From NCBI GenBank assembly GCA_018902385.1, contig JABSSW010000015.1, positions 124,001 through 188,000 of the forward strand: a DNA stretch of 64,000 nt, read 5' to 3'. Both the position numbers and the translations under genes were made by a program. Shown here in pieces: positions 1 to 64,000 of the stretch (position 1 is its first letter; each line of letters starts with the position of its first letter). The notes beneath the pieces were generated by a model. That model saw nothing but the letters and a program-made list of their open reading frames with translations. It made no database searches and was not told the DNA's origin. The DNA comes from Physcia stellaris (Eukaryota > Ascomycota > Lecanoromycetes > Caliciales > Physciaceae).

Positions 1-1644
1 TACATGTTCCACTTCGCGTTGTTCGTATCCATGTGTCGCAAGCTCATGCGAACCGGCGTGCTGTACTTCATCAGGGATCCAGACGATCCAACCTTCCACC
101 CTGTTCGGGACGTCCTGGAACGCAATCTCTTTACCCAACTTCGAAAGATCATCTTCAGCGCTGTAGTATATGGGGGTTTGGTAATGGTTTGTCTTGGTGG
201 CGTTGTTTGGGGAGTCTACTATGCATTTGAAGGCGTTTTCCCTGTCCACTGGTCACCCAACGAGCCGGTTCTAGAGTTCCCCGTGGACTTACTCTTTTAC
301 AACTTCCTCATGCCTGTGGCAGTGAGGTTCTTCAAGCCTTCAAATGCTTTGAACAACATGTATGGCTGGTGGTTTCGGAGGTGCGCAAGGGGACTTAGAC
401 TATCACATTTTCTGTTTGGTGAAAAGAGGGCAGACGAAGAAGGCCATCATGTTCGACGGACCTGGCAAGACTGGCTTGATGGAAAGCTGGGCGATCCATC
501 CAAACCAGTGACAAACATTGAACAGCGAATTATCCAGGAGAATCGCGAGGTGCCTGCTTACTTCCTTCGGGATGGTCGCTATGTCCGCGCCCCAGCATCA
601 GATCAAGTCCGCATGCCAAAGGGTACTCATACCTTCCTCGAAGTTGACGAGTACAACAATCGGGTTGACAAGCGCGAGGACCCAGAACAGGGTACACATG
701 GCCGTAAAAACGACCAATTCACACAAATCTATATCCCGCCCTTCTTCCGCCTTCGTATCAGTATCTTCATCTTTCTGATCTGGCTCTTCGCCGCTACCAC
801 TGGCGTCTGCACAACCGTTCTTCCTCTCATCCTCGGCCGCCGTATCTTCGCGTACATCGCACCCTCTCACCTCCGCATGAACGATATCTATGCCTATTCA
901 ATCGGTATCTACATTCTCGGTGGCTCACTCTACATCTGTCTATATGCCGCGAAAGCCCTCACCTACGTGCGTTCTGCCTCCCAGAGCACAAACTCTCGGA
1001 CCCGCTCCGTCTTCCGCCGAACACAAAGTCAATTGTACCGCCTTCTCCGCATTCTTTACACGTATGCATCCTTCACAGTCTTTCTTCCCGCCCTATTTGC
1101 TCTCCTCATCCAAGCTTACTTCATCGTTCCGCTACACACCTACTTTGGCACGGTCAGCGACATGCACACCATTCACATCATGCAGGACTGGACCTTAGGC
1201 GTGCTCTACATCCAAGCCATAGGCCGCTTGATCCTCTGGAACTCGCCATCTCGGCCTGCTGATGCTCTCCGAAGGATCGTGCACCATGGGTGGCTGAACC
1301 CAGACGCACGGCTCGCGACCAGGGCGTTCATTTTTCCTGCTACAATTCTCTTGGTCTTCTTGCTCGCACTTCCGCTGACATTGGGACGTATCGTCAATGC
1401 ACTTTACTTCCCGGGCGCCGAGGAGGAGGTGATGAGAACGCTGGTGTATCGCTACAGCGCCCCTGCCATTCTTGCTCTAGCGGTCACTGCTGTCGCGCTT
1501 TCGATACTGAAAGGGGCCTTTGATGCGTGGAGAGGCAGGATCAGGGATGAAGTCTATCTGATTGGAGAACGGCTACATAACTTCGGTGAGAGTCGACGGG
1601 TGAGGAAGGCAGCGAAGGGGCGCAGGGTCGATGTGAGGGCTTGA
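1..1644 (+). CDS. SSM4: Doa10/SSM4-type ER membrane RING E3 ubiquitin ligase, C-terminal part (5' end outside window)
   Basis: The reading frame is already open at base 1 and ends in TGA at 1642-1644, so about 547 C-terminal residues are present; the N-terminal RING-CH domain lies upstream of the window. I recognise the family from the block LYFIRDPDDPTFHPVRDVL, followed by a membrane segment, and from FFKPSNALNNMYGWWFRR, both characteristic of fungal Doa10/TEB4 proteins. Hydrophobic segments fall near residues 50-75, 90-110, 250-280, 290-320, 350-380, 395-420, 440-470 and 490-510, as expected of this polytopic ER/nuclear-envelope protein. The family ubiquitinates misfolded and short-lived proteins in the ERAD-C pathway; that function comes from the family. 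There is no intron in this stretch. It is convergent with the AAA ATPase gene downstream. Confidence 0.9.
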   Translation, partial: YMFHFALFVSMCRKLMRTGVLYFIRDPDDPTFHPVRDVLERNLFTQLRKIIFSAVVYGGLVMVCLGGVVWGVYYAFEGVFPVHWSPNEPVLEFPVDLLFYNFLMPVAVRFFKPSNALNNMYGWWFRRCARGLRLSHFLFGEKRADEEGHHVRRTWQDWLDGKLGDPSKPVTNIEQRIIQENREVPAYFLRDGRYVRAPASDQVRMPKGTHTFLEVDEYNNRVDKREDPEQGTHGRKNDQFTQIYIPPFFRLRISIFIFLIWLFAATTGVCTTVLPLILGRRIFAYIAPSHLRMNDIYAYSIGIYILGGSLYICLYAAKALTYVRSASQSTNSRTRSVFRRTQSQLYRLLRILYTYASFTVFLPALFALLIQAYFIVPLHTYFGTVSDMHTIHIMQDWTLGVLYIQAIGRLILWNSPSRPADALRRIVHHGWLNPDARLATRAFIFPATILLVFLLALPLTLGRIVNALYFPGAEEEVMRTLVYRYSAPAILALAVTAVALSILKGAFDAWRGRIRDEVYLIGERLHNFGESRRVRKAAKGRRVDVRA

Positions 1645-2135
1645 CAGATGGACGACTAGGATGATGCGTTTCTCTAGAGATTGGGAACCAGCCGTTTCGA
1701 TTGTAGGAGCAGGGGGCAAATTGGGTCTTAGCGTCGACCCGTTGACGTGGAGGTGGTCGGTTGGCGTTCGGTGGGAGTGATTCTTGTATTCTTTATTTCT
1801 ATTGCTTGGGCACGCTATTGTTTAAACATGACGATTCTATCCTTTGTACACACGGATGCCCGGCTGGATGGAGTGAGACGTGCAGTATCCCACACCATTC
1901 TGAACTCCAGGTTGTGATAGCCTCACAATAATCGGACCTTTTCCCCTCCGTCATTCTCCTTTTCCTAGTCCCGTCATTAGTATGATACAGAATAGTCCCG
2001 AAAAGGCTACAGATCTTCAACTTAATTGGCGCCAGATTGTACATAGACGTCCGCTTACCACCAGCTTGGAAGCCTAACCCATGAAGGATTAACACGGAGA
2101 TTGTTACACTGAAATATCAACACCCAAGCACGACT
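1645..2135. other. Intergenic region between two convergent genes
   Basis: This stretch holds the 3' ends of the convergent SSM4 (+) and AAA ATPase (-) genes. I see no convincing coding sequence; the short open frames here have no recognisable similarity. Confidence 0.6.
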
Positions 2136-4840
2136 CTACGTAAGAGCACTCTGCCTCGGATCCGCCCTCTCGATCCTCGCTCTCGCCCTCTCGCCCTCGT
2201 CCTTCCCCGTGATACTACTCATGTAGGCCTTGAACTTCCTTGACATATCGACCACGCTGACAAAGTGCTCCATCTCGATATACACCACATTCGCCGTCTG
2301 GCCATCCTTCAGCGCCTTGTAGCTCGCGAGCGAAATGGCGGTCTGCAACGCATTTCGAATCTCGCGACCGTTCCACTTCAGATTCGTGACGTCCGGGTCA
2401 TTGAGGACGTAGCTTTGCGCGTAGCGATCGATTTCGATCTTGCGGCCGTCGATCAGATCCTCGCCTTTGCTGTCCTTGAGCGCGCTGTCCCGCTGCAATT
2501 TCTTGAAGAAGCCGTTCCAGATCTTCTTGCGCGTGTCGTCCGTCAGGTGGTCGTACTGCAGCACGACGGTGACGCGCGAGAGGAAGGCGTCGTCGATCTG
2601 GCCCACGCGGTTGGTGGTCAGGAAGAGCAGGCCGCGGAAGTACTCCATGCGGCGCAGGAAGATGGAGACGATGCCGTTGCGCTGGATGTCGCGCGTGGCG
2701 CGCCGCTCGAGGAAGATGTCCGCTTCGTCGAGGAGGAGGATCGCTTTCCAGCGCTCGGCTAGGGTGAACCAGTTCACGAGCTTGGCTTCTGTCTTTTCTT
2801 CGTCGTCGATCAGGTCGCCGATGGTGAGGGCGATGAGAGGGCGGCCGGTGGCTTGGGCGATGCATTCTAAATTAATTATTAGTGGTCTGGTCGATTGACT
2901 AGATCGCGGGTCGAGGCTGGAAATGGCTGCTTACCGACAGTGTATGTCTTCCCAACTCCGGGCGGACCTGCCCTAAGTAAGTATGCCATAGCGGTGACGT
3001 CTAGGTTGGGTATTTCTTACCGTGGAGTAGGGCCACCTGGCCTTCGCCTTTGTTCGACACGCTGTCAATTTTCCAGGGATGGCTTTGAGCGTGACAGATT
3101 GCTTGGACAATATCTCGGTTTCCTGGGTCGATGATCAAGCTCTCCATGCTGGAATCCGACTTGACTTCCGAAAGGCCGTCGACATTGAACAATCCTGATG
3201 GTAAGAGTTAACTATACTGCTTTAAAACATGTATTAAGACCAGTGAATGCGAAAAAGTATACGAGATCAACCGCAAACTTACTCCATGTCTTGTCAGATA
3301 GTGCGAATCCAGGAACAATTGGCTGGAGCAGGAAATAATGATGCTTTGATGGCAACTCTGGAGTTTCCTTGACATCAATATCGTGATAAGAAGCGAAAGG
3401 AAAGTCCTCCAGAGTGTAGCCTATCATGTCAGAATCTTCGCTGTGGAATGTAAGCTCCTTGAGGAAGAAACCATAATTGGTGTCTTCGTCGTCGTGAAAG
3501 TCCTTATTCGCAATCGCCGTGCTCGTGTCGATAATCGCATTCCCACGGTACTGTACATATTAGACTCATTCATCTCTATCGGAATATTGAACGCACCTTC
3601 TGTGTTCTCGTGGTTAAGAAGTAGCCGTCGTACCACATCTGCTTTGGTTGAGATCGGATGAGCTGATAAAGACGCTCCCCCCTTTCCTCCATAGTTCGAC
3701 GGCACTTCCCTCCATCTTGTTTGTCCTGGACCCAGCTCGGGTATACCGGCAAAGATGTGACCTGCCGCTCGCCTTCATACCATCCTATGGATTTCGACAT
3801 CTCATCCCTACTGACCCTAACGCCATTGGACTCAAGGCCCCAGGCTTTGACGCTAAGGGAATTTTTCTGCCCTTCACGTCGCTCGGAGCGTCTAGGTGTC
3901 ACCTCTTCGGTCTCTATGACAACGAGGCCTGCACGATAGATATCCGGCCGGTCGGTGTGATAGAAGCAGTAGACATCTGTTCCTGGCTTGAAGAGAATCC
4001 ACAGATCTTCGTATGTTACGACTGGGACTGGCCTGGATAGCCTGTCTTTCGCCAATTTGATACGAGGTCCAATCGTCCGCCTCAGAAATTGGAGTAAGGC
4101 TTCGAGGTATTTGCTTGTCTGTACGGATTCATCTCTGCAAATTTATTAGATTTCCTCAATACGTAGGGATGAGGAGGGTCATACTGTTGCAGCAAACGTC
4201 CATGCAGAGCTTCCAACTCATCGAGGTGGTGTACTAGAACGGGATATGGTTCGAAAAACTCAACATCCTCCCCGCTAATATTTTGCTCTGGAAAATACTT
4301 CACGACTCCCCGAATCGCTTCAAGGAGATCGTTCGAGTGTATGATAATTTTGGTGTATAGGACGTCTGTGATTTTGATATCTTCGAAAGCCACTGGCTCG
4401 TATTTATGCTTGGGTAGCTTTGGCGGAGGTGGTCTTCGCCTGCGATAGCGAGATCGATCAGAGCTTCGGCTCCTCGAACTTGAATCAGACTCCTCCAGTG
4501 TCCCCACCTCGTCATCTATGATACGCGCTGTCTTGGGTGCTCTGCCTTCAATTGTGGTAATGACCTCGATTGCGGGTTCGCTGCTCGACGGATTGGTGAC
4601 GAGCGTGGTGCCATCGAAACTCTCCGTCGTGACCTCAAGGGGTCCGATGGGTTCCTCCGACTGGAAATCCTGTCTTCTTGACTCCTCTAAGGTGTCTTCC
4701 CATTTGACTTTGTATAGAATGCTGATCGGCTCTTCCGAGGACGTCTGCTGCTTGTCCGCAACTGCCGATGCGCCACTGCCCGTTTCTGACCTGGCCTTCG
4801 GCTCCTCGCTATCTGGCGTAGGCAATTGTTGAGCGTCCAT
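2136..4840 (-). CDS. Fungal AAA-family ATPase with N-terminal DUF7025-like region (six exons, 799 aa)
   Basis: Spliced exons on the minus strand are 4840-4185, 4134-3597, 3550-3283, 3194-3021, 2967-2935 and 2866-2136. They sum to 2400 bases (799 codons plus stop) with every junction in frame. The acidic, Ser-rich N terminus contains an arginine/serine-rich and poly-proline stretch. The middle carries the motif YEDLWILFKPG typical of the region found before the ATPase in this fungal family. The ATPase has Walker A GPPGVGKT (about residues 546-553), Walker B ILLLDEAD (599-606), sensor 1 TTN (640-642) and a candidate arginine finger in LSRV (about 654). The exon carrying Walker A is only 33 bases. 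These proteins are remodelling ATPases of unknown substrate; I infer ATPase activity only. The five introns are 46-88 bp. The start is the first in-frame ATG of the open first exon. Confidence 0.88.
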
Positions 4841-5422
4841 CTTGCGGCGAGTCTTCAGAGCCCTTGCGCTTCTTTACGAGCCCTTCGAATTAGGAGCAAC
4901 GATCGGGTTTTGGGAGAAGTCGAGGTTGCATGGTGTATCTCATCCATGATAACAGGAACGATTGAGCGTCACTCTTCCACAAGGCTGAGGATGCGGCTGG
5001 GATTTAGGGGGTGAGCCATGGCTCTTAGTAGGGGTCGTTCCGGGTGCTCTGATGGTCTCGACAGGGCGATCAGCAATCCGAAACCGCCTAAGATCTGCGC
5101 CATAGCGGCGCGACCGAGAGATCATAGGCCCAACGAGACTAGAGTGCATGAGCCGAGGAGTAGTGTCAATCCTCCATAGAAGTTCGAGAGCATGGCTCGC
5201 GACTCTCAAGGCTACGGGCTGAGCACAACGGTGCACGACTTCTGTCAGAGTCTTTACGAGAAAGACAGTCGAGAAGCAAAGATGGCAGTAGCCAGAGCGA
5301 AAAACACCACGACGGGTTAATCTTACTCGACGTCAATCACAAAGATATTCAGCCAAAACCGCGAGACAAGATCGGAATCTGGAGACATTCCACACTCATA
5401 CAGCTCTTGCTTTGATATCACC
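4841..5422. promoter_or_regulatory. Divergent intergenic region between AAA ATPase and STAND-like gene
   Basis: This 582-bp stretch separates two divergently transcribed genes and so must contain both promoters. I found no clear TATA box or repeated operator. The short open frames inside are not supported as genes. Confidence 0.4.
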
Positions 5423-7533
5423 ATGGCGGCAAACTCTCGAGTGGATGATCTGTTTGAAGCAAAGAAAATGGTGCGGAAGTTCAGCTGGAAGACTTATTCA
5501 GAAAATCCAAACAACGACCTTGCAAAGTCATTGATAGCTGCAGAAGCTCTTGACAAGCAAGATGAGAAACAAGAGGTGATGCTGAATGAGCAGTGGAGGG
5601 AGCTTTTCAACCCCGCGACAAGCAAAGCATTCGGGTAAGCCAACAAACCGATTTCCAACTCCGAGAACTCACAGCTAACACACCGATCATAGTGGGAGCC
5701 GCGAGGAGATCCTGCTTGCCTCTCCAACAGACGAACTCGCAAAAGCATACAAGGCTTTCCAAAAATGTCTTCCCAAGGGACATGAAGCTCGCGTGGAAGA
5801 TGGTCCCCCTAGATTGAAGGCAGTCGTCCAAGCAGTAGCGACCGCCGACTCTACGTGGAAAAAGAATAGGGAAAGTACAAAAGCCGGAAGGATGAAGACA
5901 TTGTTTAGCAAGGTGGCTGGCAGTTTGAATAACCACAAAGACCTTTTTGCCATTTTACCCAGCGGCGACAAATACGTGTGCTTGTTCACGGGAAGCGTGT
6001 CGGCAATCGTCAAGGTAAGCAGCAAGGGACACTTCGCAACCAACCACCTGAGCTGACCACGAGAATAGGCTACCGTAAACCATGATAAGATTGCGGAGGG
6101 AGTCTCCAATGCCCTTGATGACCTCAGCGATGATATCCAGTATTGGCGGAAAACGCTCGAGGTCTACAGAGACGACATGCTCATGAGAGAGTATGTGGCT
6201 AAGCTCTACGTGGTGGTCTTCAAATTCCTGATCAATATAATGACGAAATGGTCCAAGTCTTCCGTGGCTCGATTTCTACGAAGCTTCGACAGCGCATTCT
6301 TCAAAGAGGAAATTGAGGAGAAGAAGACCGAGATAAGAGATCTGGAGCACAGGCTCGAAAGACAGGGCTCTCTGAGCATGAAGCATTCTGTGAAAGAGGC
6401 GCCTACGAAAGAGGACATCGCTCAAATCGTCTCTATTTCGCAAGCCAATTTCCAGATGGAGTTCCTCGTCAAGGCGGAACAATATCAACGAGAGCTTGGC
6501 CGCACATTGAAGAATACTCTTCAAGAGGAGTTTCTCAACACCCTTTGGCTCCAACGAGATGATTCGCTTCTTGGTGCGAGTTCACCCTTGGCAAGGTCTC
6601 GAGAAGCCTCGCCGATGCCAGAGGTCCACGATGGTGCTGAGAATACCTACCTAAAAAAGCAGATTCAGTTGACTGCGCGCCGACTCCTGCAACAAACTAC
6701 CCAGCAAGAGCATGTGCCAACGATGATTGCACAGTCCCAGGACCTAGATGTGAATATGGAGATTTTTGATAGAATACAGCAATGGAATGCAGCAAAAAGC
6801 TCTCAGTGCCTATGGATCCAGGGACCTTTCCAAGTAATGACACCATCTCGCTACACATTACTTAGCACCTACATTCTGGCAACAGCGCAAAGAGCCTCAA
6901 TACCTGCAATCTCCTACTTCTGCGAATCTGATACCGACATCGTCAAGATGCTTTACAGCTTGATCCTGCAATTAATTGAGGTGATTCCGAAAGATTTCCA
7001 TAGCGCGTTGGACTTTAGTACTCTGCGTTTTGAACAGCTCGATGCAACCAATAGTACGTGGCATGAAGCGATAGATCTCTTTAAGGATCTTCTATCAATC
7101 GGACCGTTTATATTGTTCGTCATCATCGATGGGCTTCAAGCGCTAGACAGAGGTTCCAACACGGCACAACTGAGCGATCTCGTTGAAGTACTTCATTCCC
7201 CCCCGGAAGGTTACGACGTGGATAGCTCACGGACCATCAAGGGTAAGTATTTCAGCAAGTTTCCTACTCGAAACTCCATTAGATTTATCAGCAAGGTTTC
7301 CTAGGTAGCAGGAGTGAACATGGCGAAAACAAAGCTTGCTTACCGCTAGGCACTTGCAATGGAAAAAGCTAACTCCTAATTCACCAATAGTCTTATTCAC
7401 TACCGATGGTTTCGTCGATGCATTAACGCCTTGTAAAGGTCATGAAAGGCTCGACACACTAGATTTTGCCGGCGAAGACGATGGCTCAGTTGAGACTGAC
7501 GCCGTAGAGGTCGGCTTACTCTTAGATATTTAG
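5423..7533 (+). CDS. STAND/NLR-like protein with N-terminal DUF7708-like domain and degenerate NTPase region (616 aa)
   Basis: Exons 5423-5634, 5693-6014, 6069-7242 and 7391-7533 join in frame to 1851 bases (616 aa). Residues about 60-270 are helical and charged and include YWRKTLEVYRDDMLMREYVAKL, here split as YWRKTLEVYRDD and MLMREYVAKL, resembling the DUF7708 region placed before NACHT or ankyrin parts in fungal signalling proteins. The stretch LWIQGPF (about 426) sits where a P-loop is expected but lacks the GxxxxGK(S/T) pattern. FVIIDGLQALD (about 528-538) looks like a Walker B strand. The protein stops soon after, with no WD40, ankyrin or TPR repeats, so it is either a truncated member or a compact regulator. 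The last intron (148 bp) is the least certain; its splice gives KVLFTTDGF, a good match to such proteins. Role in non-self recognition is family inference only. Confidence 0.7.
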
Positions 7534-8078
7534 TCTAATGCGGAGTTCACCGTTCGTCAGACAATTCTCTCGTAAGGGTGACCGAGTCTGCAGCTGCACT
7601 ACGCTCTTCAGCTCTGTGGTCTTTTTGCTCGAATCTTGTCCAAATAGGATGAACTTGGGTTCAGATTACTGAATGTGAGCTGTCTAGAGCCTGGGGCTTT
7701 GTAGCACAAGCCGAAATAGGGAAATCATAAGTGCATTGATTTAGGTGAGTAGCCTGACACTCTCGTGCACACCGGCGTATAAAAGGTCGGTCAAGCTCAC
7801 AATATGCAGCATTCTTTGCTGACCACTACAGATTTACATATGTGTACAACATCTCTTTACGCAAAGGAGTAATAAATACCCCGAAAGGAAACTTTGTTCC
7901 GAGATCATGGCTCTGCTTTTGATTGCAACGCTCGGCTAGATCGCACGCAATCCCCAATTTACACCTCTTCTACTAGCCAACATCAAAGTTACTCGCATCA
8001 TTCAAATCAATCCCTGGCTCCTGATTCTTTGTCATGAGAAAGGCCGTCCTAGAATTTACCGATTTGTAACGATAGCAT
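7534..8078. other. Intergenic region, no gene seen
   Basis: Convergent 3' flanks of the STAND-like gene (+) and the GPI-anchor-type gene (-). No open frame or RNA gene could be supported. Confidence 0.5.
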
Positions 8079-8892
8079 CTAGAGCAAAGCAGCAAAGCCC
8101 AGGACTGCAGCACCGACTGCCATGGCAGCTCCAGTGGCCTGAGACCCGACACCGCCGGTGCTGTTTGACGAAGTTGGGGCGTTGGTAGCGCTTGGGCTGG
8201 TGGACTGGGGTCTACCTGTCGTAGTTGCTCCACTGGCATTTTTCGACGCTTGAATAGCAGCCACATAGGAATAGGCGGAGGAAGGAAGTGCTGTAACCCA
8301 GGCCGCAGCTGAAGGTACATTTCCAGAAGCAGTGATCGCCGCGGCGATGTCCGCCGGCACGTTTTTCGTTGCTATGCCGGACACGCTGGCAATGGCAGAT
8401 CGGAAAGCCGAGTTGTTGGCAAGAGATGAAGCTTCGACTAGGATATGTGATGGCTGAACAAAAAGTTAGCTTAAGCGGTTTCAGGGACTGATTTCATTTC
8501 TAGGAAGAGCTTACGTTCAGGGCAGAGGATGCAGCTGCGACTCCTGACTCAATTGCTGAACCGGCGGCTCCAGCTTTTGAGGATGCTGCTGCAACGCCCG
8601 ACTCAACTGCTGAACCCACGGCTCCAGCTTTTGAGGATGCTGCTGCAACGCCTGACTCAACTGCTGAACCAACATTTCCACCTGCTGAGGTCGCAGCTCC
8701 AGCTACGGACGTTACTGCTGAGCCAACGTTGCCTACTACCGATGAGGCATCTGCCACGACGGAACCTGCTGCTGTCTGACCAGCGCCTATTGCTTGTGAT
8801 GCGTCGCCAATGGCGGAGTCGACAAAGTTCTGGCCGTGGACTGCCGCTACGGCTGAGAACAAAGCTAGGACTATGGCGGAATCGCAAAGCAT
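8079..8892 (-). CDS. Secreted Ala/Ser/Gly-rich, GPI-anchor-type cell-wall protein with 18-residue repeats (250 aa)
   Basis: Exons 8892-8515 and 8453-8079 join in frame (753 bases, 250 aa); the 61-bp intron starts GTAAGC and ends TTCAG. The chosen ATG begins a clear signal peptide, MLCDSAIVLALFSAVAAVHG, which an upstream in-frame ATG at 9144 would bury. The mature N-terminal half is rich in Ala, Gly, Ser and Val and holds three near-identical 18-residue units of the form GSAVESGVAAASSKAGAV. A more complex segment (PSHILVEASSLANNSAF onward) follows, then a Ser/Thr-rich linker and a hydrophobic C-terminal tail after small residues, the classical layout of a GPI-anchored wall protein. It has almost no cysteine in the mature part, so it is not a CFEM protein. 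Function unknown; wall structure or surface adhesion is inference. Confidence 0.75.
8525..8686 (-). repeat. Three tandem 54-bp repeats inside the GPI-anchor-type gene
   Basis: Units begin near 8525, 8579 and 8633, each opening with GAGGATGC and containing GACTCAA(T/C)TGCTGAACC. Each encodes one 18-residue unit. The two central units are almost identical, suggesting recent expansion by slippage or unequal crossing-over. Confidence 0.85.
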
Positions 8893-10467
8893 CTTGACAG
8901 AGAAACAAAGGGTTTCAAGTACGTCTTGGTCGGCGGATTTTGGCTCCAAACAGACGGTTGAGCTGTCAGGGCAAATGTTTTGCTGCTTGTTTAGAAAGCC
9001 GGATTTCAAGATGGCAATTTCAGGGGTCAGTGGTTCGAAACTCTGAAAGGCAGTAGTAGTATTGACAGGAGTCGATCTCGTTGGTTCGAGCGAGGGCTTG
9101 GATAGTGTGAACTTTGATTCAAAGGGGACAACGTCTAAAGCCAAAGCGATGAGTGTTCAATTCAAAGGGCACGTTGGCTGGTAATATATAGAGGAGTGCG
9201 TAAGCACTGATGTGGACTACTTGGCTGTGCAACAGGAGTGCGTACTCAAGGATTTCATTACCGTTTCATTGGGCTCCTTCCTGCATCATTGTTGCGATCT
9301 CATGTCAGCTCAGCTGTGGATCTCCCTGACATTGAGCACAGTCAAGAAGTGTCAGCTTGATGACGAATCTAAAGGGCCAATAGATGCAGCAATCAGAAAC
9401 TTGGCATAACGTCCAACAGATGAACTCATGGGATCTTACACCGCACCTCCCCCGGGGATCACCTCGAAAGTTGATTTCATATTCCTAACGCAAGGCGGGG
9501 CAATCAGACTGTGACAACAGAGCCTCTGCAGGATTGCTTCAGCCTGCGGCGAGCTGTGCCGTCGGCCCTTGTATCGTACCCAAGTTTGGGCAAGGCCGGG
9601 GGCTACATATCAGACTCCGTTATATATCCCTTCATACCTTACTCAAGACTAAAGTTCCAGAGCTCAATTGATTTCACCAAAAAAGTCACTGCTGACCATC
9701 GCAATTCTCTGCATGCCATCAGATGAGAGGGTAAAAATAGGCTCGAATCCTCCCGTTTGACACCGAAACACACAGCCCCGACTGCCAAGGCTCTATCATC
9801 CCAACGTCTCAGCCTTGCTCTGGAGTAACCCATCTTACGAAACATCCAACGGTGGCAATAGGCATTTCACTAGCTCGCGTACCTGATCCTTGAGCCTCCC
9901 TGCCTGTTGCAAAGCGCGTTTGGGGTTGAAGGAGTAAAATCACGTGACCGATTACCGCAAATTCCTGGGCTGTCGTAGTCCAGTTGTCTGGCACCTCAGT
10001 TCTGCTTGCTCTATGGACATGGTGATATAGAATAGTTCAAAGCACTCTTAACTGTGCAAAATTATTAGTTCCTCAACCTCAGACTCGTAACACGAGAGTG
10101 TTGGGCTCACTGGACGTATAACCCTTCTTATGTGCCCGATACTCCATTCTACTGGTCTTTCTCGAAATGCTCCTACGCTCTCGTCTCAAATTGAGGCAAT
10201 CGAGTCTTCTCCAGCCCTGGAGGTGTCGATATTGTATTTCCGGCTAAGTAGTGTATTAGCTCAAGGCTTCATTCCGGCTAATGTCAGCATGAACATAGAG
10301 ATGTCAGAGTACAGAATCTCTCTAGGTCGACAATGAAAAATGTGAATTCCAGTATAATGTGCTTCTCGGCCCAGATTGCTGAAGCTTTTCGAATCAAAGA
10401 TGCAACATAAACCATACTCAACCAGGATCAACATCGCATTATTAGGAAGAACAACGATGTAACATTC
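8893..10467. other. 1.6-kb intergenic region, no gene supported
   Basis: A TATATA run near 9184-9189, about 290 bp upstream of the GPI-anchor-type start, could be its TATA box with a long 5' leader. The remaining ~1.3 kb contains only short open frames without recognisable domains, and no tRNA-like structure that I could fold by eye. Confidence 0.45.
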
Positions 10468-11479
10468 TTATCTGTTGCCAGCATTGACGATTCCGGAGGC
10501 CTCATTCTCCGCTCGATGCTTTGTGGTAAAGTCATAAATCGCATTGCTCGACCGGCACTGGTGCTCTATCTCCCATCCATCGACCTGGCTCGTCTTATCA
10601 CCCTCTTCAGCTTCCCGCGCCCACTCTATTGTTGTGTCTCCAGCACAGAGTATAGCTTGGCGAAGGTAATCAAAGCAGTGGGCCAGATGCGACAAGTCCG
10701 TATGGACACCGTGATCTCCAGAGTCGCTCTTTGCCTGCCCTGAAGAATCCTGGCCAAGGGACCTTCTGAGTTCGCTGACAACAGCGGAATAACCTAGGCG
10801 GATCATGCCCTGTTCAGGTCAGCTTTGACCGAATTCGATGCTGCAGGAGTCTCCACATACAAGACAATGAATCTGATGGTACATTGATATTGAATAGCGA
10901 TCGTGGGTCTCGTTGACGAAGATACCTGGTGGTACGCCATGCTTCTTCGCCTCGCTATTGGCTACTAGGATGAAGCCATGGCCAGCTTTCAACGATCAGC
11001 TACTTTGAGTCTTGATACGATGCTGATTCGATTCCTCGCCGTAATCGGCAGACTTACGCGGTAATAGGGAATCCCATGCTCGGTTCACTCTATCGCTTTC
11101 TATGTCCGCAAACGTCCTGTTCTTTCTCCACACCACAGTCTCCATAGGTACTGATTGTTTGTTGTCAGCATCACCGATTGGAATGCGGGTACAGATCACT
11201 GTAGGTCGAATAAATTATTGAAAATATGGATAACTAACTTTGGGGGATCAGTGCTTGCCGGATACTCAACAGTGACTGTTCCGGCTCATCTGGGCTTGCT
11301 AGTGACAAGGCTACAAGGGTTACGGTACATACAACCGTAAAAACACATGCAGCGAACACTGTCTTCCAGAATCTTTCGCTTCGCTCTTTGCAGGATATGA
11401 CAGGATCTTTAGCTGGACCCACCTTTTCCTCTTCATACTCTTCATCTTCTGGAAGTCTCTCATACTTGGAACCAGCCAT
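10468..11479 (-). CDS. UstYa-type DUF3328 membrane oxidase A (four exons, 282 aa)
   Basis: Exons 11479-11239, 11198-11058, 10985-10861 and 10809-10468 join in frame (849 bases). The layout is that of the UstYa/DUF3328 family: a short charged cytosolic N terminus, one transmembrane segment (about 37-60), the block AWDSLLPPGHGF, and two HxxHC motifs, HQIHC (about 164-168) and HLAHC (about 210-214) followed by FDYLRQ, a downstream Cys and HQCR. Both motifs are intact, so the protein should be active. UstYa-type proteins oxidatively cross-link or cyclise ribosomal peptides in the ustiloxin, asperipin and phomopsin pathways; other DUF3328 proteins serve other metabolites. It lies 573 bp beyond the stop of a candidate peptide precursor on the same strand. 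The first intron is only 40 bp, so that junction is less sure. Confidence 0.85.
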
Positions 11480-12051
11480 GATCGATATTTCCGAGTCTGA
11501 TGCTACAAATCAGTAAATCAAGTGTCTTACTCAGATGAACAAGAATAAGAGAGAAGATTGCAGCAATGTAGAGTTCCTATGTACCCGTGTGAGTTCTGCA
11601 CTGCATGCAACAGCCAGGCGACTCCACGCGCCAGGCCAAGAGAATATTTGCAAGTGACGGCTTTCTACATGGTGAGAAGAAGGCTTTTTGCCTTGAGAAG
11701 AGCCTAGGAAAAGTGGTCTGATTGTTTGGCAACGTTCGAGCTTAAGCGAACGCCACTGACGGATGATCAGACCATATCTCCTCTTGGCTTACGGAGGTGT
11801 GATTTTCCAGACGCTACTCCACGTAATCTTACAGACACCCGATATGAACTACCTGACTGTAGCCTAGTTGGAAAGCGCCACCGCTTAACGTGGAGCGTCA
11901 GTCCACGAGATGACAATCAAGCAAAGCAAATTCGTAAAGCGATTCACGACCCAACAATAAATTTGTTTCATCCAAGGAACTTCGGTCAAGACCGAACCGT
12001 CCATGCCGCATCACTTCCCTAGCAGCATTCCGAGAGTGTTGTGCTGCAGTG
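11480..12051. other. Intergenic region between oxidase A and the precursor gene
   Basis: It contains the upstream region of oxidase A and the 3' flank of the precursor, both on the minus strand. The plus-strand open frame near 11726-12022 has no recognisable feature and I do not call it. Confidence 0.45.
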
Positions 12052-12385
12052 CTACTTATGGTACGCCTCGATCATGATGTCCGGTTCCTTGCCTCGCTTA
12101 TGGTATGCCTCCACCATGTTATCCGAATCCCGTTTGTGGTACGCTTCGATCATAATGTCGGGCTCACTCTTCGCTGAGTCACGTCTGTGGTACGCTTCAA
12201 TCATGATATCCGGTTCTTTTTGGGCTGCGCTGCGGTCATGCAGGTCAAAGACCGGTGCTGTGCGTCATTTGTCAGCTATATTCCAGGTGAACTTGATTAT
12301 GAGGGTTTTCACCCATCGGAGCGGCCATTGACGGAAGTATCAAGCCTAGGACTGGTAGGATAGTTAGGAGCACTGAAGAATGCAT
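12052..12385 (-). CDS. Candidate UstY-type RiPP precursor: signal peptide plus four core repeats with dibasic cleavage sites (92 aa)
   Basis: Exons 12385-12313 and 12257-12052 join in frame (279 bases). The 55-bp intron starts GTGAAA, ends GCACAG and has a GCTGAC branch site about 15 bases before its end. Exon 1 encodes a signal peptide (MHSSVLLTILPVLGLILPS, then MAAP). Exon 2 encodes a short spacer and four segments: EPDIMIEAYH-RR, EPDIMIEAYH-KR, DSDNMVEAYH-KR and a terminal EPDIMIEAYH-K at the stop codon. A secreted precursor with repeated cores separated by Kex2-type dibasic sites, beside DUF3328 oxidases, is the architecture of ustiloxin, asperipin and phomopsin precursors. The core has a conserved Tyr and Ile/Val, compatible with the Tyr-to-aliphatic ether known from ustiloxin; that chemistry is inference. 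A TATA box lies ~150 bp upstream. I do not recognise the core. Bioactivity of the product is unknown. Confidence 0.8.
12055..12216 (-). repeat. Four core-peptide repeats of the RiPP precursor
   Basis: Repeats occupy 12216-12181, 12165-12130, 12129-12094 and 12087-12055, with spacers DSAKS and GK. Repeats 1 and 2 differ at five third-codon positions in the first ten codons with no amino-acid change there, so the peptide rather than the DNA is conserved. Confidence 0.85.
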
Positions 12386-12533
12386 GGCGGAAAGTTTTAA
12401 GCGATGTTCGAAGTCGATTGCCAGGAGGAGGAAGCAATTGCTAGACTGATACAACGGTGATTGCGATGTGAAAACTGGCGTCAGAAGGCTTTGACTGGAA
12501 AGACCTGTGGATGAAGACGACGTTCCCCGATCC

Positions 12534-12542
12534 TTATATAAA
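12534..12542 (-). promoter_or_regulatory. TATA box of the precursor gene
   Basis: On the minus strand the sequence reads TCTTTATATAAGG here, about 150 bp upstream of the precursor ATG at 12385, a normal distance for a strong fungal promoter with a short leader. Confidence 0.5.
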
Positions 12543-12963
12543 GATTAGTATCTCCCCTCTTGGTGCTATTTCACTGCCTGATCTACATTTCCAGTTCCTT
12601 GGTAATGAAACAGGGCCCACCGCTAAGCTTAGAAACCGCCAACCGCTGTTCCTACGGTCAATTGCTAATGGATGACCTGTGGCATAGACGAGCCCAAAGG
12701 ACGGTGTCTTGGCAGGCATCCTCAGCTCAGAGCTAACGTATTTGCTCCAATGATCGCCTTCCAACACGAAAGATGTATGGTCTGATAAAGACGGCATACA
12801 CTAGCCGGAACGATATGAGAGGCTGTCTCCACGTCATTTACCTCGGCCCAAAAGACTTGTCTTGCACCACGGAGGATATTTTGAAGGCCTAGCTTGGGGC
12901 ATAGCTTACGTCGACCATGAAATATCACCACCGTGGAGAAAGGTGGTCATTGGGGATAAATCA

Positions 12964-12994
12964 CCTCATGGTAAGCTGATGAGCTTAGATGAGG
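12964..12994. promoter_or_regulatory. 31-bp nested dyad in the shared promoter (candidate regulator site)
   Basis: Two nested inverted pairs are visible: CCTCAT (12964-12969) with ATGAGG (12989-12994), and TAAGCT (12972-12977) with AGCTTA (12982-12987), around a 4-base centre. It lies ~80 bp upstream of the oxidase B ATG. A dimeric transcription factor could bind it; no regulator gene is seen in the window. Confidence 0.4.
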
Positions 12995-13074
12995 CTTTTT
13001 GTGGAGACACAGACACCAGTTGCTTTTAAAACTTTTGCTTAGCTCTACAGTCCTGGAGCATCAAGCGTTCGAAC

Positions 13075-14215
13075 ATGATGCTAGCCAGCCCGTCACCCTC
13101 AGAACCCACTGACCAAGAAGAATCGCTTCTTGAGAAGCCTTACCAACCACCGGTATCAAAGCTTCGGCCATTGAGAACGTGGATCAAATTTGCTGTTCTG
13201 CAATTTATCCTCATACTCTGCTACACAGCGAGTGTCTATATCATCTGTCGGAATTTTCGACAATCTTCCGAATTCCAGAGTAGATTGTACTGTTCGTGTC
13301 TTCTCCTATTCCTACAAAGAGCAACTTTTCTTGACAGCCCGTGACTGACGGGATCTTTAAGCTCCTGCTGCCAGCGCCATCGGATATGAAACCCAAACAT
13401 TTGCTCGAGAGCTTAATGCCTCCAGCATCTACGTAGCATCACCAGCACCTGAAGTCGACGAGGCTTGGGAACAATTGTACAAAAGTAAGTCCTAAGTTCC
13501 ACCCAATGGCCCTTTCTTGCCCCTTCTCAAAGCCATATAAGCTATGCGGATGAGTCTGTGTGGTTGGGATGTGGTGTGCTAACCGGGTCTCAGATGCCGA
13601 GATCAGAGTCTCGGCTGAAGACCTTCGCTCAATCAATCGTACGTCTGTTGCCTTTTCGGATGGATCGGGGTACCTGGCAACGTTGGACGTAATGCATGAG
13701 CTACACTGTGTGGTTCGTTCCCTGTTTCCACTGCATCAACTGTGTCTGGTAAGCAACAATGGTCTGATGCAGTCAACCTTCAGAACCACATCCGGAAGTA
13801 CATCTACCGCGCCCACTACCCTCAAAACTTTGGCTTTGATGACGATGAGATACACATCGGTAGGCTACCTTTTCCCTTTTCTCTCCTCGCGCTCTTCGAT
13901 ACACCGGCTTTGTTTGTCTTGTTCCCTTAAGCTGATATGCACACAGCACATTGCCTCGATACCCTCCGTCAAATTGTCATGTGTAGAGGTGACACTGGTC
14001 TCCTCACCTATGAGTGGCACTCCAAATACCGCAAACCATGGCCGAAATTCGATGTAACACATCAATGCCGGAATTGGGATAATATTGCGAGGTGGGCGGA
14101 AGATCATAGTGTGGATACGAGGGGAGAGATTCTGGTCCATCCTGATTTAGGTACGTTGTTTCTTGCTATCCGAAGAAAGGACTTGGAGGAGGTGGGGTGG
14201 ATAAGGAATCGGTAA
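13075..14215 (+). CDS. UstYa-type DUF3328 membrane oxidase B (five exons, 272 aa)
   Basis: Exons 13075-13291, 13362-13484, 13594-13712, 13784-13859 and 13932-14215 join in frame (819 bases). Residues about 41-63 form the single membrane segment. The lumenal part has LYSPAASAIGYETQTF after the first junction, EVDEAWEQLY, the first HxxHC as HELHC (148-152), RKYIYRAHYP and the second HxxHC as HTAHC (182-186) followed by LDTLRQ, a downstream Cys and HQCR. The last exon start was chosen (TTAAG acceptor) because it restores the full second HxxHC; a later CACAG acceptor would drop it. Two ATGs are adjacent, so 271 aa is equally possible. The family is the same as oxidase A, and the gene is divergent from the precursor. 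Two UstY proteins act together on ustiloxin, so this pair is suggestive. Confidence 0.85.
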
Positions 14216-14483
14216 AGACTAATGTGTGGGAGTAGGAGTGGTGTTTCCTGTCGCGGATGACTAACCAAGAAGGAAATCCGGAGTTTACAGTTCCTCTAGA
14301 AGTAATGAATTCTTGGTTTCATTGCCTTCAGTCTTTTGAATCCAAGATTTAGACGATTAATGGCCCAAACGATACCCTCCTCTCCCAATAAACAGACAGC
14401 AGCTTAGCACCGAAAACGAAACCTAGCACCGAGCGCGACCCTCCTCGCCTCCATCGTTTCCATTGCATCCAACCCAACCTTGT

Positions 14484-14882
14484 TTACCCCTGGACTTCGT
14501 ACCTATTCACCCTCGCCACATAGTCAAGATCAAAATCTTGGCTGCTCGTTTTCATGAACCAGCCAATACTATCACAACGCCATCCGTTCGTCTTGATGCA
14601 ATTATCCTTCCACCTAGCTTTCTGTTGTGGACTAAATGGTGGTTCCATTTTATCGAGCATATCATCGATGTCGTCCGCGATTCTCCCGCGTGCTGATTCC
14701 TGTGCTGCAGCGAGGGTGCGGGTGACTTCTGTCACCTGAAGCTGCTTTTTGAAGTTCTCTTCAGTCTTGGTACGGGAGACTGTCATAAGGAAAACAAGTT
14801 GCGGTGTATTGGGTTGCGGTGTATTGGGTTGCGGTGTATTGGGTTGCGGTGTATTGGGTGTGGAAGAGGATGTGGAAGACAT
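14484..14882 (-). CDS. Array paralog 1: small cytosolic-type protein of unknown family (132 aa)
   Basis: Uninterrupted frame from ATG at 14882. The N terminus is a Ser/Thr/Pro tail with four NTPQP units encoded by a 15-bp minisatellite. The rest shares its order of motifs with three neighbouring minus-strand genes: an aliphatic/Thr strand (LVFLMTVSRT), a helical Ala/Gln-rich stretch, then WKDNCIKTNGWR (91-102), WFMKTSSQ (108-115) and a final strand DYVARV. No signal peptide or membrane segment is visible. I do not recognise the family; the shared pattern in four adjacent genes is the main evidence that it is real. Confidence 0.65.
   Translation of the reverse strand: MSSTSSSTPNTPQPNTPQPNTPQPNTPQLVFLMTVSRTKTEENFKKQLQVTEVTRTLAAAQESARGRIADDIDDMLDKMEPPFSPQQKARWKDNCIKTNGWRCDSIGWFMKTSSQDFDLDYVARVNRYEVQG
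14798..14857 (-). repeat. 15-bp coding minisatellite, four copies
   Basis: Four perfect copies of GTTGCGGTGTATTGG (plus strand) encode the NTPQP repeats at the N terminus of array paralog 1. Perfect identity implies recent expansion. Confidence 0.9.
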
Positions 14883-15193
14883 GATGATTGTGAAACCTGA
14901 TGGCTGATATCGGATGGAAATTTCCAGGAAAGATGTGAAGATGTGGAGATGGTATGCTCTTTTGTATGCAATCCCATGTTACGTTTGCCATCGCATTGTT
15001 TGGACCGTCAACTCCCTATGGCCATGCGCAACTAGCCGTATCAGAAGGCTTCTTCTACATTCCGAGCTTCCAAACATTTCTTCCCTTACAGAAAGAAGGT
15101 CTTTTCAAAAAAACCCTCAAGAGCATACACCCTTCGCCCTTCCTCCCTTAATGCCCAACCCTCTCCCTCACCTCCTCCCCTCTCCCCAAACGC
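14883..15193. other. Intergenic region between array paralogs 1 and 2
   Basis: No coding sequence of its own is supported; it contains the promoter of paralog 1 and a pyrimidine-rich 3' flank of paralog 2. Confidence 0.4.
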
Positions 15194-15523
15194 CTACCGC
15201 CCAACCCGAACTGGTTCGCACGCCTCCACCCTCACCACAAAAACAACATCGCTCCCCTGGCTGCTTATCTTCTTGAACCAAGCACTACCATCAGGCCGCC
15301 AAGCGTCCGTCTGTATGCAATTCTCCTTCCATGCCGCTCTCTGCTCTGCACCAAGCAGTCTGCTCAGCTGTCGATGTATGCTCTCCGCGATCTGTGTATC
15401 GGCGGCTTGCATTGCTGCGGCTTCGGTGGGGTAGAGATATGTCTCCCCGGCCGGCTTTAAAACATTTTGGTGGGCGATTGTGAGGGTGAAAGTACTGGGC
15501 GTTGAGTTAGGTGGGGAGGACAT
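15194..15523 (-). CDS. Array paralog 2 (109 aa)
   Basis: The frame stays open upstream to 15712, but the ATG at 15523 gives an N terminus (MSSPPNSTPS) like that of paralog 1. It is the clearest copy of the family: TFTLTIAHQN strand, Ala-rich helix, WKENCIQTDAWR (65-76), WFKKISSQG (82-90) and VVFVVRV (93-99). Nine of twelve positions of the first Trp/Cys block are shared with paralog 1. There are no introns and no targeting signal. Family and function are unknown to me. Confidence 0.65.
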   Translation of the reverse strand: MSSPPNSTPSTFTLTIAHQNVLKPAGETYLYPTEAAAMQAADTQIAESIHRQLSRLLGAEQRAAWKENCIQTDAWRPDGSAWFKKISSQGSDVVFVVRVEACEPVRVGR

Positions 15524-15814
15524 GGTGGGTGCGAGATCTTGATGAGGATGAGAAGAGGTTGAGAGGGGGGGAAGAGGTGGGCGTTTTATATTATTCCAGC
15601 CGACATTTGCTTTTCTCCTTGTTTGATTTGTTAAATACGTGCCTACGCGGTCACGCGCCAGCACCAAACGAGCGGCTTCTTCTCCATCCCGACCTTCCAA
15701 ACCCATTACCAATAATCAGCAGACACTCACTCCCCTTCCCGTCCTATCAAGCATACAAACTTAACCCTCGCTCTTCCTCTCTCCTCCCCAAAACCCCTCC
15801 CAGTAATAAAACAC

Positions 15815-16342
15815 CTATCGCCCACCCTGCCACATCCCCTTCCCCTCCCCCGCCCTCCCAACCGGAACCCACGCCGTCACCTGCACCATAAACTCAACCT
15901 CATGCCCCGCATGACTCAACCTCCTCACCCACGCCTCTCCCTCCCCTTCCCCCATCCCCTCTCCCTCATTCCCCCCTCCACCCACCCCCTCATCCCTATC
16001 CCGACAATCAAGCCTCCACCCCGCAGCCCTATTCCGCTTCGCAGCAGGCGTGATACCAGGGTAGCATTCCCCGAGATAGACATCTAGCGCGTGGTACAGG
16101 GTCGTGAGCGCGGTTTGGAAGGCGGGCTCCCAGGCTGTGAAGACGGAGATTATTTGCGTTGAGGATTGGGGCGGGAGGGGCGGGGAGTCGGGAGGGTGCT
16201 GGTTTCGTGGTAGGTTAGGATGAAGACGCGGGTTGGGGTGGAGGGGGGTGCGGTTGGGAGGGGTTTGTGGAGGTTGGGTGTGGGTGGTTGAGTTGGGGGT
16301 GGGGTCCGGGCTGGGGCTGAGGGGCGTGGGGGCGGGCGTCAT
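15815..16342 (-). CDS. Array paralog 3, with long proline tail and acidic Gly/Glu insertion (175 aa)
   Basis: ATG at 16342 was chosen by comparison with its neighbours (MTPAPTPLSP); the frame is open further upstream. Residues 1-60 are Pro/Thr/Asn-rich. The family core follows: QIISVFTAWE strand, a helix, GWRLDCRDRD (109-117, matching the WKxNC block), a Gly/Glu-rich insertion (about 118-136) that breaks the core, and WVRRLSHAGHEVEFMVQV (138-155). The core is more diverged than in paralogs 1 and 2, while its position and strand fit a tandem array. Confidence 0.55.
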   Translation of the reverse strand: MTPAPTPLSPSPDPTPNSTTHTQPPQTPPNRTPLHPNPRLHPNLPRNQHPPDSPPLPPQSSTQIISVFTAWEPAFQTALTTLYHALDVYLGECYPGITPAAKRNRAAGWRLDCRDRDEGVGGGGNEGEGMGEGEGEAWVRRLSHAGHEVEFMVQVTAWVPVGRAGEGKGMWQGGR

Positions 16343-16853
16343 GGTTGTTGGTAGTTGTGGTGGGTGGTGGGTTTTCTTTGGGTGGGATTTTTGATGTTGT
16401 GGTTGGGCTTGTTGTTTGTTTTGTTTGATGGAATGATATCTTGGTGGTGGAGATGGAGAGAGAGAGAGACCTTTCGTGCTTTTGTAGACCTTGTTTTGCA
16501 AGGTATTTATAGAAGCGTCATGGTTATGAGTCCCTTCTTTGAGCCAGATGACTGTTGTATAGTTATCGCTATCTCTTCTTTTCGACAAAGCTCATCGTGA
16601 GTGCTGTCAGATAACTCTACGAAGGTTCCCTGACTCGATTGTAAACCTCCTGTTCGCTTTCAGGACAAAGATGACTTATGGCTAAGACTGGAGATGCAGT
16701 CATCGTAACATCGCAACCATGTCGATGAGTCTACCTGGTGAACGACCTGTCAGAATAAGATCGGCAAGCATGCTTTCCGGGAGAAACCTCACGACTCCAG
16801 CTTTCTATCCATTTCAGCAGTATTTCTCGACATCGCTCCTAGGATAGTCAATA
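16343..16853. other. Intergenic region between array paralogs 3 and 4
   Basis: G/T-rich next to paralog 3 and containing a GA repeat (about 16450-16468). It includes the upstream region of paralog 3. No gene supported. Confidence 0.4.
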
Positions 16854-17503
16854 TCATCTCCCCCAGCAGCTTTCCGCCTCTTTCAATCCCCTAACTCGAA
16901 CCATGATCTCCACTCTCCCGCCTAGACAAATCCTCCGGACCCAACATCCGTCTTCATCGAACCATTCATCGCCTTCCCTAAGTAGATATCAAATGTCAGT
17001 ATGCCTATTCTTCTTCCGAGATAGATCCACAATATAGAAACAATGCTAAATTCTTCTAATGTTGATCTCCTCCGGAAAACATCAACAGGTACATGTCCAC
17101 TGTATTGTATCTTACACAGAGAGGCGAAGAGAAGTAAAGAAATCTCCAAATCTCCTTACCAACTCAGTCTCTCAGTCCTCCTCTCATCATCCCGCAACGG
17201 CGTCTCGATCCATCGCTCCAACTCTATGTCAAACTTCTGGTTTAGAATCGTACGTGCGAGCTGGATGGCGGCGTGCGGGGTGGGACGGGTCGTGAGCAGG
17301 GTGAAGGTCCTGGTCGGGTGGGTTATGAGGAGAGCGGATGTCTGGCCTGGATGTGGTGAGAGTGAGGGCTGGTTCCGTGCAGGGTCGTTGAGTCCGCAGA
17401 GCCAGGTTTTGCAAAATTCGATTGCAAAGGGGCCTGGTTTGACAAAGGGTGGGTCAGGGGCGCTAGGCGATGGAGGTGCTGTTGGGATCTGGATGATAGT
17501 CAT
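16854..17503 (-). CDS. Array paralog 4, spliced (155 aa)
   Basis: Exons 17503-17160 and 16977-16854 join in frame (468 bases) across a 182-bp intron (GTAAGG to CTTAG). Without splicing the frame stops just after 17160 and lacks the family C terminus; with it, the protein ends in GCWVRRICLGGRVEIMVRV, which lines up with WFKKISSQG and VVFVVRV of paralog 2 and with WVRRLSHAGHEVEFMVQV of paralog 3. The N-terminal part has ALLITHPTRTFTLL and an Ala/Gln helix as in the others, but the WKxNC block is reduced to ELERWIE. The intron is longer than usual for this genome, so that junction is tentative. Confidence 0.55.
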
Positions 17504-18400
17504 CTTGGGAGGTGGTTATTTTTTGCTGGAAGATATCTGGAGAGCTTGGGATTTTGATGACTTTGGAGGGTTTTGGATGATTCTGGAAGATGGCAAGATA
17601 TCGCGAGTAAGAGAAGTTGCTAGTTCATGAGTCTTCCGCCAGGTGTGTTGTTGGGATGTGTTTTGATCACCTTTTGACACTGTTGCAAGCACTGGCGCGT
17701 CTTAGACCCCTTATCTTCGTCGTTCATGATTCGGGCTCTGCCAACATGTCGTTGTCGCCATGATTTCATCCGCGATAGTCTCACGATGAACTGAATCTAG
17801 ATCTCTATGGAGTGCTTCTTGGTTCGTAATATTTGTTCTGAAGATGAAAATAAGTCGGACTCCGGGGCCTGGTGAGAGAAACATGTCTCTCTCACATCAT
17901 GGGTATCGGCGTACAGCATCGGATTCTTCGGCTCTTCCTCTCTTAACTGTATCTTCAGCTCTTGATTCTCACACAAACTCCCCTAGATCTCCGAATCAAT
18001 AAGTCTATGTAAATGAATAGATGATCAAATCAAAGCTATGTTCGTCTTGGCTATGGCACGGTCATTCATCTTGAATAAGACAAAGACAGGCGAAACTGTT
18101 AAAACGGCTTGATGCGATAGCATCAACCATTGATTACTCACTACTCGATACAAGCGTTCAGATACCTTTCAAGTGAATGGAGGGACATTTTGATTCCGTC
18201 ACTTAGATTCAATCCTCTACGCCCGTGCTGTTGTTGCTACCAATTGTTATTTTCACTGAGATATCTGGAGTTGATGATTTCTTGGGCTGTTTAATCTTTC
18301 TTAGCCAGAAGAATACTCGAAACAACGGTAACATCCTACCCCCAGGCTATACAGACTCGAAACACCAGGCCGTTATATCGTAAGACTGGCGGTTTCGTCA
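17504..18400. other. Gene-free margin before the first AT-rich block
   Basis: Base composition is ordinary to about 18400. No supported gene. At 18410-18495 the edge carries short symmetric runs (repeated ATGCGATA/TATGCGAT-like words and a TTGTTGCA...TGCAACAA dyad). Confidence 0.45.
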
Positions 18401-19158
18401 ATAATAGATTACATTCGCATATGCGATATATGCGATACGCATTACATGCGATGTATCAAATTGTTGTTGCATACGTTGCAACAACAAATCAACGTGTATA
18501 TATATCGCTTTTTGCAAATCAATAAATAAAATTTTAAACAATGCAATTCAATCACTCAAAATCATTTTTTACGAAATGATTATGAGTTCGAATGATCGTT
18601 AATTTGAATTATATTTTTGATATACGTTATTTAATTTTTCAACACGTTATTGTTTCAAATATTCAAATCGTTACATTTTTTTTATTTTCACAGAAATTCA
18701 ATTGAAATATTTTTCGAAATATCGATCAATAAATCTCATTATTTTACGCAATGATCATTGACGAAATGAAAAACGATAAATTCAAATTTTCGAAGTTCGC
18801 AAAAGTTCAAAATTACAAAAAATGAAATAAAAACATGATTAACGCATTACAAACTGTTGATGTATAAAATTTTGTCATTGATATTGAGCGTGATTTTTTC
18901 AAACGTGAAACATTTTTTATTTTCGAGCAACAAAAAAATCAAAATATCAAACAAAACATTTATGACGAAAAATGTTTCAAAACACGTGAACGTATCGTGA
19001 TTATATGTACGTTGAACGTTCAAATTATAATTAATTTTGATCACAAATCGAAAAAAATATGAAATTTTTTAAAAATTCGATTCGAATTAATTGATTAAAT
19101 TAACAAATGAACGATTATAAATCGATTCGAAAAATTTCATTATAACGAAATTAAAAAC

Positions 19159-22100
19159 ATGATGATTTATAATGAAACGTTAACGAAATTCAAACAAAAA
19201 ATCAACGATTTCAATATCAATATGAAAAATGCATTTGTCATCAAAATTTTGAACAAATTGTTTTTTGATTTTCACACGTTTTTCGCGATCAAAAACAATG
19301 AAATTCGCATCGATAAAAAATTTTTCGAATTCGAAAAATTGATGCAACATTTAAAAAAAAAAAATCGATTGAAACAAAAAAAAATCATTGATATGATTCG
19401 AATCGATCAAAATTTTGATCGTGAAAACGATAAAAACGATCGAAAAAATCGAAATATTCGAAAAAATGACAATCGTGATCGTGAAAAAAATGATAAAAAT
19501 AATTTTGAAAATTTTAAAAATCAAAAATATATTAATTGTTACATCAATCACGAATTGAACAACAACAAAAAACATTGTTTTCACGTCAATAAAAAATGTC
19601 GCAATTGTCACAAAAAAAATTATATCGAAAAAAATTGTCGTCAAAAAAAAAATGATCGATACGACAAATTCGAACAAAACATCGAATCAAAAAATTCGAA
19701 AAATTCGAAATTTATTATTTTCGACACGCATATCGATTTGATTAATTTCAATGCAATTGAATTGATCATTGATCGTTTGTTCGATTCGTTAACAAACATT
19801 TGAATTTTGAATTCGAATGTTATTCAACATTGTTCGAACAATAAAAATTTATTTAAAAATTTGAAATCAACAAATGACGTTATTCGTACAATAAATAATA
19901 AAATATTGAAAATAAAAATTATTGACAACGTGTCAATCGAATTATTCAATGAAAAAATATTGATTTTGACGAATGTTCATTATTTATCGAAATTGATTTC
20001 GAATTTGATCAATATATCATGTTTGCATCATCGAAAATTCAATTTTAAATATTCGATTAAAAATTTTTGCAATATTTTTAATGAAAATCATTTCGTTGTT
20101 CAAATCGATATAATTAATAATGTTTATATTTTTCGATCGATAATACGAACAAATATTTTTATCGAAAAATTTTCAACATCAACGTCGATCGTTATGCAAA
20201 ATATTTTCGTTTTCGTTAAATTAACGAACGATTTGCAAATTTGACATCGTCGTTTTGCGTATTTTGAATATCAAAACGTTATCAAAAATGTCAACAAAAT
20301 AAAAAACATGAACGAAATTCATGATTCGTTTTCAAATATGTTATGTGAATTTTGCATGAAAAAACGTCAACAAATTAAAATATTTAAAATGTTTCAAACA
20401 AAAACGAAAAAATTTTTGACGAAAATTCACGTCGATATCGATAAATCATTTTTTATAACGTGAAAAAATAACAAAATATTCGTTTTGATCAAATGCGACG
20501 ACACAAAAATGTTGTTTATTTATTTATCGAAATTGAAATCACAAATATATTTTATCGTGATTGAATTCAAAATTTGAATTGAATTTCAATCAAATAAAAA
20601 ATTGAAAATTGTCAAATTTGAAAATGAATTTTTTATCAATGCGTTCAACAATTGATTCAAAACGATTGACGTTCAATGAAAACAATTCGTTTCGCATACA
20701 TTTCAACAAAATTCGAAAATCGAAAAAATCATGTATATCGTGATATTCGTTGTACGTTCGATCATGAAAAACATGCGATTGTCGTTCGATTTATGAAATT
20801 TTATTGTTGAAAAAATCGTTTATACGAAAAATAAAATTGTCATTTTCAATGAAAATGATGAAAATGCGATAACGTTTTACGAAACAATTAACGAAATACG
20901 TTCAAACGTTTTTAATTTTCGAACATTGAAATGCAAAATTTACACGCACGTTTCGAAAACAATTTTTCGTTACAAATTTGACGATCGTTTTTGAAAAAAT
21001 ATTCACGTAAATTATGAAAATAACAATCAATAAAAATATACAATTTTCGAATTTTGTTGAAAAATACGATGACAAAAAATTGAAAAATAAACACGAATGT
21101 GATCAAAAATTTTTGATTAATCGATTAAACGAAACGTGTCAAAATCGATTATTATTAAAAACATTTGCGCAATCAAATTGTATTTATTTTTGTACGTAAT
21201 TTCGATAATATTTATAAATGCAATGACAATTATTCATATTCGTTCAATAAATTCGAAAAATTCATTTTATTAAAAACGTTCGATTCGACGAAAATTATTT
21301 TTATTATAAAAAAAATCATGCGTCGTTTGAATTTTTCGCGAAAACGAACGACGAATTCGAAATAATTGATTTTTGAATTAATGAAAACAACGACGAATTG
21401 AATTCAAAATTTTATCGTCGTCGAATTACGAATGAAATCAATGACGCAATTAATTCAAAATTCGAAAAAATAAAAACGAAAAATTTGCGAAAATTTTCGA
21501 AAATTCGTTGATTCAATCAAATGTTGATTCAAATTTTTCGAATTTGAACGATTCGATTTTGATACAAAATTTGAACGATTTTAAATTTTTTTTTATTTCA
21601 AATAATTCAATTTCGAAAATTACGATAATTTCATCGAAACAAATATAATTATCGAACGATTTTGTTTTCGACGAACAATTGAAACAATTTGAAAAAATTT
21701 GAAAAAACGAATTTTTTGTAAATTTTGCAAAATTTTCGATCACGATCATCATTCGTCGAAAAAAAATTAAAAAATTTGTTTTTTCAATTGATCGCGAAAT
21801 TCGCATTTTCAAAAATAAAATTTTTCGATTTGATTACAAAAAATTGCAAATTTTACGTCAATTTCAATCAAAAAAACGTGCAAACGTAATCAACAATACG
21901 TACAATACGAAACAAATTTCGAAATTTCATATTTACATGATGCGCGTTTTACATGCATTCAACAATGATAAAAATTTCGATTTCGATTATATTTCGAAAT
22001 CGTTAAATTATCGCGAAATTCGAAAATTATTTCATTGAAAAAATTGAAAAACGATCATGAAAACTGAAATGATTTCATTTGTCGAAAACGAAATTTGAAA

Positions 22101-23187
22101 ATTGATAAAACGTTCATTTGAACGTGTTGTTATTACAAAACGTTGAATGTTCAAATTGAAATACGATGTAAACGATTGTATTTTTCGATACAAAACGCGT
22201 TGAATGATTCACGAATACAAACAAAAAAAACATTAATTATAATTTTATTTGAATTGAATTTGTGAAATCAATATTTTTTAAAATTTTGTTCGTATTTATT
22301 ACAAAACGACGTTTACATGCAAAACAAATAAATATCGTAACGATTTTTTTGTATAATTTTTCAAACGAAAACGTGTACGTTACATAATTTAAAAAATTCG
22401 TCGAAATTCAAAATTCGTTTGTCATTTAATTAAAATTTTGTACGATTTGAAACAAACATTTCGTGTGTGATATAAAATTATAAATGCGTTTTTGAAAAAA
22501 TTCGATTTTGTAATTTTCGAAATAAATTACAATATTTTTATTTCAAAAAATGACAAAACGTATATAATCGTATACGTTGATAATTTATTAATTATTAACG
22601 ATTTTATAAATTTTATCGATTTTATAAAACAAAAATTCGATAAACGATTCAAAATAATTAATTTGATTTTCGCGTAATATTATTTTGATATCGAAATCGT
22701 TCGAATCGACGATTCGATTTTGTTTCGTCGAATCATTTATTTTCGTAAACTTTTGAAAAAATTTGACATAAATAAATGTAAAATCGTTGATTTTTTCATG
22801 AATTTTAATTTTGCGAATATAATGATGTTTGCAAAAAAAAATTAACAAACGTATTTTAACATTTTGTATTAATACGATTTAATGATTGAATCGTTGTTGT
22901 ATGCAATATCGATAATTCGATCGAATTTGAATTATGTATTTTCGATAATTAATCGATATTGTTCAAATTCAAATTTTACACACGTTGTAATATTGTTGCG
23001 TATTTTTCGATACGTTCAAAATACATTAAATTATGAAATTTGTAAAAAATTTGAACATCAAAAATGTATAACAAAAAACAATAATATGATTAAATTAATA
23101 ATTGCAAAATTAATTATTTTTCACACGATTTGTTATATACACGTTTTGTTTGATGCAACGTACACATCATTCAACGCATATGCGTAA
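19159..23187 (+). mobile_element. Decayed Ty1/Copia retrotransposon (element Copia-1)
   Basis: Gag-like frame 19159-19803 contains a zinc knuckle (19597-19638) reading C-RN-C-HKKN-Y-IEKN-C, with Tyr in place of His. A TGA at 19801 stands where the protease Trp is expected, followed by NSNVI where the family has the DSGAT active site. Another TGA at 20242 replaces the Trp of the gag-pre-integrase WHRRFAH. An integrase-type CEFC is near 20348. A reverse-transcriptase YVDN (22573-22584) stands for YVDD. RNase H-type sequence SLLYAISIIRSNLNYVFS is at 22885-22938. All differences fit G-to-A or C-to-T change. It is dead, and its LTRs could not be delimited by eye. Confidence 0.8.
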
Positions 23188-24297
23188 ATATCGATGCGTT
23201 AATCGTTGTTGCGTTGATTTTATTAATATGACGAAATTGTTTGTTTCATGATATAATCGATTTGATGTTTCGAATTTGTTTGATTTGAAATTTCGACAAT
23301 CGAAATTCGATTCGCGTTTTTTGCAAATTTTGAATTTTGAATTTCTTACACGCGTTTTTTTTTAAACATCGAAATTTCATGAAATAACAAAATCATGTGT
23401 TTGAAACATGTTTGATATATTCGTATCGATTTGAAAAAACATTGTAATCGTGATTTTCGCATTTGAAAATTTTGAAATTTGAAAAATCATTATGATCGTG
23501 ATTTTCGCATTCGAAATTTTTTTTTCGATTCATATTCAATTTGCATTAAAAATTTGAAAAAACATTTTTTTGAATGATTCAAAAAAAACATGATTTGATG
23601 AATTTATTTGTTTGTTGTTTTCAATATCGAAAATTTGATTTCGTACAATTCACAATTTTCGATTTGATGATTGACAATTAATTGAATGACAATGAATTTT
23701 GAATTCGAATTTTTTTATCATTTTTTATTTTTCATTTCGTATATTGAAATCGATGAATTGATGAAAAATTAAACGCGAAAAACGTCATAATCGCGATCGC
23801 ATTGAATATATCAAATTTCGAAATTTTCGATTTTTTACATTTTATTTTATTTTCACATTCACGATATTTAACGTTCAATTAAATCGAACAACAATTTTTG
23901 AAAATGTTTTTGACACGATTCAATTTTTATGCGTCGTAAATTCTTGACAATAAACAACACAAAATCAATGATTTGAATGAATTTGTTTTTTAATCAATTG
24001 TTTTATCAAGAAAATTGCATTTATTTGACGTCGAATGCGTCGTCGATTTGTCAATTTGTTAACATCGTTTTTTTTCGAATTTTTGATGTGAAATTTTCGT
24101 AACATATTTTTCAAATGTTTGATTATTGATATTGATTTTCAAATACGTTTTTTATAATTTTTTCAACGAACGAAATAATAAAATTTTGATTCGTTATACG
24201 ATCGTTTCGAAATTTGATTTTTTTTGAAAATTTTATGATTTTCAATCGTCTTGACGTCATATTTTTTTTTGTGATTTCATTTTCGTCAATATTATCA

Positions 24298-24516
24298 TAA
24301 ATCGTGCTTGAATAAACGTATTATTGATTAATTAAACGAAAACAATAAGTTTGCAAAAACAAATAAATACAAAATGTTGAAATTGCAAACAATATGCGAC
24401 GTCAAATTTCAAATCACGTTAATTTCAACGTAAAATTAAAACATAATTCGTTGTTCGATCACATATCATATCAATTATTTATTTGTCAAATCTATTTGTC
24501 AAACATGTTCGTAACA
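24298..24516 (-). repeat. 3' LTR of Gypsy-1 (left copy in window)
   Basis: About 219 bp, beginning TAAATCGTGCTTG and ending TTCGTAACA, nearly identical to 30765-30984. It keeps three CpT/ApG sites (CGTGCTTG, AATAAGTTTG, AAATCTATT) that are TpT/ApA in the other copy. Confidence 0.85.
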
Positions 24517-27500
24517 TTTATTTTTTCTTTCGCGAACGTCGTTTCGACGATTCGTTGTTGTTTCGAAATTGAAAATTTTGTTGAAAATTTTGTTGATTAA
24601 TTTGAATGTTTGCAAAATTCAGAAATTTTACGATCATCATTTTTCATTTTTAAATATTTCGTTATTGTTTCAAAGTTCGATAAAATTTGACAACAATTTT
24701 TGAAAATGTTTTTGACACGATTCATTTTTCATGCGACGTAAATTTTGATTGTAAATAACATCGAAACGATAACGAAAACTAGAAATTGCGAAAACGTTAC
24801 GAAAATGAAATCGAAATGAATGTATTGAATTCGAAATTTTCAAATTTTAATCGAATGTAATTTCGATTAATGTCAACATGACGATTTTTTTTTTCGAAAA
24901 CGACGACGATTCGTCGAAAAATTTGATTCGTTAACGACGTTTTGAAATATTGAAATTAACGTTTTGAACGATTTTGAATTTGTAATCGTGAAATGAATGC
25001 GATGAAAATCGTTTATCACGTCGCGAACATTATCAAATTTTTCGTTGTCGACATAATATCAAATTCGATTATGCGATCAATTCGATCAATTGACACGATA
25101 TTGAAAACGATTGTAATGATATCGAAATTTCAAAATATCGTTCATTTTTCATTCGAAATTTTCGTTGATTATGACAAAATCAAAAATTCATTGATTTGAT
25201 TTTCGAATAAATCACGAAAATTTTTGCGCAAAAATCAACAATGAAACACATCGTAAATATGCATGATTTCAAACAATTCGAATCGATATGAATTGTTCAT
25301 ACGTTGTAAAATTTTGTAAAAATTTAATTTTTTGTCATCGAATTTGTCAAACGATCTGATCGTTTTGATGTTTCGTCGATCGAAAAAACGAAATTTTTTT
25401 CGACGTATTTTACGATTTTTCGATGTTTGTTGACTTGAATTGTCATACGTTTTTGAATTATTTTTGCATGATTTCGTACGTAATTGAAAATATTTTGCAT
25501 CGTGTCGATAATATTTTTTGTTTTGACGATCAGAAATCGCTTTCTCGTTGTAATATACGAAATAAAATTTGATGAAAAACTCATACGAAAATGAAAATCT
25601 TTATTGATAAAAAATGAAAATAATTTTGTTGTTGCAAATATTGCGTTGTTGTTTGCAAATTCGATCATGAACAATCAAACGTTTCAATCGTTTTGCATGT
25701 AATTGCAATATTGTCGCAATTGTTTTTCGATATTTTGATTGATTTTTTCGATTTGTTTATCGATTTCTGAATGAAAAACGATGAAAAATTTACATTTGAT
25801 GTCGAAAATTCGACAAAATATTTGTCAAACGAACAATATGAATTGAAAATTTCGATCAAACGTTATCGAGAAAAATAATTCATGTGTACGAAATACGTAA
25901 TTGATAAATATTTTGATCGTGATTTCAACATTGATATTTTCGTCGTCGACGATATAAAACACGTAATGACGTTTTTGTTAAATTTGTCAATTATCGTGTA
26001 TATGACATTATGATCGTGAACGTCGAACAATTCGATAATAAAATTTATTGATATGTCGATTCAACGTTGCAAAAATATGATCAAAAAATAAATAAATCGT
26101 TTTTGCGATTTTTGAAAATTTTCGTGCGTTGACATTTATGACAATTACGTACGTATCGACGAATCGTTTTGCGCATGTTGAATCAATAATAATCGCGACG
26201 TATAAAATTTTTCATGCGATTAAAATTTGAATATTTCGAAACAGAAAATTCATGAATTTTTTTGAAAAAATCAACGAATAAAAAAACATCGACGAACATT
26301 CAAATCGATTTTTCGATATAAAACGTCGTTTTTTTTAATGCAATTTCGTAAATCAATTTCATTCATTGAAATGAAATTTTGTTCGATGATTTCACGATAA
26401 ATCGTGCAATCATCGTCAATTTTGTTGACAACAAAAACTCGTTCATAAATAAATTCGTCAATTTTTATCGCGTGAATTTCGAATCGTTTCGAAATAAACA
26501 ATATTTGTTTTCGATATTGATATCGTTCGTCAATATCGTTTTTGATCGTGAATCAAACATACGAATCAAAACATTTGTTTTAACGTTTTGAATTTCGAAT
26601 TGAAATTGAATGATAATATTGAATTTCGAGAAAATTTCTGTTAACGAATTTGACGAAAAATTAATTTTTTTGACGTCATGAAAATTTTTAAATTTTTGTG
26701 ATCGATGAAAATTTTGATCGATTTTTTAATGTTTTCAAATTCAAAACGTCAATGTTTTAAACAACGAATAATGATCAACAATTTTTGTTATAAATTTCGT
26801 AATTGCATTCGATTGAAATCATGTTGCGATTATAAAAAACAACGAAATGCAAAATTTTTCGTCGTCGTATTGAAATAATATTTTCGCATTGACGTAATCA
26901 AAAAATCAATTTTCAAAATGATTTGTTTGATTCGATCGTAATGTCGTAATATGAAAATTTCTATCATCGTTTTTTTGAAAAAATTGAAAACTTTTTCGAT
27001 TTCAATAATTCATTCGAAATTCACGAATTTTTTGATCATTCGAATGAAAATTCGAATTTTTTTCGAAAAATCACGAATGAATCGTTTGTAAAAATTGACG
27101 AAATTCACGAAAATTTGTATTTTTTTCAAATTCGTAAAACGTTTTCAATTGACAATGATTTTTATTTTTTTCGAATTCATGCAAAAATCATTCATCGATA
27201 ATATGACGTTCAAAAATGTTATTTTTTTTTGAAAAATTCGCATTTTTCAATATTCATTTGCAATTCGATTTTTTTAAATTTTTTCAACATTTTACGAACG
27301 TGAACGATGTTTTTTTTTGAATTTGTTGTAAATGAAAATATCATTTAAATAAATTTGACAAAAATCGTTCAAAAAATTGAACAACAAATCGTTCATGTAA
27401 TGTTGTCAATTCGCGAATTCGTTGATTAATTCGAAAAATAATATTAAATATTTGTATAATTTCATGAAAATGACGAAAATGATGAATTTTTCATTTTTTT

Positions 27501-30500
27501 CATTCATTCGAAATTTGTTGAAAATCGATATAATATTCAATTTAATCAAATATTTGCAATTTTGCATTTTGATCTAAAATTTTTCGATTAAAAAAATGAA
27601 ATATCGATTGCGTTTCGTGATATGATTAAATCGTCGATAATTCATACACAAACGTAATTGATCATTTGATTTGATTGCAAATAAAACGAACGAAACGTAT
27701 GTTGTTTGATTGAATACGATGAAAATTTTTTTTGAAAATTATTTTTCAAATATTTTTTAAGTTTTTGAAATTTGAATTCGAACAAAAAATATATTCGATT
27801 TCGAAACAATGTATTGTTATCGTTTAAAAATTCGATTTTGTGATCGTAAATTCGATGCGACGACAATTCAATTGTTTTTGAAAATCGAATATTTTTGACA
27901 AATGTTTGAAATATTTCGATATTTTTTTCATTATACGTTCAAAAATCGATTTGATTTGTTCGTGTTTCAAAATTTTTTGATCATAACGACAATTTTCAAC
28001 GATTCAAAATTTGTTCGCAATGTTTTGAATGCGAAATCGATTTGATTGATCGTAATGAAAAAACATTGCATTTTTTGTTTTCGATTTTTGAAATCGACGA
28101 ATAAACAAAAAAAAATCGCATTAATTATCGCGATATTTATCGAATCGTTTGAATTCAATTTCGAAAATGAAAAAATTTCGAATTGTTGTTTTTTGATTTT
28201 TCAACGTTTGTTGCGTTGTTTTTTCAAATTTTTTTTTTGACGAATGTCGTTTTCGTAATCGTTATGATATCAATTTTTGAATGATTTGATTCAACGACGA
28301 ACGATTCGTCATTTTGATCGATTTTCGAATGAATAAAACAATCGAAACATTTTGAATCGAATACGTTTGATTCGTTTTGTACATAAAACGTTGAAAAATT
28401 AAATTGCGAACGAAATAAAATCGTATATCGAAATTTTATTGCAACAATATGTTTCGCGTTATTTGTTTTCGATAAAAAAATATCGCGACGTCAATTAAAT
28501 ACGTTTTATCGACGATTTGAATCAAAAATTTTCAAACGTCGAATTTGCATTGTTTTGATGAATATATTGTCATGATAATTACATTTGAACGATTTGAAAA
28601 TCAATTTATCGTAAATTATATTCAAAATAATTTCATGTTTGTTTATTCACGATTTTTTTAAAATTATCGAATGATTGTTCAAATCGATAATAAACAAAAA
28701 AATTGTCAATTCGAAATGCAAATCAATTGTCAATTTGAAATAAATGACATGAATTATTAAAAAAATTTGACGATCGTCGAATTCGATAATGAATTTCGAT
28801 TTTAATAAAAATACGAAATTCATGTTCAACATGTTGCATACAAATTGCGCAATTTTTTTATCAATGAAAACATAATCAATTGTATCAATGTTTATTAAAA
28901 TTTTTAATTTATGTTTATTATCGTTGAATGACAACGTACAATTGATAATTAAAAATCGTTTGACAAAAAAATCAAACAATTCGTCATGATAAATAAAAAA
29001 AAAATTTAAACATTCATCAATTGCGTTTTTGATATGAATTATCAATTTTTCGAATCAAATTCGTTCGATTCGTTGATTATGTTCATGTAAAACATTTGCA
29101 TTTTGTGTCAATAACGTTTTTGATATTTTGTAAACGTTCGAATATTTTTTTCATACGTGATCGATTTCATCACATGTAAAACATTTGTTCGTGACGATTA
29201 ATTTGTTTGTCATCGAATCACGAATTTTGATTTCAACGTTGAAATGAAAATGAACGACAAATTTCACAAAAAAAATCGAAATAACAAATTTCGTAAAAAA
29301 TATCGAAATCGAAACGACAAAAATTGATTTGAATTGAAACAATTCAAAACGTTGTTAACGTGTCGCGATTTTTTTTTCGAAAATTCGATTGTCGATTGTA
29401 TATTTGTTGTAAAATGATTCGAATTTATCGAACGTGATAAATTCACGTGAATATACATTCATCGTTTTTTTCAAATTTCAAAAAATTTTGTTCATCAATT
29501 TTTCGATTTTGATGATTTCGTTATAATCAATTGAATTGTTAAAACGAAAAAAATGAAATAAAAAAATTGAAAATTTTGAATATTCATAATCAATGTTCGA
29601 AATTGATTACGCATATTGCGTTTGAAATCAAAATTTTCGTAAATAAATTCAAAAATTTCAACATCATATGTCAAATTTTTGAAATGATTCATATCGATAT
29701 CACGAATCGATTGTATGTGATTATCGACATCATTTTCAATTCAATCAATCACAATAATGATTGCGATTATGTTCGTGTCGTAATAATCAACGTTGATCGT
29801 CATTTTATCGTGTATTTTTGTTTTTCAAACACGTCAAATGAATTTTATTTCATCGATAAATTTAAAAAATTTGAATGTGTTTTGAAACGTCGTTTTTTTT
29901 TTGAAAAAATTAATTACGTTGATTTATCGTCGTTTTTTTATCGTCGACGTCAAAATTTCGTGCACGATCGCGAATTTTGATCAACAAAACGTCGTGATTT
30001 TTTTTGAAAAAAATGTAATTTTTTTGTTTGATCAAAAATAAATCACGTTGTTTTTTCGTATTCGTTTTTCAAAATATTCAATTTTCGACGAATTTTATTT
30101 AATTCGACATTTGTATTGATCAATTCGTCACGATCGACGTTGACAATATTGTACAAATTTTGATATTGAATCAAAACGTTCAAATAATTGTCACGATCGA
30201 TGCGTAATCGATCAAATTTTTTAAAAAATCGACGATTTTTGATTGATTTATCATTTCAATTGATCGATAATGACGATATTCAAAAAATGAATGATTTCGT
30301 TATTTTGTTCATTTTTATGAATTCGATCGTTGATACAAATCGACGACGTTTGAATTGTTTAACGAAATTTTCGTCGAAAAAATTGTCGTTAATTTTTTGT
30401 AACATACGATTCACGTTGAAACGTAACGTTTTGAAACGTTGTTTCATCGAAATAAAAATTCGAAAAAATTGTTTCGTGATGATTTCGAATCATAATTAAA

Positions 30501-30764
30501 AATGAAAAATTGAAAATGATAAAAAAAAAAAATTAATCGAATGTTTTCAATTTTTTTTATTTTTATCGTCGATTGCGTGAAAATTCGATTTGTTATTTCA
30601 CGATTTTCGTCAAATGTTTCGTCAAAAAATTTTTTGATCGTTTGTTTGAAAACAAATTTTTCGTCGTTTGTTTCGTCAAAAAAATTTGATCGATTTGAAA
30701 TTTTATTTTTGAACGTTCGCGTATCACGACGAACGATAAAAATTGAAAATTTATTGTAATATCA

Positions 30765-30984
30765 TGAATCGTGTTTGAATAAACGTATTATTGATTAATT
30801 AAACGAAAACAATAAATTTGCAAAAACAAATAAATACAAAATGTTGAAATTGCAAACAATATGCGACGTCAAATTTCAAATCACGTTAATTTCAACAAAA
30901 ATTAAAACATAATTCGATTGTTCGATTAACATATTATATCAATTATTTATTTGTCAAATTTATTTGTCAAACATGTTCGTAACA
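30765..30984 (-). repeat. 5' LTR of Gypsy-1 (right copy in window)
   Basis: About 220 bp, beginning TGAATCGTGTTTG and ending TTCGTAACA, so the TG...CA ends of a retroviral-type LTR are preserved. Confidence 0.85.
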
Positions 30985-33900
30985 ATACAATCAAATTGTA
31001 TTTAATTTTTGTACGTAATTTGATATTGCAAATTAAATTTCGAAACATAAAAAAATTATGAAATTCGTAACAAAACTTTTAAATTTGTCGCGTTTTCAAC
31101 GAAAATCGAAATCGAAATTCGAAAAGAATTCATTTTTTCGCGAATAAAAAAAATTAATTTTTGAAAACGAAAAAATTTTCGATAAAAAAAAATTACAAAC
31201 AATTTAATGAAATGAAAATCGAACAAATCAAATTTAACAAATTTTATTCGTAAAATTTCGAATTTTTCATATATTTTTGCGAAAAAATTTGTTCAAAAAA
31301 ACAACAAAATTGTATTCGTGAATGCGATTTTCATTGAATGCGTCGAAAAACAATTTTCGACGAATTGAACAAAAAATCAATTCGAAACGACAAAAAAATT
31401 GAAAAAAATTGAATTTTTTTTGAAAAAATTTAAAATTTCGAACAATATTTTAAAAATCAATTTTGATTTTATTTTATTGTTGTGAATTTTTGAAACAAAT
31501 TCAAAAATCGAAAAAAAATGCAAAAAAATTTCAAATCAACGATTCGATTTTTTTGCGAAACATTTAAAAATTGAAATTTTGAAACAATGATTTGAAAAAC
31601 GAAAATTTTCAATTTGAATTAAACAAAAAAAATCGTTTTGCAAATTATAACAAATTTCGATGTAAAATTCGCGAAAAAAATTTTTTAAAAATTTGTTTTT
31701 TCAAATCAATTTCGAAAATTCTGAAAAAATTTTTTTAAAATGTGAATTTTTTCAACGAAATTTTCGAACAAATAATTTTCGAAACGTAAATTTTGTCAAA
31801 AAAAAATATACATCGTTTGCGAAAATTGATAAAACGAATTTATCGAAATTTTTTAATATGATTTCAAATATTTTGATGATTTTCAAGACAAATTCAATCG
31901 AAATTTGAAAAAAATTTCAAAAAAAAAATTTTCATGAAATTGAAATAATGAAATTTGATATTTAAAATTGAGTAAAAAATACATCAAAAACAAATATTTA
32001 TGTTTGAATTTTCAAATTGAACGAAAATGCAAAACAACGAAATGTATAATTTCAGAATTTTCAAAAACGTTTTTTGCGAATATGAATCGATCGAAAAATG
32101 TAATTTGATTAAAAAAAATTTATAAAATTGTCGAAATGCGAAAAAACTGAAAATTCGAGAAAAAAATAAAAAAATCGAAAATCGAAACGAACGATTCGAT
32201 GAAAATTTTCAAAATCGATTTTTTTTGATTTGATTAAATTTGTTCGAAAATCAAATCGATTATATAACAAAAAATCAAATATTTTCAAAAATTATTTGTT
32301 TTTTTTTGATCGAATTTTTGCAATCAAAATCGAAAACAAATGATTGCATAATAATTTTTTTTTCGAAACGATATTATGTGATTTTGCGAAATGTAATGCG
32401 TTTATTTAGAAATTATTTTTTTCGAAACGATTATTTGAAATTTAACACGTTTTCGAATAATTTAAATTTCGATTTTCGAAATGTTTATTAGATTGCTTTT
32501 TTTCTTTTTTTGTTCAACAAAAACATTTCGACGACGAAAAAAATTTCAAAATTTATTTCGATAAACGAAAAAATTACAAATTTATCGAACGATTGAAGTT
32601 CAAAAAAATGAAAATAAAATCTAATTTTCGTGTTAAATCAAATCGTAAAACAAACAAAAAGATAATTTTTATCATTGCGAAAAATTTAAAACAAAACATA
32701 CAACAAAAAAATTTTTCAAATCAAAAGACGAAAGAAACGAAAATCGTTTCGACAACAAATTTATCGTTTTTTCAAAATCAACGATTTATTCAAATTTCGA
32801 ACGTGTTTAAATTCGAAAAAATTATATCATTTTTACAAAATTTTTGCGAAAATATTTTTTCGATTATATAAAAAACAATACGAAAAAAAAAAAATGAAAA
32901 AATTCTCGACGTGAAAACGAAAAATTTTCGAAATTTAAATATTTGATTCGTTGAATTTTAAAAAATATTCATCATTGTAATAATAAATGATAATTAAAAA
33001 AAATTTGAATAATTTTCAAACAAAAACGTTGAACGAAAATTTTCAAAAAAAAAAAAATCGAAACAAATCGAAAAGAAAAAGAAACAAAATCATTTTTCGT
33101 TCGAAAAAAAAACGCGAATCGATTTTCGCGAAATTTTTTTGAAATCAAATTTGAAATTTCAAAAAAATGAAATCGTTGCATGAAAAATGACGCAAAATGC
33201 GAATTTGAAAAGTCAAAAATTTTTTCAAATGTCAAAATGCGAAAAATCAAAAATTTTTCATTTTGAAATCAAAGAAATTCGAAAAATGTCGTTGCAAAAA
33301 ATTTATGAAATACAAATTTTCGATGATTACAAACGTTCGAAATTATCGACGAATTTTTTTATTGTTTTTTCAATTAAAAAATCGTTTTCAAATGTATTAA
33401 AAAATCGACAAAACAAAATTTCGTGAATTACAATAAATATCGTTTTGAATTTTATTTTCGTTTTTGAAATCGATTTTTCGATGATTTAAACGACAAAAAA
33501 AATTTTGATAAAAATAATGTTCAAAAACGATTTCAAAAAAACGATTTTATTCGACGTTATCGTCGTCGAAATTTATAATTTCAATATCAATCGAAATTTG
33601 ATTTTTATTTCGAAAATCGAAAAATTCGCGAAACGCATAATTGAAAAATTTTTATTAACGCGAAACGAATCGTAAAATTTTTTAAAACGTAAAATTTGAT
33701 TTTTAAATATTGACGAATCGAAATTTTTTCAAACGATTTCAACAAATTTTCAATAAAACGATATCGTTAATTTGAAATTACGAAAATTTTGTATGAAATG
33801 TTTTGAAAATTCACAATCGTAAAAATTTTCAAAAATTGCAAATTCAAAAATAAATTGTCGCGTTTATATTTTATTGCAATTGTTAAAATCGTTGAAAATT

Positions 33901-36900
33901 TATTGAATTCGACGAAAATATTTAAAAAATTAAACAAAATTTCGAATCGACACGTACAAAAATTTGTCGTCGTAAAACGATCGAAAAATTGCGCAAATCA
34001 ACGCGATTGAAAACGTAAAATATATATTTCATGTTCAAATTTTAAGTTTGTTTTGACAATTTTCATTTTGACGATTGATTTGATGATTTTGATTTTTACG
34101 AAACGTGTTTCACAACAAAGTTCAAAAAAATTACAAAATTAAATAAATCGAAATCACGAAATCAAATCGATAAAATTTACAATTTTGATTTTGACGAAAA
34201 AATTTTGTTTTAAAACGAAAATTTTTGACAATCAAAAAAACGAATAAATTTATTGTTGACAATTTTGATTTTTACAAATGTCAATTTTCAACGAAATTCG
34301 AATTAAACGAAAAATTTTTTATCGAAAATTTTTCAAAAAATATTGAAAAAAAAATTTCAAATTTTGTCGCAATAAATTTATTGACGTAAAAAACGCGTTA
34401 AAACGTTAATTAAATATTGAAATTTATCAAAATAAACGATATTTTGAATCGCAAATAAACGAAAAAAATTAAACAACGAACGCGACAAAACGTTTGTTCA
34501 ACGAAAAACAATTAATGTCGATTCGACAATTGAAAAAATTTTTTCATTTCACAATTGAAAACGTCACAATAAATGAAATTTGATTCACGTTATCGATTCA
34601 CGTTGAAAACTTATGAAAAAATTTTCATCATTTAAATTACAATGAACATTTGTCATGATAATGAAAATAAATCGTAAAAATAAAAATGAATGAAAATCAA
34701 AATTACAAATTTATTTATATTTGAAATGACGCGAAAAAAGTCGTTATCAAAATACAAATGCGAAAAACGAAAAAAACAAAAAAACGATATTCAAACGTTC
34801 GATTCGAACGAAAATTTCAAAAATGAGAAAAATTTTCATTTTTGCGTTTTATCATTAAATTATTTGAACGATGACAAATAAAAATCAAATTGAAATTATA
34901 TGTTTACAACAGACACGAATAAATTATCATTTATTTCGAAAATCAAAGAAAATTTGAATAAAACGTAAAAAAATCGTTTACGTCAAAAAAAAACGAAACA
35001 AAAACAAAAAAAAAACAAAATTTTTCAAAAATCGAATTTGAACGATTATTTAAAAAATAAAAAAAAAAAATTTTGATTTTAACGTTTTTCGCATTTCGAA
35101 TCATTTGAATCATACAAAAATTGATTTAAATTGTTTATTTCAATGTCGAAAAACAAAACGTCGACACGAAAATCGAAAATTACGTTCAAAAAAATTGAAT
35201 TTGCAAAAAAAAATCGCAAAAATGTTTGTTTTCGTTTGTTCAACAAAAACAATAAATTGTTTAATTCGAACAAATATTGATTTGAAAAACGAATTATCGT
35301 TTGCGTTTATAAATGTCGTAATATATTGCAAATAACAATATTACGATTAACAAAAATTTTGTATGATCGCGAATATCAACATTGAAAATTACAAATAAAT
35401 TTTAATTCGAAAATCGCGCAAACAAAAATTGACGTTAAACAAAAATTTTTTTCACGAAATTTTTTAAACGAAAAAATTGAAAAAAATTAATTATACGCAA
35501 AAAAATATCGACAATGATTCGATTTTGAAAATCAAAATTTTAAAGAAAAAAACAAATGTTATGTTTTGTCAAATCGTCAAACACGTTAATTTGATCGAAT
35601 TTAATTTGTCAAAAATGATCGATAAAATAAAAAATTTCGAAAATTTTCGAAAATTTTTTCGTTTTCACGCGAACGAAATTTTATTATTATTCACAATTTT
35701 TCACGATAATTCATTATCGTTTCGTAAACATTGCGTTTGTTTGTATTATTGAACATTCGATCGTATATTTTTAAAATTATCGATTTATTTTTTTTTTACA
35801 TTAAAAAATAAAATTTATTCATCGTAAATTTTCGCACGTATCAAAATTTTCGATTAAAAAAATTTTCATAACGCGTACGCAATTTTATGCGATGTTAATT
35901 TAACATCGTTCGTAATATTTCGTTTACGTTTAAAAATTTTTGTGAATGTGAAAAATTTACATTGTTGTTTATTTTTGAAAAAATTAATTTAAAACATGCG
36001 TTTGAATTGTCGATTTCGTCGATAAATTCGTTGATTTCGAATTTTTTTCATTTGATGTAATAAATTTATCGTTTTTTCAATGCATTGATTTGAATTTTTT
36101 GTTTTTTCGAAATTATAAACGTTAAAAAAAAATTTCGTCAAAAATTAATGCAAGAAAAAATTGATACAAACGTCGAAAAATTCGAAACGATTACAAATCA
36201 AAAATTATTTTGCGTGATTTTTCGACAAAATCGTTTTTCAAATAATTCGTTTATATTTTGTAAACGATGAAAAATTTTAATATCGTTTTTTCATTTTCGT
36301 TTTCAAAAAACATTATTTTTTTGATTTTAATGAAATCGCGACGATCAAAAAAAATATTTTGTATTGAATAATAATGTTTTCGTTATAATTATAAACAAAT
36401 TTGATTTTTGTATTGACAATTTTATTGAAATACAATTAAAAATATTTTCGCGAATGTTTACATAAAAATTCAATTAATATAATTTGTCAAAAAAATTAAC
36501 AATTTTTTAAAATTTAATGTCTTGAAATTTTGACACTTTTTGATTGCAAACGAATTTTGTCGATGTATGTTAAAAAAATAACGAAATTAATTTCAATAAA
36601 TGATAATCGTCATGATTCAAAAATAAATTATGAAAATCGAAATTGTAAACAAATTTTAAAGTTTTTGTTACATTTAAATCAATTACAACAAAAATACGTA
36701 AAATGATAATCGAAAATACAAAATCAAAATTTTAATATTTCAACAAGAATTTTCAATTTCATTAAAAATATTCAATCAAATCAGATTTGAAATTCAAATT
36801 GCAATTTCGAATAATATTCAAATTTTTGAAACAAATCAATACATTAATAATTTTCAAATTCAGCAATAACATTTATTTATCGAATTTTTTTTTACGAATT

Positions 36901-39900
36901 TTTCAAAAAAAATAACGTTTATTTATTCATTCGAATTTTTCAACGAATGAATTTAAAGAAAAGAATTCAATCAATTGTTCAATTCGTATTTTTGCGAATT
37001 TTGATTTTTCATTTTCGAATCGTCGTTAAAATTTAAAAAATCGTTTGATTTTGATTTCAAAATATTTGATTCAAAAATTTATTTTTTTCGTTGAAAATCG
37101 ACGAAAAAACGTATTTCAAAAAAATGTTGCATCGAAATGCAATTTCATTCAAAAAAAAACAAAAAAATTAATTTACGAAAGACATTCGAAATTGAAAATA
37201 AAAACAAATTCAAAAAATCGCGTTTGAAATGAATCAATAAATTTTAAAAAATTATCGTTTGATCAAAAAAAATCAATTTGATTGAAAATATTTTAATCGA
37301 TCGATTTTGCAAAACAAATTGTTCAACAACGATCAAATGTCAAAAAACGAAATTATTCGATCAATCGAAATTTCGAATTTTTTTCGAATCGTATTTTTCA
37401 AATTTTCATTCGACGAATCATTTTCATTCAATGTTTGAATGCGAAAGAAAATTTGTTTCAAAAATTTGAAGTTTTTATTTGTTGAATTCGTGCGATTGAC
37501 GATTAATTTTTTGAAAAATTTTTTTTCGTTTATTTCAAAAAAACATTTGAATTTTTTTGATCAGAAATAAAAAACGATTTCAAAAATTTTTCGAAAATCA
37601 AATTCGAATCATTCAATTCGAAAATTTCTGTTTTTTTTATCGAAATTTCGTCGAAATTTTTCGTTATCGTTTAAAATCAAAAAAAATCGACGTATTTTGA
37701 ATCAAATTTCGAATTTTTTTAATTATTGATCGAAAAAAATTATTCAAAATTTTTTTGATGCGAATTAAATTCGAAATTTCAAAAAAAAATCATTTTCAAA
37801 TTCGAAATTATTTTCAGATTTAAAATCAACGATTTTTTTTATTTTCGATTACACGAATTTTTCAAATTTTAAATTGAAACATCATTTCATTTTGAAAAAT
37901 TTCAAAAATTGTTTTTTGATTACGAAAAAAATTCAAGAAATTTTCGATTTTTTTTTTAAAAACGAATTCAATTTCAAATTTATTTTTCGAATTTGTGAAA
38001 ATCAAATTCAAATTAACAAATCGATTACGTTATTTTCAATTCAATTAATCAAATTTTTTCAAATCGCAAATTTTCGATATTTTGAACAAAAATATATCAA
38101 TTGATGTTTTGATCGTTCGTAAAACGACGTTTTTCGATCAACAAATTTCGATTTGATTGAAAAAAAATTTTTCAAATTTCGATTGAAAATAAATTTATTT
38201 CGTTTTTTTATCGAAATTATTCGAAATTTGATTTTTCGAAATGTTTGTAAAATTCAAATTTCGAAAAATTGTTTATTTATTGATTTTTTTTCAATTCGAT
38301 AAAATTATTCGATGAATGATTGAAATAAATCGATTTTGTTTACGATTCATTCATGATATTGATTTTTCAACGAACATTTAAACGTATTCGAAAATCGATT
38401 TTTTTTCAAATCGATTGCGTTTGAAAAAATTCGAATAAATTTTGTTTTTTGAAATTTTCATTGTTGTTCAATTTCAAATTATACAAAATTTAAATCGATG
38501 ATCGATTCGAATGTAAAAACAAAATTTTCATTGTTTTATCGTGATTTTCAAAATTATTGAAATATTTTTCGTTTTAATGCGAAAACGATATTTGAAAAAA
38601 TTTTAAAAATGTATATGAATTTTTCAATTTTGTTTGATAATTTTTTGAATCAAATTTGTCGTTCGATTCAATTGATTTGAATAAATCGTAATCGATTTAC
38701 AAATAATTTCGTGTTCGTTTTTCGATGTTCATATTTTCAAAATATTTCGTTCGAAAATAAATTTGATTCAATCGAATAATTCGTTTTTACGAACAATGAT
38801 TTTAATGTAAAAAAATTTTGAAAATTTTTTTCGATTTTTGATTTTGAATATTTTTGAATTATTTTGAATCAATTGATTTGTTCGATTTGACGAAAATCAC
38901 AAAATGTATTCACGTAAAAAAATAATATGATTTTTCGTTTTTTGCAAAACGAAACATCAAAAAAATCGAAATTTGTTCGAAAAAAAAAACAAATTTTTTT
39001 GAAAACGTTCGTGTCAATTTTTCGTTTTTTCAATTTGATTTTCTGACAAAATTTTGTTCGAAAAATAAATTTGCATTCTTTACATCGTAAATTATTTTTT
39101 TCTTATCGATTTTTCGATCATTTTCGTTCATTTGATAACATTCGAAATTTTTTACAATGACAAAACAAACGAAAAATATCAAAATTTGACAATTGAAACA
39201 AAAATATTTGTATAATTCGATTTCATAATTTGCGAGAAATTTTATCAAAATTTGATTTTCAATTTGTTCAACGATTTGCATTTTGATTTTGAATATTGCA
39301 TTTATTCAAAACGAATTGATATTTTTTCGACAAGAAATGACGATTTCAAATTTATTAATTATAAATATCAAATTTCGTATCGATAATTTTCAAAATTTAT
39401 TTGAAAAATCACATTCAGAACGTTAATTTTCGAACACAAATTCGATCAATTGTTCGATTTATTTTTTTTTATCAAATCGATTTTATCGTGTCATATTTGA
39501 AATTATTAAATCATCAAATTTCGATTCGTTCGTTTTTACACTTTTCGTATCGATGCATGATTTATCGTTAAAATTTACGTCATATCACGTTGAAAGTTTG
39601 TTCGAAAATTTCAAACAACGCGTTTGAATTGTCGATTTCGAAAAAAATCACATCGTTGAAAAATTTTAAAATCGATAAAAAAAAATTTGCACGAAAATTT
39701 CAAATTAAATTGAATTTTCGTTAAGATACGAAAAAAACGCAAAAAAACGAAAACGATTGTTATGAAAAAATGTTGAAATACAATTTTCGCAAATGTTTTG
39801 AAACGATTGCAAATCAAGAATTCAATTAATATAATTTGACGAAAAAAATATTAATACGTTTTGTTAAAATTAATGTTTTGATTTTTCATTTTTGTGCTTT

Positions 39901-40759
39901 CATCTGCATGTATGACATCACGACAAAAATAACGAAATTCAAAACAATAAAATGATAATCATTTGATTTTTTTCAATAAATTTGTTTTTTTTTTTTTCGA
40001 ACAATGATTTAATATTAACGAACGAATAACATTTGCATTTTCAAACGCGTATGTAATTTATCGACGATTTAATATTTGTTCAAATTTCAATAAAATTTGT
40101 TGAATTGTCGTTGATTATTGAATTCGTGTTTATACGATTACAAATATATGCATTTGTTTTTTTTTTTGTTTCAAATCAAAATTTTATAAACAGTTTTTGC
40201 ATTTTGAATTATTGTTCGAATTTGATTTTCGATTGTTTTTATAACACGTTTTATTACGTCGTTTTGAATGAAATTGTAAAAAACGATATATTGTAAAACA
40301 ATGTCGATAAATTCGTATCAAAATCGAATATAAATTTCAATTTTTTGACGTTATCACAACGTATTGTTTGTAATTTTCGTTGAATTTTTAATTTTATTTT
40401 CAATTTTCATTTGTTGAAAATTTTTGATGCATCAATTCGTTTGCGAAAAAATAAAATTCACGTTCGTCGAAAATGATTATTCACGATTTTTAAAAATATT
40501 CGTAATCGAATTTTGAAACAAATAAAAATTCGCAAATATCGATAAATATCAATTTCAATATATGAATTTTGCGTTCGATTAAACGACGATTATATGTATT
40601 AATCATTTTCGTAATTGCATATATTTTACATAAATCGTTACGATTTTCGACAATGAAAATTGATTTGCGTAAAATTGTAATTTTGTGTAAATTTCGAAAT
40701 TTTGCAAATTTTATATAATCAAAACGTCGATGTTATAATTTATACAAATCATATTTTTT
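30985..40759. repeat. AT-rich degraded DNA without identifiable element
   Basis: Open frames here are products of A/T runs and have no domain I can name. A Copia-1-like fragment (matching about 21170-21200) sits directly at the right end of Gypsy-1 (30986-31025), suggesting Gypsy-1 inserted into older Copia sequence. Confidence 0.6.
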
Positions 40760-43660
40760 TTAATCAACATTTGAATCGACATTCGAATCAATATTTGATA
40801 ATTGAAAATCGATTTCGATATTATTTCGAAAATTAATATTTGTATCGAACAAAATTTCGTTCGAATTCACGATTGTTGATATTGCAAATAAAACAAACAA
40901 AATTTTAAAAAATTCAATTGCAAACATCGTGTTGTTCGTTAACAATGCGTATTTTTTAAATTTTAATGTAATTTTGTTTATTATGTAAACATTTTTTTGA
41001 ACGAATGTTCGAAATATTTCAACGTTTTGTTTATTGCGCATGAACAAATTATCGTCATTGAAATTTTTTATCAAATTTTTTTTGATAAAATGTTTGTCGA
41101 ATAAAAAATTGACGTCGAAATTAAATACATAAAATATTTTCGTCAACGTGTTTTTATCGTTTTTGACGCGTATCGTCGTTGAATCACATTAATTTGAATA
41201 CAATTTTTTTTTCGATTTTAATCGTGCGTTTTTAATCGATTTGAAAAATTCATTAAAAAATCGAAAATCGTCAATTATGTAAAACGAAACGTCGATGTTT
41301 ACAATTCAAACGAATTTGAAAAATTTATTGATCAATTTTTTGAATAAAACGACGATTTTTTCATATGTTTTTCATTGTTTGAATCGATATCGATGTCGAA
41401 ATTTGAATTGTTGTTGAACGAAAAAAATCGACGACGTTATACGTTTTGTATTTTTTATTTTGCGTAAAAAATTTTTAATTTTTTGTTTTTTCGTTCATTT
41501 TTTTAATTTTTTAAAAAATCGCATTTTGCGATTCGATGTAAATTATCGCAAAAAAACATTTCGTTTTTTTTGTTTTAATTTTGAAACGACGAAAATTTTC
41601 GTCGAAATTGAAAAATCGTCGTTGAAATATACAATAAAATTGACAACGATTATTTTTGATTATCAATGTCGATTCGACGATTTTGTTCGCAATAAATTGT
41701 GTTTTTTTTTTTTTTGCAATTTTTGAATAAATTTATCGATATCGAAATTGTTTTGTGCGTCGATTGCATCACGAATGACATTGTATTCGACAAACAAAAA
41801 TGTTAAAAATGTTTGAAAACGACGTTTTGATTTCGACAAATTCGTTATGTTTGATTGCATATTTACAATTTTGCGATTTTTTTTGATGATATTAATGTAA
41901 ACGATTTCGATAATCATATTTGAAAACTTTTTGTAATTCATGAATTTTTGCAACAATTGTCGTTCAATTGTAACAAATTTTTGTTTGTATTTGTTGACAA
42001 AAATTTTTCAAATTTTTTTGACAATTTTCAATTTCGTTATCAATTTTTGATTATCGTCATCGATACATTCGATGAATTGATATTGTGTTTTTGCGTCGAA
42101 TTTTTTTTTAATTTTTTTTTTATCAAAATTCAAATCGACATTTTATTTTGATTTTCGAAAATTATTCGACAACAATTTCGACACATAATTTGAATCGACG
42201 ATCATTCAAATTTTTTCGTCGATAAATTATTGTTTCATTAATTTGAATTATTTTTCGCAATTTTGACGAATAAAAATATCGCAAATTCGACGCGCGTTGA
42301 ATTTGTTGAATTCGAAATCGTTCATGATACGTGATGTGATATGTAAATATGTATTCGAATGTAAATTTTTTTTATTGTCGTGTGTTTTTTCGTGAAATTG
42401 TCGATCGAATCGTGTAAATTTTTTTTATTGTTTTAACGCGATCGAACGATGAAATTTTTTTCACAATTGTTTGATTTTCGTGATTTCGTGATCGAACGAT
42501 TGACGTTGACAATCACAAAAAATTTATGTTAATTCGAATTTTATAATTTATTGAACGAATATGAATGATTGTCATTGCATTGCATGCAATATTATCGAAA
42601 TTACGTACAAAAATAAATACAATTTTGATTGCGCAAATGTTTTTAATAATAATCGATTTTAACACGTTTTGTTTAATCGATCAATCAAAAATTTTAATTT
42701 TATTCGTGTTTATATTTCAGTTTTTTGTTATCGTATTTTTCAACAAAAACGACGTTTTGATTTGAATAAATTCGTTATGTTTGATTGCATATTTGCAATT
42801 TTGCGATTTTTTAATAATATCGATATAAACGATTTCAATAATTACGTTTGAAAATTTTTTGTAATTTATAAATTTTTGCAAATATTGTTTTTCAAATGTA
42901 ACAAATTTTTGTTTGTATTTGTTGACAAAAATTTTCAATTTTTTTAACAATTTTCAATTTCGTCATCAATTTTTGATTATCGTTATCGATACATTCGATA
43001 AATTGATATTGTGTTTTTGCATCAAATTTTTTTAATGTTTTTTTTATCAAAATTCAAATCGACGTTTCAATTTGATTTTCGAAAATTATTCGACAATAAT
43101 TTCGACACATAATTTGAATCGACGATTATTCAAATTTTTCGTCGATAAATTATTGTTTCATTAATTTAAATTATTTTTCGCAATTTTGACGAATAAAAAT
43201 ATCGCAAATTCGACGCGCATTGAATTTGTTGAATTCGAAATCGTTCATGATGCGTGATATAATATGTAAATATATATTCGAATGTAAATTTTTTTTATTA
43301 TCGTGTGTTTTTCGTGAAATTGTCAATCGAATCGTGTAATTTTTTATTGTTTTAACGCGATCGAACGATAAATTTTTTCATAATTGTTTGATTTTCATAA
43401 TTTCGAAATCGAACGATTGACGTTAACAATCATAAAAAATTTATGTTAATTCGAATTTATAATTTATTGAACGAATGTGAATAATTATCATTGTATTACA
43501 TGCAATATTATCAAAATTACGTACAGAAATAAATACAATTTGATTGCGCAAATGTTTTTAATAATAATCGATTTTAATACATTTCGTTTAATCGATTAAT
43601 CAGAAATTTTTAATCATATTCGTGTTTATTTTTTAATTTTTTATTATCGTATTTTTCAAC
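40760..43660 (-). mobile_element. Decayed Copia relic (Copia-2), rearranged
   Basis: On the minus strand, 41146-40760 reads FYVFNFDVNFLFDKHF, as in the Copia protease-integrase junction (YVPxFxxNLLS...), followed by a gag-pre-integrase-like stretch. A degenerate zinc-knuckle-like sequence lies near 41575-41530, and gag-like sequence (EYNVIRDAIDAQ) is at 41956-41663. Reverse-strand sequence at 42560-42747, repeated at about 43450-43660, matches Copia-1 at 21041-21250. The order is not that of an intact element. Confidence 0.55.
41819..43660. repeat. ~930-bp tandem duplication within Copia-2
   Basis: Copy 1 (41819-42749) and copy 2 (42750-about 43660) align along their length, both opening ACGACGTTTTGATTT and both ending near CGTATTTTTCAACAA. 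They differ by transitions and small indels. The transitions here include many CpA/TpG and CpG changes. Confidence 0.75.
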
Positions 43661-44960
43661 AATTTTCGATAATTTGAAAATTGTCACAATCGTCGTTAAA
43701 ACGATTGTAAAAATCGTTAAAATTTTTGTCGAAAAATCGACGAAATATTATCGTTCGAAATTGAAAATCGAATAACGATAAACATATTTTTGCGAATTAA
43801 TAATTTTTTTTTTTTTCGTTTCGTTAATATTGACGATGATAAATTCATCAATTTTCAACGTGTTTTTTCGTATAATTTTATTCAAAATTTGAAATTGTTT
43901 TGATTTATAAATATAATACGAATCACGAATTTTCGTGATACAACAACACGAAAACGAAATTTTTTTGATTCATTATCGTCAACAAATTTCGCATGTATGT
44001 TAATTAAATCATTGACAAATCGTATCGCATCGTTGTCGACGCGATAAAAAAAACGATTTGAAAATAAATTATTAAATAACGAAAAAAATCTTTTTGAATT
44101 TGATCATTTAAATCGTTTCGTCGACAAAAATGATTTTATTTGACGTTAAAACAAAGATTTTTATCGAATTTCAACATATTTTTGATTTTGAATTTGTCGA
44201 TTCGAATATTTTCGAAATATTTGCGATCGATAATCGAAAAAATAACAAACAAAACAATTTTTACGATTTGTTAATTAAAATTAATAAAAACGTTCGAAAT
44301 TTCGCGAACATCGCAATTGCGTATAAATTGTGAAAAAAAAAATTGTAATACAACGAAAAAAATAAAATGCACGTTTGACATAAAAAAAACGTATTATCGT
44401 TGATTGACGACGAAAATATTTGAAAAATTAACGAAATCGCACGATTTCGTTTCAATTGCATTTTTTTTATTTGATATTTCGTCGCGTCGATGTCGTTTTT
44501 TTGTTTAAAAATGAAAAATTTTTGTTTGTTTGCGTTGATGAATTCGTTTTTCACGAATTTTTTCATATCGAAAAAACGAAAAAACGATTGACGAAATCGA
44601 AATCGCGACGTTGAATTTGACGTTAAATAAATGATTTTTTTAATATCGACGAAACGTGTTTAACGAAACGTGAAATCATCGAAAATAACATTCGATTTTT
44701 TCGAAAATTTAACATTTGATTTGTTAATGTTTGATTATTTGACGATTTTTTGTTTAATTATAATAACGACGACGTGAATACGCGACGCGTGTATAAACAA
44801 AAAATGAATGATTTGATACGAAAATATCGAAAAAATAATATTTGAAATTGTAATATCAAAACAACAACGAATTGATATACACAATTTCGATATATTGAAA
44901 ACGAAACGTTTCGAAAAATGAAAAACAAAAAAAAAACAATGAACGATCGTTTGCAATATA
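43661..44960. repeat. AT-rich degraded DNA up to the right edge of block 1
   Basis: No domain recognised. The edge is sharp: composition returns to normal within about 100 bp around 44960-45020. Confidence 0.6.
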
Positions 44961-45843
44961 ACGAGCAAAAAATCCGAGCAATTTTTTTGACGATTGAATT
45001 TTCATGCGTCTTTTTTGCATCAGCATTTCTGTCCAGCAGATCGAGTAGATTTGCAGGACGACACGACGATGAACGCAGCCCAGCTATCTGCCTTGATACG
45101 CGACAAGCTTCAGGGACTAATTTTCAACGAAAGCTGTGTATCACTTTGTACGTTGTGTTGGAACGAAACAGAGGCTTAATCTGTGCCTCTAGAGTTTTTA
45201 TTTTGCGCTCATATGTTATTCGTAATCTTGCGAATGTGCGAATTTCGCGGGCGGAATTAAAATGGAAGTTTGATTTGAGCAAGGTGCGCTATATCTCGAA
45301 ACCTACCATGAGCGACTGGAAGCGCAAAGCAGGTTCTCATGCAGTACAGCTTCTCACCAATGCTATGGTTCAAAAAACGAAAGGGAAGTAAATTTTGGCT
45401 GGTTCGATCGGGGGTCCAGATTTTCGGACAAATTTGCTGGGTAAGTGTATGGCTGTCAAGATTTAATGCTAATCTTCAATGGAAATCTAAACGAGTTTCG
45501 ACGGATGTCATAAGGTTGCAATCTTTGACTTGGATGGAATTGAGAGCTTACTGACAATATAGTAGAGAGTATCGAAAATTTCCACGCTATCTGACAATAA
45601 CCGAAAAATTTCCTTCCTTGGGATCTTTATTGCTGAAAAACCGTCTAGCGAAACAAGGGCCATAATAGACCTCACCAAACTTGTCCAAGAACACTGACCC
45701 GAGTTTGGCAGTGACACTGATTCAAAGCGGCCTCGTGTGGCTCTCAATCTATCAAGCCTCAGTCGGATAAATAATCCCTAAAGTAGAGATCGAAATTATA
45801 TGTCAAAACTCGGGGTAGAGGCATCTCCCACGGCGAGCCTGAC
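44961..45843. other. Block edge and gene-free stretch
   Basis: From about 45020 the DNA is of ordinary composition. A frame through about 45000-45390 is open and not AT-biased and may be the relic of a gene cut by the AT-rich block, but I see no domain and no sure start. Confidence 0.35.
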
Positions 45844-46965
45844 TTAGTTGAGATTGTCCTGGCTCTCAATGCCTTCCTTCAGCAGGTGCATCGATTTGCG
45901 TGCGTTCTCCATCTCCTCTAGTACCTTCAGAGGCTCCTCGACGAACTCCTTTTTCGAGGTCGTGCCATTGGCGTGGTAATATTCAAAGGAAACCTTGGTG
46001 CCTGAGGTACCATCAGGAAGCTTCACGGCTTCTGTCTTGGCACCCTGCACCATGATCGACGATGGGCTTGGAAGGAAATCCTCCCAGGGGTCCGGGTCCA
46101 CCGTTCGAGAATCATCATTCGAGATAGCACCGTTGGTAATCGGCGCATACATTTGGGGTGGTATTGGAGATGGTGAAAAGTTGTACGGCTGTCCTTGCTC
46201 GAACATTTGCGCCAAATTGGACTCAGAGATCCCGATATCGGCTACAATTGTTGGGTCAGTTCTTGAGAACACCATCGCGGGTCCCTCCACGGTTCCATAG
46301 GTGACCCACTCCCAAGCGGGCATCGCACGGCTGTTTATGATGGAAGCGATCCACTGACCCCGAGGCATCGCGCTGCTTCCAGTCGCTTCGTGGATCTTCT
46401 CAAAATCCATCTTAGTTTTTTGTACTTCGGACGCGAACCATTCACCCCTGGCTTTGAAATTAGGAATCAGAATGTTATCACAGTTCTGGACTGTCTGATA
46501 GTCTCCAGCCCTGAGAGATCTCTGACGGGCCTCTTGTGTCAATTTTACCAATTCTAAAGTGCTCTTGAGATTGTGATTTGACACGGCAATAGCTCTTTTT
46601 GCAGCTTCGAAGCGAGTTTTCGCAGCATATTCATCTTGAGCTTTCCTAACTTTACCAGGTATCAGGGCTCCAGTAGCATCGTGCGCTAGAAGATCTTCGA
46701 ACGCATCCCTCCAATTTCGAGAGGGCATGTCACGTTCCACCCGGAGGGGCGAGTAAGGGCTAGCAATGATGTATCCAACAGGCCACATGCGGGGTGTCAC
46801 GCAGTAGGTTGAGAATAAGTGCTTGAAGCCATCAACCCAGGTCATGTTCGATGTGTCTGGTCTGCCACAGGTATGGCAAGCTGTACCGAATGATGGAAAA
46901 TTTTGTGCGTCTCCATAGCCGGATGAAGGGTCCATCGCCGCAGTCCTTGATCCTGACCTGATCAA
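45844..46965 (-). CDS. Hypothetical protein, single exon (373 or 363 aa)
   Basis: Long uninterrupted frame of ordinary composition ending TGA-free until TAG at 45844-45846. ATG at 46965 is the first start; ATG at 46935 (MDPSSGYGDA) is equally good. Near the N terminus is CHTCGRPDTS, a single CxxC pair. The middle (about 110-200) is charged and helical, with EAAKRAIAVSNHNLKST and KTKMDFEKIHEATG. WEWVTYGTVEGP is followed by a Pro/Ser-rich linker. The end is a short strand-rich part (KVSFEYYHANGTTSKKEFV) and an acidic helix. No signal peptide or membrane segment. I do not recognise the family. The length without stops and balanced composition argue for a real gene. Confidence 0.65.
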   Translation of the reverse strand: MIRSGSRTAAMDPSSGYGDAQNFPSFGTACHTCGRPDTSNMTWVDGFKHLFSTYCVTPRMWPVGYIIASPYSPLRVERDMPSRNWRDAFEDLLAHDATGALIPGKVRKAQDEYAAKTRFEAAKRAIAVSNHNLKSTLELVKLTQEARQRSLRAGDYQTVQNCDNILIPNFKARGEWFASEVQKTKMDFEKIHEATGSSAMPRGQWIASIINSRAMPAWEWVTYGTVEGPAMVFSRTDPTIVADIGISESNLAQMFEQGQPYNFSPSPIPPQMYAPITNGAISNDDSRTVDPDPWEDFLPSPSSIMVQGAKTEAVKLPDGTSGTKVSFEYYHANGTTSKKEFVEEPLKVLEEMENARKSMHLLKEGIESQDNLN

Positions 46966-49076
46966 CGAACGCTGACCGCCCTAGGGCACGAACACGTCTG
47001 ATTGTCGTGAAGGTCAAAGCTTCCTTGATTTGGAGATGCCTTGCAAGTTGTGGACCAGCGCACACCCTGGAGCATCTGCAATGGTCTATTCAATGACGAT
47101 CGTCGAGCATCTCACTCTCCAAAGCATGGTGGCTTTCTTCCCAGCTGGATATTAGATGAGAGGGCCGGGGTGTGACCGTTATAGAGAAAGTCACAGGGAA
47201 TCAAGGACGGAAGGCGAAGTTTTTGTATCAGATATCCAGTCTTGAAATTGCAGGTTTCAGTGGCTGGTGAGTGATGTAAGCGTGCAGGAATGCGCCGAAA
47301 GCGCCAAGAGATGAGTGACCCCCTTACTGCTGACAGGCAGCCATGCTTACTCTACACGCATGATGACGATGTTCGAGCATTATAATCCCACCACAAGAGT
47401 TTTCCTCATATTGTTGCGTATTTTGATCAGAGCCAAATATGCCCGAGCCATATGTCCATAGTGCAGATACCTCCAGACCTTGGAGATGGGCCTCAAGAAG
47501 CCGCCGAAGGCGATCACCTAGCAGAAAACGAGCACCTCGAAAGACTCGCCGTGACTGAAGGCGGGTATCGCGAAGATCGAGCCAGCAACTCAAGATATCC
47601 TGAAAACTATAAACCACAGTCCCTGTGGATTCAGTCAAATCACATGTCCTTGTAATTATAAGTGTCCCACAGCGCAGACTGGGTACCCATCGTTGAACGC
47701 GACCAAAACAGCAATTTCAGCGCGAGAGAGTCTGGCAAAGTATCCATCGGCCAATTAACTTACTGGCACTGTCCTTCGCCTACCATCCTTACTAATCTCG
47801 AGTGATCTCCGCTATTGGCGCCCCAAACTTCAGAGCAACACTGTAAGATACTTCGCGTTGATTCACAGATTATCAAGTATATAGCCTGCAAAGATCTCTG
47901 TCATCGCTCGTGTACTGTTGTTGATAAGTTTCTCTTTACCCCTATAACCTTCCCTGGTAATACCCAACCATACCAAAGCGATACTCTCTGAGACCGCGAC
48001 TAGAATCTGCTTTGATACTGCCAGATGAGACCGCAACTGTCGGGACATAGCGCAGGTCTTAATCATAAACTTAAAGGTCGTAAGTCCACTCTTCGATACT
48101 GTATTCAGTGTGTCCTTCTCCCTACTAACAGCAATCACACACTACAATCTTAGTCCGTCGACTGCAAAGACCCCGTCTCTGTCTTCGCTATTGTAGGCCG
48201 CGTGATGTACGCTCACGTAGGCATTCTCAACCGCTAGTCGTGCTATACGGATGGAGGCCGTGCAGGTCTAGCTTTCCAGCCGAGCCTCATGTCATAAATT
48301 GATTGACCCGGCGAATTGCTCAGGATGCCGTCATACTATCAGGTCAGGAGCGCAAGCCTTTTCTCCGTGGCTAAAGTGTGGAGGCTCCGATTGTCATTAT
48401 TACAATAAGTGCTTCGAAGGCAGATAGTCTCCAGCTCCACGAGCACCAAGGACCTTCATGGTACAGAAATTGAAGCATTTGGATTTTGTTAGAAGCCCGA
48501 GAATCAATTGATGAGACAGAACCATGGGAAAGTATGAAATTGTCAATACACCCTGACGTCCAAACCCTGCACAAACAGCTTCTTTCAAAATGTCTCTTCA
48601 TGCAATTTGTATTCAAATTGAAACGAACCAGACACATGTACATGCTAACATATCTGACACGCATCAATTTTTTCCGTCCCTCCTTCATCCCTGCGAAACT
48701 AGGAATCCGGGTTCTCCTTCTACTCTGGGTGCGACTTTCCGCGCGCCTTTCACTATGGTGAGACATCTCATCGTCACTAAAGGATCTGCTGCACAGAAAA
48801 CCATTTTCGTAGCGCTAGTTCTTTGTCTGCTTGAGCACCATCTTCGTGCTCAATGCCCCTCACGGTGCGCGGAGCTGCAGCTGTCCGCACTCCACTTTTC
48901 GATGTCTCACCCTGCACTTTGTTTGATGGGGATATATAGTTTCCCCTAACAATTCTTCCTCAGTAGTGAATCTCTAGGATCTTTAAGTCTGTCAATCAAC
49001 ACCCCAAAACATTAAGTAATTCATTAACTTCAACTACCCAACCGCAGCAGTATCATCATTTCGCCCCAATTTCGAC
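46966..49076. other. 2.1-kb gene-poor stretch
   Basis: Minus-strand frames at 47324-47638 and 47863-48138 and overlapping frames at 48371-48949 have no recognisable domain and conflict with each other. I call no gene. The right end contains the promoter of the next gene. Confidence 0.4.
48932..48939 (+). promoter_or_regulatory. TATA box upstream of the proline-rich gene
   Basis: GATATATAG lies about 140 bp before the ATG at 49077. Confidence 0.45.
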
Positions 49077-49829
49077 ATGTCCATCATCCTTGACCTTATT
49101 ATTAGGATCTGTAATAGAGTAGCGAGACATCTCTTTCTTCGAAAATCTCCGGCAATTCCAATTCTACCTCTCGCAATTAAAGAACCACATCAGCAAGGAT
49201 TCATCTGGCCTTCGCTACGCGCGACCACAGGCATCATCTGGACACCATCGAAGTACTGCTGGCCCGTATCTCTCAATGGAACGACGCTATTTCGAAAACT
49301 ACTCGCCCAGACTATAAGAACCCGTCAAGCGCCTCAGGTTCCGCAAGACTACCATGAAGCCGATGTAGCAGCATCTCCCAACTCGCTTTCCCGTCGAAAC
49401 CCCACCACGCAAGCCGCGAAACCAGCCTCGCCTATTTTAGGGGGCCAAGCTTCGTCACCATTACCAGTCAGTGGGCTACCCTTGCCAGAAACACCACAGG
49501 AAGCCCTTTCCCAGCTTTATGATCCATCTTCACCCCCAACGCCTGTCTTGCGACCTTTAGCTCATCCACCCGTACTCCCATCTGCTCCAAAAGCATCAGG
49601 ACGTTTTCCGGAACCGATTACAGCGCCACTAGCAGTGCCTCAGCAAGGTCCTCGCACAAGCAGTGGTGACTCAAATGGGGAAGTCGAAGGATCTTGGCTG
49701 CGGGTACTTATTTCTTTAGTGCGAGCCGTATGGGCGTGGCTTCGATCTTGGTTCGCTGCACGGGAGGAGGTGGGTAAAAAGGGTGGGATATTCCATGTTG
49801 CTGAGCTTAGGGAGATTCTTGTTCGTTGA
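49077..49829 (+). CDS. Hypothetical proline-rich protein with C-terminal amphipathic/hydrophobic helix (250 aa)
   Basis: Single open exon from ATG at 49077 with a TATA box ~140 bp upstream. The first 20 residues (MSIILDLIIRICNRVARHL) are an amphipathic helix with Arg. Residues about 85-200 are Pro/Ser/Ala-rich and probably disordered. Near the C terminus, LRVLISLVRAVWAWLRSWFA is a Trp-rich hydrophobic/amphipathic helix that could touch membranes. No catalytic motif is visible and I recognise no family. Confidence 0.5.
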   Translation: MSIILDLIIRICNRVARHLFLRKSPAIPILPLAIKEPHQQGFIWPSLRATTGIIWTPSKYCWPVSLNGTTLFRKLLAQTIRTRQAPQVPQDYHEADVAASPNSLSRRNPTTQAAKPASPILGGQASSPLPVSGLPLPETPQEALSQLYDPSSPPTPVLRPLAHPPVLPSAPKASGRFPEPITAPLAVPQQGPRTSSGDSNGEVEGSWLRVLISLVRAVWAWLRSWFAAREEVGKKGGIFHVAELREILVR

Positions 49830-50443
49830 GATGGATGATGGGAGGGTGAGAGAGCTAGATAGGGGGTTGGTGGCTTTTGAGGATTTTGTTGATTAGGTGG
49901 GTTAGGTAACTGAAGAGGAAATATTCGCGGAGTCTGGCCATCGCCTCATGGCAGCGTTGTTTCTTTAAGATGGTATCTTCTCCGTACATTGTCGTGTTCT
50001 CTCAACCTTGGGGCGTAGGGAATTTTATACGATTGCATTGCCGACCGGGTCCTGCTCGATCTTCGGGTCCGCGGTATGGCTCAGACTGGCTCTTAGACTG
50101 GTGAGGGACCTGAAACGGCGTGAGTAAGGCTTGCATGTAGTACGAGTTGTCAGGAGTGAAAGACGGCTAGGACAGAGATTCTGAGGTTGATTGGGAATGA
50201 TGCAAGCTGGCGTTTTCCCATCTTTAGTCCTTAGCTACCTTTGTCAGCGACATCTCCCAACATTTCGCCACAAGTACGCAACTCCACAACAAATGCGGCC
50301 CTCTCTCGTCCTCAAGAGGTGCTCAAATTCTCAAATAAAATCCTGATCTCATTTTCTACCTACACCCAAAGTATTAAGATCGGACACATAAAACCACAAC
50401 AAGGAGCGCCAGCGAACGACATCCAAATTTAGACGAATCCTGC
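49830..50443. other. Intergenic region, no gene supported
   Basis: Only short frames without features. Confidence 0.4.
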
Positions 50444-51100
50444 TTACGTCTCCACCACTGTCATCCCCAATTTATCCATAACAGATACCTCGATGTAGAA
50501 GTCGATTTTAGTTTCATTGGTGGTTTGCAGCACACCACCACCAACTGAGAGCCTAGATAGTCCAGAAGATTTGCCATGTGGACATCGCATTCGGTATCCA
50601 AGGGGCTGGAAGGGTTTCTTAACTTCGAAACTCGCTTCCTTGATCCAACGATCTACAATTCTGAGTGTTTTTCCTTTCAATATAGGATAGCGTCGGCTCG
50701 TTGAAAAGCCATGGATTATCGAATTCTTTTTGACCGTATATTGCTAATTACTTTGAAGTCTCGAATGAGATCCCACGATCCTTTCCGTAGGATACACAGA
50801 TATTGCGATGCAAAAATGACTGATACTACCGTTGAGTAAGTTTGGCAAAACCATGCTGAGAAGATCACATGATACGACAACAGAGGAACAAGGCGGATGG
50901 TTTGGTTCGAGCAGGCTAGCGTTAAGACGGGACAGATCGCTTTGATTTGTGTGGTAGTAATTATCCAACACACACGGCTTCTTGAAAGTCGCCACAGAAG
51001 TTGGTATCTGGTCCGCATGGACATTGGTTTCCCGTGTCGGGAGAAGACTAAAACTGGGTAAATTTGATGGATCTCTCACCAAAGTAGGGAAAACACTCAA
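50444..51100 (-). pseudogene. Possible spliced gene or gene relic
   Basis: Two minus-strand frames, 51100-50744 and 50680-50444, have ordinary composition and could be exons of one gene; a GTAATT donor is near 50751 and AAAG/CAG-type acceptors are near 50675. I could not fix an in-frame junction or recognise a domain. Treat as a low-confidence relic. Confidence 0.25.
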
Positions 51101-51120
51101 ACTGAAGACAGATTGCTCAA

Positions 51121-51246
51121 AAATTGTTCATATTAATTACCTAGATCAGTGAAGTAATCGTGGATGAGGACCGCACTAAAACTTGAAGGAGACCCCGAGT
51201 TCTAGTGCGGTCCTAACCATGATTAGTATGATTTTTGAACAATTCA
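51121..51246. repeat. Hairpin-forming inverted repeat (MITE-like)
   Basis: AGGACCGCACTAAAACT (51167-51183) is matched by AGTTCTAGTGCGGTCCT (51198-51214), one mismatch in 17, across a 14-base loop. Outer arms AAATTGTTCA...TATTAAT and ATTAGTATG...TTGAACAATT are also complementary with a small offset. It lies between two minus-strand genes. Confidence 0.6.
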
Positions 51247-51544
51247 ATTGCTCAACGGCTCTTGATAGCTGTCAGTTGCTCACTATCTCGGAAAACTTCT
51301 TGATGTTGTCCACAGCATGTCATAAAATTGAATCTTTGGATAGAGGATAACGCATGAACCGATTTGTATTTTTCTTTGATATTCTAGACCTGTGTATGTA
51401 TGCTCGCTCTGGTGGTTAGATTTCGATATATGGTTGAATTCGTCATAAAGAACGTAAGATATACTCCGATTTAAAGGTGCTTTACGCTGTAGAGCTCTTC
51501 TCAGAGTACAGTTCAGTATCCCTCCACAAGCGACACTGTGCTGT

Positions 51545-53119
51545 TTACGCAGAAGTCCGGTGGACACCAGGGTAAGATACAGTGAACTCATTCTGTAATT
51601 TTTCGACCAGTTGGCGAGCTTTCTCCATTTCTCTGGTTTGGTCAAATTTCCTGGAAGATGAGGAGTCAGAAAGTACACCTTTGGAAATCGGGTTACCTAC
51701 TTTAATGTTATCTTTGTCTTTTTCCGGCTTCCCATTAATCTGACTTGGCGTTGATCACCCCGAAGCTGAGCTCGATGTCGCATGATCCAGTAGCAATGGT
51801 ACATCATGCGTCTATCTTCCAATGACATCCACCATCCCAGGGCATCGTCGACTCTGAACGTGAGGAGATTGTGTAATTGGATAGCGATCGCACTGAGTAC
51901 AATGTACGAATCAATCTCGATTTTTGGATCTCGGCGAAGGACACCATGAGGCTCACAACTCAGTACTAGGGTCTCTAAAGGGTGTCGCTGATCGGAATCG
52001 AGTAACTGTCCATTCTCTACATCTGTAGGTAGTAGGAACTTGGCGAAGAAAAATGTGGCACTGATACACCTTTGAGAAAGATGGAGATGTCGAACCCGGG
52101 GTATGAAAGATGGGATTAGGTCCAGGAAATCTTGTCTGCCTTCAGGTAGCCAGTTGACAACTTTGAAAGCTTCGAGAGTTTTCTTGTTAAGTCGAAGCCA
52201 ATGATAAACAATCATGGGGCTTAGTCCAGGGCAGCTCTCAAGTTGTAAATAATTAAGGCTTCGTGGAAATCGCTCAAGGAACATCGGATGCTCCTCGTTG
52301 ATTGGACCATCGAGACATAGTTCTCTTAGCCTGGGAGGCCATTCGTACGAAGTACCCCAGTCAACGCCGTCACCGTGAGTGGAATTATTGGCGAAGTTCA
52401 AAACTTCCAGATTTGGCATACTTTGCAGCGCATGGAATAACTGACGAAGATTGACGCGTTGAACTCGGTGCATATCTATTTCTTGAAGCGATTCACATCG
52501 CGACAAGGCCTGTAACCATTTGGGACTGCCGAGAGTTATTAGTAACGTGCCAACGCTTATTGAAAGATTTGAGCGCAGCTGACTCAAATCTTGGCTTTCA
52601 GTTTCCGACTCTCTGTGTCGGAAAAATCGACGCAGGTAGTTGGCGAAGATGAGAGACGACTGCTTACGGGAGTATAAATACAGGCGGTGCGAAGAAAACG
52701 CGAAGGCTATGGCGAATTTTGCTTAAGAGCTTTGCCACCAAAGATCTGCTAGCATCCTCGTACAGGTTTTCAAGATTCAGTGTATGAATGTGTCCCGCAA
52801 GGCCGTTGTTTGGCCTCTTCGCGTCTACTGGGCAGCAAATGGTCCTAACGAAACGTTGAAACCGACTTTTGTCATAGTGCAAAGAGTTGTATAAAAGGCA
52901 CACAAAAGCCGCATACCAGCTTCGGCAGACGAGTGATAAATCTTTCAAGGTTCGCTGCTCCGACGCTAAAGAGTCTTCTTTGACATAGTGATATATACGA
53001 TGAATAATCTCCACCGGTAGGATGGGTGCGAAGCTTTCCTGCTGTTCATCGCTTGCTCTGTCTTTACCTTTTGGATCATCGAGATGTGTGGGAGGCTGTC
53101 GTGGAGAGCATTTCACCAT
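51545..53119 (-). CDS. F-box protein with leucine-rich-repeat-like region (three exons, 494 aa)
   Basis: Exons 53119-52700, 52659-51701 and 51650-51545 join in frame (1485 bases). An F-box-like domain at about 34-82 reads LPVEIIHRIYHYV, then LSLVCRSWYAAFVCLLYNSL, the usual Leu-Pro start and CRxW core that bind Skp1. A region of about 320 residues with LRR-like strands follows (for example MPNLEVLNFANNSTHGDG and PPRLRELCLDGP), a likely substrate-recognition part. The last exon adds a helix, REMEKARQLVEKLQNEF. Function in SCF ubiquitin ligation is by family; the substrate is unknown. The first intron (40 bp, GTTTTC donor) is weak; without it the frame breaks. The second uses GTAGGT and CTTCCAG. 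Confidence 0.72.
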
Positions 53120-53579
53120 CGTCGTCGCTTGTATCTAGTGGAAGGCTCTCGTTATCGCAATTGGTTGAAAATAGAGACAGGAATGACTTTGATCTCCAGT
53201 GGTCTCTGGGAAAAGGTATGCGGTCATCGCCAAGACTCGGCTCGGACCCTGACCCCTCGGATTTGCACATCCGAGTGATCTTAGGGTTGGATACCTTAAT
53301 TTACTGTACTCATACTACCGTGAGGGAACGACATCTGGGGAAATTCGACCTTGAGATAATGTCTCATGGTCATTGAGTCCTATTTTGGTTTGTTGTGCTT
53401 AATTCGAGTAAGGGACTTGCCTAGACTAGCCATCATGGACTTGAGCCACCGTTTCGAAGATTGGGCAATTAATGTCGACGAAAAAACCACGGTAGTCACC
53501 TCAAGTTGGAATGCGTCTATATGACGTTGATGCAGCAAAAGTACAAATTGGATGCTTTAGAAAACCAGCTATATTTCCC
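53120..53579. other. Intergenic region
   Basis: Upstream of the F-box gene and 3' flank of the secreted protein gene. Short frames only. Confidence 0.4.
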
Positions 53580-54884
53580 TCACCGTTTCGCACCACCAAA
53601 ATCTAAACCCGCATCTCCTTCATCGGGCTCAATATACGCAATCCAGCCATACACAGCACAATCCACCGATAACGTCCCTCCATGCTTATCCTGTCCGTCA
53701 CCAGCATCGCATCCATTGGTGATCTGATCGAAATATTGATTGCACCAATAACTCGGACCCTTGGGTACAGAGGCCACGATACTTGGTGCCGGCGCATTTG
53801 CGCACTCAGGGCGGTCGTCCCACCAAAACGCGAGCTGGTAAGAGGCGGCAGGGTCGCTATCAGCTATGGGATACGAGTGGTATGCGGGCTTGCCTTTGAC
53901 GAGGGTAAGTGTAGATGGGTCCTGCGGGGTGCAGAACTCTTCGATGCTCTTGAGGATGTCGTTTGTTTGTGCGCGAGGCACGGCGGTTGCCTCAGCAGAG
54001 GCGTCGCCGAACGAGGCTCCGCATGATAGAGTGGTCTTTGTGGAATCGAATGCTGTGCTTGTGGGCGCTTGGGTGGTTGAGGGAACTGGGGGAAATGATG
54101 TTGTGCTTGGTACAGGTACGGCGGAAGGATGGATGATCAGACTACCAGCAGGAGCTGCAGTGTAGGCACAGACGTTAGAGGCGGACGTCATTGTGGGATA
54201 TGTATTTCCGTCATTGCAGCCACACCATGTCGCGGGGGTAAAGGTTGCGGCCCCGATATTGGAGCCCGCACCGCAAGAGAACGAGGTTGCAGCCGTGGTA
54301 GTGGGGCAGTAAGGAGCGTTTTGCCTTACGCCATCATTGGGGCAGTCTCCAGGCTGTATGGTTACCCCACCAATTCCAGTCGTGAACGATTTTTGGGCTG
54401 TGGTTGTGGGGCAGTAAGGAGCGTTTTCCCTTACGCCATCATTGGGGCAGTCTCCAGGCTGGATGGTTACTCCACCAATTCCAGTAGTGAATGATTGTTG
54501 GGCTGTGGTTGAGGGTTTGGTTGTCGTTGGCGGGACTGAAGAAGTCGGAGCTACTGAAGAAGTCGGAGCTACTGAAGAAATCGGAGCTCCCGTTGAAGTG
54601 TGTGCAATTGAGCCACTTGCGGAAGCAGAGGCAGCACCGCAACCATCCGGACCTGCTATGGTTTCATCACTGCAGTCGTACCAACTGTAGTCGGTGACAG
54701 CGCATTCCAGACCCCAGGTCTCGCAAGTGCAATCGGCGTAGTCTGGACAATCATCGCTTGCTTGACGAGAATAGAGAACGGCACCGCCCATAGGTATTCG
54801 GTCCATCTTGTAGTCAAGGGAAGGAGTGACAGTAACGAAAAGGTAGGACAGCGCGAAAGCGCCAGCAACATGTTTAGAGAACAT
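53580..54884 (-). CDS. Secreted Ser/Thr-rich protein with Cys-bearing tandem repeats (434 aa)
   Basis: Uninterrupted frame from ATG at 54884. A signal peptide is likely (MFSKHVAGAFALSYLFVTVT) and there is a possible Kex2-like site SRQAS near 39-43. A Cys-rich N-terminal part follows (CPDYADCTCETWGLEC). Ser/Thr/Pro-rich linkers hold three SVAPTS units. Two near-identical 35-residue repeats (about 126-195) carry GIGGVTIQPGDCPNDGVR and end NAPYCP. The C-terminal 130 residues are more globular, with FWWDDRPECANAP, YWCNQYFDQITNGCDAG and YGWIAYIEP. No GPI tail is visible. It looks like an extracellular, O-glycosylated wall or matrix protein. Catalytic function is not evident, and I do not recognise the C-terminal domain. 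It lies next to AT-rich block 2. Confidence 0.75.
   Translation of the reverse strand: MFSKHVAGAFALSYLFVTVTPSLDYKMDRIPMGGAVLYSRQASDDCPDYADCTCETWGLECAVTDYSWYDCSDETIAGPDGCGAASASASGSIAHTSTGAPISSVAPTSSVAPTSSVPPTTTKPSTTAQQSFTTGIGGVTIQPGDCPNDGVRENAPYCPTTTAQKSFTTGIGGVTIQPGDCPNDGVRQNAPYCPTTTAATSFSCGAGSNIGAATFTPATWCGCNDGNTYPTMTSASNVCAYTAAPAGSLIIHPSAVPVPSTTSFPPVPSTTQAPTSTAFDSTKTTLSCGASFGDASAEATAVPRAQTNDILKSIEEFCTPQDPSTLTLVKGKPAYHSYPIADSDPAASYQLAFWWDDRPECANAPAPSIVASVPKGPSYWCNQYFDQITNGCDAGDGQDKHGGTLSVDCAVYGWIAYIEPDEGDAGLDFGGAKR
54299..54508 (-). repeat. Two tandem 105-bp coding repeats
   Basis: The two units share GGGGCAGTAAGGAGCGTTTT, then GCCATCATTGGGGCAGTCTC, with few differences, and encode the 35-residue Cys-bearing repeats. 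Smaller 18-bp repeats (three copies of a CTACTGAAGAAGTCGGAG-like unit) follow at about 54536-54590. Confidence 0.85.
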
Positions 54885-55411
54885 CGTGACACCAGATGGA
54901 TAATTCGGTGGCTTCGAATCAGGAACGTTGACGGTTAAGAAATAACAGGAGAATGTACAAATTTCTCAAATGAAGCGGCAAAAGTGGAGACCGCAAGAGA
55001 AGAAGAAGAATTGTCTACAAAAGACGAAGAAACAGATGCTGTTGTGAAAAAAGAGCACGAGATAGAATACCGAAAAGAGGAACCATAATGGCAGCCCCCG
55101 ATGTGGCTCATGCCCTCATATCACATCAAATTACGATATCCAACACCAACCGACAATTTCAGCTGGGAACATGGAATACTGCCTTATTAAGATATGGGAT
55201 TGCTGAGCCTCGCATGGAAAAACAACGGTGCTTCAGATCATGGGCTTTAGGCCGCCGATCGGATGTTTCAGATTTGAGTGATAATGCCAAGACGGGAGAC
55301 GGCGTGCCAAGCGAGGTGGATCTAAGCTCTTTCTGGCTGCAGAGCTGTTGGAAGAAAGTAACAGAAAACTGACTATTGACTCATTAAGCGAGTTGCACGT
55401 GACTAATCTTA
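54885..55411. other. Margin of AT-rich block 2
   Basis: Ordinary composition to about 55411. A 94-codon plus-strand frame (55088-55372) has no recognisable domain and I do not call it a gene. Its 3' end overlaps a segment whose mutated copy lies at 58366-58433. Confidence 0.4.
55344..55411 (+). repeat. Unmutated copy of a 68-bp repeat (pair with 58366-58433)
   Basis: Ungapped alignment of 68 positions to 58366-58433. About 18 differences, of which about 14 read C-to-T or G-to-A going from this copy to the other. Confidence 0.8.
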
Positions 55412-58365
55412 TATGTTTGACATTCGATCTTCTACAAAATCGTTTGTAACATTTTTTAAATAATCATAATTCACACACTTTACAACAGAAACATTGCATT
55501 CGATTATATGATTTTATCGAATTTCGATTCTGATTTTCTGTCATTGTGCTAATTATTTTTTTTTCTGGTGTCCATTCTCGGAAAGTGAACAGCTAGCAGA
55601 GATTTTCGCCGAACATCTTCTAGTCATATTTTGAGACTGCAAAATCGAGCTTCTTTATTACACAACAATCAGGCTACGAACAGTCTATCTTTTCGAACGG
55701 CGAAGTTCTTTATACTATTACTATTGAACGGCGAAGTTTCAACTTCATACGACTTATAATTGACGAGTAGTTTTAGTCAGCACGTTGTACTTTCTGTTTT
55801 CGATTTCGAATATATTCGATTTGTTAATTTCGCAATATTTTTCGAAACAACATTTTTTGCACGTTTGCAAACAAAACATCAAACATATTTTTATATCGAT
55901 TGTTTGAATTCTCATTACGAACAGTGAAAAAAAACGATTACGAATAATTGCTGTTATTGAATAAAATATTCGTTTTGAAACAATTCAATCAAAACATTCG
56001 TTTATTAGCGATTTCGATAATCGTGCGAACGTTATTATCATTTTTGAAATACGCAATTATTCGAAACTTGATCGTGAATATTTCGTTCATGATACAATTT
56101 TAGCGAACAGAACGTGTATTTTCGTCGAAAAATCAATTGATTCGTGATTATTTCAAAAATCGATTTGTATTCGTCGCAATGATTTCGACGTTTTGTTTAA
56201 GAATTCGATTTCGATAATCTGTTTATTCGTTTCAACATCGTGTTTCAGAATTCGATTTCGATAGTTTGTTCATTCATTTGATTGAAATCGTTTTTCGTTT
56301 TTGTATCAATCAGTATCATCATCATGAAGTTTGTTTTATTCAAATACGATATGATAAACAAAACACGCAATATCAAACAAAATAACGAATTTATTCGAAA
56401 ATATTACGAACGTATCAATGATTCGTTTATTGTTGAGTTTGATTACAGAAATAAAACGAAAAATGTTACGTTTTTTGAAAAAGAGTTAATATGATTGACT
56501 TTTGTCATCGAAAAATGAATCAGAAAAATCAAAAACACAAAATTTTTCAATTATTTTGCAAACAAATTCGTTAAAAATTTATTCGATACATACATCATTG
56601 CAAAACGAAAAATGCTGAAAAAAAAACGAAAATTTCGTCAAAAAAAAGAACGAAAATTTCAAAATAAATATCAAATAATTTTGTAACAATTTCAGAATTT
56701 CGTTGATCACAATGTTTTTTACGAATTTTCGTTCATTCTGAAAAAATTGTCATGCGATTTGTCGAAAATCAATGCAAATGACATGAATTTTAATGATATC
56801 GAATCAATGAACGAAATTTTTGTTTTTGAATTTGACAAATGAATTGTCGTCATTGCAAAAAAAAAATTTTTGATTTTATTAATACATTCGCAAATTTTTC
56901 GAAAAATTCGTTCGCATTCGATATCGAGACTATTGAAACAATTGTCGAATAATTCATTTGATTGAAATCGTTGTTACATTGTTGATATGAAGATTTTGAA
57001 TCAAAAAATTTTTGCTTTGATTGTCATGTATGACGCATTTTCGAAAAATTCGTTCGCATTATTTTTCGAAAATTTGAAAATTTCGATCGCAATGAATATG
57101 TCGTTTTTCAAACATTTTATGAACATAAATGATTTTGTTATTGAAATTTTTGATTTTGATATTGCAATGAATGCATTTTTGAAAAATTCGTTAATACAAC
57201 ATATCGAAAATTCAAAAACATTGAAAAAAATTCGATCGATATTCTTTACGAACTGTTTGCATTTTTTGTTTTCGATTTCAACATTGATATCGATTTCGAA
57301 ATTTATACGATCGATTCAGAAATCACATGCTCGAATATTCAAATTTCGATTACATTTTTTAGACGAAAAATGCAATTATTATCGTTTCGTGATTTTGCAT
57401 TGCGTAACATTTCATTTGATTGAAATCGTTCAAATATTAATTCTATTGATTCGAACATATTTTCGATTTCTATTTGTATTTCTGTTTCGACTGTCAATGT
57501 CATCATTTCGAATGTCATTTCTGAAATCATGAATGTTCACTTCTATAAGAAAAAACAATTGTTTTGTTCGACGATGTATTTTTCTGTCTCGATTACTATC
57601 GAATGTATTATTGTTGTGAATACGAATTTCTATGAAAAAACAATTTTGTTTTTTTGTTGATATTGATGTTATTTGCATTGTTGTTGTTGTTGAAAATATC
57701 GATGCGTTCATCTTGATCGTTAATTTGATCAATATTACGAAAAATTCTGTCTAAATGTCATTTCTGAATTTTATTGAATACGTGATTTCGAAATCGAAAC
57801 ATAAAAAACTGTCGAAAATGAAAATAAAAATCGTATAAAAATCGAAACATATCGATTCATGAAATAAAATCGTTGTTGAAATAATTGCAAAATTTTCATA
57901 CAAAATGATTTTGTCTTTTTGACATTTCGACAACGATTAAAATTTTCGAAATAATTGCAAAATGCGCATGCGAAATGATTATTTTCTCGAACACATCAAC
58001 AATCGTTAATACATTTGAAATATTTGTTGTTTTCGCATACGAAATAATTTTGTTTTTCGACAATATGCAAAATTCAAAATCGTGCAAATTCGAAAATTTC
58101 GAATCGACATACGATTTCGACATTTCGAATTTGCAAAACAATCAATTGATATCATGCAATTGCGACGAAAATAAAATTTTATTTTTTTGAATTTTCGATA
58201 TTTTTCGATATTTGTTTTACGAATTTTTTGTTTTGCGACGCACAACGTGATTTATTTGATTTGATTTTCGATGTCAATATTGTTGTGCGTAAAAAAATAC
58301 ATGTCGCATGTTTGAAAATAATTTAACGAAATGACGTTGAAAACAGCGTTTTGTTATGAGAAAAA

Positions 58366-58433
58366 ATTGTTGAAAAGAAAAAACAAAAAATTGATAATTG
58401 ATTCATTAAACAAATTGCACGTAATCAGTTTTA
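58366..58433 (+). repeat. Mutated copy of the 68-bp repeat
   Basis: Direct-orientation copy inside AT-rich block 2. About 11 of the ~14 RIP-type changes are at CpT/ApG, one each at CpC, CpG and CpA. CpA in TCATT and GCACG is unchanged. Confidence 0.8.
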
Positions 58434-58519
58434 TTAAACTGATCGTCGAATCAAACTTCAAGCTCGAATGCGTCGATTTGATTCGATTTGCAAATTGAAA
58501 ATTTCGATTTGAATTTGAA

Positions 58520-58572
58520 TTTGAATCAAACTCAAATTTTTTAACGTGTCAAAAATTTGAGTTTGATTCAAA
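58520..58572. repeat. Perfect 22-bp inverted repeat with 9-bp spacer
   Basis: TTTGAATCAAACTCAAATTT (58520-58539, plus two T) is complementary to 58551-58572. It sits in a run of TTTGAAT/ATTCAAA words. The arms keep CpT, unusual for this block. Confidence 0.75.
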
Positions 58573-59521
58573 TTTCAAATCAAAATGTCAAAATTTGATT
58601 TGAATTTGAATCAAATTTCAAATTTCGATGTCGAATTTGATTTGATTCGTCAAAAATTTTAATTTCATGACGTATTACATTATTTCGCGATATTTCTGAT
58701 ATTAATTATAAATGCTTTTTTTCAAAATTTTCGAATTTTTTTTTTTTGCATTATTGTAAGAAATAAAAATTCAGAATTTTCGAAAATGCGATTCGCATTT
58801 CGTCAAGCAATTCGATTATCGAAATTCGAATGACTTCGAAAAAAATCAATTTCAATCATTTTACAACTCGATCAACGATAAACTCAACAAGTTCATATTG
58901 TCAATCGAAATCGATCGAATTCGTACGATTGAATAGATAAAATGTGAATAAAAAACAATTGCAAAACGTAATCTGTTTTGTAACGATTAATAAATCAATA
59001 TATTACATTTCAAATTATACATTTCTGATGTCAATAATTCATTAAATTATATTATTTCTAATACGAATTTTACATTCTAATCGCTATCATATTTCAGAAT
59101 GATGTCACTCGTGTATATTTAACAAAATACAATTTTGTTGTCTCGCATACATCATGTCGAATTCTGATAATGATTTGCTTTTTGAATTTGTCGAAAATGC
59201 TGACGTATTTTTTTGATTGACTTATTACAAGCAACAAATCGAAAAAAATCATAAAAAAAAAATCAGATTGCAAATTCGAAATATCGAACGTTCGAAATTT
59301 GTAATTTCTATTTCATTTGCAATTTTTATTTCATTTACTTTTGTTTTTGATTTTGTTTGAAAATTTTTCGTCATGAAAATCATCGAAACGACATCGAATC
59401 AATATAAAAAAAAAAAAATTACAAAAAGTGAAAAAATATTGCAAACAAATGAAAAATCAATTCACGCAAAACAACGTGAATCACATAATTCAATTTTCGA
59501 ATTTAATCAAAATCGCATACG

Positions 59522-62500
59522 TTGATATTTATCTTAAATCAAATAACAATGCGAACAAACTTTGAAACGCAAAAATCGATTTTCATTCAAACAAACAATA
59601 TATCTGAAACGAATTTAAAACTTTTTGAAAAACGACATCGAACGAGCAATCACGTTGCAACAGAACTTTTTGAAAAAATATCGCAAACACAAACAAAATC
59701 ACAATCAATCGATTAAAAATTACAATGTCGAACGAATAAATATGTTTGTTGAATTGAAATTGAATTCAAATTCACGAAAACAATGAAATTCAATGATTTT
59801 CGTGACGAATTACGTTTGAAATTTCGTTGCATGTTTTTTAAAAAAAAAATTTTCACAAAAACGAAATTGCTTGAACGATTCAAACGTATGAAAAACGTTC
59901 AAATTCTGAAAAAAAAACTCAAAAATTTCAAAAAACGTAAAATTTCGTTCGATATTGACAGTTCTGAAAACGAAAACGAAAAATTCAAAATTGCGAAATT
60001 CAAAAATAAAAAAATCAAAAATATTAAAATCAATTCGAATCACGAATCAGTCAAGTCGAAAAATACTCGAATGTATCGTTGATTCGTCAGCGAATTCAAG
60101 AAAATTCAAAACAAAAATAATTGTATAAATTGTGACAAATCAAATCATCAAATCGAAATTTGTACAAACAAAAAAAACAAAATCATTTTCGCTGATCAAA
60201 TTTTGAACAATCAAAAAACTAGTCGATTTGATGATTTTCGTTCAAATCGTTAAAAAAAAAAATTTTCGAATTTCGATTTCGATACGTCGTTTTTTTCAGA
60301 CATGAGCAAAAATGATGTTAACAAAAAAAAAAAAAAAACGACGCAAAAAATTTAAAAAATTCGTGATTCGTAAATGCGTCAAAATCAAAATTAACATACA
60401 AAACGAAAACAAAATCTGAATCGAATCGAAAACAATATTCGATACAAAAACGAAAATCAATTTGATAAATCATGTCTATGCGAAAAAACTGAATTTTTGT
60501 CGTTTTGAAATTTTAAATTGTGATGCAATAACAATTGACAATTATCGTTTGAAAACGTATGACGTTTATTTCGTACAATTCGAAATGTCAAACGTCAAGA
60601 AAATTAATCGCTTTTTCGAAAAATCGTTTTTGATCGTGAATCTGAATTGAAATTTAACGTTAAACATGTTTTGAATACAACTTTCGAAAATCAAAATGAA
60701 TTGAAACGACGACAATATCAAAATTTGACGTTGCAAAAAAAAACATTTCATTTTTATCATATGTCGTATCGAAAACATCGAATCAAAACAATTGATCGAA
60801 AACGTCATCGATAACGAAATCGAAACGTATTTCATGTTCGTACGAATGTATATTGACAAACAATTCGACATGCATGAAATGACATGTTTCAAAACGAATT
60901 CAAATAAAATTTGTTTTGATTGAAATGAAAAAAAAATTCGATGTCAAAATCATTCTTTTCGATATTTTGAAAACGTATGAAAAATTCGATAACGAAAATA
61001 AAATTTACGAATTATCGAATCATGATTCAAACGATCATGTTATTGATTTAAAAAAAACAAAAAATCGTCGCATGAATCAATTTACTTTTTATTCGAAAAT
61101 AAATTTCGAATATTGCGTGTTTACATCGAAAAACATTTAATTAACGATTTCATTCGATTTTCACAATTTTTTGCAAAAACGTTCATTTTGTTCGTCAAAA
61201 AAAAAACGATAATTTACGATTATGCGTGAATTACAAAAATTTTAATGTTTTCACGATAAAAAATAAATATTTTCTATCGTTAATCGATGAAAATTTAAAT
61301 AAATTCAACAAAGTCGTCAAATATATTAATATCGATTTAATTGCTGTTTATTATCGATTGCGTATCAAGCATGAAAACGAATGAAAAACAGTTTTTCGTA
61401 TTCGATATGATTATTTCGAATATAACGTATTTTTTTTCGATTTCATTAACGTTTCGACGACGTTTCAAAATTTCATCAATAAAATTTTAGCGATTCGTTT
61501 CGATATTAACGTCATTGTATATTTGAATGATATAATAATTTATTCGATGAACGTCGAAATTCATGTCGACGATATCAAATGAATTTTTGATCGTTTAAAA
61601 AAATAAATTATATATTGTTTTGAAAATGCAAATGATTCGTTGACGAAATAAATTTTCTTGAATTCGTCGTTTTTTCAAGAAATGAAAATGCAAAACAAAA
61701 AATCGAAATTATTCAACAATGATCAATATTTCGCAACGTTTTCGACATTATGCAATTTCTCGATATCGTTAATTTTTATCGACGATTCATTAAACATTTC
61801 AGTAAAATTGCTGAATTTTTGATCGTTATGTTAAAAAATCACAAAAATTTCGAAAAATATTCGTAAACGCAAACGAAATCAAAATCGAAATCGCAACAAA
61901 TCATCGAACATTCACATCTTTTTGATCAACGAAACATTGAAAATTTTCAAACGATTTCGCAAAACATTTATCGAAACATCAATTTTACGTCATTTCGATT
62001 TCGAACGTGTTATTCGAGTCGAAATCGACGCATTCGACAAAATTTTAAAAATCATTTTATGTCAACAAAACGACGAAAATCATTGACATTTTGTTGCGTA
62101 CTTTTCGCGCAAGTTGATTTCGACCGAATGTCATTACGAAATTCATGACAAAAAATTGTTGATTATTGTGATTTCGTTCAAACAATGAAAACATTATCTC
62201 GAAAACGCAAAAAACAGATTTTTGTTTTTATTGATCATCGCAATCTGAAACAATTTATGATCACAATTAACTGTCGTCACGTCAAATTCGATTAATTCAA
62301 AAATTGAATCGATATAATTTTTTAATCGATTATCGTTCTCGATAACAAAAATTTTGTTGACGAATTTTCAAAACGATTTGATTACATGACGATTATTGAA
62401 AAAAACGTCGAAAACAATCGTCAAATTTTGAAACAATTGCAAAAAGTCATTGATCGCAAACTCGAAACGTTTCGAAAAATGCGAATAAATGCGATCAAAA

Positions 62501-64000
62501 TCATGAATGCGACGCATGTCATGAAACGATTCATGAATGCGATACATAACATGAAACGTCGATCGCATTTAAATGATTCAACAATCGAATCAATCAACGT
62601 TGTTTCGAAAACATTTAATTCAAAAAATTCAAAACGAAATCGAATTTCAATTAACGTTGTTTCGAAAACATTCGATTCAAAAACTCAAAAATTCGAAACA
62701 TTCGATTGAACAAAAGTCAAACGTGACATTCATAAAATGAAAAATTTTTGTGTTAAAATCAACGATTGTATTTGAGCGCAATGCATAAAGTTCGAATACA
62801 AATTGCTTTACGAAAAAAAACGACATATAACGACGAGTCAACATTTTCATTGTTGAATTTCGTTCGTGATTTGATCGTTAAAAATCAATTCGTTTTTGAA
62901 ATATGTCGAGAATTAATTATTTCGAAAGCAGAAACAGACAATTGACAACACAAAAATGAACTTTTGTATTACGACGATGTCGTTTACATTCCAAAAAATT
63001 TGCGTGAAAACGTTATTCGTGCACATCACGATAATTCGCTCGTTGATCACTTTGACATCGAACGAACGTTGAAATTGATACGTCGAAAATACTATTGATC
63101 GAATCAAAATTCTATCGAAATTCTTGAAATGCGACAACAAATCAAAAAACATTGCGAAACATGCGCCGTTTGCAAACGAAACAAAGCTGCACGACACAAA
63201 TCATACGACGAATTTTTTTTTTTTTCGATTTCTGAATTTAAATGAATTGATTTTTTCATGAATTTCGTGACAAAACTTTTTTTCAAATAAAACATGAAAT
63301 GAAACGATTTACGATTCGATTTTAGTGATTGTGAATCGTTTAACGAAAATGATTCATTACATATCAATAATTAAAACGATTTTCGCAAAAATTTGATCGA
63401 AATTTTATTTCGCGAAATCATTCGATTTCACGATTTTTTTCGTCAATCGTCATCGATAAAAATTTCATTTTCACGTTCAAATACAACGATGCATTGTGTT
63501 ACGTTTTGAAAATCAAACGTAAATTGTCAATCGTTTTCATTTTCAAATCGATTTAACAAATCGAACGAATGAACAACGTCATGAAACAATTTTTTCGCGT
63601 TTTTGTCAACTTCGAGCAAAATGACTGAATAAAATTGTTATTCATGATCGAGTTCGTTTACAACAACAACAAACATGCATTCACAAATATTTTTCGTTCG
63701 AAATTATGTTTGAATATTCATTTCGCATGTTTTTTGAAAAAACATGAGACAAAAAAAATAAATTCAAATTCGCAAAGAAACACGTTGAACATTTAGTTGA
63801 ATTATTTCGAATATTGAAAAACAATTTATTCATGACACAACAACAGCAAACGATGTATAAAAACGAACGCACGAAATCAATGCCATACAACGTCGAAAAT
63901 TACGTGAATTTGAACGATAAAAACATCAAAACTAAACGAAACAAAAAACTGAAATGAAAATTTTTGACTCATTTCAAATTTTAAAAACTATAAAAATCAA
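59522..64000 (+). mobile_element. Ty3/Gypsy retrotransposon (Gypsy-2), less decayed, truncated by window end
   Basis: Gag remnants (59522-60082) are Lys-rich. The zinc knuckle at 60122-60163 is intact: CINCDKSNHQIEIC. Protease-region sequence is at 60462-60650 (INHVYAKKL, then DNYRLKTYDVYFVQ). Reverse transcriptase carries YLNDIIIYS (61520-61546, Asp to Asn). RNase H reads ILCQQNDENHWHFVAYFSRK near 62055-62114. The integrase zinc-binding part has HH...H near 63022-63050 and CETCAVC near 63155-63175. Frames are broken by stops and shifts, but long parts stay readable. No 3' LTR is inside the window and I could not delimit a 5' LTR. Confidence 0.8.

What the first reader, a model, noticed from the sequence alone, without database searches (positions are those of the whole stretch)
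10468..14215. Compact UstY-type RiPP locus with an unrecognised core peptide
Seen: a small secreted precursor with four EPDIMIEAYH-type segments, three of them followed by RR or KR, lies between two spliced DUF3328 genes that each keep both HxxHC motifs. Known: this combination defines fungal UstY-dependent RiPPs (ustiloxins, asperipins, phomopsins). Inferred: Kex2 cleavage, then oxidative Tyr-Ile/Val linkage of a core such as MIEAYH. The core matches none of the UstY-family cores I know. No P450, tyrosinase, S41 peptidase or methyltransferase is visible, so the product may be small or other genes lie outside the window.
Basis: partly seen in the sequence, partly recalled or inferred. Interest (0 to 1): 0.93.

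Follow-up and report, generated by a model that had tools for sequence, protein, structure and literature searches.

The report
Small fungal modified-peptide gene cluster
This fungal genome stretch carries a small, well-supported set of three genes, a secreted repeat peptide and two copper-oxidase-like enzymes, of a kind already known from many fungi, whose peptide sequence is new to us but whose product and role are unknown.

Summary
At 10468-14215 two spliced UstYa/DUF3328 genes (PF11807, E 1.5e-25 and 3.6e-57; each with two HxxHC motifs) flank a 92-aa secreted-looking precursor with four D-x-M-[I/V]-E-A-Y-H segments, followed by RR, KR, KR and K-stop. The repeats are old and constrained (pS 0.98, pN 0.06). 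In the 244 kb held, mostly picked for UstYa hits, three more repeat precursors turned up, each within 2.8 kb of a UstYa hit. One of these loci (C34, 255 kb) repeats the layout with related enzymes and a different core; another (C28) has a Y-x-I type repeat, with the genome's only S41 peptidase hit and a tyrosinase hit nearby. So this is a compact ust-RiPS/dikaritin-type locus in the broad, DUF3328-defined sense: a new member of a known kind. A published survey counts 1758 Kex2-repeat precursors with DUF3328 neighbours and 2560 precursors without any homologue (PMC7329392), so an unmatched core is expected. The Tyr-Ile cross-link is plausible but unproven. Side observation, perhaps more unusual: the AT-rich DNA next door has lost every CpC, and nearly every CpT, but keeps CpA and CpG.

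The parts
12052..12385 (-). Precursor gene (Kex2-processed repeat protein), 92 aa: signal-like N-terminus, then four D-x-M-[I/V]-E-A-Y-H segments followed by RR, KR, KR and K-stop
12258..12312 (-). 55-nt phase-1 intron of the precursor, directly after the signal-peptide exon
   Evidence: one-intron models of the same layout for sister precursors L016 and L024; for L018 only by reading its upstream DNA
12052..12264 (-). Repeat-bearing open frame with all four core segments
10468..11479 (-). UstYa-A (PF11807, DUF3328), 275 aa, introns 11238-11199, 11057-10965, 10860-10810; hydrophobic segment around residues 37-64; motifs HQIHC and HLAHC
   Evidence: model; E 1.5e-25, 90.8 bits (cut-off 25); hydropathy
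13075..14215 (+). UstYa-B (PF11807, DUF3328), 267 aa, introns 13292-13361 (or 13296-13374), 13485-13593, 13713-13783, 13860-13946; hydrophobic segment around residues 36-59; motifs HELHC and HIAHC
   Evidence: scanned protein equals the spliced DNA; E 3.6e-57, 194.2 bits (cut-off 25)
12386..13074 (.). About 690-bp shared upstream region of the head-to-head precursor and UstYa-B genes
   Evidence: coordinates; same head-to-head order at C34:255-256 kb

Best explanation
A minimal ustiloxin-type (ust-RiPS; dikaritin in the broad, DUF3328-defined sense) locus. The precursor enters the secretory pathway by its signal peptide (inferred). Kex2-type protease cuts after KR/RR and a Kex1-type carboxypeptidase trims the basic ends, leaving peptides that end in ...EAYH; the last copy, which ends in a single Lys, fits this trimming (inferred; Kex1 role recalled). 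Two membrane-anchored binuclear-copper UstYa oxidases, A and B, act on the peptide in the secretory lumen, most likely at the invariant Tyr and the neighbouring Ile/Val or His, giving an oxidised and probably cyclised short peptide (inferred). Shown here: the genes, the domains, the motifs, the repeats under purifying selection, and a paralogous module with related enzymes.
For: PF11807 hits far above cut-off, both HxxHC pairs present; this motif holds two coppers in CctR (PMC12435403, passages). Four repeats with dibasic sites, pS 0.98 against pN 0.06. A second module at C34:255-257 kb: its plus-strand UstYa groups with B (support 0.99), its minus-strand one joins L024 (0.80) and this pair joins A (0.78); precursor and B-type gene are head to head at both. 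By (my grouping of 20 exon hits) there are 11 UstYa places; 4 of 11 carry a repeat precursor, while the 70 kb of held stretches without a UstYa hit carry none. One P_proprotein hit in the genome (that this marks a Kex2-type protease is recalled). The UstY homologue AprY is essential for asperipin-2a, from a four-gene cluster with no tyrosinase or P450 listed (PMC6514808, passages), so a small gene set is enough in principle.
Against: No transcript, peptide or metabolite data. No comparison with other fungi was possible, so conservation between species is untested. Ile-x-x-Tyr order differs from the Tyr-x-Ile of the classic cores. No tyrosinase, methyltransferase, S41 peptidase or transporter was found nearby. 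The link of A to the other A-type proteins is weakly supported (0.78; 31% identity to L017, and L022, with no detected precursor, is as close to A as L024, both 43%). 7 of 11 UstYa places showed no precursor with this detector.
Confidence: 0.78

Rival explanations
1. The precursor releases plain linear secreted peptides (pheromone- or hormone-like) and the UstYa genes beside it serve something else.
For: 78% (6120 of 7878) of surveyed Kex2-repeat proteins have no DUF3328 neighbour, and the mating factors among them are linear (PMC7329392, passages).
Against: Here the precursor lies between two UstYa genes; the four precursors detected in the held 244 kb all lie near UstYa hits, though most of that sequence was picked for UstYa; Tyr is in every repeat, and in the survey DUF3328-linked repeats have Tyr more often (65.6% against 38.2%).
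Confidence: 0.1
2. The UstYa pair modifies the peptide without cross-linking it: hydroxylation, dehydrogenation or halogenation of Ile, Met, Glu or His.
For: Family members do such reactions (PMC12435403, PMC10880069, passages). The Ile-x-x-Tyr order does not match the classic Y-x-I substrate. Some DUF3328-linked repeat types carry di-His instead of Tyr (PMC7329392).
Against: [quoted passage not shown]
Confidence: 0.25
3. The locus is a remnant of a larger dikaritin cluster that lost its other genes at the edge of the AT-rich isochore.
For: The same genome holds a fuller-looking cluster at C28 with tyrosinase and S41 peptidase hits; AT-rich DNA starts about 4 kb downstream of UstYa-B.
Against: All three genes have open frames and the repeats are under purifying selection; the paralogous C34 locus has the same precursor-plus-pair layout.
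Confidence: 0.15

Closest known systems
ust-RiPS / dikaritins (ustiloxin, phomopsin; DUF3328-defined)
   Same: Signal-like N-terminus, tandem core segments with KR/RR sites, adjacent DUF3328 oxidases with two HxxHC motifs, Tyr in every repeat.
   Different: No tyrosinase, methyltransferase, S41 peptidase or transporter found; Ile/Val three positions before Tyr instead of the Y-x-I order; the core ends in His.
asperipin-2a locus (four genes; PMC6514808, passages)
   Same: Small cluster in which the UstYa-family enzyme is the ring-forming oxidase.
   Different: Two UstYa genes here, one there; different core; no transporter or reductase gene was seen here among the scanned frames.
Epichloecyclins (GigA; PMC6514808, passages)
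   Same: Signal sequence followed by four repeats with KR sites; oxidised Tyr proposed there.
   Different: Relation not tested: no fungal protein collection was open to search.
CctR (DUF3328 copper hydroxylase; PMC12435403, passages)
   Same: Same family and HxxHC(x)nHxxHC motif, N-terminal membrane segment.
   Different: CctR hydroxylates a non-ribosomal peptide; A and B sit beside a ribosomal precursor.

Membership tests
UstYa / DUF3328 (PF11807), genes A and B | Match to the family profile above its cut-off | tested here: met
   90.8 and 194.2 bits, cut-off 25
UstYa / DUF3328 (PF11807), genes A and B | Two HxxHC motifs (copper centre) | tested here: met
   A: HQIHC, HLAHC; B: HELHC, HIAHC; copper binding itself was not tested
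Kex2-processed repeat protein (KEP) | Tandem similar segments each followed by a dibasic site | tested here: met
   three of four copies are followed by RR or KR, the fourth ends in a single Lys before the stop
Kex2-processed repeat protein (KEP) | N-terminal signal peptide | tested here: inconclusive
   Hydrophobic N-terminus; 70 of 20,000 shuffles are as hydrophobic; no signal-peptide program was available
Dikaritin, broad definition (DUF3328 as class-defining enzyme, as cited in PMC12048977, passages) | Repeat precursor with DUF3328 protein gene(s) close by | tested here: met
   about 570 bp to A and 690 bp to B
Dikaritin, original five-gene definition (Ding et al., as cited in PMC12048977, passages) | Tyrosinase, methyltransferase and transporter or peptidase in the cluster | tested here: not met
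   No such Pfam family at E 1e-4 or better among the frames scanned in the window and 20 kb to its left (selections told in Tried and rejected; frames under about 75-80 aa not scanned); nearest tyrosinase hit on the contig 394 kb away, the only S41 hit on another contig (genes spliced into short exons can be missed)
Ustiloxin/phomopsin-type core (Y-x-I) | Tyr followed two positions later by Ile in each repeat | tested here: not met
   Repeats read D-x-M-[I/V]-E-A-Y-H
Dikaritin | Oxidised or cyclic peptide product | not testable with these tools
   needs metabolite data

The most novel reading that the evidence does not exclude
A two-oxidase-only module (A-type plus B-type UstYa with a head-to-head precursor), present twice in this genome with different cores, makes a ring that is not the classic Tyr-x-Ile ether, for example Tyr to the Ile/Val three positions before it, or a link through the C-terminal His.
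Probability: 0.25. Interest if true: 0.5.

Novelty: new member of a known kind. Interest (0 to 1): 0.32.

Why it matters
Fungal UstYa oxidases are a recently defined class of copper enzymes (PMC12435403). This locus offers a short, clearly bounded substrate, a pair of enzymes with no other modifying gene found nearby, and a paralogous module in the same genome for comparison. It does not change what is known of the class.

Tried and rejected
Protein database search with the precursor: the shared database was switched off, so homologues in other fungi could not be sought. NCBIfam: nothing for the precursor. PDB sequences: no relative of UstYa-B (best E 0.67). Promoter motif: a 14-nt element recurs at 86% and 79% identity between the genes (family D4); such short families are often chance, so no claim is made. 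Structure prediction was not tried: the proteins are spliced models, which by the tool's description do not count as the window's own letters. The weak Pfam hit of the precursor (Phage_NinH, E 0.061) was rejected as chance. Literature on CpC/CpT-type mutation: three searches and passages of three papers; I saw no report of CpC loss with CpA kept, but this is a limited search.
Full report
Observation. The finding is in the sequence at the stated coordinates. The window lies in a 44-Mb assembly of 147 contigs, at C15:124001-188000. On the minus strand an ATG at 12385 opens a short exon coding for a hydrophobic N-terminus (MHSSVLLTILPVLGLILPSMAAPM), followed by a 55-nt intron (12312-12258) and an exon with four repeats that ends at 12052. 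The 92-residue product reads ...KEPDIMIEAYH-RR-DSAKSEPDIMIEAYH-KR-DSDNMVEAYH-KR-GKEPDIMIEAYH-K-stop. Its N-terminus is more hydrophobic than in all but 70 of 20,000 shuffles of the same protein; no signal-peptide program was available. UstYa-A (minus, 11479-10468, 275 aa) and UstYa-B (plus, 13075-14215, 267 aa) were modelled from GT-AG introns and match PF11807 at E 1.5e-25 and 3.6e-57, cut-off 25 bits. Each has two HxxHC motifs and one strongly hydrophobic segment near its N-terminus. In one search the third intron of gene B was tried with acceptor 13772 and gave a shifted frame or lost the first motif; the scanned model uses 13713-13783, and one search confirms that it is the spliced DNA. 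The first intron of gene B stays open between 13292-13361 and 13296-13374; both give an open frame.

Is it more than chance? A detector for three or more similar 8-mers directly before KR/RR was run on all 3377 open frames of 40 aa or more in 19 held stretches (244 kb); 4 passed, and 0 of 67,540 residue-shuffled frames did. The four repeats differ almost only by synonymous changes: summed over pairs pS 0.98 and pN 0.06 on 8 aligned codons; the three EPDIMIEAYH copies differ at 7 third codon positions and at no first or second position; 0 of 100,000 simulations with the same number of random changes had as few amino-acid changes. So the repeats look old and the peptide held by selection. The number of synonymous sites is small (about 3.7 per pair).

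Sister loci in the same genome. PF11807 gives 20 exon-level hits, which I group into 11 places. The 4 repeat precursors found lie within 2.8 kb of a UstYa hit: the window; C28 (L024:6629-6988, eight VEDY[F/Y]I[S/A]VD units); C34 near 255 kb (L016:7981-8349, eight [AF]IAY[PS]D[SNF]Y units); C34 near 104.7 kb (L018:8077-8370, three identical units with a Y-x-I stretch). This is not a survey of the genome: 12 of the 19 stretches (the window and L015-L025) hold UstYa hits and most were picked for them; the 70 kb without such hits gave none. Seven of the 11 UstYa places showed no precursor with this detector, which needs three dibasic sites, so 4 of 11 is a lower bound. A signal-peptide exon, then an intron, then the repeat exon recur: one-intron models for L024 and L016; for L018 no model passed the script's filters, and the layout is my reading of its upstream DNA. 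Repeat selection is alike in L024 (pS 0.72, pN 0.036) and L016 (0.90, 0.086) and uninformative in L018, whose units do not differ at all over 11 codons. A tree of the motif regions of 10 UstYa proteins groups UstYa-B with the protein beside the L016 precursor (support 0.99); L017 and L024 pair at 0.80 and UstYa-A joins them at 0.78. L025 entered with its second motif region only; L023a was left out for want of the second motif in the searched range, and L015, L018 and L019 were not included. L016/L017 thus looks like a second module with a B-type and an A-type enzyme, with precursor and B-type gene head to head as in the window. The support for A is modest.

Surroundings. Pfam scans at E 1e-4 found no P450, tyrosinase, methyltransferase, S41 peptidase, transporter or transcription factor among 59 frames to the left of the window, 67 in its left part and 55 in its right part; nor did the 10 proteins at E 0.1. 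The selections are told under Tried and rejected; frames under about 75-80 aa were not scanned. By six-frame search the nearest tyrosinase hit on this contig is 394 kb away, and the single S41 hit of the genome is at C28:152984-153193. The same searches do pick up a fuller-looking cluster at C28: tyrosinase (142.8-143.6 kb), S41 peptidase (153 kb), UstYa (155-156 kb) and a Y-x-I type precursor (157 kb), so the absence here carries some weight. One P_proprotein hit is at C45 (its meaning as a Kex2-type protease is recalled).

Mechanism. Shown: genes, domains, motifs, repeats, selection, paralogous module. From the literature: the DUF3328 protein CctR is a membrane-associated, dimeric, binuclear copper enzyme that needs dioxygen, and its HxxHC(x)nHxxHC motif is essential (PMC12435403, passages); UstYa with UstYb and a tyrosinase are needed for the first ustiloxin intermediate, while the UstY homologue AprY is essential for asperipin-2a and proposed to close its rings (PMC6514808, passages). 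Inferred: secretion, Kex2 and Kex1-type processing to peptides ending in ...EAYH, and oxidation by A and B. Invariant D, M, E, A, Y and H in the four copies make Tyr and His the obvious targets.

Known or new. The survey PMC7329392 (abstract, section 6 part 1, and passages seen) counts 7878 repeat precursors in 1345 of 1461 strains, 1758 with DUF3328 neighbours (on average 1.7 such genes each), and 2560 precursors without any homologue. The lichen paper PMC12048977 (passages) states that the original dikaritin definition asked for five gene types and that DUF3328 was later suggested as class-defining. The present locus meets the broad definition and fails the original one. The core is absent from the full-text library searched, which does not show that it is absent from databases. 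Verdict: new member of a known kind, interest 0.32.

Side observation. The isochore at 18.5-44.8 kb (GC 23%) contains 0 CpC and 0 GpG in 26.3 kb, with 44 CpT and 62 ApG, while CpG is 4.45 times and CpA 1.21 times expectation. In the held sequence 50 of 54 1-kb windows with GC under 0.35 have CpC under 0.2 of expectation, against 0 of 11 with intermediate GC and 0 of 179 with GC of at least 0.42. An rDNA copy in the same assembly (CpC 0.05, CpT 0.45 of expectation) shows the direction: at conserved consensus positions C changed to T at 17 of 19 CpC, 12 of 27 CpT, 0 of 18 CpA and 0 of 24 CpG; over all compared positions, less reliable because the family consensus stands in for the ancestor, 79 of 116, 46 of 74, 9 of 71 and 18 of 92 (6 of 8 printed LSU rows and both 5.8S rows). 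RIP prefers CpA in most fungi (PMC2621366, passages); CpT has been seen beside it there, and as the dominant form in an alignment-based analysis (PMC7882544, passage). Three DNA-methylase loci are present. The loss of CpC with CpA kept deserves its own study.

Noticed in passing
window 18500-44800 and 56000-64000; L013; low-GC parts of L009, L010, L014, L016: AT-rich isochores almost without CpC (0 CpC and 0 GpG in 18.5-44.8 kb) and poor in CpT, but with 2.8-4.5-fold excess of CpG and CpA at 1.15-1.27 of expectation; an rDNA copy shows C-to-T at CpC (17/19) and CpT (12/27) but not at CpA (0/18) or CpG (0/24) of conserved positions. A RIP-like process that spares the usual CpA target.
   Followed up: partly
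L013 (C41:45899-46052): The one 5.8S match reported in the assembly is this heavily mutated rDNA copy (39 of 2644 candidates were scored); no intact copy was seen.
   Followed up: partly
C28:142824-157488 (L024): A fuller-looking dikaritin-type cluster: tyrosinase hits, the genome's only S41 peptidase hit, UstYa and a repeat precursor with EDY[F/Y]I units.
   Followed up: partly
C34:254981-257346 (L016, L017): A paralogous precursor plus two-UstYa module with an AIAYPDSY-type repeat; most of L016 is AT-rich.
   Followed up: partly
C34:104577-104870 (L018:8077-8370): A repeat precursor with three units identical in DNA over 11 codons, 2.7 kb from a UstYa hit; recent duplication or homogenisation.
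   Followed up: partly
C44:303947-313838 (L023): A UstYa hit, a second frame pair with both HxxHC motifs nearby, and a tyrosinase hit 7-9 kb on, without a detected repeat precursor.
   Followed up: no
window 14484-16591, minus strand: Three neighbouring ORFs that look like tandem relatives by eye (similar C-terminal halves); no Pfam match above cut-off for the first two.
   Followed up: no
window 6069-7301, plus strand: ORF with DUF7708 and NPHP3_N matches, like the start of a fungal STAND/NLR-type protein.
   Followed up: no
window 8079-9156, minus strand: Secreted-looking Ala/Ser-rich frames with internal repeats, no Pfam match.
   Followed up: no
window 11774-11787, 12550-12563, 12958-12971: A 14-nt element recurs upstream of the three genes (100, 86 and 79% identity); may be chance.
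   Followed up: no
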